Of a stretch of DNA of 64,000 bases, positions 1-64,000 are shown one piece after another. This DNA comes from Haloarcula sp. DT43 (lineage in GTDB: Archaea; Halobacteriota; Halobacteria; Halobacteriales; Haloarculaceae), in assembly GCF_037078405.1 (NCBI RefSeq), contig NZ_JAYMGZ010000003.1:186001-250000 (forward strand), read 5' to 3'. The notes beneath the pieces are model-generated. The model did not search any database. It was not told the DNA's origin and saw nothing but the letters and a program-made list of their open reading frames with translations. How positions within the stretch are numbered: the first letter of the stretch is position 1; each line of letters starts with the position of its first letter. The translations under genes and the position numbers were made by a program.

Positions 1-830
1 CCGGCAAGGAGGAGGAGGGTCGCCAGGAGGACGGTCGCCACGCCGGGACTGACGACGGTCGCGGCGAGCGCACCGGCCAGCAGAGCCGCCGTCAGGCCCG
101 TGACGCCGTAGAGGGCGTATCTCGTCCGGCGCACGCCGACCACAACCGGGAGCGTCCGGACGCCGATTTCGCTGTCGCCCTCCAGGTCGCGCACGTTCGG
201 GACTTCCGTGTTGACGAACGTCGCCAGCACGAAAAACAGGAAGACGACGCCGACCGCCGGGGTGACGGGCGCGCCGGCGAAGGCCAACGGCAGGAACACG
301 ATGGCGAGCGCCCAAGCACCGGCGACGAGCAGGGAGTTCAGGAGGAAGACGTCCTTCAGCCGCGGGGTGTCACCGGAGAGGCTGGGCAGCAAGTCACGCG
401 CGTAGAGAATCCAGACCACGCCGGGCAACAGCGAGAGACCGAACGTGAGCGGGCCGCCCACTGCGGAGAGGGCCACGGCGAGGCCGTACGCGAGAGCCGC
501 CAAGACGTAGAAGCCGTCCTGATAACGTCGCACGAAGGCGGTCCGTGCGGGAGCGGTCTTCGCGTCGGTCTCCAGGTCGGCCAGCCGGTCGTTCCCGTAC
601 ACCGCGAACGTCAGCAGTCCCGCCACGAGCGGGGCCGGGGTGAGCGGGAGCGACAGCAGTTCGCTCACGAGAACGACCTCGGCCATCGCGATGGCCGCGA
701 GATACAGCGAACTGTGGAAAACCAGGTTCCGGGCCGGTCTCGTCAGCGTCGATAGTTTCGTGATGAGCGAGCGATTCGTCGCGGTCTCTACCCCGGGCTG
801 TGCGCCCGGGGTTCGTGCATCTGTCGGCAT
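1..830 (-). CDS. UbiA-family prenyltransferase (3' end outside window)
   Basis: This is a polytopic membrane enzyme that transfers a prenyl chain to an acceptor. Both aspartate-rich motifs of the family are visible: NDRLADLETD near residue 80 and NVRDLEGDSEIGVRTLP near residue 215. Most of the remainder is hydrophobic helices. The reading frame is open from the ATG to the window edge (276 codons) with no stop, so the C-terminus is missing. A TATA-like box lies about 30 bases upstream, which suggests a leaderless transcript. A strong hairpin falls within codons 7-13. The acceptor (lipid, quinone, haem or carotenoid) cannot be told from this fragment and no neighbour helps. Family assignment is firm; function is open. 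Confidence 0.85.
   Translation of the reverse strand, partial: MPTDARTPGAQPGVETATNRSLITKLSTLTRPARNLVFHSSLYLAAIAMAEVVLVSELLSLPLTPAPLVAGLLTFAVYGNDRLADLETDAKTAPARTAFVRRYQDGFYVLAALAYGLAVALSAVGGPLTFGLSLLPGVVWILYARDLLPSLSGDTPRLKDVFLLNSLLVAGAWALAIVFLPLAFAGAPVTPAVGVVFLFFVLATFVNTEVPNVRDLEGDSEIGVRTLPVVVGVRRTRYALYGVTGLTAALLAGALAATVVSPGVATVLLATLLLLA
791..811. repeat. Perfect GC hairpin inside the UbiA gene start
   Basis: Arms CCCCGGGC and GCCCGGGG enclose the 5-base loop TGTGC. All 16 stem bases are G or C. In the UbiA mRNA it lies 19-39 bases after the start codon, where it could slow translation. It could also be a chance effect of high GC content. Confidence 0.5.
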
Positions 831-854
831 TGCTGCGATAGAATGTCAGTAACT

Positions 855-866
855 GAATAATAAAAG
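855..866 (-). promoter_or_regulatory. TATA-like box for the UbiA gene
   Basis: The minus strand reads TTTTATTATT, centred about 30 bases before the ATG. This is the usual haloarchaeal spacing for a leaderless or very short-leader transcript. No experimental start site is available. Confidence 0.45.
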
Positions 867-1052
867 CCCACTGTACGGTTACATTTTAACGGTAATCGGG
901 GCCTATCGCGTAGGTATCGTTGGTGTGCGTTTTCCCGCCAACAATTCCAACTGTATTCGAATCCACGTCGGAATGCGAGATTGAACGGAGCGTTAATTGA
1001 CAAACCGGTGAGGTTAGTTGCGGTAGTGTTCGTGTGCGTTCGAGAACGAGGG

Positions 1053-1072
1053 GTCCGGCCCAACCGCCGGAC
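1053..1072. promoter_or_regulatory. 7-bp perfect inverted repeat upstream of BASS transporter
   Basis: Arms GTCCGGC and GCCGGAC are separated by CCAACC, ending 47 bases before the transporter's GTG. A weak AT element (CTAAAGTA) and then a T-run follow. The position fits an operator just upstream of the promoter, or a terminator facing the transporter. The sequence alone does not decide. Confidence 0.35.
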
Positions 1073-1119
1073 GGGACGCTAAAGTAAGCTTTTTTCTCCG
1101 CGCTTCGACACCCGGAGAT

Positions 1120-2103
1120 GTGACCGCGATATCCACGTTACGTGCGGTGAGTCGGGCCGCAAGCAAGTACTTCGTCGTCTGGGTCGTCGTCCTGGCGGGG
1201 GTCGCCCTTGTGAGGCCGGAACCGTTCGTCCCCGTGCTGAACTACGTCTCCCCGCTGCTCGGGCTCATCATGCTCGGGATGGGGCTGACGCTCCAGCCGG
1301 CGGACTTCCGTCGACTGGTCGAACAACCGGTGGACATCGGCATCGGCGCTGTAACGCAGTGGGTTGTCATGCCCGCCACCGCGTACGGGCTATACGTCCT
1401 GCTCGACCTGCCGGACGCGGTCGGTATCGGTCTCATCCTCGTTGGTGCCGCCCCCGGCGGGACCGCGTCGAACGTGATGTCGTATCTCGGACGGGGCGAC
1501 GTGGCGCTGTCCGTCGCTATCACGACGCTGACCACGCTCGCAGCGCCGCTCGTGATGCCGGCCTGGGTGGTGTTCACCCTCGGCCAGCAAATAGACGTGA
1601 CCTTCGCGGAGATGTTCGGGAGTATCGTCCAAATCGTCATCGTGCCGGTGTTGCTCGGGTCCACACTCCGGTATCTGCTGGACCGCTATTCGCCCAGGGC
1701 CGCCGAAATCGGCACCGACGTGTTCCCCGTCGTCAGCGTCGCCGCCATCGTCGCCATCGTCGCCGGCGTCGTCGGCGCGAACGTAGACAACATCCTCACG
1801 GCCGGACTGCTCGTGCTCGTCGCGGTCGTCGCTCACAACGCCGTCGGACTCGGTGCCGGATACGGCGTCGGGCGGGCGACAGGAATGTCGACGGACCGCG
1901 TGCGGACCTGCGCGTTCGAGGTGGGGCTCCAGAACAGCGGTCTCGCCGTCGCGCTGGCAACGACGCTGTTCGAACCCGCGGCCGCGCTCGTTCCCGCGCT
2001 GTTCAGCGTCTGGCACAACGTCACCGGGCCGGCGCTGGCGAGTTTCTTCACCTGGCAGGACGAGGGGCAAGAGTCGACTGGCGCCGTTCCGGGCGACGAC
2101 TGA
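1120..2103 (+). CDS. Bile acid:sodium symporter (BASS) family transporter
   Basis: This 327-residue inner-membrane carrier of the BASS family has about ten hydrophobic helices. The conserved glycine-rich signature is present as VGAAPGGTASNVMSYLGRGD around residue 105, followed by the SVAITTLTTL helix; in this family these form the sodium and substrate crossover region. A second conserved segment, EVGLQNSGLAVAL, lies near residue 268. The start is GTG with GGAG five bases upstream; the overlapping ATG two bases earlier runs straight into a stop. Relatives move bile acids, pantoate or other organic anions with sodium, so the substrate here is unknown. The gene stands alone. Confidence 0.85.
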   Translation: MTAISTLRAVSRAASKYFVVWVVVLAGVALVRPEPFVPVLNYVSPLLGLIMLGMGLTLQPADFRRLVEQPVDIGIGAVTQWVVMPATAYGLYVLLDLPDAVGIGLILVGAAPGGTASNVMSYLGRGDVALSVAITTLTTLAAPLVMPAWVVFTLGQQIDVTFAEMFGSIVQIVIVPVLLGSTLRYLLDRYSPRAAEIGTDVFPVVSVAAIVAIVAGVVGANVDNILTAGLLVLVAVVAHNAVGLGAGYGVGRATGMSTDRVRTCAFEVGLQNSGLAVALATTLFEPAAALVPALFSVWHNVTGPALASFFTWQDEGQESTGAVPGDD

Positions 2104-2249
2104 CCGAGTCCCCCCACGTTACCGTCTCACCGGTGGCCGGTCGTCCGAACCAGAGGCAACGGGATTGTCGTCGGTTCTGTTCGCTCCCGGTCGGATGCAC
2201 TCGGCTACAGTAGTGCAGAGAGTCAGACAACAGCGACCGTGAAAACGTG

Positions 2250-2432
2250 CTACCGGTGGGTCGGAACCCGAAACGAGTGGTGACACTCCGGGCAGTGATA
2301 CGTAGTCGCCTCCGGAGTGTTCGAAACGGTCCAGGCGTCACCGCGCAGACCGCTGCTGAAACTGCATCCCGGACAGAACAGCACCGACTTCGAGGGGATG
2401 CCGGTCGCGGTTGGCGTCTCTTTGCGCCCCAT
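2250..2432 (-). CDS. Small zinc-ribbon protein
   Basis: This 60-residue protein carries two CxxC knuckles, CPGC and CPEC, 29 residues apart, the pattern of a single structural zinc ribbon. Between them is a basic and polar stretch. The frame is open further upstream, but the ATG chosen here (MGRKETPTA) matches small haloarchaeal zinc-ribbon proteins and follows a TATA-like CATATATTG by about 35 bases. Such proteins are common in haloarchaea and mostly uncharacterised; nucleic-acid or protein binding is the usual guess. The gene is monocistronic, on the opposite strand to its neighbours. Confidence 0.7.
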   Translation of the reverse strand: MGRKETPTATGIPSKSVLFCPGCSFSSGLRGDAWTVSNTPEATTYHCPECHHSFRVPTHR

Positions 2433-2615
2433 ATCTATTGCTATTGTAACACGACGTGCGGAGGGCAATATATGCTGGCCTCCGGTTCTCAGTAGTTGAT
2501 ATCGGGGATGCCGGATGGACGTGCTGTCAGGGGCTGGCGACACGCCGGCGATGTCGGTGATTCCGAGCCGCTACAGTCGGTCGTCGGTGGGCATGAACAC
2601 CCAGGGAGCGGAGTA

Positions 2616-2644
2616 TCACCGGTGTAACTACCTGACACCGGTGT
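2616..2644. promoter_or_regulatory. Tandem CACCGGTGT palindromes upstream of LUD gene
   Basis: Two copies of the palindrome CACCGGTGT have centres 19 bases apart, close to two helical turns. They lie 60-90 bases before the LUD gene's ATG, upstream of where its promoter should be. This looks like a paired activator or repressor site. No factor is assigned. Confidence 0.4.
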
Positions 2645-2704
2645 CCGCGAGCACTTTTGGGCTAGCTACGCCACTCTGTAGATGCTGATACACTCATCGC
2701 CAAT

Positions 2705-3361
2705 ATGTCGCAACAGAAATCGGATTACGTAGACGACGCGGACATCGACGAATCGCTGGACGAACTAGCCTCTGAGGAGGCAATCGAAGAGACTGTCGAG
2801 AACCTGGAGGAGAACGGGTTCGACGTCGTCGTCGTCGACTCGGCCGACGACGCGCTCGCGGAGATTCAGTCGCACATCCCCGCGGGGGCGTCCGTGATGA
2901 ACGGCCACTCGACGACGCTCGAAGAGATAGGCTTCGACGAGTACCTGAGCGAAGGGGACCACGAGTGGGAGAGCCTCCCCGACGAAATCTGGAGTATCGA
3001 CGACGACGCAGAGCGGCAGGCCGCCCGACGGGAATCGCAAACGGCCGACTACTTCCTCGGCGGCATCAACGGCATCTCCCAGACCGGCGAACTCGTCGCC
3101 GCGGACCGCTCGGGGAGCCGCATCGGTGCGTATCCGTTCGCTGCCAGTAACGTCGTCATCGTCAGCGGCGTGAACAAGGTCGTCCCGACGCTCGACGACG
3201 CGCTCGACCGACTGGAGAGCGTCGCGTACCCCCTCGAAAACGAGCGTGCCAAGGAGGCCTACGGCGTCGACTCCGCGATTGCCAAGCAGCTCATCTTCCG
3301 GCAGGAACTCGAAGACGACCGCACCACCGTCGTTCTCGTCCGCGAGCATCTCGGCTACTGA
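2705..3361 (+). CDS. LUD-domain protein (LutC-like)
   Basis: This 218-residue protein carries the LUD domain of LutB/LutC lactate-utilisation proteins. Family features include FDVVVVDSADDALAEI, VMNGHSTTLEEIGF, the glycine-rich TADYFLGGINGISQTGEL near residue 115, and the C-terminal VIVSGVNKVVPTLDDALDR. The first 30 residues are an acidic extension. No LutA or LutB homologue is next to it, so a role in lactate oxidation cannot be claimed; stand-alone LUD proteins of this type are common and mostly uncharacterised. It is followed by a hairpin with a T-run and so is probably a single-gene transcript. Confidence 0.8.
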   Translation: MSQQKSDYVDDADIDESLDELASEEAIEETVENLEENGFDVVVVDSADDALAEIQSHIPAGASVMNGHSTTLEEIGFDEYLSEGDHEWESLPDEIWSIDDDAERQAARRESQTADYFLGGINGISQTGELVAADRSGSRIGAYPFAASNVVIVSGVNKVVPTLDDALDRLESVAYPLENERAKEAYGVDSAIAKQLIFRQELEDDRTTVVLVREHLGY

Positions 3362-3373
3362 GGTCGTCAGGAA

Positions 3374-3405
3374 CGGGCAGCGCAGCGTACGCTGCCGGCG
3401 TTTTT
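3374..3405 (+). terminator. Hairpin plus T-run after LUD gene
   Basis: GGCAGCG pairs with CGCTGCC across a 7-base loop and is followed after four bases by five Ts, starting 15 bases after the stop codon. Archaeal termination mainly needs the T-run, so the hairpin is supporting evidence only. Confidence 0.5.
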
Positions 3406-3802
3406 GTACCGTCGGCTGCGCCGGGCTTTTCGGTAGCCTCTCCGACCAAGCGCCGTCGTGTGAACCGTCGCTATCAGTGATAGTTCGGACGAACGTCTAG
3501 TCCATACGGCCTGGTAGTCTGCGTAGACGCGAGCACGGGACCGGGACACCAATCGACCACTGGATGGAGAGACCGTAGCAGTGGCCGGTGTTGAAGGGGC
3601 CTGGCGATGACGTTGACGCGTTTGATATAGCTATTTAGTATAGCTATACAATATACCTATAGTCTCGTGTTCGAGTGGGTGAAATTCAGACGCCCCCTAT
3701 GTCTCGCTTGGGCGATGAACGGGCGAGACCGCGCGACAGCCGCGAGTACCATAGCAAATATTTTGTCGGTTGATATCTGTGGTAGAGGTATCAGCCAGAC
3801 AG
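3406..3802. other. Intergenic region with AT-rich patch and hairpin
   Basis: I see no convincing gene here. An AT-rich stretch around 3630-3662 repeats TATAGCTAT. An inverted repeat, GTCTCGC/GCGAGAC (3701-3707 and 3723-3729), precedes a TATA-like AAATATTTTG at 3756, which should drive the HalOD1 gene. Confidence 0.5.
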
Positions 3803-4141
3803 ATGACAGAGGACAGCGAGAGCGGGCGAGCCAGTCGTGAGGGGTCGGTCGCCGAGACCGGCGACGTCCTGACCGAAGTCCAGTACGACCCGGCAGGTGG
3901 GCGGGAACTCGCAGGAGTCATCGTAGAGACTGTCGCCGCTCGGACGGGAGCGGACACGTCGACGTACCGTGAGACGCCGCTACAGGACTACGTCGACGTC
4001 GATGAGGTCGAGACGCTCCTGTTCGGCACACAGGACCCGTCGACCGGCGAGGCGAGCCGGAAGATTACGTTTCGGTACCGACGCTTTCTGGTGACCGTTC
4101 GCGCCGACGGCGTCATCCAGCTGTCCGACAGTGCCGAGTGA
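3803..4141 (+). CDS. HalOD1 output-domain protein
   Basis: This 112-residue protein has the haloarchaeal output domain HalOD1 over its last 80 residues: an amphipathic segment (DVLTEVQYDP..GRELAGVIVETVA) and then the strand-rich end TFRYRRFLVTVRADGVIQL. HalOD1 is found alone or at the end of receiver proteins and is thought to be a signalling output module of unknown partner. A TTG 33 bases upstream is in frame, but the TATA-like box at 3756 places transcription start after it, so I chose the ATG. Its stop overlaps the start of the next gene, implying co-translation with the lipoprotein. Confidence 0.75.
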   Translation: MTEDSESGRASREGSVAETGDVLTEVQYDPAGGRELAGVIVETVAARTGADTSTYRETPLQDYVDVDEVETLLFGTQDPSTGEASRKITFRYRRFLVTVRADGVIQLSDSAE

Positions 4142-5381
4142 CTGGGGCGGCACAAGACACTTCTATCGACCCGAGCAATCGGGTGCCCTCCCCTGACTGC
4201 TCGCCGCCAGCGTCATCGTTCCCGGTGCGCCGGTCTCCCAACGACACCACCGACCGAAGGTTCTCGCGACGTGGGTTGCTGGCGAGCGTCGGAACCGCCG
4301 TGACGAGCGGTTTCGCCGGCTGTACCGCCGTCGACACTGGTCCGGACGAACGGCCGCTCCACGGTGGGAACTGGGAATCGTTCGGGAACGGGCAGGCTAA
4401 CGCGAACCGGGTAGCCGGTGGCACGCCGGAACCCACGGCCCGCGAAACTCTCAGCGCCGGCGGATGGCCGTACGCGCCCCCGGTCGTCCACGACGGAATC
4501 GCCTACTCTGGCCACGAACACCGGGTCATCGCCGTCTCCCTCGACGGGAGCGAGCGGTGGTCACAGCAGCTCGAACCGCAGGTGTCCGGAGCGCCAGCTC
4601 TGGACCCGGACGCGGGTCGGCTCTACGTTCCGACCCAGTCCCGGCGGGCATCGGGAGGTGGTGACGGCCGCACGTACGGAATGACTGTCGCAGATGGCGA
4701 CGCGTACGTCACGAGTGCGACGGTGTGTGTGTCAGGCTCGGCCCGGACGGGAACGAGCGCTGGCGACGACCGTTCGAGCCGCTCGCGTACGACGAGTACA
4801 ACCTCGGCGACTCCACCGCGACGCAGGTCACGCCGGCCGTCAGAGAAGAAGGCGTGTACGTCCCCGACCGGGACGCGCTCGTGAAACTCGACGCCGAGAG
4901 CGGTGTCGAGCGGTGGCGGATTCCCGTCGAGACGGCGTATGCAGCCTCCGTCGTCGACGATAGCGGCGTCGTCCAGACCGGGTATCAGGAGACGGTCGCC
5001 ATCACTCACGGGGGCGAGGTTCGGTGGCGACGCCCACTCCAGAGTCGGGCCGCCGCGGCGGTTGCCGACGACGCGGTCTACGTCGTCGCGGACGAGTGTC
5101 ACGAACTCGACGCCGTCACCGGCGAAACGAACTGGCGGACCCGGCTACTGTTCAGAGGCACGGCCGCACCCGTCGTGACCGACGACGCTGTCGTCGTCGT
5201 GACTGGAAGCGTCCACGCGTTCAACAGGGACACCGGCGGCCTACTAAATTCGGACCGGACCCGATGGGAGACCGGGGAGATACACGCAACGGCGTTTGCC
5301 TCACCGGTCGTCGCTACCGGGCGTCTTTTCGTCGTCAGTCCGCTGGGCCTCCTGTCGCTTCGGTCCGAAGAGAGCGAGTGA
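4138..5381 (+). pseudogene. PQQ-type beta-propeller Tat lipoprotein, frameshifted
   Basis: The gene starts at a GTG overlapping the HalOD1 stop. The N-terminus has a twin-arginine motif (FSRRGLL) and lipobox ending at Cys62, so the product would be exported folded and lipid-anchored. Downstream are BamB/PQQ-like propeller blades with repeated SLDGSERW, LGPDGNERW and DAVTGETNW motifs. The propeller continues in another frame from about 4725: the break falls in a run of five GT units at 4723-4732, and removing one unit restores a single 413-residue reading frame. It could be a recent mutation, slippage-based switching or a sequencing error. Ligand unknown. Confidence 0.75.
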
Positions 5382-5411
5382 GCGTGGAGACGGCGGGACG
5401 AGTCGTCGGTC

Positions 5412-5535
5412 GACACCATCGTGTCCGGAGTTCTGCAGCCCCCACCCACCGGTATCCACACCACCATGTCCGCTGTTCTATCTCCTGAGAACGGCCCCCG
5501 TTCGGTCGGTCCCGACACCACCGTGTCCGCTGTTC
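5412..5535 (+). repeat. Three ORB-like repeats downstream of orc1
   Basis: Three direct copies resembling CACCACNATGTCCGCAGTT lie at about 5412-5434, 5457-5479 and 5513-5535, all in the same orientation. The last abuts the orc1 stop codon. They share the GTCCG(C/G)(A/T)GTTC core with the upstream elements, so they are probable Orc1 binding sites. Confidence 0.7.
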
Positions 5536-6780
5536 CTACGTGGACTGGAAGTCCGAGAGCTTCGCTTCGTTGTCGACGAGATTGGTGACGGACTTGTGGA
5601 TGCCGACATCGTCGACGGTCTTTTCGAGCGCGGCGAGAATCATCTCGGGGTCCATCTCAAGGGAGTACTCGCGGTAGGTTCCGCCGCGGCGGCCCTCGTT
5701 TCGCTCGATGGCCGAGATGATGCCCAGCATCGACAGTTCGCCGAGGTGGTCACGCATCCGACGCGGGACGAGCGGGTCGATGCCGGCCTTCTCGGCGAAG
5801 TTCGTGTATCGGGGCCTGATGTCCCGCGTCCGGGCCGGCGTCTTCCCCTCCTGGTCGAGCGTGACCATGGCGTAGACGACCAGATGACCGTGTTGCGTGA
5901 GTCCGGAGATGCCCTCCTGGATGCGGCCACGCTCCAGAACGTCGCGCGCCTCCCGGACCAGCGACTCCGAGATAGTGTCCGTGTCCTTGTCCCGGGCCAG
6001 GTCGCCCGTCTTCATCAGGAGGTCGAGCGACTGCCGTGCGTCGCCGGCGTCTTTGGCCCCGTAGGCGGCACACAGTTCGATGACGCCGTCTTCGAGGACG
6101 CCGTCGTGGAACGCCACGTCAGCGCGCTGCTGGAGAATCTGTATCAGTTCCTTCGCGTCGTACGCGGGGAACTGGATTTCCTCCTCACAGAGCGAACTCT
6201 TGACCTTCGGGGAGAGGTCGTCGCGAAACGAGAAGTCGTTCGAGATACCGATGATACCGATTTTCGCAGAACTCAGGTTGGCGTTCGCCCGCGCACGCGG
6301 GAGTTGATAGAGGATACTGTCGTCCTCGATGTGGTCGACCTCGTCGAGAACAATGTAGATAGTGCCGCCACAGGCGTCGAGTTCGGTCCAGAGCATGTCG
6401 TACACCGTCGCGCGGGGGTAGCCCGTCGTGCTTATCTGGCTCGTTTCGTCCCTGAACTCGTTGACGAGTCGAGTGGCTATCTGGTAGCTACTGGAGAGTC
6501 CGTCGCAGTTCAGCATCTTCACCGTGAGGTCGATGTCCTCGTACTTCGCCGCGTCCTCTTCGAGGTGGTCGATGAGGTACCGCGTGCCGGCCGTCTTCCC
6601 GACCCCAGTCTTCCCGTACAGGAAGATGTTGTTCGGCTGTTCGCCGTTGATGACAGGCTGGAGAGCCGCCCGATATCTGTTCAGTTCGGTGTCGCGCCCG
6701 ACGAGGTTCTCGGGCTGATAGTCCTCCCGGAGAGCGTCCCGGTCAAGGTATATCTCGGTGTCGCGTTCGAACATCCCCAT
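5536..6780 (-). CDS. orc1: Orc1/Cdc6 replication initiator
   Basis: This AAA+ origin-recognition protein binds ORB repeats and helps load the MCM helicase. With the ATG chosen here (MGMFERD) it is 414 residues, normal for the family; an in-frame upstream start would add 14 untypical residues. Walker A is GKTGVGKT at residues 56-63 and Walker B is IVLDEVD at 143-149. Sensor-type motif GISNDFSFRDDL is near 180, and a C-terminal winged helix occupies roughly 320-400. The gene is flanked on both sides by ORB-like repeats, which marks a self-contained replicator. Haloarchaea carry many orc paralogues, so which origin class this belongs to needs a phylogeny. Confidence 0.93.
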   Translation of the reverse strand: MGMFERDTEIYLDRDALREDYQPENLVGRDTELNRYRAALQPVINGEQPNNIFLYGKTGVGKTAGTRYLIDHLEEDAAKYEDIDLTVKMLNCDGLSSSYQIATRLVNEFRDETSQISTTGYPRATVYDMLWTELDACGGTIYIVLDEVDHIEDDSILYQLPRARANANLSSAKIGIIGISNDFSFRDDLSPKVKSSLCEEEIQFPAYDAKELIQILQQRADVAFHDGVLEDGVIELCAAYGAKDAGDARQSLDLLMKTGDLARDKDTDTISESLVREARDVLERGRIQEGISGLTQHGHLVVYAMVTLDQEGKTPARTRDIRPRYTNFAEKAGIDPLVPRRMRDHLGELSMLGIISAIERNEGRRGGTYREYSLEMDPEMILAALEKTVDDVGIHKSVTNLVDNEAKLSDFQST

Positions 6781-6819
6781 GGTCGTTACCTGACGTATCG
6801 GATGGAGCCCACATAAAAC

Positions 6820-7148
6820 CACCCCTGTCCGCAGTGTCCGGAGTGTCCGCTGTTCCTGAGCTTATAAAGAATCGGTGGGACCCTCCCACCCCACTATGTC
6901 CGCAGTAACTAGAGTGAGGAGAGGAGGGGGTAGAGAGAACTATACACAAGAGAAAAGTTTATAATAGTCTCCTGTGAGCTAGACCGTAATGCAGTTTGAC
7001 AGCTGTAGTGCAACAGGCTACAGCGATATCTAGTGTGGAAACCGGCACAGTTCGGACCTCTGCCGACCGGATACCTCCGCAAATCTTGCCGCCGCCTCTC
7101 CCACCTCCCTGGCCGTTCTCGAAGAACAGCGGACAAAGTGGGGTGGGA
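6820..7148. other. Predicted replication origin core
   Basis: Upstream of orc1 are two forward ORB-like elements (about 6820-6838 and 6840-6855). A third, at 6882-6908, carries a C-rich extension (CTCCCACCCC before the core). An inverted copy at 7124-7147 carries the complementary GGGGTGGGA extension. Between this facing pair lie a purine-rich strip (6910-6938) and an AT-rich patch (about 6939-6972, including AAAAGTTTATAATAG) that could be the unwinding element. Facing G-string ORBs around AT-rich DNA are the standard archaeal origin layout. Confidence 0.72.
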
Positions 7149-7225
7149 GTGTCCCTGTCCATCGACGACCCGATTCCGTCAACTTAGCCCCTCTACTTTC
7201 TGTCTTGGGATTTGAACCACCGCTG

Positions 7226-7500
7226 AACACACCGTGATGTCCGCAGTTCCGGACGAGAACGGCGTAGAACTGCGGACATCGTGGTGTGGGTTCGCGACAG
7301 GCACGGTTCGGTCAGTCCGGTTCGGACACCACCATGTCCGCAGTAATCGGTTCCCGTTTCCAGCCGACGGTAGAACTGCGGACATCGTGGTGTTCACCGC
7401 TCGATTCACTCCTGTACTCTGCGTCAGACGCCACAATGTCCGGAGTAAATGCCACGGAGATCACCTCTAACACGGTGTTACTCCAGACATCGTGGTGTTC
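7226..7500. repeat. Array of six ORB-like elements in three inverted pairs
   Basis: Elements alternate forward (7226, 7325, 7428) and reversed (7267, 7373, 7479). Each is about 22 bases, with core ATGTCCGCAGT or its complement ACTGCGGACAT. Each pair faces inward with 40-50 bases between element starts, and pairs repeat every 99-103 bases, close to ten helical turns. I see no convincing gene in this stretch. It is probably an extended Orc1-binding region of the origin. Confidence 0.7.
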
Positions 7501-7563
7501 TCTGACATCGACTCGATGGCGAAAATGTGCATCTAGATATACGAGACCATTGACTATCATACC

Positions 7564-7617
7564 TTTTGGCTAGCCTAAAATCCGCAAGCTATGTATATCG
7601 TTTAGGTTGCCCTAAAG
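7564..7617 (+). promoter_or_regulatory. Two iron-box-like operators around the surface-protein promoter
   Basis: TTTTGGCTAGCCTAAAA (7564-7580) and TTTAGGTTGCCCTAAAG (7601-7617) are imperfect palindromes built on TTAGG..CCTAA half-sites, like DtxR/IdeR/Idr iron-repressor sites. A TATA-like GTATATC lies between them, and the gene's GTG starts three bases after the second. Binding would block the promoter. Confidence 0.6.
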
Positions 7618-7620
7618 AAC

Positions 7621-10191
7621 GTGGCACGGAACACTGATATCTCGAAGGAACCGATGGGGCGAGACCGCGTGTTCGAAGCGTTTCGAACGCGCGTTTCAGC
7701 TTCGGTCTCGTCTGACAGCAACACGACGGGGAGTACGGACAAACTCCGAAGCCTCGTTCTCTCTTGGCTGGTGGTGGTTTCCGTATTCGCCGGCACCGTC
7801 GCGTTCTCCGGGGGCGTGGCCGCCGCTGCGAACGTCGGCGTCGAGCAGGCGGGAGAGTACTCGGACAGTGGGGATGGGGCAAGCACGGTCGAACTGGCGT
7901 TGAGCGACCCTGTGACGAACGGCCTCGACGGGAACGGCGAGCTGGAACTCTATCTCGACGGCAAGGAAGTCTCCGATTCGCTGTTCGATGGCGTCGCTCG
8001 GGACGGCACCGCCGGTCGGGTCGCAATCGAACTCAGCCGAGACGTGACTCCGAACCAGAACCTGACGGTCAAACTCACCGACTTCGGGAGCGGTTCGCTC
8101 ACGGCGCGGGACGTCGCCGTGACTTCCCGAACGTTTACGCCCGACTCTGGCGACCGGTCGTACACGAACCTCTACCATGGTGTGGTCGTCGCTATCGAGG
8201 ACGCAGACGCCGGCTCCGACACCGCCCTCCGCATCGAGCGGGCGGACGGCGGCATCGTCTTCCAGGACGACTACGTCGACAACAGCCAGGTCTTCGTCGT
8301 CGACACCGCGGACCTCGACCCCGGTCAGGACTACGACATCACGTCCGGGGCTGACACGGCCGGATTCAAAGTCAACGACCTCGGTCTCGACGTCGAGATG
8401 ACCGAATCCAACGTCTCCGAGGAGGACGCCATCGTCGCCGAGGTGACCGCAATCCGCGGTGGCACGGCGGCCACCGCAACGCTGTCGGACAGCGACGGCG
8501 AAACGGTCGACTCGATTGCTACGGACCTCGAAAGCACGGAAACCGTCGAGTTCGACTTCGGACCCCGGAGCACGGCCGGGTCCCCGTACACGGTCACTGT
8601 CACGGACACTCAGACCGGTATCACGGCCGACTCCGAGGAGGTCTCGGTCACCGAAAGCATCGAAGGCGAGGTACAGTTCGCGGAACGCGTCGTCGCCGAC
8701 GACCGCGGCGACGTGGTCAGCGTCACCTTCGACCTCTCGAACACGGACGAGGGCTACGTCACTATCGGCGACAAGAGCGAGGCGAACTACGCCATCTCCG
8801 GCCAAATAACCGACGACGACGACGGCGACGGCGAAGTCACCGTCGAGTTCAACAGCTATCTGGCGGGGGTTCCGAACAGCGGCAACGCTACCGTCGCGGC
8901 GAGTGACGTCCTCAGCGCCACCGGAGACGACGACATTTCCGGCGTCAGCGAGCACGGGTCGTTCGAACGCAGCGACCTCACCGCCGACACGCTGGCCGCG
9001 GGGAGCTATCCAATGAACGCGACCGCCGGCACGAGCCACAGCGACAGTCCCGACAGCGTCGGCACCCTCCGGCTCCGGGACCGCTCTACCGACCGCATCG
9101 GGAGCTGGGTCGCGCCACTGGGTGCCTCTCTCTCCTCCGGGGATATCTACGACAGGGTCGGGCACAACCTCACGCGGGCGGACGAGATAGCCGACGGCGA
9201 CGTGGTCGTCCACCGTGTCACCGCGTCCGGCATCGAAGGGCCGCTGGACTACCGAGAGGACGTCAGGGGCGCGGGCGATACGACGGCCGCGTTCCTCCAG
9301 GCGACCGGCGACAGTGGCGCGCTCGACCTCTGGGTCAACCGGACGAACGTCGGCGCGAACGCCGACGGGGACCCGCTCCAGCTCAACGCCTCTAACACGG
9401 TCGTCGTCGACGACCCCGATAACGACACGTACTTCGTCGCCGTCGAACTCGCCGATGCAGAGTACCGGAGTGACACCCCGGTTCACGACGGTGACGCCGA
9501 CGAACTGACGGCTGGCTTCTCCGTCACCGGAACGACCGGGCTGGCCGATTCCGCCGACAGCGTGGAAGACACGTACGAAATCACTGACCGCGATGCGACG
9601 CTCACTACGACCGACGACGTCGTGCTCGCGCAGGCCGCCGCCGACCAGCCCGTCACGGGCACGACGTCGGTCGCGCCCGGCTCGGAACTCACGGTGCGGC
9701 TGGCATCGGAGAGCGACGCGAACCCGTTCATCAGCCGACCCGGGGCGACGGTCACGCGGAACGGGACGTTCACCGCGACGGCCGACATGAGCGGCCACTC
9801 CGTGGGAACGAACTTCACCGCGACTGCCCTCGATGTGACCGGCGAGGCGTTCGGCACCGCCGCGGACGGGCAAATCGTCGCAGTTGCTACCACGAACGGT
9901 GGCGGCGAGTCCACCGGTGCGAACGGCACCGACTACGAAGGGGCAGCCGAGGACACGATTGCGGACCTGTCCAACGAACCGACGGAGAGTACGCCCGGGG
10001 CGTCGACCGAACGACCGACCGCGACACTGTCGACGCCGACACCGTCGACGGTAGCACCGACAGAGACGGCAACCACAACCGAACGGACGGACGTCGCAAC
10101 CACGGCCGCTTCCGGGCCGGGTTTTACCGTCGGCGTCGCAGTGCTCGCGCTCGTCGCTGCTGCGTTGCTGACCGTCCGCCGCGGTAGCTAA
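7621..10191 (+). CDS. Large PGF-CTERM surface protein (BGTF-type)
   Basis: This 856-residue secreted protein has a late hydrophobic signal (about residues 42-69, ending GGVAAAA). A long beta-rich ectodomain of haloarchaeal surface-glycoprotein type follows, then a Thr/Pro/Ser stalk (about 795-828), and it ends with GPGF plus a hydrophobic helix and VRRGS. That ending is the PGF-CTERM signal cut by archaeosortase A and replaced by a lipid anchor. Several NxS/T sites could be N-glycosylated. The start is GTG, directly after an iron-box-like operator, so expression may rise under iron limitation. A role in metal or haem capture is inference from that operator and the binding protein downstream. 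Confidence 0.82.
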   Translation: MARNTDISKEPMGRDRVFEAFRTRVSASVSSDSNTTGSTDKLRSLVLSWLVVVSVFAGTVAFSGGVAAAANVGVEQAGEYSDSGDGASTVELALSDPVTNGLDGNGELELYLDGKEVSDSLFDGVARDGTAGRVAIELSRDVTPNQNLTVKLTDFGSGSLTARDVAVTSRTFTPDSGDRSYTNLYHGVVVAIEDADAGSDTALRIERADGGIVFQDDYVDNSQVFVVDTADLDPGQDYDITSGADTAGFKVNDLGLDVEMTESNVSEEDAIVAEVTAIRGGTAATATLSDSDGETVDSIATDLESTETVEFDFGPRSTAGSPYTVTVTDTQTGITADSEEVSVTESIEGEVQFAERVVADDRGDVVSVTFDLSNTDEGYVTIGDKSEANYAISGQITDDDDGDGEVTVEFNSYLAGVPNSGNATVAASDVLSATGDDDISGVSEHGSFERSDLTADTLAAGSYPMNATAGTSHSDSPDSVGTLRLRDRSTDRIGSWVAPLGASLSSGDIYDRVGHNLTRADEIADGDVVVHRVTASGIEGPLDYREDVRGAGDTTAAFLQATGDSGALDLWVNRTNVGANADGDPLQLNASNTVVVDDPDNDTYFVAVELADAEYRSDTPVHDGDADELTAGFSVTGTTGLADSADSVEDTYEITDRDATLTTTDDVVLAQAAADQPVTGTTSVAPGSELTVRLASESDANPFISRPGATVTRNGTFTATADMSGHSVGTNFTATALDVTGEAFGTAADGQIVAVATTNGGGESTGANGTDYEGAAEDTIADLSNEPTESTPGASTERPTATLSTPTPSTVAPTETATTTERTDVATTAASGPGFTVGVAVLALVAAALLTVRRGS

Positions 10192-10390
10192 CCGGGTCCC
10201 CAGCCGGGCACTTCAGATTCGGACGAATCGACGGTGGCTTCCTTTCTCGACCATCGAAAACGGCTGGACCTATCAGCCGGCGGAACAGCCGCCGCAGGAA
10301 CGTCTCGGCCGAGGATTCCGGAAGCGGGGCGTATCTATTCCGGAACTCCGCGCCAGGAGAAATCATCGCTCAGTCGCTGCCGTCGCCTGC

Positions 10391-11611
10391 CTAGACGCCT
10401 TGTCCGCCCGTGATAATCTCGGCGACCCGGTCGCGGTCGAAGAGCTGTTCCTCCGCCGGAATCTCCGGGTAGTGGGCCCCGTTCTCGTAGGTCGGCCACT
10501 CGCCGAAGACGTCCGGGTACAGCTGTTTCGCGGTCATCTCTATCTGGAAGAGGTTCATAATCGGTCCGTGGTACCGCATCCCGTGTGCGTACACGCGGCC
10601 GTTCTGGACCGCCGAGAGCTCTCGGCCGACGCTGTGGGACGCGAGGGTCTCCCGGACGGAGTCCATGTCGTACCGCGGCGTCATCCCCCAGAGGTGAAGA
10701 ATCACGTCCGGGTCCGCCTCTAACATCGTCTCGTAGCCGACCGACCCCCAGAGCCCGTCCCACGTCTCGTCCCCGAAGGCGTCGTTCGCGGCGAGCGGGC
10801 GGGTGTCGGCGAGCCAGAACCCCGGGCGGTTCAGGTGGTACGTCCAGAACTGGCCGTCGCCGAGCGTCACCCGCACTGCGGTCGGGCGCTCCTCCGCGGG
10901 CGGGAGGTTCGACTGGATAGTCTCCACGAGTTCCCCGTGGACCGCCTTGAGTTGTTCGTACCGCTCCCGCTCCTGGAACACCGAGGCGACACGCCCGAAC
11001 AGTTCCCAAAGCGTGTAGTATCGGTAGTCTTCGCTATAGGGTTCCTGCGGGTCGCCGTGCGTGCCGCTGTAGAAGTTGCCGAAGAAGGGACCGACGTTGT
11101 CGGTCAACTCCTCGATGTCGCTCACGTCCCAGTTGTCCTGGGCAATCGCCCAGGCGGGGTCGAGGAGGTGCACGTCGCTGTCGAGGCCGTAGAAGAACTC
11201 CTTGGTGAAGTTCGTGTAGGGATTCGGGAGCCCTTCCCAGTCGAAGGAGACGCCGGGGAGCCGCTCGTAGTAGTGGCGCATCGACGGTCCGGCCATCTCC
11301 GGCACGAACATCGCGTTGACCGCGTCGCCGTGGCCGAGCGCGACCAGCATGTCGGCGTACTGGTTGTACATCGTGAAGACGTTCTCCGGCACCGAGTCGA
11401 ACTCGACCTCGCCGACCGGTGAGAGGGAAGCGGTGTAGGAGCCGTCGGTTGTCGGCGACGTGCCCGCAGTGCCGTCATTCGCGGTCGCCGTTTCGGACGG
11501 GTCGCCGTTGTCACTCGAGCACCCGGCCACGATTGCCGTACCGAGCACCGCTCCACCGCCTGCGAGGTAGTCACGCCGCGTGAGCCCGCCCGTCACGTCT
11601 GTGTTTCCCAT
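10391..11611 (-). CDS. Iron-siderophore-type ABC substrate-binding lipoprotein
   Basis: This 406-residue binding protein has a Tat signal (TRRDYLAGGG) and a lipobox ending AGC at residue 31, then a Thr/Ser-rich linker. The mature part fits the BtuF/FhuD-like fold: paired lobes with segments such as VFTMYNQYADMLVALGHGDAV and ADPDVILHLWGMTPRYDM. It would capture ferric siderophore, haem or cobalamin at the cell surface. An iron-box-like palindrome overlaps its start, supporting iron. No permease or ATPase gene is adjacent, so it must use a transporter encoded elsewhere. Confidence 0.8.
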   Translation of the reverse strand: MGNTDVTGGLTRRDYLAGGGAVLGTAIVAGCSSDNGDPSETATANDGTAGTSPTTDGSYTASLSPVGEVEFDSVPENVFTMYNQYADMLVALGHGDAVNAMFVPEMAGPSMRHYYERLPGVSFDWEGLPNPYTNFTKEFFYGLDSDVHLLDPAWAIAQDNWDVSDIEELTDNVGPFFGNFYSGTHGDPQEPYSEDYRYYTLWELFGRVASVFQERERYEQLKAVHGELVETIQSNLPPAEERPTAVRVTLGDGQFWTYHLNRPGFWLADTRPLAANDAFGDETWDGLWGSVGYETMLEADPDVILHLWGMTPRYDMDSVRETLASHSVGRELSAVQNGRVYAHGMRYHGPIMNLFQIEMTAKQLYPDVFGEWPTYENGAHYPEIPAEEQLFDRDRVAEIITGGQGV

Positions 11612-11612
11612 G

Positions 11613-11630
11613 TTTTAGGTAAGCCTAATA
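11613..11630 (-). promoter_or_regulatory. Iron-box-like palindrome upstream of binding protein
   Basis: TTTTAGGTAAGCCTAATA matches the half-site pattern of the two boxes before the PGF-CTERM gene and begins two bases before this gene's ATG. The position would block a leaderless promoter when bound by an Idr/DtxR-type repressor. Confidence 0.6.
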
Positions 11631-11762
11631 CTCCGTAAATTGTTTTCGGATTGGCGGGACTGCCGTGGGCCGGCTCCCCTTCCCCTGGCGCTCACGGACG
11701 GTGGTCTCTCGCCGTGCCACCAGATGGTTCTCTCGGCTGGTCCGTCATTCGATTTCGACCGG

Positions 11763-12077
11763 TTACAGCACGGCCCGGAACGCGACGACGGCCCCGACAC
11801 CGGTGACCAGGGCCAAGAAGATGTTGCCCGTCCGCCAGGCGACGACCGCGACGACGCTTCCGGCGAGCCACTCAGCCGGGCCGCCCGCGGCAAGTTCCGG
11901 CCCGAGAACGGCGACGACAATCGCGCCCGGCAGCGCTTCCAGGGCCGCCTCGACGCGGTCGCTCACTCCGACGCGCGTCAGCAGCCACAGTCCGCCGATC
12001 TTCGTGAGATAGGTGGCCGCGGCCATCGCGGCGATGACGGCGACGACCGGCGGGTCGAGCGAGAGCGGGTCAGCCAC
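11763..12077 (-). CDS. azlD: AzlD-family branched-chain amino acid exporter subunit
   Basis: This small membrane protein of about 104 residues has roughly four hydrophobic helices. The AzlD signature is visible in ATYLTKIGGLWLL near the start and LEALPGAIVVAVLGPELAAGG in the middle. AzlD works with AzlC to export branched-chain amino acids or analogues. I chose the GTG start because it gives an 8-base overlap with the azlC stop (translational coupling). A longer frame open to 12113 would overlap azlC by 44 bases and add untypical residues. Confidence 0.8.
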   Translation of the reverse strand: MADPLSLDPPVVAVIAAMAAATYLTKIGGLWLLTRVGVSDRVEAALEALPGAIVVAVLGPELAAGGPAEWLAGSVVAVVAWRTGNIFLALVTGVGAVVAFRAVL

Positions 12078-12828
12078 GGCGGACCACCTCGACGACGGCG
12101 GCGGCGACCCCACCGCCGATGACGTGCCACTGCCCGCTCAGCACCTGTGCGGTGACCAGCGCCGTCACTAGCGCGACTGCCCACGGGATAGCCGTCGACG
12201 CGCCGTCCCAGAGTTCGACCGCCAGCGCGACGAACGTCGCCACGAGGACGAAATCTAGTCCGAACGTGGCGGGGTCGTCTATCACGCCGCCGACGGCGAC
12301 GCCGGCGACCGACGAGGCGACCCAGAACACCCAGATAGCCAGCCCGCTCCCGAGCAGGAACGCGCCGCGCCGACTCCCGCTGGTGAGGTCCCGCATCGTC
12401 AGCGCCCAGTTCTCGTCGGCCATGAAAAACAGGCTGCCGTAGACTTGCGACCCGGACAGATGCTTGAACCACGGTCGGAGCGCGGCCCCCATCAGCGAGT
12501 ACCGCAGATTCACCGCGAAGACCGCGAGCACCACCGTCGCGGCCGGGATTGGGTCCGCCCACAGCTCCACGGCGATAATCTGGGAGGCCCCGGCGAGGAC
12601 GGTCGCGCTCATCAGCGCCACCTCCGCGACGCTCAGCCCGGCCCGGTCGGCGAGGACGCCGAACGCGATGCCGTAGCCGGCGACGCCGAGCGCGACCGGG
12701 AGGCAGGTCACGAACCCGGCGCGTATCCCGGCCCGTTCGAACGCCACTGCGCCCGGGGCGTCGTCGGCCGCGGTGGCCGTCTCGGTGCTCTCCGCGTTCC
12801 GCTCCGTTTGCTCGTCAGTGGTAGGCAT
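12070..12828 (-). CDS. azlC: AzlC-family branched-chain amino acid exporter subunit
   Basis: This polytopic permease of about 252 residues carries AzlC family features: GFVTCLPVALGVAGYGIAFG, then LMSATVLAGASQIIAVEL and NLRYSLMGAALRPW, and FMADENWAL. It forms the large subunit of the AzlCD exporter. The first 30 residues are a hydrophilic acidic extension. The ATG at MPTTDEQ is preferred to one 39 bases upstream. The actual substrate in haloarchaea has not been defined as far as I know. Confidence 0.85.
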   Translation of the reverse strand: MPTTDEQTERNAESTETATAADDAPGAVAFERAGIRAGFVTCLPVALGVAGYGIAFGVLADRAGLSVAEVALMSATVLAGASQIIAVELWADPIPAATVVLAVFAVNLRYSLMGAALRPWFKHLSGSQVYGSLFFMADENWALTMRDLTSGSRRGAFLLGSGLAIWVFWVASSVAGVAVGGVIDDPATFGLDFVLVATFVALAVELWDGASTAIPWAVALVTALVTAQVLSGQWHVIGGGVAAAVVEVVRRG

Positions 12829-12935
12829 TTCGGTGGGGACACTCCAGGTACAGCGGCACCGCGACACCGCCGTCCCGGGGCCGTCACTTGACTTGAAACG
12901 GCTGGCAGACTAAACGGTGTTGGAAACGCGCGCCG

Positions 12936-13574
12936 TCAGTACCCGGTACCGAGGTAGGTGTGGACGGCGTTTTCCGCTTCGAGTTCGTCGACCAGAGCGA
13001 TGGCGAAATCCTCCATCGAGATGTAACTGTCCCCTTCTTCGTCAGTCACGAGTTCGCGCTCGGCGGTCCGGTACTGGCCGGTCCGCTCGCCGGGCTCTAT
13101 CAGTGCGGCCGGGGCGACGTAGCTCCACGCCAGGTCGTCGGCCTCGCTGAGGGTGTCGTATGCCTCGATGGCGGCCCGGGCGACGGGCTCCCACTCCGCC
13201 GGGAAATCCTCGGTCTCGATGAGAAGCGTCTCCAGTCCGACTCTGAGCCCGCCAGCACCCCCGGTCCAGACGAGACGGTCGACGCCGCTGCGGCGCAGTC
13301 CGTCGACGACCGCCGAAATCATCTCCGTGAGGACCTCGGCCGACTCGTCCTCGCTCGGCCCAAGCGCCGACACCACCGCGTCGTGGCCCGTCGCGAGCTT
13401 CGTGACGTCGTCGGGGTCGGTCGCGTCGCCCGCGACGGCGACGAACTCGTCGCTGTCTATCCCCTCGACCGTCCCGCTGCGGGAGACGCCGGTGACGGCG
13501 TGGCCGCGTTCGAGGAGTTCCGTTGCAGTTCGCTGCCCGATTCGTCCGCTTGCTCCGAGTAGTAGTACGTCCAT
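12936..13574 (-). CDS. NAD(P)-binding NmrA/SDR-like protein
   Basis: This 212-residue Rossmann protein has the nucleotide-binding motif LLGASGRIGQRTATELL at its start, then GDATDPDDV and DAVVSALGP in the places usual for NmrA or YwnB-like atypical short-chain dehydrogenases. There is no classical YxxxK dyad, so it may be a redox sensor or a flavin/quinone-related reductase. It is transcribed divergently from an HxlR regulator with a 136-base shared promoter region. HxlR proteins very often control the adjacent divergent oxidoreductase. Confidence 0.8.
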   Translation of the reverse strand: MDVLLLGASGRIGQRTATELLERGHAVTGVSRSGTVEGIDSDEFVAVAGDATDPDDVTKLATGHDAVVSALGPSEDESAEVLTEMISAVVDGLRRSGVDRLVWTGGAGGLRVGLETLLIETEDFPAEWEPVARAAIEAYDTLSEADDLAWSYVAPAALIEPGERTGQYRTAERELVTDEEGDSYISMEDFAIALVDELEAENAVHTYLGTGY

Positions 13575-13645
13575 TGTTCGTGTGGAGTTGCCGATGATTG
13601 CGACGCGATGCCGGTCCGCGAAACCGGAACTGCGGTCACATCATC

Positions 13646-13705
13646 TTACTTGCTATTGGAACATGACCTTAATATAACTCAGCGAACGTTGCCTTGACCA
13701 AGTAA
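13646..13705. promoter_or_regulatory. TTACTTG/CAAGTAA inverted repeat between divergent genes
   Basis: Two 7-base arms 46 bases apart bracket an AT-rich promoter stretch (CCTTAATATAAC). The right arm ends five bases before the HxlR gene's ATG. This is a candidate HxlR operator acting on both genes. Confidence 0.4.
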
Positions 13706-13710
13706 CACCG

Positions 13711-14046
13711 ATGTCATCGAACGATGCCCTCGAATCGAAGTACGGGGACTGTCCGGTCATCCAGACGCTCGAAGAAATCGGGTCCCGCTGGCGGATGACC
13801 GTAATTCACGTCCTCAGAGAGGGCGAACTCCGGTTCAACGAACTCAAGCGCGCGACGGACGCGAACTCGCAGACGCTGTCCCGCGTGCTCGAAGACTTGG
13901 AGGAGAACGGGTACGTCGAACGTCGCGTCGCCGACGGAAGCCCGGTCGCGGTCTACTACTCGCTGACCTCGAAAGGCGAGGAACTCCTCTCGGCGTTCGA
14001 CGAAATCCACGAGTGGGGGGTGAAGTGGATTGCCGACGACAATTGA
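13711..14046 (+). CDS. HxlR-family winged-helix regulator
   Basis: This 111-residue protein carries the HxlR domain: CPVIQTLEEIGSRWRMTVI, then the recognition region LRFNELKRATDANSQTLSRVLEDLEENGYVERR, a wing, and a C-terminal dimer helix. Cys14 sits where redox-sensing relatives (HypR, QorR type) have their single reactive cysteine. It probably represses itself and the divergent NAD(P)-binding protein and responds to electrophiles or oxidants; that is inference from the arrangement. Confidence 0.88.
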   Translation: MSSNDALESKYGDCPVIQTLEEIGSRWRMTVIHVLREGELRFNELKRATDANSQTLSRVLEDLEENGYVERRVADGSPVAVYYSLTSKGEELLSAFDEIHEWGVKWIADDN

Positions 14047-14812
14047 ACATCGGTCTCTGCCGGTTCGTTGAGCTATTACGAACGTTCACTGCTACGGCTG
14101 CCGAAACAATCTTATAATCAAATATTTAGTAATATATATGCAACAAACTCTGCTGAAATTCAGAATATGAATTCACAACGTCCAGATAACTCTATTATAT
14201 GGCCATTTTAGTTTACATCGACCCCTTCTCCATCTATACTCTTGTTTAGGCCGGTATCGACGAAAGGTAAAGGTAGGCTGGATACCCGACGTCGAAACCC
14301 GCGTTGGTCGGTGCCAGTGCGACTCCCTTACCTCCGGAGCTAGCGAGATCCCCGTGACTGCCACGCCGGAACAGATATAACAGCAGTACTGGTGTTATTT
14401 ACGTCCGGCCATCGATGACAAACCTTTCACCGATGCCCGGGACGATACCTAAAAACCTTCGCGGCCGGCTATCCGAGACCGGCCATTGACACGGATTCTC
14501 GATTCGGCATGGGTGAACGAAATCCGGTTGGCCTTCTGGATATCACGTTCGAGCTGTCCGCGGTTCCCCTGTCAGTGAGACGTGGCATTGTATCGCAACG
14601 ATGCACACACGTCGGGTGAGTGTAGCACAGTCCCACACTGCTTGTCATCCACCCCAATCTAACCCACTCGGTTCGACCGGGCCGGCCGGGGACCGCACAC
14701 GGTCGTATCCCTGATAGTTTACCCATCAGAACGAGGTATCTGCCGTTCCGTTCACTCATTTCGAACGCGGTTCCACCGGAGGGTCGGTAATAAATCGAGA
14801 CGAGCGGTTCCG
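14047..14812. other. Long non-coding spacer
   Basis: I see no gene of typical haloarchaeal composition in 766 bases. The left part (about 14105-14215) is AT-rich, including a poly-AT stretch near 14120-14140. A GGCCGG/CCGGCC inverted repeat occurs near 14463-14485. Open frames here lack the acidic bias of real genes nearby. Confidence 0.5.
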
Positions 14813-15883
14813 CTACAGTTCGACGATGTCGCCGCTCTCGGCGGCTTCGTGAATCGCTCGGATGATTCGCATGTCCTGGAGCCCGTGGCGGCCGTCCGGG
14901 GCGATGTCGCCGTCGGTCAGGACACGGTCGGCGAAGTAGTCGAACTCCTCTCGCATCTCGTCTTCGGCGTCGAAACTCTCGCGTTCGACGGTTACGGTGG
15001 TCTCGCCGCGGGACAGGTGCAACTTCGCCTTGCCGTGGAACGCCGGTTTGAGCTCTATCTGTCCGTCCGTCCCGGTAATCTTCAGCTGGGTGTCGTCGTG
15101 GGCGTTCTGGCTGTCGGTCGTGACCATCTTGACTCCGTCCTCCAGCGCAAGCAGCGCCCCGGACCGTTCGTCGGGAACGTCTTCGAAGGCGTCTCCGTGA
15201 GAACTCATCCGCGACTGCACCGCGCGTGGCTCCCGGTCGAGCAGGAACCGCGTCGTGTTAATCGAGTAAATGCCCAAGTCCATCACCGAGGTGCCATACC
15301 CCGACAGGTCCGGGTCGAGCCGCCACTGGTCCGTGTTCGGGTTCATCTCCAGCAGCGGCTGGCTGTTGTTGCCGTAGACGGACACCGGGTCGCCGATGAA
15401 CCCGTCTTCTATGAGTTCCTTGGCGCGCCGCACCGCCGGGTCGGTCTGCATCCGGTAGGCAATCATCAGCGGCACGTCCGCCTCCTCACAGACCTCGACC
15501 ATCTCTCGGGCGCGTTCGACCGTCGACTCCATCGGCTTCTCACACAGGATGGCCTTGTCCAGTTCCGCGGCGGTTTCGGCGTATTCGAGGTGGAACGCGT
15601 TCGGTGTCCCGATGTAGATGGCGTCGTACGCGTCAGCCGCCTCTCCGTCGTGGAACTCGTCGTAGCTGATGCCGTGCTCGACACTGTTCTCTTCGGCAAG
15701 TCGCTCGGCTTTCTCCGTCGAACTGCTGACGAACGTCGTGACTTCGCCCAAGTCGGAGTCCCGAATCGCGGGGAGTGCTAGGTCTATCGTCCACCATCCC
15801 AGGCCCAACAGCGCGTATCGGACCGTACCATCCGTCGTCGTTTGCCAGTCCCGCTCGTCGTAGGAGTCGATCCACTCCATCAT
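14813..15883 (-). CDS. gfo6: Gfo6-like sugar dehydrogenase (D-xylose 1-dehydrogenase type)
   Basis: This 356-residue Gfo/Idh/MocA oxidoreductase has an N-terminal Rossmann domain (RYALLGLGWWTIDLALPAI) and the family active-site block LDKAILCEKPMEST near residue 105. The whole protein follows the pattern of haloarchaeal D-xylose 1-dehydrogenase (DERDWQ.., AYRMQTDPAVRRAK, DPDLSGYGTSVMDLGIYSINTTRFLLD). That enzyme oxidises xylose to xylonolactone with NADP in the oxidative pentose pathway. No other xylose gene is nearby, so it may act on another sugar. Two consecutive ATGs start the gene. Confidence 0.8.
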   Translation of the reverse strand: MMEWIDSYDERDWQTTTDGTVRYALLGLGWWTIDLALPAIRDSDLGEVTTFVSSSTEKAERLAEENSVEHGISYDEFHDGEAADAYDAIYIGTPNAFHLEYAETAAELDKAILCEKPMESTVERAREMVEVCEEADVPLMIAYRMQTDPAVRRAKELIEDGFIGDPVSVYGNNSQPLLEMNPNTDQWRLDPDLSGYGTSVMDLGIYSINTTRFLLDREPRAVQSRMSSHGDAFEDVPDERSGALLALEDGVKMVTTDSQNAHDDTQLKITGTDGQIELKPAFHGKAKLHLSRGETTVTVERESFDAEDEMREEFDYFADRVLTDGDIAPDGRHGLQDMRIIRAIHEAAESGDIVEL

Positions 15884-15884
15884 A

Positions 15885-15925
15885 GGAATCCATTTTAAAC
15901 GCTTCGGCTAAAACCTTCGGATTCC
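15885..15925 (-). promoter_or_regulatory. Inverted repeat around the gfo6 promoter
   Basis: GGAATCC and GGATTCC arms flank 27 bases that contain TTTTAAAC and, on the minus strand, two CCGAAG direct repeats. It sits immediately before the gfo6 start codon, a good place for a sugar-responsive repressor. Confidence 0.4.
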
Positions 15926-16620
15926 GGACACACACTGCCCTGCTGGCGGTGACTGGGCATAACCCGTTCTCGTAGCCGATCCGTCTGGCGATTACGGTCG
16001 GCAAGTGGTCTCGGTATCTATTGACGTTTTCGTCCCGAATGACGGCAGTCCGGAGAGCGACTGACAGCTGCTGGCCATGGTCGTGGGTAAATCGATTCAA
16101 TCAGACAGAAAGAGTAGCGAGAAGCTACTGAGGGACGGACCTGCCTGTCCCGGCGACATCGGTCTTCGAGAACGGGACCTCCACCAAAGAACGCTCGTTG
16201 AGGCTGTTAAGGGGATATTATTTGAGTAGGTATAACCTAACAAACACGAATCCGACGGAACAACCCCCGAATTCTGCACTCTATGGCGGTGGTTTGGGAT
16301 TACCGCCCGGAATATATTCTGATTGACACTCTATTCGGTTCTTCGAAGTGCCACTTTCGAACTCAAATCCGGTGGACCCGACACTCGTTTCGACTTCCCG
16401 ACTTCTGTCTCGTTGCTCTGGACTCTCCCTCTCTGACTCGGTGCCGTTTGTCGAAACCACGGGCCTCTGCCCCATCGAACGAGGTCATGGGGCGACATGA
16501 CTACACACACATAAATATAGACTTTCTATCCGTACTCCGGCACGTTCGTAGCAGGCTCATACTCATGCTCGGCGATATCGACTATCCTACATCGGTACAT
16601 CCTACCGGGAGTCACAGCAC
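15926..16620. other. Long spacer between gfo6 and phnM
   Basis: I recognise no gene in roughly 700 bases. Composition is less GC-rich than the flanks, and the open frames are rich in Arg, Ser and Cys rather than Asp and Glu. The last 120 bases should hold the phnM promoter (AT-rich ACATAAATATAGAC near 16510) and GGGAG before the ATG. Confidence 0.5.
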
Positions 16621-17766
16621 ATGAGCCACAAGGCAGAACGGACGTTGATTTCGGGCGGAACCGTCGTCACGCCGACCACCGACATAGAGAACGGAACGGT
16701 GGCGTTCGCCGACGGAAAAATCGTCTCGGTGGAGGCTGAATCGCACAGAACCCCGGATATCGACGCGACGGGGAAGTACGTCCTTCCCGGGATGGTCGAC
16801 CTCCACGGCGACGATATCGAACGGCACCTCTTCCCGAGGGCCGGTGAGCGCGTCGACACGGGGGTCGCTCTGGACCGCTGTGACATCGCCAACGCAAGCG
16901 CGGGTGTCACGACGAAGTACCACGCAATCGCGTTCGAGGACGTCCCGGAGGACAACCGGAGTATCGAACTGGCCCGCCGGCTGGCCGACCGCATCCGGGG
17001 GTTCGACCGCGACAACGGTGCTCGGGTCGACAACAGGCTCCACACGCGGTGTGAACTCACCAACGAGGCGGCGGTGGAGGCCGTCTCAGCGGAGCTCCGG
17101 TCTGGCGGCGACCTCGTCTCCCTCGTGTCTCACGTCCCTGGAGCGGGCCAGTTCGCCGGCGAGAACTCGCTTGCACAGCGCTACGACCTGTCCGGCGAAG
17201 CCGAGGAGACCAGCATCCAGACGCTCCAGGCACGCCGGGCCGCCGTCTCCACAGCGGAAACCAGGTCGCGCGCGAAGCGGATTACGGAGTTGGCCCGCGA
17301 GAGAAACATTCCGGTCGCTTCACACGACGACGAGACCGTCTCAGACGTGGACTCCGCCGCCGCTCTCGGTGTCGATATCAGCGAGTACCCGCTCTCCCAG
17401 CGCGTCGCTCGGCGTGCGACCGAACGGGACATGGCCGTCGCGATGGGCGCGCCGAACGTCGTTCGCGGTGGCAGCCTGTGGGACGGCCCCGATGCCGGTC
17501 AGGCGATCAAAAACGGCCTCGTCGACATCCTCTGTAGCGATTTCCGGCCGCAGTCGCTGCTCGGTTCTGTCTTCGTCGATACCGACGAACCGCTCGCGGA
17601 ACGGGTGGCGCGCGTCTCTACCGCGCCGGCCGCCGTTGCGGGCCTGTACGACCGCGGACGGCTGGAACGGGGAGCGAGGGCGGACATCGTAATCGTCGAC
17701 CCGGACCCCGTGCCGTCGGTAGCACGGACGTTCGTCGCCGGCGACGAAGTGTACCGCTCCGCGTAG
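16621..17766 (+). CDS. phnM: PhnM-like phosphonate metabolism hydrolase
   Basis: This 381-residue amidohydrolase-fold enzyme resembles PhnM, which removes diphosphate from ribose 1-methylphosphonate 5-triphosphate in the C-P lyase pathway. Metal-site and family motifs are visible: PGMVDLHGDDIERH near residue 60, SLVSHVPGAGQF, ASHDDETVSDV and LCSDFRPQSLLGS, plus AVAMGAPNVVRGGS. None of the phnGHIJKL genes is nearby; phnDCE lie 44 kb away. So either the pathway is scattered or this enzyme acts on another nucleotide or phosphoribosyl compound. It has its own promoter and a probable shared terminator. Confidence 0.85.
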   Translation: MSHKAERTLISGGTVVTPTTDIENGTVAFADGKIVSVEAESHRTPDIDATGKYVLPGMVDLHGDDIERHLFPRAGERVDTGVALDRCDIANASAGVTTKYHAIAFEDVPEDNRSIELARRLADRIRGFDRDNGARVDNRLHTRCELTNEAAVEAVSAELRSGGDLVSLVSHVPGAGQFAGENSLAQRYDLSGEAEETSIQTLQARRAAVSTAETRSRAKRITELARERNIPVASHDDETVSDVDSAAALGVDISEYPLSQRVARRATERDMAVAMGAPNVVRGGSLWDGPDAGQAIKNGLVDILCSDFRPQSLLGSVFVDTDEPLAERVARVSTAPAAVAGLYDRGRLERGARADIVIVDPDPVPSVARTFVAGDEVYRSA

Positions 17767-17767
17767 C

Positions 17768-17796
17768 TCGGGCTCTTTTATAAAAGTCAGACCCGA
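17768..17796. terminator. Bidirectional terminator-like element
   Basis: TCGGG and CCCGA arms enclose the palindrome CTTTTATAAAAG, giving T-rich ends on both strands between the convergent phnM and winged-helix membrane genes. Confidence 0.4.
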
Positions 17797-17816
17797 AACC
17801 AGGCCGACTTACCGGC

Positions 17817-18446
17817 CTATTCGTCGTCTGCTTCTTCGCGCGCGACGGACCAGTGGAACACGGAGCAGGCACCCGCGACGCCGACCACGAGGGAGAACAG
17901 ACCCAAGACGACACTGCCGGACAGCGGGAGGGCGACGGAGGCGGCAAGCACTAGCGCACCCAGCATGGACACAGCCGCGTAGTACTGGTACCACTGTCTG
18001 TCCTGTTGCTCGTCGGAGCGGTCGAGATACTTCTCGAAGTCGTCGGCCTTCTCGGTGAGGGTGATGTGCCCCCGGTCCTGGTTGAAATCGACAACGCCGA
18101 TGTCGTCCATCTTCGGGAGGTGACACTGGTACAGCCCGACGTACACGCGCTTGCGCTCGCTTGAGGTCAGCGCGTCGGTCGTCGTGTCGTTCTCGATGGC
18201 CGCGACGTGTTCCGCGAGTTCTCCGAGAGAGACCTGCTCGTCGCGCTCCCGAAGAAAGTGGAGGACTTCCCTCCGGCGGCTGTTCTTCAATATCTCGAAA
18301 ATGACGTCCAGGGAAGCACCGGTGTCGTCGCTTTCCTGTGATGTCTTCTGGTCGGGTTCGCTTCCCCCCTTCGGCGCGGATACGGACCCGTCGTTCAGTT
18401 TGTTATCCGGTTCTGCCTTCGTTTGTGCGGTGTCTTTGACTCCCAT
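17817..18446 (-). CDS. Winged-helix membrane regulator (DUF7344-like)
   Basis: This 209-residue protein has an acidic disordered N-terminus (about 1-45), a winged-helix domain (VIFEILKNSRRREVLHFLRE..LGELAEHVAAIEND..SERKRVYVGLYQCHLPKMDDIGVV), and two C-terminal hydrophobic helices starting near residue 150. The architecture suggests a membrane-tethered DNA-binding regulator. A close paralogue lies at 49.0 kb on the same strand; together they bracket the polysaccharide island. A TATA-like ATAAACGATG on the minus strand lies about 30 bases before the ATG. The signal it senses is unknown. Confidence 0.75.
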   Translation of the reverse strand: MGVKDTAQTKAEPDNKLNDGSVSAPKGGSEPDQKTSQESDDTGASLDVIFEILKNSRRREVLHFLRERDEQVSLGELAEHVAAIENDTTTDALTSSERKRVYVGLYQCHLPKMDDIGVVDFNQDRGHITLTEKADDFEKYLDRSDEQQDRQWYQYYAAVSMLGALVLAASVALPLSGSVVLGLFSLVVGVAGACSVFHWSVAREEADDE

Positions 18447-19161
18447 ATTTACCCACTTCCTGTGTGCTGCGACATCGTTTATCCGTCTGGAATCGCGCTC
18501 ACACAGCCCCCCGGCTGCATCGACGGAGCGTTACGCTGTCAGCCAGCATTTCAATTCAACATCACCTTCCCACTTAATACTTTGTTATGTAATAGAAAAT
18601 ATAATTTCCCTCTGATTACCGGCCGGGGTAATGGGTGATTGATTCGGTATTCCGAGAGTAACGGCTGTCTCCGACTCGATACGTGGCGATTCACGAGAAC
18701 ATATTCGGCTCGTCGCGAGCGTCCGCCGCGTGCCAAGAACAGTCGATACAGTCGCTCAGACCGGTCGATACACGCGACGTGTGGGTGCGCTCCGGAGTTA
18801 TGATTGGTAAACGGTGCCGTATATGTACCGTTACCACACATAGCCGAAGTAACGTAATCTTATGCGCACGGTCGAACAGCCCGTCACTGGCACTGCTCGG
18901 GTTTCGCGCCGATGAACGTCCTGATAGAAGATAGTTCCGCGCAAGCGTCAGGAAAGACTCTCATCGGCTTCCCGACCCGATTCTATCTCTTCGTGCCGAA
19001 CAGGTCGGCGACTGAAACAGCGATGTGATTCTCCACACAGCGCGGGGCATTACTCACCGTATACTCAGTATGCGGGATACGCAACCGGATTCGTGTATGG
19101 CTACGAAGCGAGACCAACCGACACGAGCGAAACAATTAACCACAGGCACATGGAATACCAC
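18447..19161. other. Long spacer before small regulator
   Basis: I see no convincing gene. A relatively AT-rich section at 18565-18620 contains a long A/T run. Candidate frames lack acidic bias. The left end carries the promoter of the DUF7344-like gene. Confidence 0.45.
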
Positions 19162-19209
19162 TGTACACGAGTTTACGTCCAACAGAGCTAGCTGGTACGC
19201 TCGTGTACA
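19162..19209. promoter_or_regulatory. TGTACACGAG inverted repeat, likely autoregulatory operator
   Basis: Perfect 10-base arms TGTACACGAG and CTCGTGTACA are separated by 28 bases, and each contains the palindrome GTGTACAC or TGTACA. The right arm ends 12 bases before the regulator's ATG, overlapping its transcription start region. The palindromic centre AGCTAGCT falls between the arms. Confidence 0.55.
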
Positions 19210-19221
19210 CGAATAGATACG

Positions 19222-19503
19222 ATGGCAGACTTTGATCAGTGGGACGAAGTGAGCTACGTTATCAGTTCACGGTATCGAGTCGAAACTCTCCGCAGACTGT
19301 CAGAGGGCCCTGCGACACCGTCGTTGATTGCCGACGACAGGGAAATGAGCATCGCTCACGTTTCACGTGCGCTGCAGGAGCTTCGTGAGTCGGAGCTCGT
19401 CGACCTGCTCGTCTCGGAAGACCGGAAGAAGGGCCGTGTGTACGATATCACCGAGAAGGGCGTCGATATCTGGGAGACGATAGAACGGAAGAACATGGCG
19501 TAA
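19222..19503 (+). CDS. Small winged-helix transcriptional regulator
   Basis: This 93-residue protein is almost entirely a winged-helix domain: an N-terminal helix (VSYVISSRYRVETLRRL), a helix-turn-helix (TPSLIADDREMSIAHVSRALQELRESELVDL) and a wing (EDRKKGRVYDITEKG). It belongs to the haloarchaeal group of one-domain regulators near ArsR/MarR. It lies next to the start of the polysaccharide island and has a long perfect inverted repeat right before its start, so autoregulation is likely. Targets are unknown. Confidence 0.85.
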   Translation: MADFDQWDEVSYVISSRYRVETLRRLSEGPATPSLIADDREMSIAHVSRALQELRESELVDLLVSEDRKKGRVYDITEKGVDIWETIERKNMA

Positions 19504-19878
19504 CCGTCGCGTCTCAGTCCCGACCCGAGCGCACCGCGTCCGACCGGCGAGTCGGCCCAGACCCGTCTCTGTCCTGGCTCTGCTTGCACAGTCGCCCCGT
19601 GCGAGGGCTGTGCTGTCGGGTCGAACTGGTCCTGTGACCGGCGCGTGGGGGAGCTACGCGTTCGAAGGTCTGCCGCCGTAGCCGTTTGGGGCCAGTCACT
19701 CCTGCTACGTGTCGAACTGTCAGACGACATCGACGGACCGCCGTCCTGCAGTAGACGGCTGCTACTCGCTCCGACTCGTCACCCGTCAGACGGTTCTCGG
19801 CGACATCGAACGCAGAGAGCGGCTACTAACTGGTATACCGGCCGTAACAATGGTGGTTTGTGAGTAACCTGCGTACAT
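19504..19878. other. Spacer before surface protein gene
   Basis: This GC-rich spacer has no credible gene. Its right end (TAACTGGTATAC, about 45 bases before the ATG) could be the promoter of the CARDB protein. Confidence 0.45.
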
Positions 19879-21720
19879 ATGTTGTCCATAGGCTACGGCA
19901 AACTACTGGTCGGGTGTGCCGCCGGGTTGCTCGTCTTGGGAGGCGCTACGGTTGGGCTCGGTATCGGTGGATTCGCCGACGTGCCGGTGAATTCGGACAC
20001 CACCGCGGGCGGGGCCGAGTTGGAGATACGGGCTGTCCACGCTCTCTCCGAAATCCGGCCCGACGAGCCATTGCAGGTCCGACTTCGAATCACAAATACG
20101 GGATCAGCTACGACCACCCAACAGGTCGCTCTTCGGCTGAATACGGAAGGGCAGTCGTCTGAGACGGTTGCGACGGCACAGGCACAGGTCCCGGCGGGTG
20201 AAGCAGCGAACGTGACCCTGTCCGCCGAGCCTGACCAGCTCGGTCCGGGAGAGTACACGTACGCCGTCGTTCTCGGTTCCTCGTCGTCTCCCGCGGAGAC
20301 CGGGAGCGTGGCCGTCCTCACCCCGCCGACGTTCACGCTCGAAGACAAGACTGGCGACGCTACCGTCGTCCGCGGAACGAACGCCTCGCTCCGTGCCACC
20401 CTGACAAACGTCGGTTCGTATCGCGGCGTCCAGACCGTTCGGGTCGCCGTTGACGCGGACCAGAACGGGGAGTACGCCGACACCGAGACCGTGAACGAGA
20501 GCGCGTTCTCGCTCACAGGCGGTCAGAGTGCGGTGAGTACCGCCACGGTCCGGACTGCCGACCTGAAGCCGGGGCAATACCAGTACGAGTTCGCCACGGA
20601 AAACACGACAGCGACTGGGACACTCCGGGTCCAACAGCCCGCGACGTTCCGGGTACAGAACGCGAGTGCGCCCGAGAACGTCACCGCCGGGGACACCGCG
20701 AACGTCTCGGCGGTCGTCGAGAACATCGGCGACGTCGACGGAACCGAGACCGTCACGTTCAGCAGCGAGTCCGCGAACGGCACCCACTCGCGCTCCGTGT
20801 CGCTCGCCCCCGACGAAACCACGACGGTGTCCGTCGAAGTGAACACGACGAATCTGAGTCGCGGGACGCACAACTACTCGTTCGGAACCGCCTCCGATTC
20901 GGACACGGTCTCAGTCACGGTACAGGACAGCCACTTCGAGGTGTCCAACCTGGACGGTCCGAACGTTCTGTACGTCGGCGACACCGCCGTGTTCGCCGCG
21001 GAGGTAACGAACACCGGTGACATCGCCGGGACGCAAACCGTCCAGCACCGCATCGACAGCGACGACGACGACCGGCCCGAGGCCTACGGACTTAACAGGA
21101 ACGTGACGCTTGAGCCGGGCGAATCTACTCGCGTCCGGTTCGAGGTCGAGTACACCGTGACCGACGCCACGGATTACCCTGTCGAACCACTGAGCCTGCA
21201 GACGTACGTCTACGGTATCTACTCGGATGACACGCGCGCGTCGACCGCCATGTCGGTCAAGCCATCGTGGGCCAAGGACGGCGGCTCCAGCGGTTCCAGC
21301 GGGAGCACCTCCGTCTCTGAGGGCGACCGTGCCTCGCTCGACGAAATCACTCAGGACAAGTACGGGCTCTACTACCACGAAGTGAGCAGCGAGACGAAGC
21401 GGCAGGTCGAGGAGATTCACGAGCGCCAACCGTTCGCCGACGGACTCGCGGCCGCCGAAGTCCAGACGCGGGAGGAAATCGCCCGGCAGGAGTACGGTGC
21501 CGACGTGCAGGCCGGCGAGAACTTCGATTTCACCGGCCTGGACATCGAGGTCCAGCAGCAGGTCGAGGCGGACTTCGACGCGCAGTTCCAGACCGACTCC
21601 GGTGACCGAATCGAGTCCTGGGACGAACTCGCACGCGACACGTACGGGTCGCCCTACGAGAACCTCACCGACGCTCGCCAGGCGGAAATCGAGACGGCGT
21701 ATCAGGACCAGTTCGAATAA
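19879..21720 (+). CDS. Secreted CARDB-repeat protein with novel C-terminal repeats
   Basis: This 613-residue exported protein has an N-terminal hydrophobic signal or anchor (residues 9-32). About four immunoglobulin-like CARDB-type domains follow, each with the pattern ITNTGSATTTQQV, LTNVGSYRGVQTV, VENIGDVDGTETV or VTNTGDIAGTQTV and a late PGEY/PGQY turn. After a GSSGSSGS linker at about 470 comes a helical C-terminal region with three copies of an (S/T)x(D/E)E(I/L)(A/T)xxxYG motif at about 486, 530 and 580. There is no C-terminal anchor. The first four domains suggest adhesion or scaffolding on the cell surface. I do not recognise the C-terminal repeat. Confidence 0.75.
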   Translation: MLSIGYGKLLVGCAAGLLVLGGATVGLGIGGFADVPVNSDTTAGGAELEIRAVHALSEIRPDEPLQVRLRITNTGSATTTQQVALRLNTEGQSSETVATAQAQVPAGEAANVTLSAEPDQLGPGEYTYAVVLGSSSSPAETGSVAVLTPPTFTLEDKTGDATVVRGTNASLRATLTNVGSYRGVQTVRVAVDADQNGEYADTETVNESAFSLTGGQSAVSTATVRTADLKPGQYQYEFATENTTATGTLRVQQPATFRVQNASAPENVTAGDTANVSAVVENIGDVDGTETVTFSSESANGTHSRSVSLAPDETTTVSVEVNTTNLSRGTHNYSFGTASDSDTVSVTVQDSHFEVSNLDGPNVLYVGDTAVFAAEVTNTGDIAGTQTVQHRIDSDDDDRPEAYGLNRNVTLEPGESTRVRFEVEYTVTDATDYPVEPLSLQTYVYGIYSDDTRASTAMSVKPSWAKDGGSSGSSGSTSVSEGDRASLDEITQDKYGLYYHEVSSETKRQVEEIHERQPFADGLAAAEVQTREEIARQEYGADVQAGENFDFTGLDIEVQQQVEADFDAQFQTDSGDRIESWDELARDTYGSPYENLTDARQAEIETAYQDQFE

Positions 21721-22051
21721 CGGCCGGCCCGTAACCTGGGCCGACCACAGCACGACAGCCCGAACCCGACCCCGGTCTAACGAGATATTTACTGCCGGGC
21801 TTATGTGTTATATACTATCGCTAATTCTGAAAGTATAGAATAACTATAGAGTGCTTTCTCCAACAGGGTGGTAGAAAGGGCCTTGGTCACTCAGTGAGCG
21901 GCCCTCCGACCTACCATGACTACCGCCGAACCAGAGACCGCTATTGACGCGTGGGTCTGGCATGGAACCAGCCCCGAGACGAGCCGTCACCTGTCGAACG
22001 TCTGTACTGCTGTACCAGTACGGCACGGCGCACCTGTGGGAGGGCCATAGC
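21721..22051. other. Spacer and leader of glycosyltransferase gene
   Basis: An AT-rich stretch at 21790-21850 probably holds the promoter. A 44-codon open frame (21916-22050) ends one base before the glycosyltransferase GTG, but I find no strong support that it is a gene. Confidence 0.4.
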
Positions 22052-22882
22052 GTGTACAAAGGCTCGACCATTGGCGTCGTCATTCCGGCCTACAACGAGG
22101 AGGGCTTCATCGGCGACGTACTCGACTCGCTTCCGGAGTTCGTCGACCAGGTGTTCGTCATCGACGACTGCTCGACGGATGACACCTGGCCCGAAATCAA
22201 AGAGTACGTCGAGGCTGAAGCCAACCAGGCGGCCGTGGCCGGCGAAGCCGGGGAAGAGCTAGTGGTCGCCGACGGGGCCGGGACGACGGTCTCTGAGAGC
22301 CAGACGTTCCTCGACAAGCGTATCGTCCCGGTGCGTCACCAGACGAACGGGGGTCGCGGGGCCGCCATCCAGACCGGATACGAGCTGGCGCTGATGAGCG
22401 GTATGGACGCGGTGGCAGTCCTTGACGGCGACGGACAGATGGACCCGGACATCCTCGATGAGATACTCGACCCGGTCGTCGAGGGGGAGGCGGATTACGC
22501 GAAGGGCAACCGTCTGATATCCCGCCGCCACTGTGCACAGATGTCCAACTGGCGGCTGTTCGGGAACGCCCTCCTCACGCTGTTGACCAAAGTGGCGAGC
22601 GGACACTGGCGGATGCGGGACCCGCAGAACGGGTACACCGCTGTCTCCGCGACGGCGCTCGAGGCCCTCTCGCTGAACGACCTGTTCGACGACTACGGGT
22701 TCCTGAACGATATCCTGATTCACATGGACGCCCACGGTATGACCGTTCAGGACGTCCCGATGGAGGCACTCTACGGCGACGAGTCGAGCGGCATCAGATA
22801 CGGCTCGTTCATCCCGAAGCTCTCTATGCTGCTCCTGAGACGGTTCTTTTGGCGAATCGGTAAGAAAATCTCCAGGCTATGA
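22052..22882 (+). CDS. Family 2 glycosyltransferase (dolichol-phosphate sugar synthase type)
   Basis: This 276-residue GT-A enzyme has motifs GVVIPAYNEEGFI, VIDDCSTDDTW and GGRGAAIQTGYELAL, and the metal-binding DGDGQMDP, all typical of polyprenyl-phosphate mannose or glucose synthases. It probably charges dolichyl phosphate with a sugar at the inner membrane face, supplying the island's polymer or glycan. I chose the GTG with a good GGGAGGG ribosome site seven bases upstream, because family members begin at this point; an in-frame ATG 90 bases upstream is possible. There are no transmembrane helices of note. Confidence 0.88.
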   Translation: MYKGSTIGVVIPAYNEEGFIGDVLDSLPEFVDQVFVIDDCSTDDTWPEIKEYVEAEANQAAVAGEAGEELVVADGAGTTVSESQTFLDKRIVPVRHQTNGGRGAAIQTGYELALMSGMDAVAVLDGDGQMDPDILDEILDPVVEGEADYAKGNRLISRRHCAQMSNWRLFGNALLTLLTKVASGHWRMRDPQNGYTAVSATALEALSLNDLFDDYGFLNDILIHMDAHGMTVQDVPMEALYGDESSGIRYGSFIPKLSMLLLRRFFWRIGKKISRL

Positions 22883-22954
22883 ATGGTTGTTCAGATGATG
22901 GGTCTTCCGATTATGTAGTTTCTACTTATGTCGGACCAGAGGTGACAGTAGCGC

Positions 22955-23881
22955 ATGGCTAGCTGGTCCTCATCTCTGCTAAGAGTGGCCGATTTGGTGG
23001 CCGTCATTCTGCTTACCGTGCTGGCGCTCGCGGCGACTTTCCTGTCAGAGTCACTGCTGAGAACCGTGGTGACGATACCGTTTCTGTTCTTCGCACCGGG
23101 ATACTCGGTGGTGGTAGCCATGTTCCCACACCGACGCTCGTCACTCGATGGCGAGCAGTTGTTCGGCTCCGAGGCCCTTCTGTTGGGTATCGCTACCAGC
23201 ATTGGCCTCGCAATTATCGTCGGGGTGAATCTCGAGTACACGGTCTGGGATATCGCCGCAGTCCCGGTGATGGTTGCCCTGTCGTCAATATCGCTTTTGG
23301 CGGTCGGTATCGCGATGTATCGCCGGCTATCGACTCTCAGTGAGACGTCTCCGACTACGTTCGGCGGCTCGTCGTACCGAGCGAAGACCCCGAATATCGG
23401 CGACTCGATACAGCTCAGCTCGGTCGTTGTTGCCGTCGCCGTCCTCGTCGCGGTCCTCAGCGTCGGCGCTGTCGCACTGGACCCGCCCCGCGGTGAGCGG
23501 TACACGGAGTTCGGTCTCCTCACCGAGGCAGAGAACGGAACGCTCGTTGCTGACGACTATCCGTCAGAGATATCGGCTGGCGACCGGGAAACGCTGTACT
23601 TCACAGTCACGAACCGCGAGATGCAAAACAAACAGTACACCGTCGTGGTTACGCTCGTCGCTACGAACGAGGACGGAAACGCAATCCAGCGTGCTCGATT
23701 GGATTCTTTCAGCAACCAAGTCGCGGCCGAAGAGACGTGGCGGCAAGAACACACGGTTGAACCCCTGTTGAGCGGTGAGCGGTTACGGCTGACGTATCTG
23801 CTTTACGACGGACCTGTCCCCGAACAGCCCACGGCTCAGAACAGCTACCGGAACCTCCACCTCTGGCTAACCGTCTCGTAG
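22955..23881 (+). CDS. DUF1616 membrane protein
   Basis: This 308-residue protein has about four N-terminal transmembrane helices, including the family-typical FLFFAPGYSVVVAMFP and EQLFGSEALLLGIATSIGLAI, and a fifth near residue 155. A beta-rich extracellular C-terminal domain follows (FGLLTEAENGTLVADDYPSE, YTVVVTLVATNEDG). DUF1616 proteins are common in archaeal glycan and surface-layer clusters; their function is unknown. It follows the glycosyltransferase by 72 bases on the same strand and may be in its operon. Confidence 0.85.
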   Translation: MASWSSSLLRVADLVAVILLTVLALAATFLSESLLRTVVTIPFLFFAPGYSVVVAMFPHRRSSLDGEQLFGSEALLLGIATSIGLAIIVGVNLEYTVWDIAAVPVMVALSSISLLAVGIAMYRRLSTLSETSPTTFGGSSYRAKTPNIGDSIQLSSVVVAVAVLVAVLSVGAVALDPPRGERYTEFGLLTEAENGTLVADDYPSEISAGDRETLYFTVTNREMQNKQYTVVVTLVATNEDGNAIQRARLDSFSNQVAAEETWRQEHTVEPLLSGERLRLTYLLYDGPVPEQPTAQNSYRNLHLWLTVS

Positions 23882-23902
23882 CGACGGCTCTAACGAGGCG
23901 CT

Positions 23903-25060
23903 CTACTGCTCGATTTCGGCAGGGCTGTGAGAAGATGCTTCGGTGGGCAGGTGCGCTCGAATGAACGCCTCGTAGTCCCGAAGCACGGATTCCGGAGCGA
24001 AATCGCGCGCTCGGTCGACCAATCTCTCTTTTTTCGGTGGGTGGGACAGAGTGGTACGTATCCCATCTGCGAGAGCGTCGTCGTCCCCGACCGGCACTAA
24101 CGGTCCGACCTCGCCACCTTCTAAAATTTCGTAGGGGCCGCTCGGACAGTCAGTCGAGACAACCGGGCAGCCACACGCCAGCGCTTCGATGAGAACTGTC
24201 GGGAGCCCCTCGTGTACCGACGACATGGCTAGTACGGACGCACCGGCCATGTAGCCGTAGGGATTGTCAACGTAGCCCGGAAACGAGACTTTATCACTGA
24301 TTCCGAGGTCCCGTGCCAACTGCTTGAGTTCGTCACGCTCGGACCCCCGACCGACGATGATTGCTCGCGTTTGCGGGCGCGCTTCGTGAACTCGCCTGAA
24401 CGCTTTGAGGAACGAGCCGAAGTTTTTCTGTGGCTCGAGGCGGCCGACACCGAGTACGACCTCGTACTCCGGGTCACCGACCCATTCGTGCTCTACCGGC
24501 TCCCGGGAGCGCATACGAACCTCCTCGACGGGAATCGGGTTGTGCAGTACGGTTACGTCCTCCGGACTGACCCCCACGTGTTCGACGATGCTCTCGGCGG
24601 CCCCTTCCGAAACGGCGACGAACTGGTCTGCTCGCCCGGAAAGCCGGCCAGCGAGCCACTCGACGAACTTCTCTTTCGGCGATTCCTGCACTCCAAGGGT
24701 GTTGTGGACCGTCGGAACTGTGACCGCATCGGAGCCGGCCAACCCGTGTGCGACGAGACAGACATCGTTGGCGTATGTCATCTGTGAGAAAATTATGCTC
24801 GGGGATTCGTCCCTGAGATACCTGCGGAGTGCCGGAATAGCGGCACCGATACCGAGTCCCGGGATAGATGGGGTCTCCAAATCGAGAAGGCGGACGTCAC
24901 TTCGCACTTCTTTTTTGAACTCGCCTTCGCAAAACGAGACGAGGAGGTCGACATCGTACCCCTGCTCGGCCAACCCGTTCGCGATTGTCACCGTCACTCG
25001 TTCAGCCCCTCCGACTGTTAGAGACGGAACGTAGAATGCCAGCGGTCTCTGCCCTGTCAT
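23903..25060 (-). CDS. Family 4 glycosyltransferase
   Basis: This 385-residue GT-B enzyme has an N-terminal acceptor domain beginning LAFYVPSLTVGGAERVTV and a C-terminal nucleotide-sugar domain with GVGRLEPQKNF and HEGLPTVLIEALACGCPVVSTD, which contains the E-x7-E pair. It should add one sugar from a nucleotide donor to a lipid-linked chain. The open frame extends 45 codons upstream, but the ATG used here gives the standard family N-terminus; the extension is rich in Lys, Arg and Thr and looks non-coding. It is convergent with the DUF1616 gene and divergent from the next glycosyltransferase. Confidence 0.9.
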   Translation of the reverse strand: MTGQRPLAFYVPSLTVGGAERVTVTIANGLAEQGYDVDLLVSFCEGEFKKEVRSDVRLLDLETPSIPGLGIGAAIPALRRYLRDESPSIIFSQMTYANDVCLVAHGLAGSDAVTVPTVHNTLGVQESPKEKFVEWLAGRLSGRADQFVAVSEGAAESIVEHVGVSPEDVTVLHNPIPVEEVRMRSREPVEHEWVGDPEYEVVLGVGRLEPQKNFGSFLKAFRRVHEARPQTRAIIVGRGSERDELKQLARDLGISDKVSFPGYVDNPYGYMAGASVLAMSSVHEGLPTVLIEALACGCPVVSTDCPSGPYEILEGGEVGPLVPVGDDDALADGIRTTLSHPPKKERLVDRARDFAPESVLRDYEAFIRAHLPTEASSHSPAEIEQ

Positions 25061-25303
25061 ATCGACACTGTCTCGGTCGGTAGGCTTTTTTACTATCTTC
25101 CTACCCCGAGGTGTCTCTCGTATTTTTGCCGTATCGCGCTTCGTGGGACGGTCTGCAAACGGGTCCGGAGACGTCGGCCTAATTCGGAGACACACTCGCC
25201 AACGCGCGAATGCTGCGCCGGAGCGGATACGTGGTTAGGACTGTGATACCCTGGAAAGCACAGGCTTAACAATAAGTCTCGGACGGCAAGCGTCCAGCAC
25301 AGA

Positions 25304-26506
25304 ATGCGCATCCTACGTGTCGCCCAAGATATCTTTCCAGACAAAGTTGGGGGAGCACCTTATCACATACACGCTCTCAGCCGCGATCAGGCCGAGATGG
25401 GACACGATGTGACCGTTCTGACCATCTCGAGCGACCAATCCAAGCCACAAACCGAACAGAGAGCCGGATACACCCTCGTCAGACTGTCGCCGCGCATCGA
25501 ACTGTTCGGCAATGCGCTGTTCGCTGGGACGGTGAAGTACCTCCGCAACGCCCGAGAGTACGACGTGGTACACGCCCACTCACACCTGTTCTTTTCGAGC
25601 AACCTCACGGCGGCTTACAGTCGGGTAAGCGACATCCCTCTCGCTGTTACGTGCCACGGACTCATGTCTCAACGAGTCCCAGAATGGTTTTCCCGGTTCC
25701 ATCTCAACACCGTCGGTCGGTTCACATACAATGCGGCGGACGTGCTCTTCTCTTACACTGCGCTCGAACGCGAGCGACTTCGGGACATCGGCGTCTCGTC
25801 CGATGTCCGCGTCATCCACAACGGAATAGACGTCGACCGATTCACGCCGGTCGGCGAAACGCACGACCGGATAACCGCTGCTACTGGTCCGGCAGTCGTC
25901 TTCGTCGGGCGTCTGGTCGAGGGAAAACGGCCCCGCGACGTTCTGACAGCATTTCAGGCGGTACAAGATGACATCCCCGAGGCCGAACTGTTTTTCTGCG
26001 GTGACGGGCCGCTTCGGGACGAGCTAGAGAAGATTGTTGAGCGAGAACACATGCGCGAGTCGATACGTTTCCTCGACCGGGTTCCGTATCGGGAGATGCC
26101 GGCGGTCTACCGTGCCGCGGACCTGTTTGTGCTCGCCAGCCGAACGGAGGGATTCCCACGAAGCGTCATGGAATCGATGGCGTGTGCCACACCCGTTCTC
26201 AGCACCCGACTGGAACAGACAGAAGCGGTAATCGAGCAGGCTGGCCGGACGGTGCCGGTAGGAGACACGACGGCACTAGCCGACGCCATGTCTTCGATGC
26301 TCGACGACAGGGCTGCGTTACGAAAGCTCGGCCAAGCCGGCAGGGAAATCGTCATGAGAGAGTACGACTGGTCCGAAACGGTAGAGCAGACGACACAGGC
26401 CCTCCGCACTATCGCTACGTCGCCGCTCTCTCAACAACAGGTCGACAGTGGCCAGGCCGAAGAGCAAGTGATACGCGCCGGCTCGAACACGGAGCACGAG
26501 CAATGA
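25304..26506 (+). CDS. Family 4 glycosyltransferase
   Basis: This 400-residue GT-B enzyme has the N-terminal MRILRVAQDIFPDKVGGAPYHIHALS, HAHSHLFFSSN and IHNGIDVDRF, then VVFVGRLVEGKRPRDVL and the donor-site block TEGFPRSVMESMACATPVLST with its E-x7-E pair. A TATA-like CTTAACAATAAG lies about 32 bases before the ATG. Its stop overlaps the next gene's ATG by four bases, so the two transferases are co-translated and probably add consecutive sugars. Confidence 0.9.
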   Translation: MRILRVAQDIFPDKVGGAPYHIHALSRDQAEMGHDVTVLTISSDQSKPQTEQRAGYTLVRLSPRIELFGNALFAGTVKYLRNAREYDVVHAHSHLFFSSNLTAAYSRVSDIPLAVTCHGLMSQRVPEWFSRFHLNTVGRFTYNAADVLFSYTALERERLRDIGVSSDVRVIHNGIDVDRFTPVGETHDRITAATGPAVVFVGRLVEGKRPRDVLTAFQAVQDDIPEAELFFCGDGPLRDELEKIVEREHMRESIRFLDRVPYREMPAVYRAADLFVLASRTEGFPRSVMESMACATPVLSTRLEQTEAVIEQAGRTVPVGDTTALADAMSSMLDDRAALRKLGQAGREIVMREYDWSETVEQTTQALRTIATSPLSQQQVDSGQAEEQVIRAGSNTEHEQ

Positions 26507-27762
26507 GCCGCTCGGACACGGCACGCGCGGCTTCCACGGCGGGTACCGACAGCTACGACGCCATCTCCCGTCAATCTCGGGACGAGACGCTACGCGTCTG
26601 CTTTCTCATCAACAAACTCGCACCCGACGGCGCACCGACTATCGTTCTGAATCTCGTCGAGCAAGCGCGAGACCAACCGTTCGATTTCACGGTCTGTTTC
26701 TTCGGCGGTGATGACACGCTCCGGCAGGATTTCGAGGCCGCAGGCGCGCGCGTCGTCGATTTCGGAGCGGTCGGGGAGTTCCCGCAGTTCGACCCACGCT
26801 CGCTCCCATGCATGCTCCGTTTCTTCCGTCAGGCCTCGTTCGACGTCCTCCACTGCCACTTGCCGTACTCACAATCGCTCGGACGACTCGTCGGTTCCGT
26901 AGCCGACATCGACCATATCGTGAGCACACAGCACAACGTCCCGGCGAACTATCATCCCATAGAGCGGGTCGCAGAACGTATCACCCGACCGCTCGACTCT
27001 CGGACCATTGCCGTCTCGGAGGGCGTTCAGACGGCCTTCACCGGTGAGAGCGAGGTCTTCGACTACGGTGCTAATGGCCAGTGGACCACGATTCCGAACG
27101 GGATTGACGTGGATGCCTTCGCTGGCTCCGTCGAGGCGGCCGACGGAAGTGCCGTCCACCAGGAGTGGGGCCTTTCGGACTCCGACCCGCTCTTTCTCAA
27201 CGTGGCCCGTTACGAACCCCAGAAGCGCCAGGAGACGCTCATCGAGGCGATGGGTGACGTCGTCGACACCGCGCCGTCGGCACATCTTCTCATCGTCGGG
27301 TGGGGGTCGCTCGAATCATCGCTCCGGACGAAGGTCCGGAACGCGGGCCTGTCCGAGGCTGTGACGGTCACAGGACGTGTCCCGGAGATTCACGGGTATT
27401 ATGCAGCTGCTGATGCCTTCGTCTCTGCATCGGCATTCGAGGGATTGCCGGTGACTATCCTCGAAGCCATGGCCGCCACGTGTCCAGTGGTCGCCACGGA
27501 TATCGACGGCGTGAGAGAGGTCGTCCTCGACGGTGAGACCGGACGATTGGTTCCACCCGAGGAGCCAACACAGATGGCAACGGCGATGCGAGAGCTCACG
27601 GAACACGCCACTCGGGAGCGCTACGGGGCGAAGGGATACGACCGCGTTCAAAACATGTTCACGGTCGAACAGATGGTCTCTCGCTACACCCGGTTGTATC
27701 GCTCTCTCGATGGTCGACGGGAACAGGATAACGACGCTGAATATTACGATAACGATGCCTGA
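26503..27762 (+). CDS. Family 4 glycosyltransferase
   Basis: This 419-residue GT-B enzyme starts at an ATGA overlap with the upstream transferase. A 30-residue polar lead precedes the acceptor domain (RVCFLINKLAPDGAPTIVL). HYLPYS-like DVLHCHLPYSQSLGRLV follows, then TIPNGIDVDAFAG, LNVARYEPQKRQETLIEAM, and FEGLPVTILEAMAATCPVVATD with the E-x7-E pair. The C-terminal tail is very acidic (EQDNDAEYYDNDA). The open frame continues far upstream inside the preceding gene, but those residues do not fit the family. Confidence 0.9.
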   Translation: MSRSDTARAASTAGTDSYDAISRQSRDETLRVCFLINKLAPDGAPTIVLNLVEQARDQPFDFTVCFFGGDDTLRQDFEAAGARVVDFGAVGEFPQFDPRSLPCMLRFFRQASFDVLHCHLPYSQSLGRLVGSVADIDHIVSTQHNVPANYHPIERVAERITRPLDSRTIAVSEGVQTAFTGESEVFDYGANGQWTTIPNGIDVDAFAGSVEAADGSAVHQEWGLSDSDPLFLNVARYEPQKRQETLIEAMGDVVDTAPSAHLLIVGWGSLESSLRTKVRNAGLSEAVTVTGRVPEIHGYYAAADAFVSASAFEGLPVTILEAMAATCPVVATDIDGVREVVLDGETGRLVPPEEPTQMATAMRELTEHATRERYGAKGYDRVQNMFTVEQMVSRYTRLYRSLDGRREQDNDAEYYDNDA

Positions 27763-27918
27763 CACCGATACGCACAATAATGTCATCTGCGGCACTACCA
27801 ACCCTGCCCGACCCTCGTCGACGGCCCGTTATGCTGCATTTACTTATTGTTACAAACCCGAACAAGCGGACGTGAACCGCGTCACAGGTAGTGACTTCAT
27901 CTCTCTCCCTAGTGAGCG

Positions 27919-29727
27919 ATGAGTATCGTAAATAATCTCGAACGCCGTCTCGACAACTGGGTAGGGTTTACCGATAGCCATCTTCAAGCTACGCTCGCCG
28001 TCGTTCTCTCCGGCCTCCTGCTCGCCGAGTGTGCCCTGTTTCTTCGAATCCAACTGGCGACAGGATACGAAACGTCTATCGTCGAGTCACTCCCGTCGAC
28101 GTACTGGCTCCTCTTTTATTCGATACTAGCCGGTAGCATCGTGTTGTTGTTCTTCGCTGGTGCTACCGGTACCACGTTTTGGCGACACGGACTGGCCCTC
28201 TTGCTGGCGAACTATCTCTTATATACTTTCCTGCCAGTTGCCCGAGGGTACAAGCTCTATGGACGCGGTGAGGCTGACAAACTCCGGCATCTCGGGGACG
28301 TCCAGGCCATCGTCGAAACCGGAGCACTCCCCGGCATCTGGTATCCCGGCGAACACGTTCTGATGGCGGAACTACACATGCTAGGCCTGCCGCTGACGAG
28401 CACCCAATACGGCATCAATTTCGCGTTCACCCTCTTGCATATCGTGGCCATCGGTGCCGTCATCCGCCTGTTTGGCCAGCGGCGCGAGAGCATCGCAATC
28501 GGACTCGCGGTCGGTGCTCCGCTCCTCTACACCACGTTCCACCTCTCGGCACACCCTGCCATCCTGTCCTTCATGCTACTCCCGGTCATTCTGCTCGTCC
28601 TCGAGCGGTACCGGCAGACGAACGAGAAGACCTTCCTCCTCCTTCTCGTTACGCTGGGCGTTGCCGTCATCTATATGCATCCGATGACGACGCTGTTCAT
28701 GATTGGGATGATTACGGTGACGGCGGTGTATTCAATCCTGTACCGGGGCATCTTCGATAGCTCAACCAAGACGATTAGTCTCCGTCTGGGTGCGCTGTTT
28801 TTGCCGCTTCAGTTAATCTGGTTACAGGGCTTCCGGCAGACGGAAGTGTCTATGTACAACATGTTCGGACCGGACAGAGGGCCGAGCCCGGCAGCCCAGG
28901 AACTGGCGAAAGCCACGTCCGTTTCGTTCACCCCGGTGCAATTAGCCTGGAAATTCGTCGACCTCTACGGGAGTGTGTTCCTCTACTTTCTGACTGCTGG
29001 CGTCTTCGTTATACTCATTCTCGTCGCCTTTCTTCGCAGAAACAACCGATACGACTGGGGCCTCGGCGCGACTCATTTCATGGCGGGTGTCACACTGGCA
29101 GTACTCTTCTTGCTTCGTGACCTCGTGGTCAAGGGCCACATCCGTCTGTCACGCTACGCTATCCTCTTTGCCGCAGTGGCTATCGGGATGTTCATTCTAC
29201 ACCTCTTCGAGCGACAGAAGTCATCTCTGATAGTCTTCTCCGCACTCGTAGTGCTTCTCGCGGCTGGATTGGGTGCCCAGGCGGCATACGAGCCGAACCG
29301 CCATCTCACCCACGCAGAGTACGACGGGACGCAGTATCTGTCGACGAACTACGACCTTGGCGAGCCCGTGTATTCGATGGACACGTCGCACAAAATGAAA
29401 GAGTTCGTGCTTTCGAGCAACCACGACCGCCTGTGGCCGAGAGGCTTCACTACGGAAAACGACGTTCCGGATGCGTTGGGGTACACCGGACCAGATGTCA
29501 GGGCGGCAGATACGTACGGCAGTGCGTATCTCGTGACGAAGACGTACGACCGAAAACGACACACCGCTTCGCACTACACCCCGGAACAGCAGGAGTACCT
29601 CTTCCGGTACGGCGAGACACATCTGAACCAATTAGAACGGGATTCAACGGCGAACAAAATCTACGTGAACGGCGGGTACACGGCCTGGAGAATCTCGCCC
29701 CGAGTAGACGAAGGGGCCCCGGAATAA
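27919..29727 (+). CDS. Polytopic membrane protein, GT-C or polymerase-like
   Basis: This 602-residue protein has about eleven transmembrane helices over residues 20-450 and a C-terminal extracytoplasmic domain of 150 residues. Early loops contain GRGEADKLRHLGDVQAIVETG and WYPGEHVLMAELHMLGLPLTS. The acidic and His-containing first loop, many helices and soluble tail resemble GT-C glycosyltransferases or polymerase/ligase proteins using lipid-linked sugars. Its place among transferases supports a role in assembling or transferring the polymer outside the membrane. No family is certain. Confidence 0.7.
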   Translation: MSIVNNLERRLDNWVGFTDSHLQATLAVVLSGLLLAECALFLRIQLATGYETSIVESLPSTYWLLFYSILAGSIVLLFFAGATGTTFWRHGLALLLANYLLYTFLPVARGYKLYGRGEADKLRHLGDVQAIVETGALPGIWYPGEHVLMAELHMLGLPLTSTQYGINFAFTLLHIVAIGAVIRLFGQRRESIAIGLAVGAPLLYTTFHLSAHPAILSFMLLPVILLVLERYRQTNEKTFLLLLVTLGVAVIYMHPMTTLFMIGMITVTAVYSILYRGIFDSSTKTISLRLGALFLPLQLIWLQGFRQTEVSMYNMFGPDRGPSPAAQELAKATSVSFTPVQLAWKFVDLYGSVFLYFLTAGVFVILILVAFLRRNNRYDWGLGATHFMAGVTLAVLFLLRDLVVKGHIRLSRYAILFAAVAIGMFILHLFERQKSSLIVFSALVVLLAAGLGAQAAYEPNRHLTHAEYDGTQYLSTNYDLGEPVYSMDTSHKMKEFVLSSNHDRLWPRGFTTENDVPDALGYTGPDVRAADTYGSAYLVTKTYDRKRHTASHYTPEQQEYLFRYGETHLNQLERDSTANKIYVNGGYTAWRISPRVDEGAPE

Positions 29728-29758
29728 TCCGGCCCGGCACTCTGCTCACGGACTGATA

Positions 29759-31174
29759 TCACTCGACCAAGTATCCCAGGTCGGAGAGCTGGTCTCGTAT
29801 GTCGTCGCTGAACTCGGCCTCTTCGCCATTGACGCTCTGACTGTCGATTTCGCTCAGTCGCCTCTGTAGTTCTGCCTCGAGTTCGTCTCTCTGGTCGGGG
29901 TACGACGTAGAGACGTCTGCCTGTTCGTCGGGGAGTTCGAACAGCACGTCACCTTCCGCACTCTGCTGGTATTTGAACTCGTGAGTCCGGAGCGAACTAA
30001 GCGCCGCGTCGTGGAAGTACCCGGTATCGAATGACGGGTTATGCTCTTGTATCGCCGAGAGCGGGCCCTGAATGTCGGCGGCACGCTGACTGAGTGCGGC
30101 TGTCCGTCGTTCGTTCCGGAGGTCAATACCGTCGAGACCGGTCGTATCGCCGCCAGCACACTCGACGAGCGTTCGAACGATGTCGACATGCTGAACGAGC
30201 TCGTCTTGTTCACTGGCCACTGAATCGAGGCCGTGTACGACGGCCGGTACGTGAATCAACCCGTCGTGAAGGACAAATTTGTGACCGAGCAGGCCACACT
30301 CTCCGAGTAAGTCACCGTGGTCGGCGGTCACAACGAAAACAGTGTTCTCGAGGTTGAGTGCATTCAGGTGGTCGAAGAGTTCTCCAATCAGCGAATCAGC
30401 GTACGCTACGAGCGTGTCGTACATCACATTCAACGCGTTCCAGTCCGCTTCGTCGAACTCGCTGACATTGGCGATGCCTCGGTGCAGATCGGCGGTGTGT
30501 TCGAAGGCCCGCTCGCTCGCTGCTCGTGGCGATTCAACGAGGTCCGACGCAAACCGGTCCTGCCATGCCGGCGGCGGATAGTACGGGAGGTGTGCGCCGT
30601 GGTAATGTGCGGACAGGAAGACCGGTTCACTCGTTCCGGCGCGGGACGAGACCTGCTTCTTTACCACTTCGTTGACGAAGAAGTCGGGTCGGTGTTTCGT
30701 CTTCTCAGTACTGAGCCCGCCTGAATGTGACCGCACGTTGCCGAGGAAACGGAGTAGCGTAAGCGGGCTGACCTCTCTGAATAGCTCGGTCGGGTTGATG
30801 TGTTTGAACGTCTCGAATCCACGGCTAAGACCGGTAGATTCGGTGAAGTAATGGTTCGCCGAGACGCCAACCGTCTGATACCCTACCTCTCGAAGTCGCT
30901 CGGCAACGGTGCTGACGCTCTGTGGAAGCTTCTTGGTACCGTAGCCCGTCCGGTGGTATTCGGGGAAGGTTCCGGTGTGTATCGACGCTGCCGACGGCAG
31001 TGACCAGTTCGCGGCGGCAATGCAACTACTGAAACTGACTCCGCCCGGCTGATTGGCGATACGCTCCATGTTCGGCGTCGTCGCTCGCGTGTGCCCATCC
31101 AACGTGGTGCGGTCGTATCGAATACTGTCTAGAGTAATCCAGATGATATTGGGCGGAGCAGTTGACTCGCTCAT
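29759..31174 (-). CDS. Sulfatase-fold hydrolase/transferase (Ser at nucleophile position)
   Basis: This 471-residue alkaline-phosphatase-superfamily protein has metal-binding IIWITLDSIRYD at the start and FVVTADHGDLLGECGLLGHK near residue 295. The nucleophile region reads NWSLPSAASIHTG, with Ser58 where sulfatases have the Cys that becomes formylglycine. It is therefore not a canonical sulfatase. Phosphatase, phosphodiester transfer or an unusual serine-type activity is possible. No signal peptide is evident, so it may act in the cytoplasm or be exported with help. It ends convergent with the polytopic protein. Confidence 0.8.
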   Translation of the reverse strand: MSESTAPPNIIWITLDSIRYDRTTLDGHTRATTPNMERIANQPGGVSFSSCIAAANWSLPSAASIHTGTFPEYHRTGYGTKKLPQSVSTVAERLREVGYQTVGVSANHYFTESTGLSRGFETFKHINPTELFREVSPLTLLRFLGNVRSHSGGLSTEKTKHRPDFFVNEVVKKQVSSRAGTSEPVFLSAHYHGAHLPYYPPPAWQDRFASDLVESPRAASERAFEHTADLHRGIANVSEFDEADWNALNVMYDTLVAYADSLIGELFDHLNALNLENTVFVVTADHGDLLGECGLLGHKFVLHDGLIHVPAVVHGLDSVASEQDELVQHVDIVRTLVECAGGDTTGLDGIDLRNERRTAALSQRAADIQGPLSAIQEHNPSFDTGYFHDAALSSLRTHEFKYQQSAEGDVLFELPDEQADVSTSYPDQRDELEAELQRRLSEIDSQSVNGEEAEFSDDIRDQLSDLGYLVE

Positions 31175-31373
31175 TACTAAGTTAGATTCGGTGTTGGCTG
31201 TTTGTTAATGACTACGTACACTGGCTGTTCACTCGACCTCTCCGAAGTCCAGCGGTTCTTCTACTGTCGGCCGACAGCGGCTATCGGTCGATGAAACACT
31301 GTACGCGAAGTAGCAGAAGATTGCTCGGTTTTAACTCGTATAACTATACCTGTCGGTGAAAAACTGGGTCGCA

Positions 31374-32855
31374 ATGTCACCGAAGCAACGTCCAAACGTG
31401 CTGTTGATAGTTCTCGACACAGCACGTGCGCGCACGGTGCTTCCGGGTCTCGAATCCGGACTGATGCCGACGCTGTCACGTATCGCGAGTGACGGAACGA
31501 CATTCACTGACGCGACGGCCACTGCACCGTGGACGCTCCCTTCCCACGCCGGGATGTTCACTGGCAAGTATACGTCATCGCACGGTGTCCACGCAGGGAA
31601 CCACATCTTCGACCCGGAATCCGAGGCGCTCGCAGCCCGGCTCTCCGACGCAGGCTACCGAACAGCGGGTATCTCCGGCAACGTCTGGATAAGTCCGGAG
31701 TTCGGCTTTGATGCCGGCTTCGACGAGTTCTCGATGAAGTGGGACCTGTTCTGGGACGCCCCCGAGCTTTCAAGTGTCATCAGCAACCGGAACACGACCG
31801 CGACCGGCGGCACTATTCTGGACGTGTTTCGAGGGCAGGGCCCGGTTGACCTCCTCAAAGGCGCGCTTACGACCGGATACGCGAAGTTCCTTGCCGAGCG
31901 TCAAGACGATGGGGCACACCACGTCACTTCACGAACGGTCGAATGGCTGGAACAAAACGGTACGGCGGACGAGCCGTTCTTCTATTTCCTGAACTACGTT
32001 GAACCTCACCTTCCGTACGAGCCGCCCGAGCCCTTTCTCGATGAGTACCTGCCTGACGGTACCGACCCGTCGCACCTCTCGAACCTCGAGCAAGATCCCT
32101 GGCAGTACGTCGCCGGCGACCGGGAGCTGACCGAAGCGGATGCTGAACTATTCAAAGGCCTGTACAAGGCAGAACTGGCGTATCTTGACACGCAGCTCGA
32201 ACGCCTTTATGAGACACTTGCCGAACAGCGTATTCTCGACGAAACCGCCATCATTCTGGTTGGCGACCACGGGGAGAACATCGGTGAACACGGGTTGATG
32301 GACCACCAGTACTGCCTCTACGAGACACTGATTCACGTCCCTCTCATCGTTCGATATCCGGAACTGTTCAATGAAGAGGAGGTCTCCGGGCCCGTCGAAC
32401 TCCGGGACCTGTATCCGACCGTTACAGACCTCGCGGGCGCCGAGCAGCCGGCCGATACCGACGTTTCGACACACAGTTTGGTTCCCCAGGACGGAACGGT
32501 TCCCGTCCGGGACAGCGCAATCGCCGAGTATCTCGTCCCCCAGCCGTCGATGGACGCGCTCCGGGAGGCAGTGGAGTCGTTCGATGAGTCTGCGACGCGA
32601 TTCGACCGTCCACTTCGAGCCATCAAAACCACTGACTGGAAATTCATCGAGGCACCGGGGGACAACGAACTGTACGACCGCGATGAAGACCCCACCGAAC
32701 GGATTGACGTCGCGTCGGCACATCCGGACATCTGTGAGCGCCTCGGGGCAAACCTTCGAGACGAACTCGGTCGCCTCACTCGCGGAACGTCGAACAGAAA
32801 TACCATCAGCGCGAACAAAAAGGAGCGCCTCGAAGACCTGGGGTATCTACAGTGA
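31374..32855 (+). CDS. Sulfatase-fold hydrolase/transferase (Thr at nucleophile position)
   Basis: This 493-residue member of the alkaline-phosphatase superfamily has metal-site motifs RPNVLLIVLDTARART and ILVGDHGENIGEHGLMDHQ. The nucleophile motif is APWTLPSHAGMFTG with Thr54, as in phosphodiesterase-like branches rather than Cys-type sulfatases. I preferred the ATG to an in-frame GTG 18 bases upstream because the TATA-like TTTTAACTCG at about 31330 places transcription start beyond or at that GTG. It is divergent from the similar enzyme at 29.8-31.2 kb. The likely role is removing or adding charged groups on surface glycans. Confidence 0.82.
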   Translation: MSPKQRPNVLLIVLDTARARTVLPGLESGLMPTLSRIASDGTTFTDATATAPWTLPSHAGMFTGKYTSSHGVHAGNHIFDPESEALAARLSDAGYRTAGISGNVWISPEFGFDAGFDEFSMKWDLFWDAPELSSVISNRNTTATGGTILDVFRGQGPVDLLKGALTTGYAKFLAERQDDGAHHVTSRTVEWLEQNGTADEPFFYFLNYVEPHLPYEPPEPFLDEYLPDGTDPSHLSNLEQDPWQYVAGDRELTEADAELFKGLYKAELAYLDTQLERLYETLAEQRILDETAIILVGDHGENIGEHGLMDHQYCLYETLIHVPLIVRYPELFNEEEVSGPVELRDLYPTVTDLAGAEQPADTDVSTHSLVPQDGTVPVRDSAIAEYLVPQPSMDALREAVESFDESATRFDRPLRAIKTTDWKFIEAPGDNELYDRDEDPTERIDVASAHPDICERLGANLRDELGRLTRGTSNRNTISANKKERLEDLGYLQ

Positions 32856-32973
32856 TACTCGCCCACTGCCTCCTCGAAATGATACGAGAACCATTGCTAC
32901 ACCGGACCATGGCCTGGCACCGGACGGCACACCTGATGGAGCCTCCTGAAATATCAGCCCAACTACTATCGGT

Positions 32974-33930
32974 ATGAACGAGCCACTCGTCAGTGTCGTC
33001 CTCCCGACGTACAACCGCCCAGAAAAACTCCTGAGCGCCGTCAAGAGCGTTCGGGAGCAGACCTACGGCCACATCGAACTAGTCGTCGTTGACGACCACT
33101 CATCGACACCGGCAGCGGACACGCTCGGTCCGCTCTCGTTCGACGACGTGACCGTCGAGATAATCAGACACGAACAGAACAGAGGCGCAAACGAGGCCAG
33201 AAACACGGGAATCCGCGAATCGACGGGCGAGTACGTCGCTTTCCTCGACGACGACGATGACTGGGCTCCGTCAAAAATTGAAAGGCAAGTGGCGGCGTTC
33301 CGCGAGGCCGGTCCAGAGGTCGGCGTTGTCTACACGGGCTCCGAGTACGTGTACGACGATTACGTTCGAACGGTCGTCTTCTCGCTGGAGGGGGACGTTA
33401 CCGAAGAGATGCTCCGCGGACGTTCTCTCGGCGAATTTACCACTCTAATGGTACGCCGCGACGTTATCACGGCTGCTGGGCTTCCCGATACGGACTTTCC
33501 GAGCTGGCAGGACCGCGACTGGCTGCTGCGCCTGTCCTGTCACTGTAAATTTAAAACCGTCCCGGAGGCTCTCACCACTCGGCGTCGCAAAACCGGCGAA
33601 GACAGCATCAGCGATAATTTCGAGGAGAAACGCGACATCTCGTACCCACTGTTTATCGAGAAACACAGGGACCTCGCCGCGGAGTACGGGTGGCGATGTG
33701 AGCGCGCGTTCATGGCCGCGACGACCGAATCACTCGGACAGGAGGCGCTGAAGAACGGGTACTACGCCGATGCCAAAAAGTACCTCCTCAGAGCGCTACG
33801 ATACCATCCGGTCGACAGGTCACGGCTCGTGTACGCTCTCGTCGCATACGGCGGGAAGTACACCTACGGGGCGGCACATATGCTCGTCAGCCTGCTCCAC
33901 CGGGTCAGGACGGATACCATCCACAAGTAG
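32974..33930 (+). CDS. Family 2 glycosyltransferase
   Basis: This 318-residue GT-A enzyme has VSVVLPTYNRPEKLLSAV, VVVDDHSSTP, NRGANEARNTGI, and the metal-binding FLDDDDDWAP, followed by a conserved WQDRDWLLRLS catalytic-base region and a C-terminal helical tail. It is a typical polysaccharide chain-building transferase acting on the cytoplasmic side. It lies 118 bases after the sulfatase-fold gene on the same strand. Confidence 0.9.
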   Translation: MNEPLVSVVLPTYNRPEKLLSAVKSVREQTYGHIELVVVDDHSSTPAADTLGPLSFDDVTVEIIRHEQNRGANEARNTGIRESTGEYVAFLDDDDDWAPSKIERQVAAFREAGPEVGVVYTGSEYVYDDYVRTVVFSLEGDVTEEMLRGRSLGEFTTLMVRRDVITAAGLPDTDFPSWQDRDWLLRLSCHCKFKTVPEALTTRRRKTGEDSISDNFEEKRDISYPLFIEKHRDLAAEYGWRCERAFMAATTESLGQEALKNGYYADAKKYLLRALRYHPVDRSRLVYALVAYGGKYTYGAAHMLVSLLHRVRTDTIHK

Positions 33931-34066
33931 GAACCGCCTAGTACTACTGCCAGTCGGCGTGCCACCGCCGCAACCGTGGCTTGAACGCACACCCTCGCGC
34001 GTACCGTCTGCACAGTTGGTTAATAACTCTCTTACTTTGCTTCCGATAGTCTTGGGGACAGATAGT

Positions 34067-35263
34067 ATGGACTTGGATGTCGAAAACGTCCTCATTTACG
34101 TCGACGACGCTGTTAGATACGATGCGATTGCGGACACGCTGTCTGATTTCGGGCCGACGCACAGGACCATCGCAGCGTCGACTCATACCCCGACATCGTT
34201 CGGGAGTCTGCTGACTGGACTACTACCTCCGCGGAGCGGAATCCATAGTTTCAAACACACAGTCCCCCCCGACGTGCGGTCCGTCTTCGATATCGAGACA
34301 CACGAGACGTCAATGGGGTCCGAAGGGGGGATGAACGACGGCATCGCGGACATCTTCGGCGCTCCGGAACGGACCACTATCGAGGAAACGAAGCCGCCAT
34401 TCGTCCACGTCGTCCGCCGTCCCGGTGGACACGCACCGTACAACGGGTTCGAGTGGGAGCAGTACGAGTACGCGAACGAGACTGCCGCTGCATACTTCGA
34501 CAGAATTTCGACCCAACCCGAACAAGCACGAACTGATTACGAGCGGGGTGTAGAGCGCTCGTTCGAGGAGTTCCAGCGCGTCCTCGGTGTCCTGAAAGAG
34601 CGCGGGCTCTCCGAGGACACGTTAGTGGTCTATACGAGCGACCACGGCGAATTCCTCGGCGAGTACGGGTTCTTCGGACACACACACGCTGCCACCCCCG
34701 AAGTCGTCTACGTCCCGACGACGTTCATCCATCCCGAACTCGAGCCCGGCCACGTCGACGGTCTCTTCCACCACGTCGACTTGGTACCGACCGTCGCCGA
34801 CGCGATGGCACACGATGTCAACATCGGACAAACGGACGGGGTTATCGACGGCGCTGGCCGCGAAACCGGGTACAATCACCTCCGGCACATCCGGTACGGG
34901 ACCCTCGCCGAGCCTGTCGAACGACTGCTCCAGCTGACCGGCGGATTCGAGCGGACCATCCAGAGTCTCTGGGATGCGAACGGCGGCCACGTTTTCGTCG
35001 ACGGGTCACAGGTTACTGCTTCACTAATCTACCTCGTCCTGTTGCTACAGAAGCCGTTCGGGAAACAGGTCCGGTACGCGAACCGGGTCCTCGAATCGTA
35101 CAAGATGTTCACGCCCGGACACGCGTCGTACGGACTCCCCGGATTCGACAGGTCCGAGGCCCGGTCGCAAATCGACTCGATTCTCGAGGGCGAGACCGCC
35201 GGCAGCGAACACGACATAGATGCAGCCACTGCGGAGCATCTCGAAGAGATGGGATACCTATAA
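34067..35263 (+). CDS. Alkaline-phosphatase-superfamily enzyme
   Basis: This 398-residue protein has the metal motif VLIYVDDAVRYDAI at the start and LVVYTSDHGEFLGEYGFFGHTHA in the middle. The nucleophile region HTPTSFGSLLTGLLP has Thr41 in the active position and lacks the usual WxLPS context. It is shorter than the other two sulfatase-fold enzymes here. The frame is open 99 codons upstream, but those residues are not conserved in type and the ATG follows a normal spacer. No signal peptide is visible. The substrate is unknown; a phosphate or sulfate ester on the glycan is plausible. Confidence 0.78.
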   Translation: MDLDVENVLIYVDDAVRYDAIADTLSDFGPTHRTIAASTHTPTSFGSLLTGLLPPRSGIHSFKHTVPPDVRSVFDIETHETSMGSEGGMNDGIADIFGAPERTTIEETKPPFVHVVRRPGGHAPYNGFEWEQYEYANETAAAYFDRISTQPEQARTDYERGVERSFEEFQRVLGVLKERGLSEDTLVVYTSDHGEFLGEYGFFGHTHAATPEVVYVPTTFIHPELEPGHVDGLFHHVDLVPTVADAMAHDVNIGQTDGVIDGAGRETGYNHLRHIRYGTLAEPVERLLQLTGGFERTIQSLWDANGGHVFVDGSQVTASLIYLVLLLQKPFGKQVRYANRVLESYKMFTPGHASYGLPGFDRSEARSQIDSILEGETAGSEHDIDAATAEHLEEMGYL

Positions 35264-35326
35264 CGGGGACAGCGTTTCGGTAGCCGTATTATAATTTTCA
35301 CTTGGGGAGTCCTACAATCAGATATT

Positions 35327-36595
35327 GTGACCGATAACACAGCGAACCACGCGTACAACCGACCGCCTCGGGGTACACAAGATTGGGACGTACTGCTCAA
35401 CGAGAATTTCTCGCGTATAGACGGGGACGTCGAAATTCGGGATACAGAAGAGAACCGCAGTCAGTACACACCGAAGACGGGTGCGAAGTACCTCGCGACG
35501 GATACCGGACAGGTGTATCTCGGCGACGGGAACGAGTGGCAGCGACGTGCCTCCGTCAACGTCGTTCAGAACGGCTTCACTCGGACGGCCGATGGAACAG
35601 TGATTGCGCCGCCGGGCGAGCTCCAAGCGGCAATCGATGCGACCGCGACGAACTCCAACTTCGGGCAGAGACCCACACAGACTATCAGTCTCGTTTCCGG
35701 GCGAACGTATGAGATATCCGATACTATCACACTCAAATCCGGTGTCAGGCTGGAGTGCAACGGCGCCAGAATCGTCCCCTCCGGCGATTTCAACGTTTTC
35801 GAACTCCACCGCGAGACACAGCTAGTCCGCCCCCACATCGATACGCGGAATATGAACTGGCAGTCGATTCAGGTCCTCGTCGGAACCAGGGAGTCCGACA
35901 AGCTGGAACCGTCAAACCGGGCCTGGGTCCAGGACGCCTACCTGCTCGGTGAGCCGGGGCGGGGCACCGGCTTGCAGTTTCGCGGACAGAGCGGACCCTG
36001 TTCGATGCAGGCAGCCAGCGGGATAATCAATGGATTCGACACCGGATTGGAATTTTACGCGGCGGGCGGCGACACCAGCGGCCAGGGCGACTGGTCGAAC
36101 GGCAACCACTTCGAGGGCACGATTCGGAATTACCGCGTCGCGATTAGTATGCGGTCGGAAGGTGCAGCGGTCAGCGGGAACACGGTCAGGGCGCAAGTAC
36201 AGGCCAACAGCAAGCGGAGCGAGTGGCTCCTGTGGATGGCGGATGACCCCCGAAGCGAACGGGACAGTGAAAACTACCTGATGAAGGGAAACACCCTCTT
36301 CGTGTATCCGTGGGACGTCAACAACTACAACGCAAACAACCCCTACAGCTCTGATGCGGACAGACGGGCTCCGATATGGTATCTCGGACGAGGGACCCGC
36401 TACGGGAACTCCGTGTACGATTTCAGTGGCCTGCTAGGCAACGAGTTCATCGTGAACAACTCCGACAACCCCGACCGAAACGGCATTTTCACCGCACACG
36501 GCGGAGAGGTCACTGGAACGACACAGCTCCGATTCAACCCCGCATACGACCGAAACGATAGTCGAAGATGGCACCCGGAGTCCGAGAACAGCTGA
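35327..36595 (+). CDS. Beta-helix protein with tail-fibre-like N-terminus (copy 1)
   Basis: This 422-residue protein has an N-terminal module of about 70 residues (RGTQDWDVLLNENFSRID, then GAKYLATDTGQVYLGDG) reminiscent of phage tail-fibre adaptors. A parallel beta-helix of the pectate-lyase/GH28-like superfamily follows: GVRLECNGARIVPSGDFNV, GNHFEGTIRNYRVAISMRS, NSVYDFSGLLGNEFIVNN. The start is GTG, preceded by TATTATAATTTT about 35 bases upstream. No signal peptide is visible. A polysaccharide lyase or glycan-modifying role fits the setting but no catalytic residues can be named. It is convergent with a close paralogue. Confidence 0.75.
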   Translation: MTDNTANHAYNRPPRGTQDWDVLLNENFSRIDGDVEIRDTEENRSQYTPKTGAKYLATDTGQVYLGDGNEWQRRASVNVVQNGFTRTADGTVIAPPGELQAAIDATATNSNFGQRPTQTISLVSGRTYEISDTITLKSGVRLECNGARIVPSGDFNVFELHRETQLVRPHIDTRNMNWQSIQVLVGTRESDKLEPSNRAWVQDAYLLGEPGRGTGLQFRGQSGPCSMQAASGIINGFDTGLEFYAAGGDTSGQGDWSNGNHFEGTIRNYRVAISMRSEGAAVSGNTVRAQVQANSKRSEWLLWMADDPRSERDSENYLMKGNTLFVYPWDVNNYNANNPYSSDADRRAPIWYLGRGTRYGNSVYDFSGLLGNEFIVNNSDNPDRNGIFTAHGGEVTGTTQLRFNPAYDRNDSRRWHPESENS

Positions 36596-36620
36596 ATCCG
36601 GGGGTTCTGGACAGCGGTCG

Positions 36621-37880
36621 CTACGAGTTCCGTGATTCGTGGTGCCAGTTCCGGCTATCGTTGCGCTGGTAGTTCGGCGGCTGGCTCCACTCCGTCGTCC
36701 CCGTCACGTGCCCACCGTGGCCGGTGAGAATACCGTTCCGGTCGGGGGTGTCAGCGTTGTTGACGATGTACTGGTTGCCCATCAGGCCACCGAAGTCGTA
36801 CAGCGAATTCGCGTACTGCTTGCCCTTTCCGATGTACCATACCGGCGGCTTCCGGTCACTGCTATCGTAGTACGGGTTCTTCTCGTAATTGATGTTGTCC
36901 CAGGATTTCACCAGCATGGCATTCCCCTTCTTCACGTAGGAGGTATCTCCGCGCTGAGAACTGGAGCGGGGGTCGTCTTCCATGTACCAGAGCCACTTGC
37001 TGACTCGCGGGTTCGGCTGCGCCTGCAGGCGGAAGGAGTTCCCAGTGACGGCCGCGCCTTCCGACCGCATCGAGACGCCGATTTCGTAGTTCCGGATGAG
37101 CCCCTCGAAGTGGTTGCCGTTCGACCAGTCGCCCTGGCCGCTGGTGTCGCCGCCCGCCGCGTACAGGTCTATCGCACGCTTGAACCCGTTGACCGTTCCG
37201 GAGGCCCACTGCATCGAACAGGGTCCACCGCTTCCGCCGCGGAACTGGAGGCCCGTTCCAGCGCCCTTGTCGCCCATGAGGTAGGCGTCCCGGACCCAGG
37301 CCCGGTTCGCGGCCTCGAGTTTCGCAGCGTCGTCGGCACCGACGACGATTTGGGTCGAACTCCAGCCCTGGTTCCGGGAGTCGATGTGTGGCTCTATGAG
37401 CTGGCTCTCCCGGTACATCTCGATGACGTTGAAGTCCCCGGAGGGGACGATTCTGGCGCCGTTGCACTCCAGCCTGACGCCGCGCCGTAGTTTAATCGTG
37501 TCCGAGACGGTGTAGTTCTCGCCCGAAACCAACCGAACGGTCTGGGTCGGCCGCTTGCCCCATTCGGCTCCGTTCGAAGCGTCGTCGATTGCGGACTGGA
37601 GGTCCCCGGGTGACGCGATTATCGTCCCGTCATCGGCGGTAGTCGATCCCGTAGACGAGGGCGTGATATCCCCGATTGGGTTCCACGTGTCACCGTCGCC
37701 GATATACACCGTTCCCGTGTCCGTCGCGAGGAACTTCGCACCGGCGTTCGGCACGTACTGTCCGATGTTGGATTCGGCGTCCCGGAGCTCGACATGCTTG
37801 TCGAGTTTCTTGAAGTTCTCGTTGAGCGGTACGTGCCAATCTAGCGTGCCCTCCGCGGGCGTGTTGTATCGTTCTGCCAT
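36621..37880 (-). CDS. Beta-helix protein with tail-fibre-like N-terminus (copy 2)
   Basis: This 419-residue paralogue of the neighbouring convergent gene has matching modules: GTLDWHVPLNENFKKLDKHVELRD, GAKFLATDTGTVYIGDG, GVRLECNGARIVPSGDFNV, and FEGLIRNYEIGVSMRSEGAAVTGNS. The two genes form an inverted duplication with only 25 bases between their stops. The ATG used starts four bases after the stop of the upstream CBM6 lipoprotein gene, so it is probably in that operon; an upstream ATG would overlap that gene. No signal peptide is visible here either. Confidence 0.75.
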   Translation of the reverse strand: MAERYNTPAEGTLDWHVPLNENFKKLDKHVELRDAESNIGQYVPNAGAKFLATDTGTVYIGDGDTWNPIGDITPSSTGSTTADDGTIIASPGDLQSAIDDASNGAEWGKRPTQTVRLVSGENYTVSDTIKLRRGVRLECNGARIVPSGDFNVIEMYRESQLIEPHIDSRNQGWSSTQIVVGADDAAKLEAANRAWVRDAYLMGDKGAGTGLQFRGGSGGPCSMQWASGTVNGFKRAIDLYAAGGDTSGQGDWSNGNHFEGLIRNYEIGVSMRSEGAAVTGNSFRLQAQPNPRVSKWLWYMEDDPRSSSQRGDTSYVKKGNAMLVKSWDNINYEKNPYYDSSDRKPPVWYIGKGKQYANSLYDFGGLMGNQYIVNNADTPDRNGILTGHGGHVTGTTEWSQPPNYQRNDSRNWHHESRNS

Positions 37881-37884
37881 TGTT

Positions 37885-40083
37885 CTATTGAGTACCCCCG
37901 TACCCACCCATTCCGTAGCCTTCGCTGCCGAAGTCGTCGGTCGCAGTTTCGGTTTCCGTCGCTGTCTCTGTCGGTGTCGCCGTTTCAGTCGGTGTCGGCG
38001 TCGCGGTTTCCGTCGGTGTCGCCGTTTCAGTCGGCGTCGCTGTCTCGGTTTCCGTCTCCGTCGGCGTCGTAGTCTCCGTCTCGGCCGCGTCCCGGAACTC
38101 GAACCAGTTGAAGTCGATACCGGAACCGACCGCCTTGACTTGGACGACGTGTTCGCCGTCGGACTCGACGGTCACGTCCGGAAGCGTCGCCGTCTCCCAG
38201 GAGGTCCAGTCGCCCGTGTTCGGAACGGCTACCGTCCCGACCCGTTCGCCGTCGAGCGACACCCGCAGTTGCCTGTCGTCCCGGGTCGTCGCCACGCGGA
38301 TGTCGACGTCGTAGGTTCCGGCCGGCACCTCCACGGTGTATTCGAGCCACTCGCTGTCCTCGAAGTAGCCGACGTTGTACTCGCCAGAGACGTCCTGTGT
38401 CTGCCGGATGTCCACGTCGGAGTCGCGGTAGTCGAGACCGTACTCGCTGCCGGCGGTGGTGTCGTGGTACGCCACGCCCTCGCCGCCGAGGTCGTAGTCC
38501 TGGGCCTGCACTCGGCCCGGCAGTACCGGGACGCCGTCGAACGGCTGGTTGCCGGCGACGACGAACTCGGCCCAGTTGAAGTCGATGCCGGAGCCGACGG
38601 CCTCGACCCGGAGGACCTGCTGCCCGTCGGCGTCGATGGTCACGTCCTCCAGGGTCGCGGTCGTCCACGCCGTCCAGTCGCCCGTGTTGGGGACGTCGAG
38701 TGTTCCGAGCGTCCGCTCGCCGAGCGTGAACCGGAGCTGTCTGTCGTCCTGGGTCGTCGCGACGCGGACCTTGATGTCGTACTGGCCCGGCGAGACGTCG
38801 GCGGTGTATTCGAGCCACTCGCCGTCCTCGAAGTAGCCGACGTTGTACTCCCCGGTGCTGTCCTGAGTCGCCCGGATGTCGACGTCGGAGTCCCGGTACC
38901 CGGTGTCGTACTCGTTGCCGGCCGTCGTGTCGGAGTACGCGACCCCGTCACCGCCTGTGTCGTAGTTCTGGGCCTGGATACGGCCGGGAATCGTGGCGGG
39001 CGTCCCGTCGTACGGGTCTTGAGTGTCGACGCTCTCGAACTCGACCCAGTTGAACTCCACGCCGGAATCCAGCGCCTCGACCCGCAGCGTCGATTGCTGT
39101 TCGGCCGTTATCTCGACGTCCTCTACCGTGACAGTCTCCCAGGAGGTCCAGTCGCCCGTGTTGGGCACGGTAACGGTCGCGAGAGTCCGGCCGCCGAGGG
39201 ACAGTTCGAGTTGGCCGTCCGAGAGCGCGGACGCGACTCGCAGACTGATATCGTACGTCCCCGGAGAGACGGCGGTCGTGTACTCGAGCCACTCCCCGGC
39301 CTGGAAGTAGCCGACGTTGTACTCCCCGGACTCGTCCCCCGTCGGTCGGATGTCGACGTCCGTGTCCCGGTTGGCGGACCCGTAGACGTTTCCGGCGGAC
39401 GTGTCGTGATACGCCTCGCCTTCGCCGCCGATGTCGAAGTTTTGGGCCTGGATACGGCCCGGAATCGAGCGGACCGTTCCCTCGTACGGGGACTGGGATT
39501 GCGTCGTGTTGCCGGTCGAGAGGGCCAGCGAGTAATCGCCGCCGCTCCGGCCGACGTCCATCACTTGGAGGTAATGTGTCGCACTGGTAGAGAGCGATTC
39601 CGGGAGATACACCGGGGCTGCCGAACTTGCGTACGCCTGTGACAGCAGTTCACCCTCGGGGCCGAACACCCCGAGGGCCGCGGGCCCCGTGTCGGGACCG
39701 GGTGTGAACTTGACCGTCACGTCCTCGGTGTCCGGCCGAAACGCGAAGAGGTCGGACGAGCCCGGAGGCAGCGTCGTGGAGAGCGGAGAACCGACGTCGA
39801 GGCTGCTGACCGACTTCGCAACGCTGGCGTCTCCGGCCACCTCCGAAACCTCGACCGCGGCGAGCTGAGTCGTCACTGCGGGCTCGCCGCCGTAGCCGAA
39901 CTGTGCCGCCGAACTACCTGTGGTAGGGGAACCTTTCCCGGCACATCCCGCCAGGGACGCGGTGGCAATACCTGCTAATTTCAGGCACGTACGGCGGTCT
40001 ACGACGGTCGTGTTCGTCGGACTCCTGTCCTCCCGCGACACCTCCTCACTGTCGTGCGAGCGATTCTGTTCTTCGTTGGTCAC
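37885..40083 (-). CDS. Tat lipoprotein with three CBM6-like modules and Gly-Tyr tail
   Basis: This 732-residue exported protein has twin-arginine DRRTCLKLAG and a lipobox ending AGC at about residue 47. A PPC-like beta domain comes first. Three carbohydrate-binding modules of CBM6 type follow, each starting PGRIQAQ(N/D)(F/Y)D and containing GEYNVGYF..WLEYT and NTGDWTSWET. A Thr/Glu/Pro stalk of about 50 residues follows, and the tail is FGSEGYGMGGYGGTQ. It should be anchored outside by its N-terminal lipid and bind polysaccharide. There is no catalytic domain. The beta-helix gene follows after four bases, which suggests a shared operon and substrate. Confidence 0.85.
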   Translation of the reverse strand: MTNEEQNRSHDSEEVSREDRSPTNTTVVDRRTCLKLAGIATASLAGCAGKGSPTTGSSAAQFGYGGEPAVTTQLAAVEVSEVAGDASVAKSVSSLDVGSPLSTTLPPGSSDLFAFRPDTEDVTVKFTPGPDTGPAALGVFGPEGELLSQAYASSAAPVYLPESLSTSATHYLQVMDVGRSGGDYSLALSTGNTTQSQSPYEGTVRSIPGRIQAQNFDIGGEGEAYHDTSAGNVYGSANRDTDVDIRPTGDESGEYNVGYFQAGEWLEYTTAVSPGTYDISLRVASALSDGQLELSLGGRTLATVTVPNTGDWTSWETVTVEDVEITAEQQSTLRVEALDSGVEFNWVEFESVDTQDPYDGTPATIPGRIQAQNYDTGGDGVAYSDTTAGNEYDTGYRDSDVDIRATQDSTGEYNVGYFEDGEWLEYTADVSPGQYDIKVRVATTQDDRQLRFTLGERTLGTLDVPNTGDWTAWTTATLEDVTIDADGQQVLRVEAVGSGIDFNWAEFVVAGNQPFDGVPVLPGRVQAQDYDLGGEGVAYHDTTAGSEYGLDYRDSDVDIRQTQDVSGEYNVGYFEDSEWLEYTVEVPAGTYDVDIRVATTRDDRQLRVSLDGERVGTVAVPNTGDWTSWETATLPDVTVESDGEHVVQVKAVGSGIDFNWFEFRDAAETETTTPTETETETATPTETATPTETATPTPTETATPTETATETETATDDFGSEGYGMGGYGGTQ
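37935..38090. repeat. Minisatellite encoding Thr/Glu/Pro stalk
   Basis: Near-perfect tandem units of GTCGGTGTCGCCGTTTCA type encode repeated TATPTE on the minus strand. Such repeats can change copy number by recombination and alter stalk length. Confidence 0.6.
38100..39480. repeat. Three tandem DNA repeats encoding CBM6-like modules
   Basis: Three segments of roughly 450 bases share long near-identical blocks, for example the segments encoding GEYNVGYFEDGEWLEYT and VPNTGDWTSWET. They reflect internal duplication of the module. Confidence 0.65.
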
Positions 40084-40376
40084 ACTCCGGTAATCCCTAT
40101 TTACTTTTTTATTCGTTGTTGCGGATTGGATGAATTTTGAAGTGTTTTCAATCCATCCACTGTATCTTGCGTACCAGTCTTAAAAGAAAATTACAAACGA
40201 AAATGACAATCAACCAATCGAACGCTCACCGATATCGCCGGATGGATGCAGAAGTAGGGAAGTATTAACAGCGGGGGTGCGAGAGGTTTTACCGCTGGTC
40301 ACCCCAACTTGGGGCTCGCTTACTGTCCCCCCGTCGTGTGGTTCCGGTCCGGCGACGACGCGACCCGTTTCCCGAG
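40084..40376. other. AT-rich spacer upstream of CBM6 lipoprotein
   Basis: No gene is seen. The right-hand part contains the perfect palindrome CCCCAACTTGGGG (40304-40316). The AT-rich left part near 40100-40210 should hold the lipoprotein promoter and contains GGATTG/CAATCC arms. Confidence 0.45.
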
Positions 40377-41291
40377 TCAGTTCACGTAGCCGAGATGCTC
40401 GAGTCGCTCGCGGGCGGTCTCTCTATCCCGTTCGGTCGTGTCGGAACTGGCGGGATTCTCAGCGGTGATTTCCGGACGCTCGCCGCGCTCGTATGTCAGC
40501 CATGGAACCGTGACCAGTCCGTCGGCGTACACCCCGCCCGGGTGGCCGTACTCCCGTATCGGCACCGGGAAACTCCGCTCACCGATGACCTGCCCGTGGT
40601 CCGCGGTGACGACCGTTTTGCCCGCGAACTCGTCGAAGAGCCGTTCGACCTCGGGCAACACCACGTCGAGGTTCTCCCTGAACGCACGCTCGACGACCTC
40701 GTCGGAAACGTCTAGCTCACCGCTGAGGAGCTTGTACCACTCGAAATTGAGCCTGTCCAGGTCGAAGTGCTCCTGTCCCGTCGGTCCGAGAAACGGGTAG
40801 TGCGGTTGGAGGTAGTGGACCAGCAGTCGCTTGTTGGGGTACCGCTCTTTCGCCTGTATCGCGGCTTCGGTCATCGTTTCCGGGAGGACCGTCCGGTACT
40901 CCTCGTCCCAGCCGTCCTCCCTCCACACATCGACGACGTCGTGAAACCGCGTCTCTACCTTGTCTCGATGTCTGTGCAACATCGGGCTTCCCGTCACGTA
41001 CACCGTATCGAGGAACTCGCGCCCGTGAAAGTTCGCTCTGAGGAACTCCTTCGTGTCCGACGCCCTCGATTCTACCGACTCGAGTTTCCCTGGAAGCGAA
41101 CTCTGCTCCTCGAACATGTCGTAGCGACACGCATCCAGAATAAGGAGGTGGTCCCAGTCTCTGGCAAAGATGTCGATTCCATCCCGGTTGTATGGCCACG
41201 TTCGCAGTCGGCGATAGTAGAGGCGGTTGACCTCTTGGAAAATCTTGTGTGGCTCATCGAGGCCGTGTTTCAACGACTCCAGCGTGTACAT
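40377..41291 (-). CDS. Alkaline-phosphatase-superfamily enzyme, haloarchaeal short type
   Basis: This 304-residue protein has the metal motif WDHLLILDACRYDMFEEQ near residue 47, a short nucleophile region SRASDTKEFLRANF with Thr80 as the candidate, HYLQPHYPFLGP, and the second metal site TVVTADHGQVIGER near residue 228. The N-terminal 40 residues are basic and helical. Similar proteins sit in haloarchaeal polysaccharide clusters. No Cys-type sulfatase motif is present; the substrate is unknown. The gene is monocistronic or first in its transcript. Confidence 0.78.
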   Translation of the reverse strand: MYTLESLKHGLDEPHKIFQEVNRLYYRRLRTWPYNRDGIDIFARDWDHLLILDACRYDMFEEQSSLPGKLESVESRASDTKEFLRANFHGREFLDTVYVTGSPMLHRHRDKVETRFHDVVDVWREDGWDEEYRTVLPETMTEAAIQAKERYPNKRLLVHYLQPHYPFLGPTGQEHFDLDRLNFEWYKLLSGELDVSDEVVERAFRENLDVVLPEVERLFDEFAGKTVVTADHGQVIGERSFPVPIREYGHPGGVYADGLVTVPWLTYERGERPEITAENPASSDTTERDRETARERLEHLGYVN

Positions 41292-41456
41292 CCTGACTGG
41301 TAGGACTGCTGTCGGACGTATTGTTATATCGTCTAAAACCGGCTCACTCTGCTACTGTAATCCCGGTCCCGCTACCACTCTTGGGGCAACAGCCTGCCCC
41401 TGACTCGTCTGTACCGTGCAGTGTCTGCGACCCGGGGGCGGCGCCGCACGCTCCTG

Positions 41457-41957
41457 TCATTCCCCGGTCGGGTCGTCGATGTCGACCCGACACCGACGCT
41501 GCAGGGACTCCCTGTCGCTTGCAAGACAGGACAGCGAGATGATGGTATCCCGCCCCAGGAGCGACGTCTGAAACGAGATGTGGTCGCCCACTGCGGTCCC
41601 GCTGTACAGCGTTCTCGACGTCCGGTACTCCGTCGTTCCGGTCCGAGCCAACACCGCGGGGCCGCCGTCGTGGTGGCTGACGGTTAAGTGGAAGCGAACC
41701 GAGTCGTACCGCTCCCGCACGGCGTTCGCCGTCGCGGCCGAGACGTCTCCCGGCGACTCTCCGAGCAGCCCCTCGTGTTCGGAGGCGACGGCGGTCCCGT
41801 CACCGTCGATGACGACGAGGTCGGTCGTTTCTCCCCCCGCGGTACCGACGAGTCGTTTCCGGACGATTTCACCCCGGTTGGCGAACAGAAGCTGGTCCAA
41901 CCACCGCCCGACGCCCAACACTGGGAGCGCACTGCCGAGCAGCGTTCGCCGCTTCAT
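41457..41957 (-). CDS. Small exported protein of unknown function
   Basis: This 166-residue protein starts MKRRTLLGSALPVLGVG, a twin-arginine-like export signal without a lipobox Cys. The rest is a mixed alpha/beta domain (TTDLVVIDGDGTAVASEHEG, VRFHLTVSHHDGGPAVLAR, GDHISFQTSLLGRDTIISL). I do not recognise the family. The open frame begins 23 codons upstream, but the chosen ATG places the signal at the N-terminus and avoids overlap with the flippase gene. It lies 55 bases after that gene and is likely co-transcribed. Confidence 0.6.
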   Translation of the reverse strand: MKRRTLLGSALPVLGVGRWLDQLLFANRGEIVRKRLVGTAGGETTDLVVIDGDGTAVASEHEGLLGESPGDVSAATANAVRERYDSVRFHLTVSHHDGGPAVLARTGTTEYRTSRTLYSGTAVGDHISFQTSLLGRDTIISLSCLASDRESLQRRCRVDIDDPTGE

Positions 41958-42012
41958 CGCCCGTTCCCCCTGTCCCCGACTCGACCGCTCTGGATTCCCT
42001 GTCTCATTCTGA

Positions 42013-43518
42013 TCACGCCAAGGCATCGAAGATGGATTCGAGGTTCTGTTTCACTTCCCAGTCGAAACTGAACATGAGCGCCAGGGCCAGTGCCACGTAG
42101 ACCCCGATACCGACGAGCACCAGCAGGACGAACTCCAGCAGCGGTGCATCGAGCCGCACCGTCTGGTACACGTAGGTCACGGCAGCCGCCATCCCGACGC
42201 TCGCTGCGAGCGGGTACGACACCTCCCTGAACACTCGTATGGGCGACGCTTCCACCGTCCGGGCGATGAGGTAGGTGTCTATCGGCATCATCGGGAATAT
42301 GTAGATACCCGTGATGAGTGCTGAGACCCCTTCGATTCCGTACCGCATCGTGACCGGATAGATGAATATCGCGATGAGGGTCACGCGCAGGGCCGACAGT
42401 TTTGTGATGTAGTCGGGCCGCCCGACCGCCTTCCAGACCGGCCCCATCGTCGCGCCCATCGAGCGCAACAACCCGTAGATGGCGAGCAACTGCAACACCG
42501 GTATCATCGGCTCCCACTCGGGGGTGAAAAACGCCCTGACGAACGCGGGCGCGACTGCTGCGATTCCCATCGCCGCCGGGAACGACGCCAGCGTGGTCAT
42601 CCTGAGCGTCTGGAAATAACCAGAGCGGAGCTTCTCGACGTCGTTTTGTACCTTCGAGTACGCCGAGAACGTCACGCTCGATATCGTCTGCGTGATTTCG
42701 GTCGCCGGCGCGTTCGAGAGCCGGTAAGCGAGCTGGTAGAACCCGAGGGCACTCGCCATGAGCGCCCAGCCGACGAACGCGTCATCCCCTCTGCTGTACA
42801 GGAAATACAGTATCGAGTTGGCCGTGACCCACTTCCCGAAACTGTAGCGCTTCTTCGCGACGTCGACATCGAACGAGGGCCACGGACGGTACCCGTGGGC
42901 CAGATACGAGACGAGGAACCGGGCGGTGTCACCGGCGATGTAGCCGATAGCCAGCGCGTAGACGGTCGGTTCGTACAGAGCCAGCCCTACGGTTACGACG
43001 AAGTACGCGACTGCGCCGCTGACCCGATAGACGAATTCCTTGTGGAAATCCAGGCTCTTCTGGAAATAGACGACGGCGGGGTTTCGCAACCCGACGATGA
43101 ACGGCGAGATGGCGATGACCCGGAACAGGTCGGTCGCCGCGGGCTCGTTGAACAGCGACGCCAGAGCTGGGGCGCCGAGAAACAGAACGCCACCGATTAC
43201 CGTCCCTCTGACCGTCTCAATCGTCCAGGCTGTGTTGAGTTCGTCGTCGACGTTGTCCTCCTCGGCTTGGATGAGTGCGGATTTGATGCCCAGCTCGGAG
43301 AACTTCTTGAGCGAAGATAGGGTCAACAGCGCGATGCCCATCAGCCCGAATGCCCGCGGCGACAGCAGCGAGGCGACGATGACCAGCAGCAAAAGCTCCA
43401 GACCCCGCTCGCTGACGTTCATCACGCCGACCCAGACGCCGCTCTTTACCGCCTGCTCCATGATGTCGTCGCCGGCCGGGAGCAGGCGCGTTATCAACTG
43501 CTTCAGTTTGTCTAGCAT
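42013..43518 (-). CDS. Polysaccharide flippase (Wzx/MOP superfamily)
   Basis: This 501-residue protein with about twelve transmembrane helices belongs to the Wzx/RfbX-type polysaccharide flippases. Typical segments are GVMNVSERGLELLLLVIVASLLSPRAFGLMGIALL, FSELGIKSALIQ and FFTPEWEPMIPVLQLLAIYGLLRSMGATMG. It would move lipid-linked glycan units from the cytoplasmic to the outer face. Together with the transferases and the GT-C-like protein it gives the cluster a Wzx-dependent route, although no clear Wzy can be named. Confidence 0.9.
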   Translation of the reverse strand: MLDKLKQLITRLLPAGDDIMEQAVKSGVWVGVMNVSERGLELLLLVIVASLLSPRAFGLMGIALLTLSSLKKFSELGIKSALIQAEEDNVDDELNTAWTIETVRGTVIGGVLFLGAPALASLFNEPAATDLFRVIAISPFIVGLRNPAVVYFQKSLDFHKEFVYRVSGAVAYFVVTVGLALYEPTVYALAIGYIAGDTARFLVSYLAHGYRPWPSFDVDVAKKRYSFGKWVTANSILYFLYSRGDDAFVGWALMASALGFYQLAYRLSNAPATEITQTISSVTFSAYSKVQNDVEKLRSGYFQTLRMTTLASFPAAMGIAAVAPAFVRAFFTPEWEPMIPVLQLLAIYGLLRSMGATMGPVWKAVGRPDYITKLSALRVTLIAIFIYPVTMRYGIEGVSALITGIYIFPMMPIDTYLIARTVEASPIRVFREVSYPLAASVGMAAAVTYVYQTVRLDAPLLEFVLLVLVGIGVYVALALALMFSFDWEVKQNLESIFDALA

Positions 43519-43712
43519 CGTTGTCCCGCCCCCCCACGCGCATCACGGTAGGGAGTAACGGACCGCTGTACGGTCGCCCGACCCTGTGCTCTGTATAGCT
43601 GTTCCTGCATAGACGCTTCGTTGTTGCATACTTCGGACAGCATCTGTTTGTTATGGATGGTGTAACCTGTGACGCAGCCGAACTATCGGGCCCGACTGCG
43701 GTGAACCGGACC

Positions 43713-44849
43713 TTACTGGGTGTCGGCAGCGAGCACTCGGCCGCTTTCGACCATCGATTCCAGCGGGTTGTCGTCGATTTCCAGCGGGAAGTCGACCCGC
43801 CCGCACCGGCGCGCGGACTCCCAGCAGCCGAATATGAGTTCCGTCGCCTGTAGCGCGTTGTCGGCCGAGAGTTCGGGCTCGCGGTTCGTCGCGAGCGCGT
43901 CGACAGTGTCCGCTATCGCGCGGTCGATGAAGCTCTCGGGTCTGGCGCTCTCGACCGAGCGCCCCGGGATTCGGGCGCTGAGCTTCTGTTTCGCAGCGGT
44001 GAAAATCGTCTCGCTGGGGCCGTGGACGTCCTCCCCGTCCGTCCCGACCGTCTTCCAGGTCTTCCCGGTTCGGATTCGCAGCGGCACCTCCCCACCGATT
44101 TCTATCACTCCGTCAGAGCCGAGCAACCGCATGTGGCAATCGACGATGCCCCCGTCGCCAGTCGAGGCGAGCCCGTTGACACCGTTCGTGTACCGCCACT
44201 GCGCGATGGCCTGGTTCTCGTTGTGGGCACCGAACTGCACGTTCTCTTCGCTGTACTCGATGCCGGCCATCACCCACTTCGACATCGCCTGGTCGGTGAA
44301 GTAGCCACAGAGGTCAAACAGATGCGAACCGTAGTCGAAGAGGTTCTTGCCGCCGAGCTCGATGCGCTCCAGCGAGCCTATCTTCCCGCTTTCGAGCAGC
44401 GATTTGGCCTTGCGAAACGGCTTCCCGAACCGCCGCTGGTGGTTGAACGTGAGCTGGATACCGGCCCGCTTGCAGGTTGAGGCCATCTTCTGGCAGTCCT
44501 CCCACCGCGTCGCCATCGGCTTCTCGCAGTGAATCGCGTCCATCACCCCGTTCTCCGCGCAGGTCATGACGACGGGCGCGTGCACGTGCGGGGGCACACA
44601 GACGCTGACGATGTCCGGCTCGACGGCGTCGAGCATCTTCTCTGTGTCCGTGTAGACGTTTCCGTCCGGGAGGTTCCACCGCTCACCGAACGCCTTCGCG
44701 TTCTCCGGGATGACATCGGCGCAGGCGGTTAGCTCGCAGGAATCTAACCGCCTGTACGCGCCAGCGTGTCGATATGCCATTGCGAACCCGTCAGTATCCG
44801 GATCGTCCGGATCTGCACCGGTCCCGACGACGGCGACAGTGTAAGTCAT
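43713..44849 (-). CDS. Gfo/Idh/MocA-family sugar oxidoreductase
   Basis: This 378-residue NAD(P)-dependent enzyme has Rossmann start TYTVAVVGTGADPDDPDTDG, active-site motif AIHCEKPMATRWEDC near residue 108, and GGKNLFDYGSHLFDLCGYF with the conserved His. It differs clearly from the Gfo6-like enzyme at 14.8 kb. In polysaccharide clusters this family oxidises nucleotide sugars or inositol on the way to amino or deoxy sugars. Its substrate is not evident. It lies between the flippase and a divergent small gene. Confidence 0.87.
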   Translation of the reverse strand: MTYTVAVVGTGADPDDPDTDGFAMAYRHAGAYRRLDSCELTACADVIPENAKAFGERWNLPDGNVYTDTEKMLDAVEPDIVSVCVPPHVHAPVVMTCAENGVMDAIHCEKPMATRWEDCQKMASTCKRAGIQLTFNHQRRFGKPFRKAKSLLESGKIGSLERIELGGKNLFDYGSHLFDLCGYFTDQAMSKWVMAGIEYSEENVQFGAHNENQAIAQWRYTNGVNGLASTGDGGIVDCHMRLLGSDGVIEIGGEVPLRIRTGKTWKTVGTDGEDVHGPSETIFTAAKQKLSARIPGRSVESARPESFIDRAIADTVDALATNREPELSADNALQATELIFGCWESARRCGRVDFPLEIDDNPLESMVESGRVLAADTQ

Positions 44850-45339
44850 CGACGGATGGTGGAGGAGTAGCTACAATAGTAGTAACCTCGTACTGACTCG
44901 GGCCGGTTTCACTTCGCCGACCGGCCGGTGTGGCGACGGCACCTCACTCCCGATGGGCCGCCCTCGACCGACCCGACCAGAGTGCTGTAAGCAGCGAGCT
45001 ATCGCAGTTTTAGCGCGCACCGCTGTATTATATGGCTCTTAACTGCACAGTTTTCGAGGACTCGGCCGCCGGACGCTTGGAAGACGAACCGAGCATCCGT
45101 CGCGCGGGGACTATCCCCTTCGCCTCCCGGCTCAGAACCGTCCACTGTCGAACCGACGCCCCGTCCGGGTCAGCAGCCCAACCACAGACACGGTCACTCG
45201 AACACCAGCCACGGGACACCTGGCGGTACGGGCCGGCTACTAAACCCGTTCCAGTCACTTGGTTTTCGATAGCGATGGACCGAGCCAGTCGCCGACGAAG
45301 CGAAGCTATAGTAGTACGGGGGGCCTCCCCGACGTACTG
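44850..45339. other. Intergenic region upstream of Gly-Tyr-tail protein
   Basis: I accept no gene here. A 102-codon frame ending at the next gene's ATG has no acidic bias or recognisable motif. A TATA-like CTATAGTAG at about 45306 lies 30 bases before the small membrane protein's ATG. Confidence 0.45.
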
Positions 45340-45513
45340 ATGTCTTCGGACGAAGAGACCGATACCCAGACGTCGGAGCGAGCGACCCGTCGGACAGTTC
45401 TGGCTCTCCTCGTGACCGCCCTCTCGTTCGGGGTCGCGGTGCTCCTGGAACGGGAAGTACTGTTCCGCGGGTACGGCGAGGACGGGTACGGCGAAGGGGG
45501 CTTTGGCGGCTGA
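45340..45513 (+). CDS. 57-residue membrane protein with Gly-Tyr tail
   Basis: This tiny protein has an acidic N-terminus (SSDEETDTQTSE), then ATRR and a single hydrophobic helix (residues 19-36), a short charged link, and the tail GYGEDGYGEGGFGG. The twin arginine before the helix suggests export of the C-terminus, leaving the tail outside. The tail resembles that of the CBM6 lipoprotein in the same island. It is the only plus-strand gene between 36.6 and 48.8 kb and has its own TATA-like box. No family is recognised; function is unknown. Confidence 0.6.
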   Translation: MSSDEETDTQTSERATRRTVLALLVTALSFGVAVLLEREVLFRGYGEDGYGEGGFGG

Positions 45514-45582
45514 CGCCCGAGGATTTCACACTCTGCCTCGAATCGGAGAACAGCCGGTGGAACCGGCTCCGGCACACCCGCC

Positions 45583-46392
45583 CTACTCCGTGAGTTCCGT
45601 TACTGCTTCCGGTGCCCGGTCGATGTCCGGAACCTCACCCAGGTCCCCTCGATGATACTCGTCGTCGAGGAGCCCCCGGAGGCGTCCGGCCGTCTTCGCG
45701 ACGGTACTACCCGCTTCTGTGACGGTTGCTAGGGGCGTTATCCTGACGTAGTTCAGTGGGTCGAACGCCTCACAGACGATGCCCTTGAGCTGGTCCGTCC
45801 GCGAGATACCACACTTCGACCAGTAGTACGGACTCTTGGTTTCGAGCTTGTACTGTTTCTTCCAGTACTCCGTAATGGACGACGCGTACGGATGTTCGAC
45901 GACGAGGTCGGGGTCGTACCGTATCTCGAACGCGCTTCTGACACGCCGGGCGAGCTCCTTTTCCTCGTGTCCCCACCCCATCTGTTCGTCCCACCCGCCG
46001 ACGGTCTCGAACACGGACCTGTGAACGCCCATGTTACAGCCCCAGAAATGGTTGACGTAACACGGGTCCTCGCCCCAGTCGTAGTGGTTGGTGAAGTGGC
46101 GAGCGAACACGTCGTCGACGGGATGGACTGTTCGACCGGCGTACGCCGCCTCGGATTCGAGGACTTCGTCGGCTTTTCGAAGATAGCCCGGCCGGGGACG
46201 GGAATCGTCGTCGAGGAACACGAGCTTGTCGGTCGAGGCTCGTTTGATGCCCTCGTTTCGAGCTTTGGTCACGGGGCTCTCGTCACACACGATGACCTCG
46301 AAGTCGTCGAACGTATGCTCTTCGAGGTCCTGTATCGCCTCGATCTCATCCCGCGGACTCAGTGTCGCGATAACAACGCTGACCGATACCAT
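45583..46392 (-). CDS. Family 2 glycosyltransferase
   Basis: This 269-residue GT-A enzyme has VSVVIATLSPRDEIEAIQDL, FEVIVCDESPVTKARNEGI, metal motif VFLDDDSRPRPGY, and HFWGCNMGVHRSVFETVGGWDEQMGWGHEEKELARR, which carries the catalytic ED/EE region of family 2. The C-terminal 60 residues are helical and acidic. It probably adds one sugar to the lipid-linked chain. It is preceded by an AT-rich promoter region near 46395-46430. Confidence 0.88.
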   Translation of the reverse strand: MVSVSVVIATLSPRDEIEAIQDLEEHTFDDFEVIVCDESPVTKARNEGIKRASTDKLVFLDDDSRPRPGYLRKADEVLESEAAYAGRTVHPVDDVFARHFTNHYDWGEDPCYVNHFWGCNMGVHRSVFETVGGWDEQMGWGHEEKELARRVRSAFEIRYDPDLVVEHPYASSITEYWKKQYKLETKSPYYWSKCGISRTDQLKGIVCEAFDPLNYVRITPLATVTEAGSTVAKTAGRLRGLLDDEYHRGDLGEVPDIDRAPEAVTELTE

Positions 46393-46478
46393 GTGGTTCT
46401 CTCTATATGTGAAGTATTATCCTCGGACTATTAGTATAGGCGTCTTGGCATGAGTAAGCAATGCATTCACCCGTCGGT

Positions 46479-46754
46479 CTACGCCGCCGCAGTCGCGATA
46501 ACTGTCTGTACCCACATCACGACCCCGTAGACGAACACTACGAACCCACCCACCGACACCCATCGCAGTCGCCGGTGGTTCTTCGGCCGGGGACCGTCCG
46601 GGTTACTGAGTTCGAGTGCGAACAGGAAGCCCGCGTAGCTGAGGAAGTAGTACAACAGCGGGTTCCAGAGACCGGCATACGACAGTCCACCCAGAGTCAA
46701 GGCAAGCCAGAGTAGGAACACCCCGAGGAACCGTCGAGCCCAACCAGCGCACAT
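46479..46754 (-). CDS. Small three-helix membrane protein
   Basis: This 91-residue hydrophobic protein has three predicted transmembrane helices (about 7-27, 29-47 and 63-86) and a charged loop (NPDGPRPKNHRRLR) between the second and third. No family is recognised. It lies between a glycosyltransferase and the sugar-nucleotide transferase on the same strand, which suggests a role in the glycan cluster, but the evidence is only position and hydrophobic pattern. Confidence 0.6.
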   Translation of the reverse strand: MCAGWARRFLGVFLLWLALTLGGLSYAGLWNPLLYYFLSYAGFLFALELSNPDGPRPKNHRRLRWVSVGGFVVFVYGVVMWVQTVIATAAA

Positions 46755-46828
46755 ATGCGGTCAGTACATGTCCTCCTGCTTTGTTATAGTACTACTACGC
46801 CCGCTCGGAGAAAGGACCCTGAGCCACA

Positions 46829-47599
46829 TCAGTCGTCGCTCGTGGAGGAACTGCCGGGGGTCCCGCCGTCAGTGGTCGGCGTGGGTGTCTCCTCGGAGAG
46901 ACGCCGCTCCGCGGCATCCCGGTCCTCGGGGTACCCGACGTCGATACGCCATCCGTCGAGCCGAACAGCGTCAATCGTCCGCCCGCTCTCCATCAGTAAA
47001 TCGATGGCGTCGCTGAGTTCGTACTCGCCCCGGTCGGAGGGTTGCACCAGGCTGCACGTCTTGAATATCGCCGGAGAGAACGTGTAGAAGCCGGTCATGA
47101 CCAGGTTCGACGGGGGGTCGTCCGGCTTCTCGACCACGTTGACTATCTCACCGTACTTGTTGGTCACGCAGACGCCGTATCTGGACGCCTCCTCCTCGGG
47201 AACTTCCTCGACCAGAAACGCGCAGTCGACGCGCTGTTCCCGCTGCCGTTGCACGACCGTCTCGAGGTTGCCTCGAAACACATTGTCCCCCAGCATCAGC
47301 ATGAAGTCGTCGTCGACTTCCGGCTCCGCCTGCAGGAGCGCGTGTGCGAGCCCCGCCGGTTCCTCCTGGTGTACGTACGTTATCGGAACCCCGTCGTACG
47401 AGTTCCCGTAATGCTCGATGATTTGCTCTTTCCGATACCCGACGACGATGACGAACTCCTCTGCATCCAGCGAGACGAGTTCGTCGAGACAGTACGTCAG
47501 GAGCGGCTTCCCGTCTATCTCGACCAGCGCTTTCGGGCGGTCCTCGGTCAACGGTCGGAGTCGTGTTCCTTGGCCGGCCGCGAGAACTACTGCTTTCAT
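46829..47599 (-). CDS. Sugar-1-phosphate nucleotidyltransferase (AglF/RmlA-like)
   Basis: This 256-residue enzyme joins a sugar 1-phosphate to a nucleotide, supplying activated donor. The N-terminal signature AVVLAAGQGTRLRPLT..RPKAL, metal and base-binding MLMLGDNVFRGN, sugar-binding EVPEEEASRYGVCV and the VEKPDDPPSN loop are all present. The length fits the short AglF-type uridylyltransferases; a Ser/Thr/Gly-rich tail ends it. It is the only activated-sugar synthesis gene in the island, so other precursors must come from elsewhere. Confidence 0.9.
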   Translation of the reverse strand: MKAVVLAAGQGTRLRPLTEDRPKALVEIDGKPLLTYCLDELVSLDAEEFVIVVGYRKEQIIEHYGNSYDGVPITYVHQEEPAGLAHALLQAEPEVDDDFMLMLGDNVFRGNLETVVQRQREQRVDCAFLVEEVPEEEASRYGVCVTNKYGEIVNVVEKPDDPPSNLVMTGFYTFSPAIFKTCSLVQPSDRGEYELSDAIDLLMESGRTIDAVRLDGWRIDVGYPEDRDAAERRLSEETPTPTTDGGTPGSSSTSDD

Positions 47600-47695
47600 C
47601 GTTCAGACGCATCGCCAGATACCACATTGTAATGACACTACTAACCGGACTGTGTGCGTAATCGGACGTCGGTCGGCTGTCGCCGCGGTACTCAG

Positions 47696-47896
47696 CTATC
47701 GACGCAAGTCCCGGAGCGAGTCCGAGTGTATCACGATGAACTCCTCTTCCCCCAACTGTGACTCGTGTTCGGGCAGAAAAATCAACTGCGAATCAGTCGA
47801 GGACTTGACGACAGTCAGTTCCTCCATCTCGTAGCCGAGGTCCGACTCCCAGTCCGGGTCGGTCGGCACGTCCTTCCATTCCTCCGAAGTCATCAT
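47696..47896 (-). CDS. Small acidic protein of unknown function
   Basis: This protein of 65 or 66 residues (two consecutive ATGs) has sequence MTSEEWKDVPTDPDWES and LGYEMEELTVVKSS, ending SQLIFLPEHESQLGEEEFIVI. It is strongly acidic, with a hydrophobic beta-like C-terminal half. It has the look of small soluble haloarchaeal proteins, but I cannot name a family. An in-frame ATG 42 bases further up would add a Cys-containing stretch. It lies 97 bases upstream of the nucleotidyltransferase on the same strand. Confidence 0.6.
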   Translation of the reverse strand: MMTSEEWKDVPTDPDWESDLGYEMEELTVVKSSTDSQLIFLPEHESQLGEEEFIVIHSDSLRDLRR

Positions 47897-48839
47897 TCGA
47901 CTGTCACTCCGTACACCTTCTCCGAGGTTGCAGCACATGCCGGTGTCCCTCCGGGCAGTGCGTCCCGGCTCCCGTCTCGCGGCTTTAACGCCGGATTAAG
48001 GCTATATTTACACTGCCGTCCTACCGCGCTAGTATCAGACATATCTCGGAAAGGAGTAATTACTATATTAAAGATTGCGTCTTTGTACACATCATTTACA
48101 TACTATTTATGAACCAAATACTTACCAAACTTCGGCCCTACCACTCATCCGGTGAATGTGGGAATAAAGCCCAATCAGCGCTGGTAAGTTTGTATTACCA
48201 CACCTCCACAGCGGGATAGCACGGTTGTGATGGTAGGCCGAATCGACGCCGCCACATCCACGCGCGACTCTGTCTCGGTGTCGGGCGGGCCGTCCAAGTT
48301 ATCGTCCGCGCTTTAGCTGATACTCTCGGACATTCCCGTACGGATGCGGCCCCTTTTGGGACTACCTCGACATCTCCTCACAGTCAGCTACTGCTGGTCC
48401 CGGAGCGGTCTGGAGCGGTAGGCTCCGCTGTGTCGGAATAACACGACTATAACAATACGCCCCTGTGTATATTGTCCTGATGGAGAGGGCAGTTACCCGA
48501 CACCCACAACACCGGCCCAATCCTTACCATCCCCCCTCAGGGACGCTCGTGCCCTGTTTAGTCGCTGTCGACTCGGATCGCTCTCTCCACTTTGACGGTG
48601 AGCCGGAGCGGCTTCGGTCACACCGTTCCCTCCGGCTCATACTGGCTTCGGCTTTCGACACGGCACAGGGACCCGCAGTCGCCGTTCCGGTCCGCTGTTC
48701 GACGCTGTAGACCGCACGCTCAGAAGCCGTGCATCCGACGGCTATGCCGGGATAGCGGCGACCGGTGACGGCTAGAAGAACCCGACTACCTCGGATATGG
48801 GCTCAATTACTAAACTGCAACAGTTACTGGTAGTGGTGT
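47897..48839. other. Long AT-rich spacer at the right edge of the glycan island
   Basis: The 940 bases have no recognised gene. The left third (about 48000-48190) is markedly AT-rich and has several TATA-like runs. Open frames near 48465-48710 are Arg/His/Pro-rich and look non-coding. It may be a recombination boundary of the island. Confidence 0.45.
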
Positions 48840-48959
48840 ATGCCGGAACATATCTCCGACAGCGAAATGGAACGGATATCGGAATTCGCGAGCACTCCGA
48901 TGTACAAGCGGTCGCCCGACCAGTTACTGCCGGACGGCGCGGCCGACGACGACGAATAA
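48840..48959 (+). CDS. 39-residue acidic mini-protein
   Basis: This short frame encodes MPEHISDSEMERISEFAST, then PMYKRSPDQLLPD and an acidic tail GAADDDE. The acidic composition, the helix followed by a Pro-containing YKRSPDQLLP motif, and the T-run 20 bases after the stop all suggest a real gene. It is too short for ordinary gene callers. I recognise no family with certainty. AT-rich sequence CAATTACTAAAC lies 30 bases upstream and could be its promoter. Confidence 0.5.
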   Translation: MPEHISDSEMERISEFASTPMYKRSPDQLLPDGAADDDE

Positions 48960-48969
48960 CACGTCCCTC

Positions 48970-48986
48970 GGGGGGTGTTTTTTTAA
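48970..48986 (+). terminator. T-run after mini-protein gene
   Basis: A G-run and then seven Ts (GGGGGTGTTTTTTTAA) lie between the mini-protein stop and the convergent winged-helix gene. A T-run of this length is enough for archaeal termination. Confidence 0.5.
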
Positions 48987-49004
48987 CTCTCCACGTTGCC
49001 CAGC

Positions 49005-49559
49005 TCACGGCTCACCGATGTCGAAGGACTTGCCGTTGTTACCCCGCCGCCTGGAGACGGCGTGGGCGATTGAGAGCGCCAGAAACGAACTCATGACGAC
49101 GACGCCGATGATTATCGGGCTGACTGCACTGAGCGGTGGCACGCCGACGATGGCCCCCAGGAGTAACAGTGCGTTCAGCAGGGCAACGGCGGCATAATAC
49201 CGGTACCACCTGGATTCGCCGTCGCCGTCGCTGACGAACGGCTCGACTTCCGGTGCGTCCTCTCGGAGCGCAATTTCACCCGTATCTGCGTCGTACGTTA
49301 TCAGCCCCGCCTCTTGGAGTTTCGGAGCGTGGGTCTGGTACAGCGAGACATACACCCGCTTTCGCGCCTGTGAGGAGAGCGCTTCGACGGTTGTGTCGTT
49401 CTCCCACGCGGCCAGCTCCTCAGCCAGGTCGGTCAGCTGTACGGGTTCCTTCTGCTGGCGCAGATAGTAAAGGGTATACCGACGCCTAGAACTACTGAGG
49501 ATATCGAACATTTGGTCGCGTGAGAGCTCTGGTTCTTCCTCTACCATCGGTTCGCTCAT
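49005..49559 (-). CDS. Winged-helix membrane regulator (DUF7344-like)
   Basis: This 184-residue paralogue of the 17.8 kb protein has an acidic lead, a winged helix (MFDILSSSRRRYTLYYLRQQ..LTDLAEELAAWENDTTVEAL..ARKRVYVSLYQTHAPKLQEAGLI), a RWYRYYAAVALLNALLLLGA helix, and a second transmembrane helix. The C-terminal residues are basic (SRRRGNNGKS). It has its own TATA-like CATATATAC upstream. Like its paralogue it may be a membrane-bound transcription regulator for surface functions. Confidence 0.75.
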   Translation of the reverse strand: MSEPMVEEEPELSRDQMFDILSSSRRRYTLYYLRQQKEPVQLTDLAEELAAWENDTTVEALSSQARKRVYVSLYQTHAPKLQEAGLITYDADTGEIALREDAPEVEPFVSDGDGESRWYRYYAAVALLNALLLLGAIVGVPPLSAVSPIIIGVVVMSSFLALSIAHAVSRRRGNNGKSFDIGEP

Positions 49560-50147
49560 GACCCCGATTGCTGCGTTGGTTTGTGTTCAGGCCGCGAGAG
49601 CCACATATATACACGAAACCCGGGGTAACGTTTTGTTACACCCTCGTTACCTCTCGCGTCCTGAGTAAGAAATCGCTACTTGCAGCACGGCATGGACGCG
49701 CTGCCTCTACCGGTCGACGACAATCGGTTCATAACCCCTTGCTTTGCTCTCCCTGGAAATATTTCCTGGCAGTCACACTGGAGCGGGGACGGGCTTGTCC
49801 ACGAAAGCGCAGTACGGTGGGTCGCTGTTCGGTGTCGAACGGGACCTGCTGCTGTCAAAACCGAACTCCGAATCACGCCGCGTCGGCAGGCCGACCTGCA
49901 GTAGCAGCACCCATCTCGCGGTCACGGAGCGGACAGATTCTATATAGCATCTCATTAATAATATGGGGCTGTTCCGCCAGCACTCTCTCCTTCGCTCGGG
50001 TCCGAGGTGGCGACTCCCGGCAGGCAACACGAACCAGTCTGTGGCCCTGTCTGACTTGACTTGCCAGCCCCGCCCCGGTCTCAGACGCCTGCAGTACCAG
50101 TGGCTCGCCGGTATTCGCACACCGCAAAACCGGGGGAGACTCGACGA
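49560..50147. other. Spacer between winged-helix and HalOD1 genes
   Basis: No gene is accepted in 588 bases. Several Arg- and Ser-rich open frames occur on both strands, without acidic bias. AT-rich TATATAGCATCTCATTAATAA lies near 49940-49962. Confidence 0.4.
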
Positions 50148-50411
50148 CTACGCCGGCGTGATTTCGATTGTCTCGCTGTCTCGAATCCGGACTGTGTACC
50201 CGCTGTACGTGAAACTAATCTGAATGTCGTCGCTCGACTGCCCCGTGACGAGTGTGTCGAGGGCGTCGGGGTCTATCTGGTTGTAAAGCGGCGGGAGACT
50301 GGTCTCCGTGACGCGTTCTCTGGCCGCGACGGCGGTGACAATCGCTTCGCTCGGTGATTCGTACTGGTCTGCCCAGAAGACAGTCTCTGTCTCGTTCCAC
50401 TCCAGACTCAT
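50148..50411 (-). CDS. HalOD1 output-domain protein
   Basis: This 87-residue protein is a stand-alone HalOD1 domain: an N-terminal strand (ETVFWADQYES), SEAIVTAVAARERVTETSLPPLYNQIDPDALDTLV, and the C-terminal SFTYSGYTVRIRDSETIEI. It resembles the HalOD1 protein at 3.8 kb. It lies 70 bases downstream of the large Bat-type regulator on the same strand, so the two may act in one signalling pathway. Its partner or target is unknown. Confidence 0.82.
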   Translation of the reverse strand: MSLEWNETETVFWADQYESPSEAIVTAVAARERVTETSLPPLYNQIDPDALDTLVTGQSSDDIQISFTYSGYTVRIRDSETIEITPA

Positions 50412-50481
50412 TGTTCTTTGTATCCACGCACTCCCGTATCAGCGTGTACGCTAGCAGCCTAGCAAACGCTGACGACGGCCG

Positions 50482-53400
50482 CTATCTATCTAGATGGTGC
50501 GTCGTTCCGCCCTCGCTGAACAACTGTTCCAAGAGCTTTCGGACCGCGACCCGGAGGTGGTGGCTGAACGTCGGCTGTGAAATGTCGAGGGTGTCGGCTA
50601 TCTCCTGACCGGTCTTGTCCCTGGGTGACTGGTAGAACCCGCTGTAGAAAGCCGCGAGCAGCACCTCGAACTGCCGGGGGGTCAGTTGTGCCGTCAGTTC
50701 CGAGTGGAACGACTCTCGGGTCTGGACACCGCGTTCGCGCTCGCGGCGGCTCACCAGTTCGATGTCCGGGCACGAGCGCCGGAGTTCCGAGACGAGTTGG
50801 CGGATGTCGACGGTCTGTGGGACTTCGAGCTGGATTTCCAGCCGCTGGCCGTCGGACAGGATTCGCTGTGGAGCCCCGCCCTGTTCGGCGACGGTCAGCG
50901 CCAGTTGCGTTCCCGACACCGTCGCTTCGAACAGGCTCGTCTCCTCGGTGTTGGTCAGACACTCCAGTCGCCGAATCCGTGGGAGGGCGTCCGAACACGC
51001 CTGCAAGTCCTCGGGCGGGGCGTCGGTGCTGAAAAACACGATACAGCTGTTGTCCCCCTGCGGGACGATGCCCTCGAAGGTGACTTCGGCGTCGGCGACG
51101 CCCGCGATACGGTGGAGGATGTCGTCTGACTCCGTCGCTTCCAGTTGAATCTCGACGGCCCGGTCCGCGACGAGCCCCTGCTTCGTCTCGATGCTGTTTA
51201 TGGCGTACCCGACCGTCTCGCTCACTTCCTCGAGGACCGACTGCGTCGGCAGGTCGAACACGTCGGGCTGTTTCGCGTACACGGTCAGGAGCCCGTAGGA
51301 GAGCTGCTGGTAGCTGAGCGGAATGCTGACGACCGACTGGAATCCCCGCTCCAGTAGTCGCCGTTGCCACCCTTTCCCGCTGAGTCCGTCCGCGATATTG
51401 TTGTTCAGTGTCTGCTCGTTGGTTCGGGCCGTCTGGACCGCTGGCGGCGGCGGTGTCTCGTTCGAAGGGCTCCTGGATTCTTCCAGAAAGCCCCGGTCGG
51501 TCCCCGCCCAGGTCCGTGGCGTGACCCGGTCGGTATCGGACTCGTACTCCCCTATCCAGGCGAACGAACAGATGTCGGACGCCACTAGCTGGTCACACAC
51601 AGCCTGCTCTATCTCCGAGCGGCTGTCCGCCCTGAGTACCCGCTCGTGGATTTTCTGGCTCAGCTCCGTCAGCCGGTTCATCTGCTCTAGCTGGACTGTC
51701 TGTTGCTCCAGGTCCCGCTGTCTGTCCTGGAGTTCCGTCTCGTAAGTCAGCCTGTCGAACGCCGTCCGAATCGTCGCCCCGAGGAGTTCGGTAATCCGAC
51801 GCGTCTGGGTGTCGAACGCGCCGCCGATTGCATCGCCGGCCCGCAGCACTCCGTGGTCCCCTAGCGGAACGAACACGGTCTTCCCGTCGCTCGCCAAGTC
51901 CTCGTCCGCCGAGTTCTCGTCGCAAACGATGGTCTCCTCGGTGAAGAAAGCCGAACTCACGCGGCTCTCGGCGTCCGCCGGGACGGCGTCGTCTTCCTCC
52001 GTTCCCGCCGCCGCGAGTGGACGAAAGGTGTTCGTCTCGCTGTCGAAGGCATACAGCACGACTTCGGGGAGACCGATGATGTCGCGCGTCCGCGAGACGA
52101 CTATCTGGGCGGCTTCCTCCTCCGATGTCACGCCCAGGAGGTCCGTCGCCGCCTCGTACAGTTGGGTAAAGCCCATTTCCGCCCGCTGTGTCTGGAGTTC
52201 GTTCCCGATCCACTTGCTCAGCAGGTCCACGAGCGTCACGTCCCAGTCCGAGAACCCGGCCCTGCTCGTCCCGGACCCGTAGAAACAGAGGGTCCCGTAG
52301 ATGCTCCCACTGACAGTGAGTGGCGTCCCGAGGTACCGGCTGACCTCGCCGTTCCACATCCAGTCGTTGCCGGACCCGGCGGCCACGTCGCTTATGACGA
52401 CCGTATCCTCGTTCGCGATTGCTTCGGCACAGGGGGTTTCCGACAACGGCATCGTCCCGCCGGAGAAAATCGTCTCCTCGGGCGTCTGGAGCAGTTCGAA
52501 CTCGTACTCCTGCCCGTTGACACGGGACAGCGTCGCGTACTCGGTCCCCAGGACCTTGCGGCCCACCTGCATGAGGTCCGCTATCTGTTCCTGTAGCGAC
52601 CCGTCACGCGACGTGAACACTTGCGTAATCGTCCGCAGGATTTCCTCCCGCATTTCGAGTTCGGCACGCGTCGCGGTCGAGTGGAGGCCGTCGGCGACGA
52701 TTTCCGCGAGTTCCGCCAGCACGGTCTGCTCGGCCTCGTCGAACGCGAAGGGCGTGTCCGCGTATATCGAAACCACGCTCCGCACCGACCCCGTGTACTG
52801 GATGGGGAGGACGATGAGCGACTGGAACCCGTACTCCGACGCGAGGTCGTGCCAGGGCTGGACCGACGATTCGGTCCGGATGTCGGCTGCTACCTGCGGT
52901 TCGCCGGTCGCCAGCGCGCGGTCGAACGGCCCGCCGTCGAAAACAAGGCGGCCGTGACGGCCGAGCATGGCTTCGACGTATTCGAGCGCGCCGCCGCCAC
53001 CCGCCGTCGGGATGATATCCCCCGACTCGGTCTCCTCCCCGATCCAGGCGAACTTGTAGGCGTCCGAACTGGCCAGGATTTCACAGACGGCCTCTTTGAT
53101 TTCCGTCGCCGTCGACGCCCGCAGGACCTGGCGGTTGATTTCCCGGAACAGCGAATTAATCCTGGACAGTCGCGCCGTCTCCCGGCGGAACCGGTGAGAC
53201 TCGACCGCGTTCTCGATTCTGTTCGTGAGCACAGCGTATTGTTCCGGCCCGCCGCCCTTCACGAAGTAGTCGGTGACTCCGGCCGAAACCGCCTCGCTGG
53301 CGAGTTTCTCGCTTCCCTGGCCCGTCAACAGGATGAACGGGAGGTCCCCGTTTGACTCTCGCACCGTCTCGACGAACTCGATGCCGTCGGCCTCGGGCAT

Positions 53401-53628
53401 CTCGTAGTCGCTGACGATACAGTCGATAGACTCCGAGTCGAAGTAACTGAGCGCGTCCTCGACGCTCGCGGCCTCGACGACCTCGATACGGTCGTTCTCG
53501 TGTTCCAGCAACTCCGCCGTCGTCTGCCGGAACTCGCCGTAGTCGTCGACTAACAGCACCCGTATCTTGGAGGCTGCCGTTTCACTGTCCGTTGGTGCCG
53601 GTCCGGTCTCACCGGCCAACTTCCGCAT
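50482..53628 (-). CDS. Receiver/multi-GAF/Bat-type HTH regulator
   Basis: This 1048-residue regulator has, in order, a receiver domain (about 22-140, phospho-acceptor Asp74 in CIVSDYEMP, Lys124), GAF-like domains at about 165-320, 335-480, 490-630 and 665-815 (several with FAWIGE motifs), a bacterio-opsin-activator-type domain (about 830-980), and a C-terminal HTH_10 (LTPRQFEVLLAAFYSGFY..TGQEIADTLDISQPTFSHHL). It is both a response regulator and a DNA-binding protein, probably sensing redox, light or small ligands through the GAF domains. No histidine kinase is adjacent. Four GAFs make it larger than most relatives. Targets are unknown. Confidence 0.9.
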   Translation of the reverse strand: MRKLAGETGPAPTDSETAASKIRVLLVDDYGEFRQTTAELLEHENDRIEVVEAASVEDALSYFDSESIDCIVSDYEMPEADGIEFVETVRESNGDLPFILLTGQGSEKLASEAVSAGVTDYFVKGGGPEQYAVLTNRIENAVESHRFRRETARLSRINSLFREINRQVLRASTATEIKEAVCEILASSDAYKFAWIGEETESGDIIPTAGGGGALEYVEAMLGRHGRLVFDGGPFDRALATGEPQVAADIRTESSVQPWHDLASEYGFQSLIVLPIQYTGSVRSVVSIYADTPFAFDEAEQTVLAELAEIVADGLHSTATRAELEMREEILRTITQVFTSRDGSLQEQIADLMQVGRKVLGTEYATLSRVNGQEYEFELLQTPEETIFSGGTMPLSETPCAEAIANEDTVVISDVAAGSGNDWMWNGEVSRYLGTPLTVSGSIYGTLCFYGSGTSRAGFSDWDVTLVDLLSKWIGNELQTQRAEMGFTQLYEAATDLLGVTSEEEAAQIVVSRTRDIIGLPEVVLYAFDSETNTFRPLAAAGTEEDDAVPADAESRVSSAFFTEETIVCDENSADEDLASDGKTVFVPLGDHGVLRAGDAIGGAFDTQTRRITELLGATIRTAFDRLTYETELQDRQRDLEQQTVQLEQMNRLTELSQKIHERVLRADSRSEIEQAVCDQLVASDICSFAWIGEYESDTDRVTPRTWAGTDRGFLEESRSPSNETPPPPAVQTARTNEQTLNNNIADGLSGKGWQRRLLERGFQSVVSIPLSYQQLSYGLLTVYAKQPDVFDLPTQSVLEEVSETVGYAINSIETKQGLVADRAVEIQLEATESDDILHRIAGVADAEVTFEGIVPQGDNSCIVFFSTDAPPEDLQACSDALPRIRRLECLTNTEETSLFEATVSGTQLALTVAEQGGAPQRILSDGQRLEIQLEVPQTVDIRQLVSELRRSCPDIELVSRRERERGVQTRESFHSELTAQLTPRQFEVLLAAFYSGFYQSPRDKTGQEIADTLDISQPTFSHHLRVAVRKLLEQLFSEGGTTHHLDR

Positions 53629-54174
53629 ACTACGCTACTTACGCGACGGTCCGTATAAACGTTTGACTTGCACGTGAAGCCGCCGCGACTCTACACGCCT
53701 GAAACGGTAGGTCACGCTGAACCCGCTTTCGGAACGGACTACTCTCGGTCGGTGCTGCAGTCTCGGAAAGTATACACCTCCTGTGATGTCTCTCCCGCCG
53801 CTCCGGACACTAATATATACACATATAGCTATACATCGGAATATTATACAACTAAGATAATATTTGTGCTGCCGTGTTAGCTCACCAGTAGCAAACCCGA
53901 GGCCTGCGCGACTGTATTGCGATAAATTCACAGCAACCCTGTTCTATTCTGCTGTGAGAAAAAGAATTAAATACGAAATAAAAGTCAAAAATAGTACCAA
54001 TCACGGAAACAGTACTGATATGACATGTTCTCGCTCGATAGACTGAATCACTTCATACCAGACTGGATATTATTCATCACAGGCTAAGGGTGTATATTCA
54101 GACGCACGGGGACGTCGACTCACTGTACACTATCCGTCAAAAACTATTACTGAGCAGGCCGACACAGTAGACCA
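53629..54174. other. AT-rich spacer between Bat regulator and rdfA
   Basis: I see no gene. Two very AT-rich patches lie at about 53805-53870 (including a TATAGCTATA element also seen near 3640) and 53950-54000. TATA-like AAAACTATTAC at about 54138 is 30 bases before the rdfA ATG. The composition contrasts strongly with both neighbours. Confidence 0.5.
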
Positions 54175-54822
54175 ATGGCTGGTGAGTCCGGTTGTAAAGT
54201 AGACACGGTCATCAACACGTACGGGCTGGCGTCGACAGACCCTATCTACGACTCCATCGACGAGGGCCTGCTCGCACGCTGGACGGGCGCGGACGACCGG
54301 ACGGAGATGGGGTACCGGTCGCTGACGGCCTGGTTCAACAAACGGCTTCTCAGGCGAGTCTACACCGACCACGGGCGCGAATCGCTGGACACCCGAATCG
54401 ACAGCGACTACGAGACCCTGCGCGGCGACGACGACCTCGAACGGGACGACCTCGTCGAGCGACTAGAGGCCGCGGGGATTCCCGGTGAGACGGTCCGGGA
54501 CGACATGGTGTCGTGGGGCACGATGCGGACCCACCTCAACGACTGCCTGGACGGGCGGAAAGAGCCCCAGCAGGCGACGACAGACTGGGAACGCGAGAGC
54601 GTCGAGACGGCCAAAGCGGTCGTCGAACGGAAGACCGAAACGGCGCTGTCGTCGCTCGCGAAGAAAGGCGACATCGACAGGGGCGACGCCGCGGAGGTGG
54701 AGGCACAGGTCCAGCTCGGCTGTCCCGACTGCCCGACCCGCGTCCCGTTCGACGTGGCGCTCGACCGCGGATACGTCTGCAAGCAACATCGGAGCCAGGC
54801 GCTCCCGTCACACGACCTATGA
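54175..54822 (+). CDS. rdfA: Rod-determining factor RdfA-family protein
   Basis: This 215-residue protein resembles the RdfA family, named for a Haloferax factor needed for rod-shaped cells. It is charged and helical, with a C-terminal zinc site made from Cys183, Cys186, Cys202 and His205 (GCPDCP..YVCKQH). The N-terminal half includes KVDTVINTYGL and MGYRSLTAWFNKRLL. Its stop overlaps the start of the SMC-related gene (ATGA), an arrangement typical of this pair. It may be a regulator or partner of the SMC protein; the mechanism is not known. Confidence 0.82.
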   Translation: MAGESGCKVDTVINTYGLASTDPIYDSIDEGLLARWTGADDRTEMGYRSLTAWFNKRLLRRVYTDHGRESLDTRIDSDYETLRGDDDLERDDLVERLEAAGIPGETVRDDMVSWGTMRTHLNDCLDGRKEPQQATTDWERESVETAKAVVERKTETALSSLAKKGDIDRGDAAEVEAQVQLGCPDCPTRVPFDVALDRGYVCKQHRSQALPSHDL

Positions 54823-56609
54823 CCTGGGCCATCGAAATCGAGCGCATCGCCGGCATTCTGGAGGGTGGGGCGACGATAGAGCCGGGACCGAACGTCGTCA
54901 GGGGCTCGAACTGGCAGGGGAAATCGAGCTTCATCGAGGCACTCAAGACGGCGCTCGGGGCCTCTACCGAACTGACGGAGGGGGCTGACAGCGGTTCGGT
55001 ACATCTCGAAACGCCGACCGGCGAGTACGACGTGACACTCGCACGCGAAAACGGCGCCGTCACCCGCCACGGACAGCCATACCTCACCGACGAGTACGAC
55101 GTCATCCGCGCCGAACTGTTCGCGTGTCTGGACGAGCGCAACGCGGTCCGTCGGGCCGTCCGGGCGGGCGAGAACCTCGAAGACGTACTCCTGCGCCCGC
55201 TGGACTTCCAGAACATCGACTCGCAGATAGAGAGCTTACAGCGCGAGCGCGAACAGATAGAGTCCGAACTCACCAACGCCCGCGAGGCGAAAAAGCGGCT
55301 CCCGACCGTCCAAGAGAAAGTGACGCGCCTGCGAAACGAAATCGAGGACTTGCAGGCCAAACGCGACGCAATCGACAGCGAGTCGGGGGACGACGACAGC
55401 GCGGAACCGGCCCGTCGGCAGCTCAGCCAGGCCCGGACCGAACAGAACCAGGCCAGGAACCGCATCGAACGGCTCGAACAGAGCATCGAGCGGACGGAAC
55501 AGCGCCTCTCGGAACGGCGGGACGCCCTCGACGCCCTCGAAATCCCGGAGTACGACGACGTGGAAGACAGGCTCGCCGAGGCCCGGGAGGCCCTCACGCA
55601 GGTAGAGCGGGACGCGGAGGTGCTCCAGTCGGTCTACTCGGCGACCGAGATGGTGCTCAGCGAGAACCGACTGGACCTGCTGACCGACGTGGAGCGCGAC
55701 ATCGACGGCGACACCGTCGCTTGCTGGACCTGTGGCAGCGAGACAACGCGGGCTGACCTGGCCGACCGACTGGACGCGCTCGGGAGCGAACTAACGGCGC
55801 TTCGCGCACGGAAAGAATCCTGCCGTGATACCGTCGAGGAACTGGAGACCCAGCGCGAAGAAATAAGCCAGGCCCGGCGGCGGAAGGCGGACTTGGAGGA
55901 GGAAATCGCCGACCTGGAGGCGACGCTGGCCGACCGCCGGCAGCGCCTCGACGCAGCCAGAGACCGGCTCGAACAGGCACAGGCCGACGTCCAGCGGCTC
56001 TCCGACCGCGTCGACGAAACCGTGGCGGAACTCTCCGACGTCGAGAGCGAAATCAAGTACCGCGAGGCCGAACTCGAAGACACCGCCGACGAACTGGACC
56101 ACCTCGAAACCAGAGCGGCCCGCGTCGACGCGCTCGAAGCCGACCTCGAATCGGTGCGTGACGACCTTGCGGACCTCCGAACCCGCAAGGACCGGGTCAA
56201 ACGCGAGGCCCGGGACGCGTTCGACACGGCGATGGGGGACATCCTCTCCCGGTTCGACACGGGGTTCGAGACGGCCCGACTCACTCCGGACTTCGATATC
56301 GTCGTCGCCAGGGACGGGCAGGAAGCGAGCCTGGACGCCCTCAGCGAGGGCGAACTCGAACTCATCGGTTTCGTCGCGGCGCTGGCCGGCCGCCGGTCGT
56401 TCGACATCGGCGACACGGTGCCGCTCCTGCTCGTTGACGGCCTGGGCGGGCTGGACGACGGCAACCTCCACACCCTCATTGAGTATCTTCGCCAGGGGAC
56501 CGAGTACCTTGTCTTCACTGCGTATCCGGAGTACACGGCCTTCGACGGGCGTGAAATCGACCCGACCCGGTGGACCGTGGCAAACGAGAATCAGGCCTCG
56601 GCCGACTGA
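54819..56609 (+). CDS. Archaea-specific SMC-related ATPase
   Basis: This 596-residue Rad50/SMC-like protein has Walker A in GSNWQGKSSF (residues 29-38) and long heptad-rich coiled coils from about 140 to 300 and 320 to 480. A CWTC motif near 304-307 at the hairpin tip looks like a zinc hook. The C-terminal half-ATPase has the signature LSEGELELIGFVAALAG and Walker B LLLVDGLGGLDD. It probably forms an ATP-dependent DNA-tethering dimer. I chose the ATG overlapping the rdfA stop; the upstream extension of 102 residues is Arg-rich and not coding. Confidence 0.88.
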   Translation: MTWAIEIERIAGILEGGATIEPGPNVVRGSNWQGKSSFIEALKTALGASTELTEGADSGSVHLETPTGEYDVTLARENGAVTRHGQPYLTDEYDVIRAELFACLDERNAVRRAVRAGENLEDVLLRPLDFQNIDSQIESLQREREQIESELTNAREAKKRLPTVQEKVTRLRNEIEDLQAKRDAIDSESGDDDSAEPARRQLSQARTEQNQARNRIERLEQSIERTEQRLSERRDALDALEIPEYDDVEDRLAEAREALTQVERDAEVLQSVYSATEMVLSENRLDLLTDVERDIDGDTVACWTCGSETTRADLADRLDALGSELTALRARKESCRDTVEELETQREEISQARRRKADLEEEIADLEATLADRRQRLDAARDRLEQAQADVQRLSDRVDETVAELSDVESEIKYREAELEDTADELDHLETRAARVDALEADLESVRDDLADLRTRKDRVKREARDAFDTAMGDILSRFDTGFETARLTPDFDIVVARDGQEASLDALSEGELELIGFVAALAGRRSFDIGDTVPLLLVDGLGGLDDGNLHTLIEYLRQGTEYLVFTAYPEYTAFDGREIDPTRWTVANENQASAD

Positions 56610-56746
56610 CTGACGTACCCCTTCCCCGCTATTTCGGCCCGGCTTCGAACCCACTGCCGTGACGGGTCAGCGTGTGATAGGTGTATTTCCACTTCTAGGA
56701 CAGTTATACAAAAGCACTATAGGAATATAGGTACCTTCTAACTCAG

Positions 56747-57580
56747 ATGGCGACTATCCGGCTCAAAGATTGGACGAAAGCGGAATTAGAGGACATCCGG
56801 GAGGCGGAGGCACACTCGTCGTACGACTCGGTCATCAAATCGCTGCTGAAAGACCGCAAACTCGCGCAGTACGCGGACGACGCGGCCGACGCGGCCGACA
56901 CTGGCTCGGACGCACCCGTCCAGTCGGAGGGAGACCCCGCCGACACGGCCTTCGAAGACCTGACCGTCCTGGCGGAACTGACCGACGCGCACGACGACGT
57001 GTTGTTCCTGTGGTGTCCGAACTGCGGGAACGAACTCGTCCACCTCACAGTCGAGCGTCCGCTCGGCCTCTCCGTGTTTGAGATGGAGTGCCAGCGGTGT
57101 CTCACCCACCTCGACCGTCACGCCATCGTCGCAATCGAACTGCGATATCCCATCGAACAAAAGATGATAGCGGACCAGCTCCAGGCGGACCTCAAATCGT
57201 GCGTGATAGACTACTGGGACCGGACGCTGGAAGCGGCCGCCGCCGGCACGCTCGAGACCGAAACCGCCGTCGACCGCCTCGTGTGGCAGTTCGACCAGTA
57301 CCACAAACAGTTCACCTGGGACTGGCCGACGGACGTTCCGGCCGTCAGTTTCGTCCCCGGGGTCACGTACCGCGACACCACTATCGGGGAGCGAATCGAA
57401 GTCCTCGAAGCCGTCACCGAGAACCGGAACGCGATGGACGCGTACCGAGTCGAGCGCCACACCTCGGACGGGGACGCCGTACAGGACCAGCTCGACAGCA
57501 GTACAATCGTCGACCGCATCGTCAACCGTGACCTGGTCGTCGCCGAACAGCCCGTGGGCACGACCAAACCGGCCACATGA
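56747..57580 (+). CDS. Ribbon-helix-helix / zinc-ribbon protein
   Basis: This 277-residue protein begins MATIRLKDWTKAELEDIRE.. SYDSVIKSLLKD, the pattern of a ribbon-helix-helix DNA-binding domain. An acidic linker and a zinc ribbon with Cys90, Cys93, Cys115 and Cys118 (CPNC, CQRC) follow, then a mostly helical C-terminal domain of unknown type. A TATA-like TTATACAAAAG lies about 45 bases before the ATG. It follows the SMC-related gene by 137 bases and could regulate or assist that module. I do not recognise the whole family. Confidence 0.65.
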   Translation: MATIRLKDWTKAELEDIREAEAHSSYDSVIKSLLKDRKLAQYADDAADAADTGSDAPVQSEGDPADTAFEDLTVLAELTDAHDDVLFLWCPNCGNELVHLTVERPLGLSVFEMECQRCLTHLDRHAIVAIELRYPIEQKMIADQLQADLKSCVIDYWDRTLEAAAAGTLETETAVDRLVWQFDQYHKQFTWDWPTDVPAVSFVPGVTYRDTTIGERIEVLEAVTENRNAMDAYRVERHTSDGDAVQDQLDSSTIVDRIVNRDLVVAEQPVGTTKPAT

Positions 57581-57899
57581 GCGTCGTTGCTGCCGCCCCC
57601 GCTGCTGGCGTGGCGGCCGCTTCGGGCTGCGACCCGACAGAGGGCTGACGCGACTGACGGCGTCCTGCCGACGGTTGCAGCGACGCTTCACGAGGCTGCC
57701 GTAGCTGAAGATAGAACACTATCTCGGCCATTCTGAACCATATACTGACTCAGTACCTTGAATACCTACCAGTCTGGCGGAAATATGAATCGAAAGTTGG
57801 CGCCGACGATTGTACTGTATAAGGTGTATCGAGGGGACCAAACACACTCATGACATTTGTCGACAACAGTTATACGACACCAGTCTCCTACTTCGTGTC
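57581..57899. other. Spacer before NadE-like gene
   Basis: No gene is seen in 319 bases. The right end has a TATA-like AGTTATACGA at about 57869, placed so that transcription would begin at the ATG of the short upstream frame. Confidence 0.45.
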
Positions 57900-57980
57900 A
57901 TGACTAGACTGGTTGGACGTACGCGCTTCGGTAGTCGCATCTCCAGTGTCCCGGTCGGCGGAGGAGGGGAGCGCCTGTGA
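57900..57980 (+). CDS. 26-residue upstream ORF coupled to NadE-like gene
   Basis: The short frame (MTRLVGRTRFGSRISSV, then PVGGGGERL) starts about 26 bases after a TATA-like box centre, so it would be read from a leaderless message. Its stop TGA overlaps the GTG of the NadE-like gene, and its last codons contain that gene's GGAGG ribosome site. The peptide is basic and Gly-rich, unlike most host proteins. It could be a coupling or attenuation leader rather than a functional protein. Confidence 0.4.
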   Translation: MTRLVGRTRFGSRISSVPVGGGGERL

Positions 57981-58822
57981 GCAAAGCGACGCACCCGCAC
58001 ACGCTCAAGCTCCCCCGCGAGGAAGACGGACTGGCAACGTCGAACGCGGCGACCAGGCGGATGCAGAGCATCCTCCCGGCGTTCGTCGAGAACCAGATAC
58101 TCGAAGCGGAGGCGAACGGGCTGGTCGTTCCCCTCGACGGCAGCGTCGAGTCGACGGTCGCGGCCGCGCTGGCCGTCGACGGAATCGGGGCCGACTACGT
58201 GACCGGGCTGGTGATGCCGGTGCAGTTGAGCGACGAAGCGCCCGCCCGGACCGCCGAGACCGTCGCGTCGCTGCTGGACATCGAGTGTCACCGACTCCAG
58301 TTGCAGCCGGTGCTGACGGCGTTCCAGCGGGTCGTCGGCGAGACCGGCGAGCCGACCGACGACCTCGTGGCGATGCGAAACGCGGGCGAGCGCGTCCGGA
58401 TGGCGTGTAAGTACTACGTCGCAAACACCAGGAACGAACTCGTCGTCGGGACGGTCCCGCGGACCGAACGACTGCTGGGGTCCGTCGCGAAGTTCGGCGG
58501 GAACGGCGTGGACCTGTCGCTGTTTGGCGACCTCTACCGGACCGAAATCGAGGCGCTGGCCGACGCCCTCGCCGTGCCCTCGGAACTGTTCGACCGCGCG
58601 CCGCCCGTGGAACACCCCAGCGCGACCGACGCGACGGAACTGGGCGTCGAACAGCGGGAACTCGACAGTGTCCTCCACTTCGCGATTGACAGGGACTGGT
58701 CCGCACCGGAGGTGGCCGACCGGGTCGGCGTCGACGAAGCCGTCGTCGAGCGGGCGCTTCGCTGGTGTGCCAGAACGCGCCACAAGCGACACACGCCACC
58801 GAAACCCTCGATGGAGAACTGA
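57977..58822 (+). CDS. NadE-like protein with degenerate ATP-pyrophosphatase motif
   Basis: This 281-residue protein follows the NH3-dependent NAD synthetase fold: VENQILEAEANGLVVPLDGSVESTVAAAL, VTGLVMPVQLSD, RVRMACKYYVANTRNELVVGT, KFGGNGVDLSLFGDLYRTEIEALADAL, and the late TELGVEQRELD. The catalytic SGGxDS loop reads DGSVES, so Ser, Gly and Asp are replaced, and NxxARxRM has become NAGERVRM. ATP activation is therefore doubtful, and it may be a regulatory or repurposed paralogue. The C-terminus resembles a helix-turn-helix (APEVADRVGVDEAVVERALRW). The start is GTG with a strong ribosome site. Confidence 0.8.
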   Translation: MSKATHPHTLKLPREEDGLATSNAATRRMQSILPAFVENQILEAEANGLVVPLDGSVESTVAAALAVDGIGADYVTGLVMPVQLSDEAPARTAETVASLLDIECHRLQLQPVLTAFQRVVGETGEPTDDLVAMRNAGERVRMACKYYVANTRNELVVGTVPRTERLLGSVAKFGGNGVDLSLFGDLYRTEIEALADALAVPSELFDRAPPVEHPSATDATELGVEQRELDSVLHFAIDRDWSAPEVADRVGVDEAVVERALRWCARTRHKRHTPPKPSMEN

Positions 58823-58874
58823 CCCGGGTTGTGAGCAAAGCAGTTAACAGCTTCACTCCGCGACACTCACTCCC

Positions 58875-59069
58875 ATGGAGGCCGACCCCCAAGAGATAAT
58901 CGACACCGGCGACAGGCTGCTCGCGGAGTACCCCGAGCTGTTCACCGAACAGTACGAGACGAACACTCGCCTCGTGCAGCGTCTCGCCGGCGTGGACTCG
59001 TTTCGCATCCGCACCCGGCTCACGGGGTACATCACGCGCGAGAAGCGGACGCAGGACGGCCGGCGGTGA
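58875..59069 (+). CDS. rps17e: 30S ribosomal protein S17e
   Basis: This 64-residue archaeal/eukaryotic small-subunit protein has family features DTGDRLLAEYPELFTEQYETNT and the C-terminal FRIRTRLTGYITREK. The normal size is 60-65 residues. It lies 52 bases after the NadE-like gene and may have its own promoter. It supports a chromosomal location, though haloarchaea occasionally place such genes on large replicons. The sequence is somewhat divergent from the usual MAIKP-type start, so a second copy elsewhere is possible. Confidence 0.85.
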   Translation: MEADPQEIIDTGDRLLAEYPELFTEQYETNTRLVQRLAGVDSFRIRTRLTGYITREKRTQDGRR

Positions 59070-59184
59070 CGCCACCGGGACACACGCGCCACACGGAGTG
59101 GCACACGTGTGTGCCGGGTTTTCCCGCCACAGCAGCCGTCGGCGATGGGGACTTTCTTTACGCTGAACCCGCTTTGCAGGACGT

Positions 59185-60519
59185 ATGTTACTCACAGGGA
59201 CTGTCGTCGCGGACGCCGAGACCGTCCTGCAGGACGGGGCGGTCGTCGTCGCCGGGGACCGCATCGAGGCCGTCGGTCCCCGCGCCGACCTCGAAGCGGA
59301 GTACGCCGACCACGAACACCAGTCCTACGACGTGCTGTTGCCGGGACTCGTGGGCGGCCACATCCACTCGGTGCAGAGCCTCGGCCGTGGCATCGCCGAC
59401 GACACCGAGCTGCTCGACTGGCTGTTCGACTACATCCTGCCGATGGAAGCCTCCCTGACTCCCGAGGAGATGCAGGTCGCGGCGAAACTGGGGTACTTAG
59501 AGATGATAGAGAGCGGGACCACGACCTGTATCGACCACCTCTCGGTCGCCCACGCCGACCGCGCCTTCGAGGCAGCGGGCGAAATCGGCATCCGCGGCGT
59601 CCTCGGCAAGGTGTTGATGGACCAGCGCTCGCCCGACGGTCTGCTGGAGGACACCCAGGCCGCCCTCGACGAGTCAGAGCGCCTCATCCGGGAGTATCAC
59701 GGCGCGTTCGACGACCGGATACGGTACGCCGTCACGCCGCGATTCGCCGTCTCCTGTACCGAGGAGTGCCTCCGCGGCGCGCGCGAACTCGCGGACAGAT
59801 ACGACGGCGTGCGAATCCACACCCACGCCAGCGAGAACCGGAGCGAAATCGAGACGGTGAAAGCGGACACCGGGATGCGAAACATCCACTGGCTCGACGA
59901 GGTGGGCCTCACCGGCGAAGACGTGGTGCTCGCCCACTGCGTCTGGACCGACGAGAGCGAGCGGGAGGTGCTGGCCGAGACGGGGACACACGTCACGCAC
60001 TGCCCGTCCTCGAACATGAAACTCGCCAGCGGCATCGCGCCGGTCCGGGACTACCGCGAGCGCGGCATCAACGTCGCACTCGGCAACGACGGGCCGCCGT
60101 GTAACAACACGCTCGACGCCTTCACGGAGATGCGACAGGCCAGCCTCCTCCAGAAGGTCGACCGGCTCGACCCGACGGTGACGCCCGCCAGCGAGATATT
60201 CGAGATGGCGACCATCAACGGCGCGAAAGCCGCCGGCTTCGAGAAGGTGGGGGCGCTCCGTGAGGGCTGGCGCGCCGATGTCGTCGGTCTCGACACGGAC
60301 CTCACGCGGGCGACGCCGCTGCACGACGTGCTCTCCCATCTGGTGTTCGCCGCCCACGGCGACGACGTGCGCTTCACGATGGTCGATGGGACCGTCCTGC
60401 AGGAACACGGCGAAGTGACAGCCATCGACGCCGACGCCGTCCGCGACCGGGCCTCCGAGATGGGGCTCAACATGGACCTCGAAGACGCCCGGGAGTCGGC
60501 ACAGGAACAGAAGCCCTGA
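59185..60519 (+). CDS. Amidohydrolase, nucleoside/S-adenosylhomocysteine deaminase-like
   Basis: This 444-residue TIM-barrel metal-dependent hydrolase has metal ligands in PGLVGGHIHSVQS, RIHTHASEN, VLAHCVWT and ALGNDGPPCNNTLDAFTEM. The pattern matches the MtaD/DadD/AtzA group, which deaminates methylthioadenosine, S-adenosylhomocysteine, 5'-deoxyadenosine or related amines. Flanking N- and C-terminal beta segments (LLTGTVVADAETVLQDG and FTMVDGTVLQEHG) are complete. Exact substrate is uncertain; haloarchaeal genes are often called 5'-deoxyadenosine deaminase. It is convergent with phnE. Confidence 0.87.
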   Translation: MLLTGTVVADAETVLQDGAVVVAGDRIEAVGPRADLEAEYADHEHQSYDVLLPGLVGGHIHSVQSLGRGIADDTELLDWLFDYILPMEASLTPEEMQVAAKLGYLEMIESGTTTCIDHLSVAHADRAFEAAGEIGIRGVLGKVLMDQRSPDGLLEDTQAALDESERLIREYHGAFDDRIRYAVTPRFAVSCTEECLRGARELADRYDGVRIHTHASENRSEIETVKADTGMRNIHWLDEVGLTGEDVVLAHCVWTDESEREVLAETGTHVTHCPSSNMKLASGIAPVRDYRERGINVALGNDGPPCNNTLDAFTEMRQASLLQKVDRLDPTVTPASEIFEMATINGAKAAGFEKVGALREGWRADVVGLDTDLTRATPLHDVLSHLVFAAHGDDVRFTMVDGTVLQEHGEVTAIDADAVRDRASEMGLNMDLEDARESAQEQKP

Positions 60520-60544
60520 GCGGCGGACGCGGTGACCGCCGGTC

Positions 60545-61456
60545 TCATCCCAGTCGCGTCCGGAACCGCGAGGCGAGCCAGTCGCTCAGGAGGACCAGCC
60601 CGAAGACGGCGGCGATGGCGGTCAGGAGCTTCCCGTACTGCAGGCGCTGGATGGTGACGACGAGGTAGTAGCCGATGCCGCCGGCCCCGACGAAGCCGAG
60701 AATCGTCGCCGAACGGATGGTACACTCCCAGCGGTACAGCGTGTAGGAGGCCACCGTCGCGGTGACCTGCGGGACCATCCCGTGACAGACCGCTTGGAGC
60801 CGCGTCGCGCCGCCCGCCGCCACCGCCTCGGTCGTCAGCGGGTTCGTGTCTTCGAGGAAGTCGGCGTACAGCTTCCCGAGGACGCCGGCGTTGTGGACCG
60901 CCAGCGCGAGGACGCCGGCGAATGGGCCGAGCCCGATGGCAGTGACGAACAGGAAGCCCCAGACGATGCCCGGAACCGACCGGAGGAAGCTGAGGACGGT
61001 CCGGCTGGCGCGGTAGACCCCCTTGCCCGCGGCGATCCGCACCGGGGAGGCGTTCGCGTAGAGCGGGCCGCGGTGGGTGACCGTCGCGGCGCTGGTCACC
61101 GCGAGCGGGACGGCCAGCGCGACGGCCAGCGCGGTTCCGACCACGCTGATAGCCAGCGTCTCGACGACGGCCCACAGCAGCCCGTCACGGACGGTTCGGC
61201 CGAGCAGGTACTCGCGGCTGGTATCCGGCGGCAGCCCCTCGGCGACAAAGGCCAGCATCTGCTCGCGCGCGCCGGGCGAGGCGAGCGCCAGCGGGTCGAC
61301 CTCCGCAATCCAGGCGGCGACCAGCAGGACGAGACAGCCTCCGAGCAGCGTCGTGAGGCGACGTTTCGAGGCCAGCGGCTCCGTCTCGTACTCCTCCCCG
61401 GCCACCGATGGGCCGAATCCGGCCTCGGCCGACGAGCCGGTGCGTTCCTCAGGCAT
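60545..61456 (-). CDS. phnE: Phosphonate-type ABC transporter permease
   Basis: This permease of about 303 residues has roughly six transmembrane helices. The ABC-permease EAA loop, which contacts the ATPase, reads [21 protein letters not shown]. Family-typical [29 protein letters not shown] and [12 protein letters not shown] are present. The ATG chosen overlaps the phnC stop by eight bases; an upstream start would overlap phnC far more and adds only polar residues. It works with PhnC and PhnD encoded upstream. The substrate may be phosphonate, phosphite or phosphate. Confidence 0.88.
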
Positions 61457-62285
61457 ACCAGCGGGCCTGCGCTCGGGATTCGTGCCCGTCGGCGTCGCCG
61501 TTCGATTTCGCCGCTCGGTGCTGTTGCGTGCCACCCGTCGACCGTCGCCCGTCGGGCGTCGACGCTCCGGCCGCGAACAGGTCGTCGAGCATCTCGTCGG
61601 TGACCGCGCCGGCGGGTTCGTCGAAGCGGACGCGGCCGTCGGCCAGGCCCACGATACGCTCGAAGCGCTCCAGCGCCAGACCGACCTCGTGGAGAACGGT
61701 GACGAGCAGTTCGCCGTCGAGGAGGCGGTCGAGCACGTCGACGACGTTCACGCGGGACGCGGGGTCCAGGTTCGCCGTCGGTTCGTCGGCCAGGACGACC
61801 GGCGCGGCCCGAACGAGTGCCCGTGCGAAGGCGACCCGCTGGCGCTCCCCGGCACTCAGAGTCGCGGCGCGGGCGTCGGCCTTCCCAGCGAGACCCACGG
61901 CCTCGAGCAGTTCGAGCCCCGGTTCGGGGTCGCGCGGAACGAGCGGTTCGAGAAAGCCCCGGAGCCACGAGCAGTCGCCGACCCGGCCGCTGAGGACGTT
62001 TGCGAGCGCGGTCCGGCGGTCGACGAGCGTCTCCCCCTGGTACGCGAGCGTCACGTCCGCGCCGGAGACCGGGCCGCAGCCGAGCGTTATCGACCCCTCG
62101 TCTGGCGTGAGCGCACCGCTCGCCAGTCGGAGGAGCGTCGTCTTGCCCGCGCCGGAGGGACCGACGACGGCCACGCGTTCGCCGCCGGAGAACCGCAGGG
62201 ACACGTCCGACAGCGCCGGCTCGCCGTCGAAGCGCTTGGTCACGCCGTCGAACACCAGTTCGCGGTCCGCCGTCGGCTCAGACAT
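61449..62285 (-). CDS. phnC: Phosphonate-type ABC transporter ATPase
   Basis: This 278-residue ABC ATPase has Walker [12 protein letters not shown], signature [15 protein letters not shown] (an unusual LSAGE instead of LSGGQ), Walker [13 protein letters not shown] and the H-loop His in [10 protein letters not shown]. The C-terminal 35 residues are hydrophilic and not part of the core. It lies six bases after phnD and overlaps phnE, so the three genes form a tight operon in the order phnD, phnC, phnE. Confidence 0.9.
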
Positions 62286-62291
62286 CCGCGC

Positions 62292-63182
62292 TCACCCCGA
62301 CCCCTCTGTCTCTGTACCGGTCTCGATACCGGCCATCTCGACGGCCGTGTCGAGCGAAGTGAAGTCGTCGTGGCTGACCTCGACGTAGCGGTCGACGTTC
62401 TGCTGGTCGAGGATGTCGGCCTCGTCCGTCGAATCGAGGCCTGTGAACGCCCGGCGGACCTCGTCGGCCGTCGCCGTCTCCATCGACGGGGCAACGGCCC
62501 ACGGGTAGTCGGGAAAGCCCGGGGTCCGCCAGATTTCGCGGACGCCCGTCACCGCGTCGTCGGCGACGAGCGCGTCGTAGATACGAGCGTTCAGCGCGCC
62601 GACGGTCCCGGTCGACCCGGCGACGGTCTTCGCTGTGGCGTCGTGTGCGCCGACGTGGGTGACCTGCTCGAACGCCGTCTGCGGGGCCAGGTCGTGCTCC
62701 GTCTGGAGGTAGTACGTCGGCATTACCGTCCCGCTGGTGGAGATGGGGTCGCCGAACACGAGTTCGAGGTCACCCGCGTTCGCGGCCACGTCGTCCATCC
62801 CCCCGACCTCGGCGTCCGCGCCGACGACGAACGCGGAGTGCCACAGCGTCTCGCCGTCCTTCGACCCGACGACGACCGGCTCCGCGCCGGCCCGGTGGTG
62901 GGCGAGGACGTACGAGACGCCACCGTAGTACGCGAGGTCGACCTGTCCGGCGACCATCGCCTGGACCATCCCGGCGTAGTCCGCGGCGGTCCGGAGGTCG
63001 ACCGTCGCGCCGAGTTCCGCTTCGAGATAGGACGCGAGCGCCGTGTTCTGCTCGATTGCCGTGTCGGGGTCCACGTCGGGAACCACGCCGACGGTCAGCG
63101 TCGGCCCGCTCGCACTCCCCAGACAGCCGGACAGCGACAGCGCCGCCGCTGTCCCCAGAAAGCCGCGTCTCGTGGTCTGCAT
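62292..63182 (-). CDS. phnD: Phosphonate-type ABC transporter binding lipoprotein
   Basis: This 296-residue binding protein has a twin-arginine start MQTTRRGFLGTAAALSLSG and lipobox Cys20, so it is exported by Tat and lipid-anchored. The mature part is PhnD-like: VGVVPDVDPDTAIEQNTALASYL, GMVQAMVAGQVDLAYYGGVSYVLAH, GDPISTSGTVMPTYYL and HDATAKTVAGSTGTVGAL. It is first in the operon. It presumably captures phosphonates, phosphite or related phosphorus compounds; the exact ligand is not evident. Confidence 0.9.
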   Translation of the reverse strand: MQTTRRGFLGTAAALSLSGCLGSASGPTLTVGVVPDVDPDTAIEQNTALASYLEAELGATVDLRTAADYAGMVQAMVAGQVDLAYYGGVSYVLAHHRAGAEPVVVGSKDGETLWHSAFVVGADAEVGGMDDVAANAGDLELVFGDPISTSGTVMPTYYLQTEHDLAPQTAFEQVTHVGAHDATAKTVAGSTGTVGALNARIYDALVADDAVTGVREIWRTPGFPDYPWAVAPSMETATADEVRRAFTGLDSTDEADILDQQNVDRYVEVSHDDFTSLDTAVEMAGIETGTETEGSG

Positions 63183-63224
63183 GTGCTACTCGCTGGCGTG
63201 GCGAGCGGCTTGAAACTTTCGTGG

Positions 63225-63248
63225 GACACACCGGCCGGCCCGTGTGTC
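63225..63248. promoter_or_regulatory. GACACAC/GTGTGTC inverted repeat before phnD
   Basis: Perfect 7-base arms enclose CGGCCGGCCC, between the ridA stop and the phnD start. It could terminate ridA transcription or be an operator for the phn operon. There is no T-run after it on the minus strand. Confidence 0.4.
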
Positions 63249-63266
63249 GCGGCGCTTCCGCGCCGG

Positions 63267-63647
63267 TCAGTCGTTCGCGGCGATGGCCTCGATCTCGACG
63301 CCGACGCCCTTCGGGAGATTGGCGACCTCGACCGCGCTGCGGGCCGGCGGTTCGTCGTCGAAGAAACCGGCGTAGGTGTCGTTCATCGCGTCGAAGTCCT
63401 CGATGTCGTTCAGGAAGACAGTCACCTTGAGCACGTCGCTCATGTCCAGTCCCTCCTCGCGCAAGACGGCCTCGACGTTCGAGAGCGACTGCTCCGCCTG
63501 GACCTCGATGGGTTCGTCGTCCAGCAGTTCGCCGTCGGGCGTCAGCGGAATCTGGCCCGCCGTGAACACGAGGTCGCCGTTCGTCGTCGCCTGGCTGTAC
63601 GCGCCGACCGCCGCGGGGGCATCGTCGGTGCTGATGACGCGCTTCAT
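63267..63647 (-). CDS. ridA: RidA-family enamine/imine deaminase
   Basis: This 126-residue YjgF/YER057c/UK114-type protein hydrolyses reactive imines and enamines made by PLP enzymes. Signature segments are VGAYSQATTNGDLVFTAGQIPL, EVQAEQSLSNVEAVL, VTVFLNDIEDFDAMNDTY and PPARSAVEVANLPKGVGVEIEAIA, including the conserved Arg before SAVEV. The ATG at MKRVIST is used; frames further upstream are Arg-rich and not typical. It lies upstream of phnD on the same strand with an 84-base gap. Confidence 0.92.
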   Translation of the reverse strand: MKRVISTDDAPAAVGAYSQATTNGDLVFTAGQIPLTPDGELLDDEPIEVQAEQSLSNVEAVLREEGLDMSDVLKVTVFLNDIEDFDAMNDTYAGFFDDEPPARSAVEVANLPKGVGVEIEAIAAND

Positions 63648-63727
63648 ACGCCGTCGTACCGGCGACCGTGTCATAAAAGCACCCCTCCCGCCAGCTGCTG
63701 CCCGCACGCCCCGTCAAGTGACCGCGA

Positions 63728-64000
63728 CTACTCTGTGGCGTCTCGAAGGTCTGCCTCGGTGTCGACGTCGCGCCGGACGCCGGGGTCGTCGACGTCGACG
63801 AACCGGACGCCGTCGCCGCGTTCGATCAGGTCCCGCCCCCCGCGGTCGCCGGAGACGGCCGCGAGCGCGTCGAAGTGCCGTCGGTCGAACAGCACGGGGT
63901 TGCCGCGCTGACCGTCGTATCGCGGGACGACGATACTGTCCCCGCCGGTTCGGTACGCCGCGAGGAGTCGGTCGACCGTCCCGGCGCTGACGAACGGCAT
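63728..64000 (-). CDS. MobA/MocA-like nucleotidyltransferase (5' end outside window)
   Basis: The C-terminal 90 residues of a MobA-like NTP transferase run off the window edge. MPFVSAGTVDRLLAAY is the conserved post-DMP segment, followed by VVPRYDGQRGNPVLFDRRHFDAL and the C-terminal FVDVDDPGVRRDVDTEADL. This pattern fits CTP:molybdopterin cytidylyltransferases and related molybdenum-cofactor enzymes. Because the N-terminal G-x-S-x-R-M-G loop is missing, the exact member cannot be told. The apparent initial Met is probably internal. Confidence 0.8.
   Translation of the reverse strand: MPFVSAGTVDRLLAAYRTGGDSIVVPRYDGQRGNPVLFDRRHFDALAAVSGDRGGRDLIERGDGVRFVDVDDPGVRRDVDTEADLRDATE

Follow-up and report, generated by a model that had tools for sequence, protein, structure and literature searches.

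A shortened S-layer glycoprotein paralog behind iron boxes in Haloarcula sp. DT43, and its possible part in coat remodelling

Results

The window analyzed here is a stretch of 64,000 nucleotides from Haloarcula sp. DT43 (contig NZ_JAYMGZ010000003.1, positions 186,001 to 250,000). It contains a gene for a surface protein, a gene for a substrate-binding protein, and three palindromic sites that were located by motif scan (Table 1). The motif TTAGGNNNNCCTAA is exact at two of these sites and carries one mismatch at the third. The two genes are convergent, lying tail to tail, and therefore do not form an operon. The surface gene has its GTG start 5 bp past the end of the proximal box, and the binding-protein gene has its ATG 4 bp past the end of the third box. 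An earlier note on this DNA had described three palindromes at the starts of two exported-protein genes outside an operon, and it was right in this, including the coordinates. The product of the binding-protein gene matches the Peripla_BP_2 profile (33 bits, cut-off 27.5), as expected for the binding protein of a transporter.

Table 1. Coordinates of the genes, boxes and other features discussed in the text (C1 to C4, contigs of this genome)
Feature	Location	Strand	Remarks
orc1/cdc6 gene	5536-6822	-	
Repeats, direct and inverted	6826-7498		TGTCCGCAGT / ACTGCGGACATCGTGGTGT
Distal iron box	7565-7578		TTTGGCTAGCCTAA (7564..7579, TTTTGGCTAGCCTAAA); one mismatch to TTAGGN4CCTAA; starts at -56 of the start codon
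TATA-like element	7590..7599	+	TATGTATATC; between distal and proximal boxes
Proximal iron box	7602-7615		TTAGGTTGCCCTAA; exact; starts at -19 of the surface gene
S-layer glycoprotein paralog, 856 aa	7621..10191	+	GTG start at 7621; NCBIfam/Pfam profiles, AlphaFold2 model; ~40-aa N-terminal extension, halo_sig_pep, Ig-like domains, DUF7827 (aa 343-470), BGTF (aa 665-753), PGF-CTERM
Substrate-binding protein, lipoprotein-type, of FecCD-type iron/siderophore ABC transporter	10391..11611	-	ATG at 11611; Peripla_BP_2
Third iron box	11615-11628		TTAGGTAAGCCTAA; exact; gene strand reads TTAGGCTTACCTAA; starts at -17 of the binding-protein gene
csg-type tandem pair	C1:1269504, C1:1273437		
Exact boxes	C3:287342, C3:289738		upstream of FecCD permease and its binding protein
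Exact box	C4:320301		upstream of another Peripla_BP_2 protein gene
Exact box	C4:324616		upstream of Fbp-like binding-protein gene
Exact box	C4:323406		upstream of RGP-type gene adjoining the Fbp-like binding-protein gene (L026:17407-18601)
Exact box	C1:843655		upstream of DUF5059/plastocyanin lipoprotein gene
Exact box	C2:804916		upstream of GMC oxidoreductase gene (L024:7274-8930)
Exact box	C4:313864		upstream of DUF7547 gene
Exact boxes	C1:757848/757884		upstream of DtxR-type regulator gene
Exact box	C1:846184		no clear target
DtxR-type gene, split	C1:757088-757506 (L022:7089-7507)		two frames
Paired box behind DUF5059 gene	C1:846149 onward (L023:11150-11330)		
Paralog remnant, Haloarcula vallismortis	L086:6001-6407		residues 565-700 only
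Extra boxes, four relatives	L064:10692; L065:8971 and 9006 (pair); L066:12048; L067:7746		

By its sequence, the surface gene encodes a shortened paralog of the Haloarcula S-layer glycoprotein (csg). Its product has the haloarchaeal surface signal peptide, the BGTF domain and the PGF-CTERM anchor (32.3 bits, cut-off 24.5) that are characteristic of csg proteins. It scores 276 bits against the S-layer glycoprotein family NF041335, below the equivalog cut-off of 1100, and is therefore a paralog and not an equivalog. The genome has its own csg-type tandem pair, which is 48-49% identical to the paralog, and identity to the csg proteins of Haloarcula salina reaches 61%. Orthologs of the paralog, at 61-63% identity, were found in five relatives, all of them Haloarcula. 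In a phylogenetic tree the six proteins form one clade (100/100) nested among the csg proteins, with csg2 of H. salina as sister, as common descent with the csg genes would have it.

The csg1 and csg2 proteins of the genus (G0HV85 and G0HV86 in Haloarcula hispanica; PMC8640222) share with the paralog the signal peptide, DUF7827, BGTF and PGF-CTERM, and the homology extends over the whole shared length. The paralog differs in having the N-terminal extension and in being encoded by a single gene, with iron boxes, elsewhere in the genome. It also lacks DUF7282, the domain that precedes the Thr/Pro-rich stalk, which is present in all 19 csg proteins scanned and in none of the six paralogs. The paralogs are less acidic (Asp plus Glu make up 19.8% of the mature chain vs 23.1% in csg), although the difference over the shared region is modest (19.9% vs 22.3%), and they have 15 N-glycosylation sequons where csg has 20. 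Values of dN/dS between paralog pairs (0.18-0.43) indicate purifying selection and hence a maintained protein. At the same time, the paralog is found in only 6 of the 32 genomes of the genus and survives in Haloarcula vallismortis as a decayed copy, and so it is dispensable.

That copy adjoins the binding-protein gene. The gene order in H. vallismortis, cdc6 - paralog remnant - binding protein, is the same as in the window, and cdc6 itself is 98% identical. The repeats that separate the orc1/cdc6 gene from the surface gene in the window resemble a replication origin. In one relative (G023) both the paralog and the binding-protein gene lie at contig ends, consistent with the order in the window. 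In the other four relatives the paralog sits next to adk and further housekeeping genes, with none for a binding protein in the vicinity, and it has kept its boxes there. Close orthologs of the binding protein have the exact box at -17, also in genomes without the paralog. Since unlinked orthologs keep their boxes, the paralog and the binding protein are linked as members of a regulon, not of an operon. That the paralog and its neighbour in the window might be an operon, or work as a pair, was rejected on the convergent orientation and on the four orthologs beside adk.

About 0.0015 exact sites would be expected per window under an order-2 model, and the probability of at least two is about 1e-6. 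Sites with up to two mismatches are not enriched in the window (4 found, 7.85 expected), nor are one-mismatch sites in the genome as a whole (28 vs 33 in the control). Mismatched sites were accordingly rejected as evidence on their own; the count was limited to exact sites and the boxes paired with them, and the case rests on these. A genome-wide scan, which the earlier note had proposed, gave 13 exact sites in 3.75 Mb against one for the reversed pattern, and most of them are at iron-type genes (Table 1). The resemblance to DtxR/Idr-type iron boxes that had been claimed holds for the half-site but not for the spacing. The arms of the boxes in the window are 4 bp apart, whereas those of the bacterial DtxR/IdeR consensus are 9 apart, and so the likeness to bacterial iron boxes is one of half-sites.

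Boxes are paired at seven places in the genome, six with a spacing of 35-37 bp and one of 26 bp. Of the 146 genomes of the family, 109 have the paired layout (CCTAA N20-26 TTAGGN4CCTAA), while control matches are near zero. In the loci that were read it mostly precedes genes for binding proteins, DUF5059 proteins, FecCD permeases and DtxR-type proteins, and the proximal box usually ends 4-8 bp ahead of the start codon of the binding-protein, FecCD or DUF5059 gene. The operator palindrome is thus enriched genome-wide ahead of iron genes and is conserved at orthologous targets, namely the surface gene (6/6) and the close orthologs of the binding-protein gene, as in a haloarchaeal iron regulon. 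Shared iron-type regulation of the two genes, as first suggested in the earlier note, is well supported by this distribution.

Several of the loci have features of their own. The DtxR-type gene beside the paired boxes is split over two frames here and is a single frame in relatives, which may be a real break or an assembly error. A paired box lies directly behind the DUF5059 gene with only a 42-codon ORF 8 bp past it, which may represent a small protein, an RNA or a relic. A gene of the "reversibly glycosylated polypeptide" type stands behind an iron box and adjoins an iron ABC transporter, and the gene of a GMC-type oxidoreductase, an unexpected regulon member, begins about 12 bp behind another.

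The boxes of the paralog gene start at -56/-57 and -19 in all six orthologs, and no other part of the upstream region is as well conserved; the distal 18-bp block, TTTTGGCTAGCCTAAAAT, is invariant. No box was found between -150 and +60 in any of 34 csg-type genes. In the six paralog genes the two boxes enclose the TATA-like element, and about 5 bp separate the proximal box from the start codon. From this spacing we infer a leaderless mRNA, whose transcription start the proximal box would overlap. A box immediately ahead of the TATA element, with a second one apparently covering the start site, implies a repressor architecture. Iron-type regulation of the paralog gene is strongly supported by these sequence features.

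Extra iron boxes occur 80-115 bp upstream of the paralog promoter in four relatives, with only tiny ORFs behind them. As no clear gene follows these boxes, promoters have evidently been shuffled here, and the paralog might have inherited its promoter from a neighbouring iron gene, the boxes controlling something else and the protein having no iron-related role. This is very improbable, however, given that the paired boxes sit so close to the start codon, are so well conserved in all six orthologs and have been kept in two distinct gene contexts.

AlphaFold2 models of the paralog and of a csg protein (pLDDT 70.9 and 75.0, respectively) both consist of tandem Ig-like domains. The paralog model has only generic Ig/fibronectin-like repeats, complement and macroglobulin repeats being among the matches listed, and the matches listed for the csg model include bacterial S-layer proteins. 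A haem-binding fold, for which the earlier note had proposed structure prediction, was not among the matches listed for the paralog; this is weak evidence, as absence from those matches proves nothing. The sequence match to the Haloferax volcanii csg protein (PDB 7PTP; PMC8640222), likewise a chain of Ig-like domains with PGF-CTERM, differs from that to the Haloarcula proteins in being confined to the C-terminal stretch, mainly stalk and anchor, and no iron link is reported there. An equivalence of DUF7282 with domain D6 of that protein is not claimed, because it is the Thr-rich stalk and PGF-CTERM that account for most of the profile match (chain 658-793).

Discussion

NEAT-domain proteins of Gram-positive bacteria hand over their ligands to binding proteins. 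By analogy, the paralog could be a surface receptor or scavenger that binds haem, a siderophore or Fe3+ and passes it to the neighbouring binding protein, and co-regulation with binding proteins and the tail-to-tail position of the two genes, here and, with the paralog reduced to a remnant, in H. vallismortis, would fit such a role. However, the paralog has no Cys and few His, only four positions of the shared region hold a residue that is invariant among the paralogs and departs from the csg consensus, the Ig-like matches are generic, and four of the orthologs lie away from any binding-protein gene. We consider a receptor of this kind quite improbable. A haem receptor in particular finds no support in the residue composition, the near lack of paralog-specific fixed residues or the matches listed for the model. 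The surface receptor for iron or haem ligands envisaged in the earlier note thus gives way to an S-layer paralog, and its alternative term, a sieve, probably comes closer to the truth since S-layers are sieves.

The surface gene is best regarded as that of an iron-regulated S-layer paralog, which would be made in starvation and would alter the coat and with it the access of siderophores; we put the probability of this reading at roughly 60%. The best reading is of an S-layer variant that is repressed by iron and made in starvation, and that probably enters the coat or is mingled with its subunits. This suggests that the cell may change its outer coat when iron is short. The paralog may also be an iron-regulated structural cover without a role in transport, i.e. 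a cheaper or stress-adapted subunit concerned with adhesion, shedding, or protection from phage or oxidants. An S-layer paralog with fewer sequons, one domain missing and no sign of a ligand site would suit that purpose, but control by iron rather than by general stress would then be left unexplained, and we regard it as unlikely.

For the iron-regulated S-layer variant, the following mechanism may be proposed. The sequences show that the paralog descends from csg genes, has lost DUF7282 and gained the N-terminal extension, and stands behind a promoter whose two boxes flank the TATA element, a layout seen at iron-uptake genes as well. With iron in sufficient supply, a Fe2+-bound repressor of the DtxR family would occupy both boxes and block TBP/TFB and the start site. 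When iron is short, the repressor would leave, and the paralog and the binding protein would be made together. Less certainly, the paralog would be exported and sorted by ArtA via its PGF-CTERM. It may then join or interrupt the S-layer lattice, and the missing stalk-adjoining domain and less acidic surface may alter, perhaps ease, the passage of Fe(III)-siderophores to the binding lipoproteins beneath the coat; in these last two steps we place the least confidence. A DtxR-family protein is a candidate for the Fe2+-dependent binder of the box, on the circumstantial ground that in five genomes a DtxR-type gene stands behind paired boxes. It counts against the proposal that the gene so placed in this genome is split over two frames.

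Some relationship to known systems can be seen. A "ferR regulon signal" precedes the fhu operons of Haloferax volcanii (PMC11349517, citing Leyn and Rodionov 2015). As far as the FerR/DtxR-type regulon of haloarchaea is outlined in that account, it shares with our system the palindromic box before FecCD/Peripla_BP_2 transport genes and a DtxR-type gene; what differs is the S-layer paralog among the targets here, and the pairing of boxes about 35-37 bp apart around a TATA element is what we see for the family of Haloarcula. HVO_A0466/HVO_A0467 of H. volcanii include a secreted glycoprotein with predicted Ig-like folds, in an operon with the protein most strongly induced by iron starvation (PMC11349517). 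The pairing there is with an RND permease in an operon, whereas the S-layer paralog described here has no operon partner. An archaeal S-layer paralog regulated by iron was not described in any of the papers that we searched.

What draws attention to the locus is the probable control of an S-layer paralog by iron. Outer membrane receptors are not known from haloarchaea. The pore of the solved haloarchaeal S-layer is narrow and restricts access to the membrane (PMC8640222), and on both counts one may ask how bulky iron-siderophores reach the binding lipoproteins. A starvation-type second S-layer subunit in some Haloarcula, a csg paralog without DUF7282 that opens or retunes the coat for iron-siderophores, is a tentative answer that we find conceivable, if somewhat doubtful. 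A paralog under an iron switch, with one defined domain missing, makes the question of siderophore access directly testable, and, if the proposal is true, it would mean nutrient-controlled remodelling of an archaeal S-layer.
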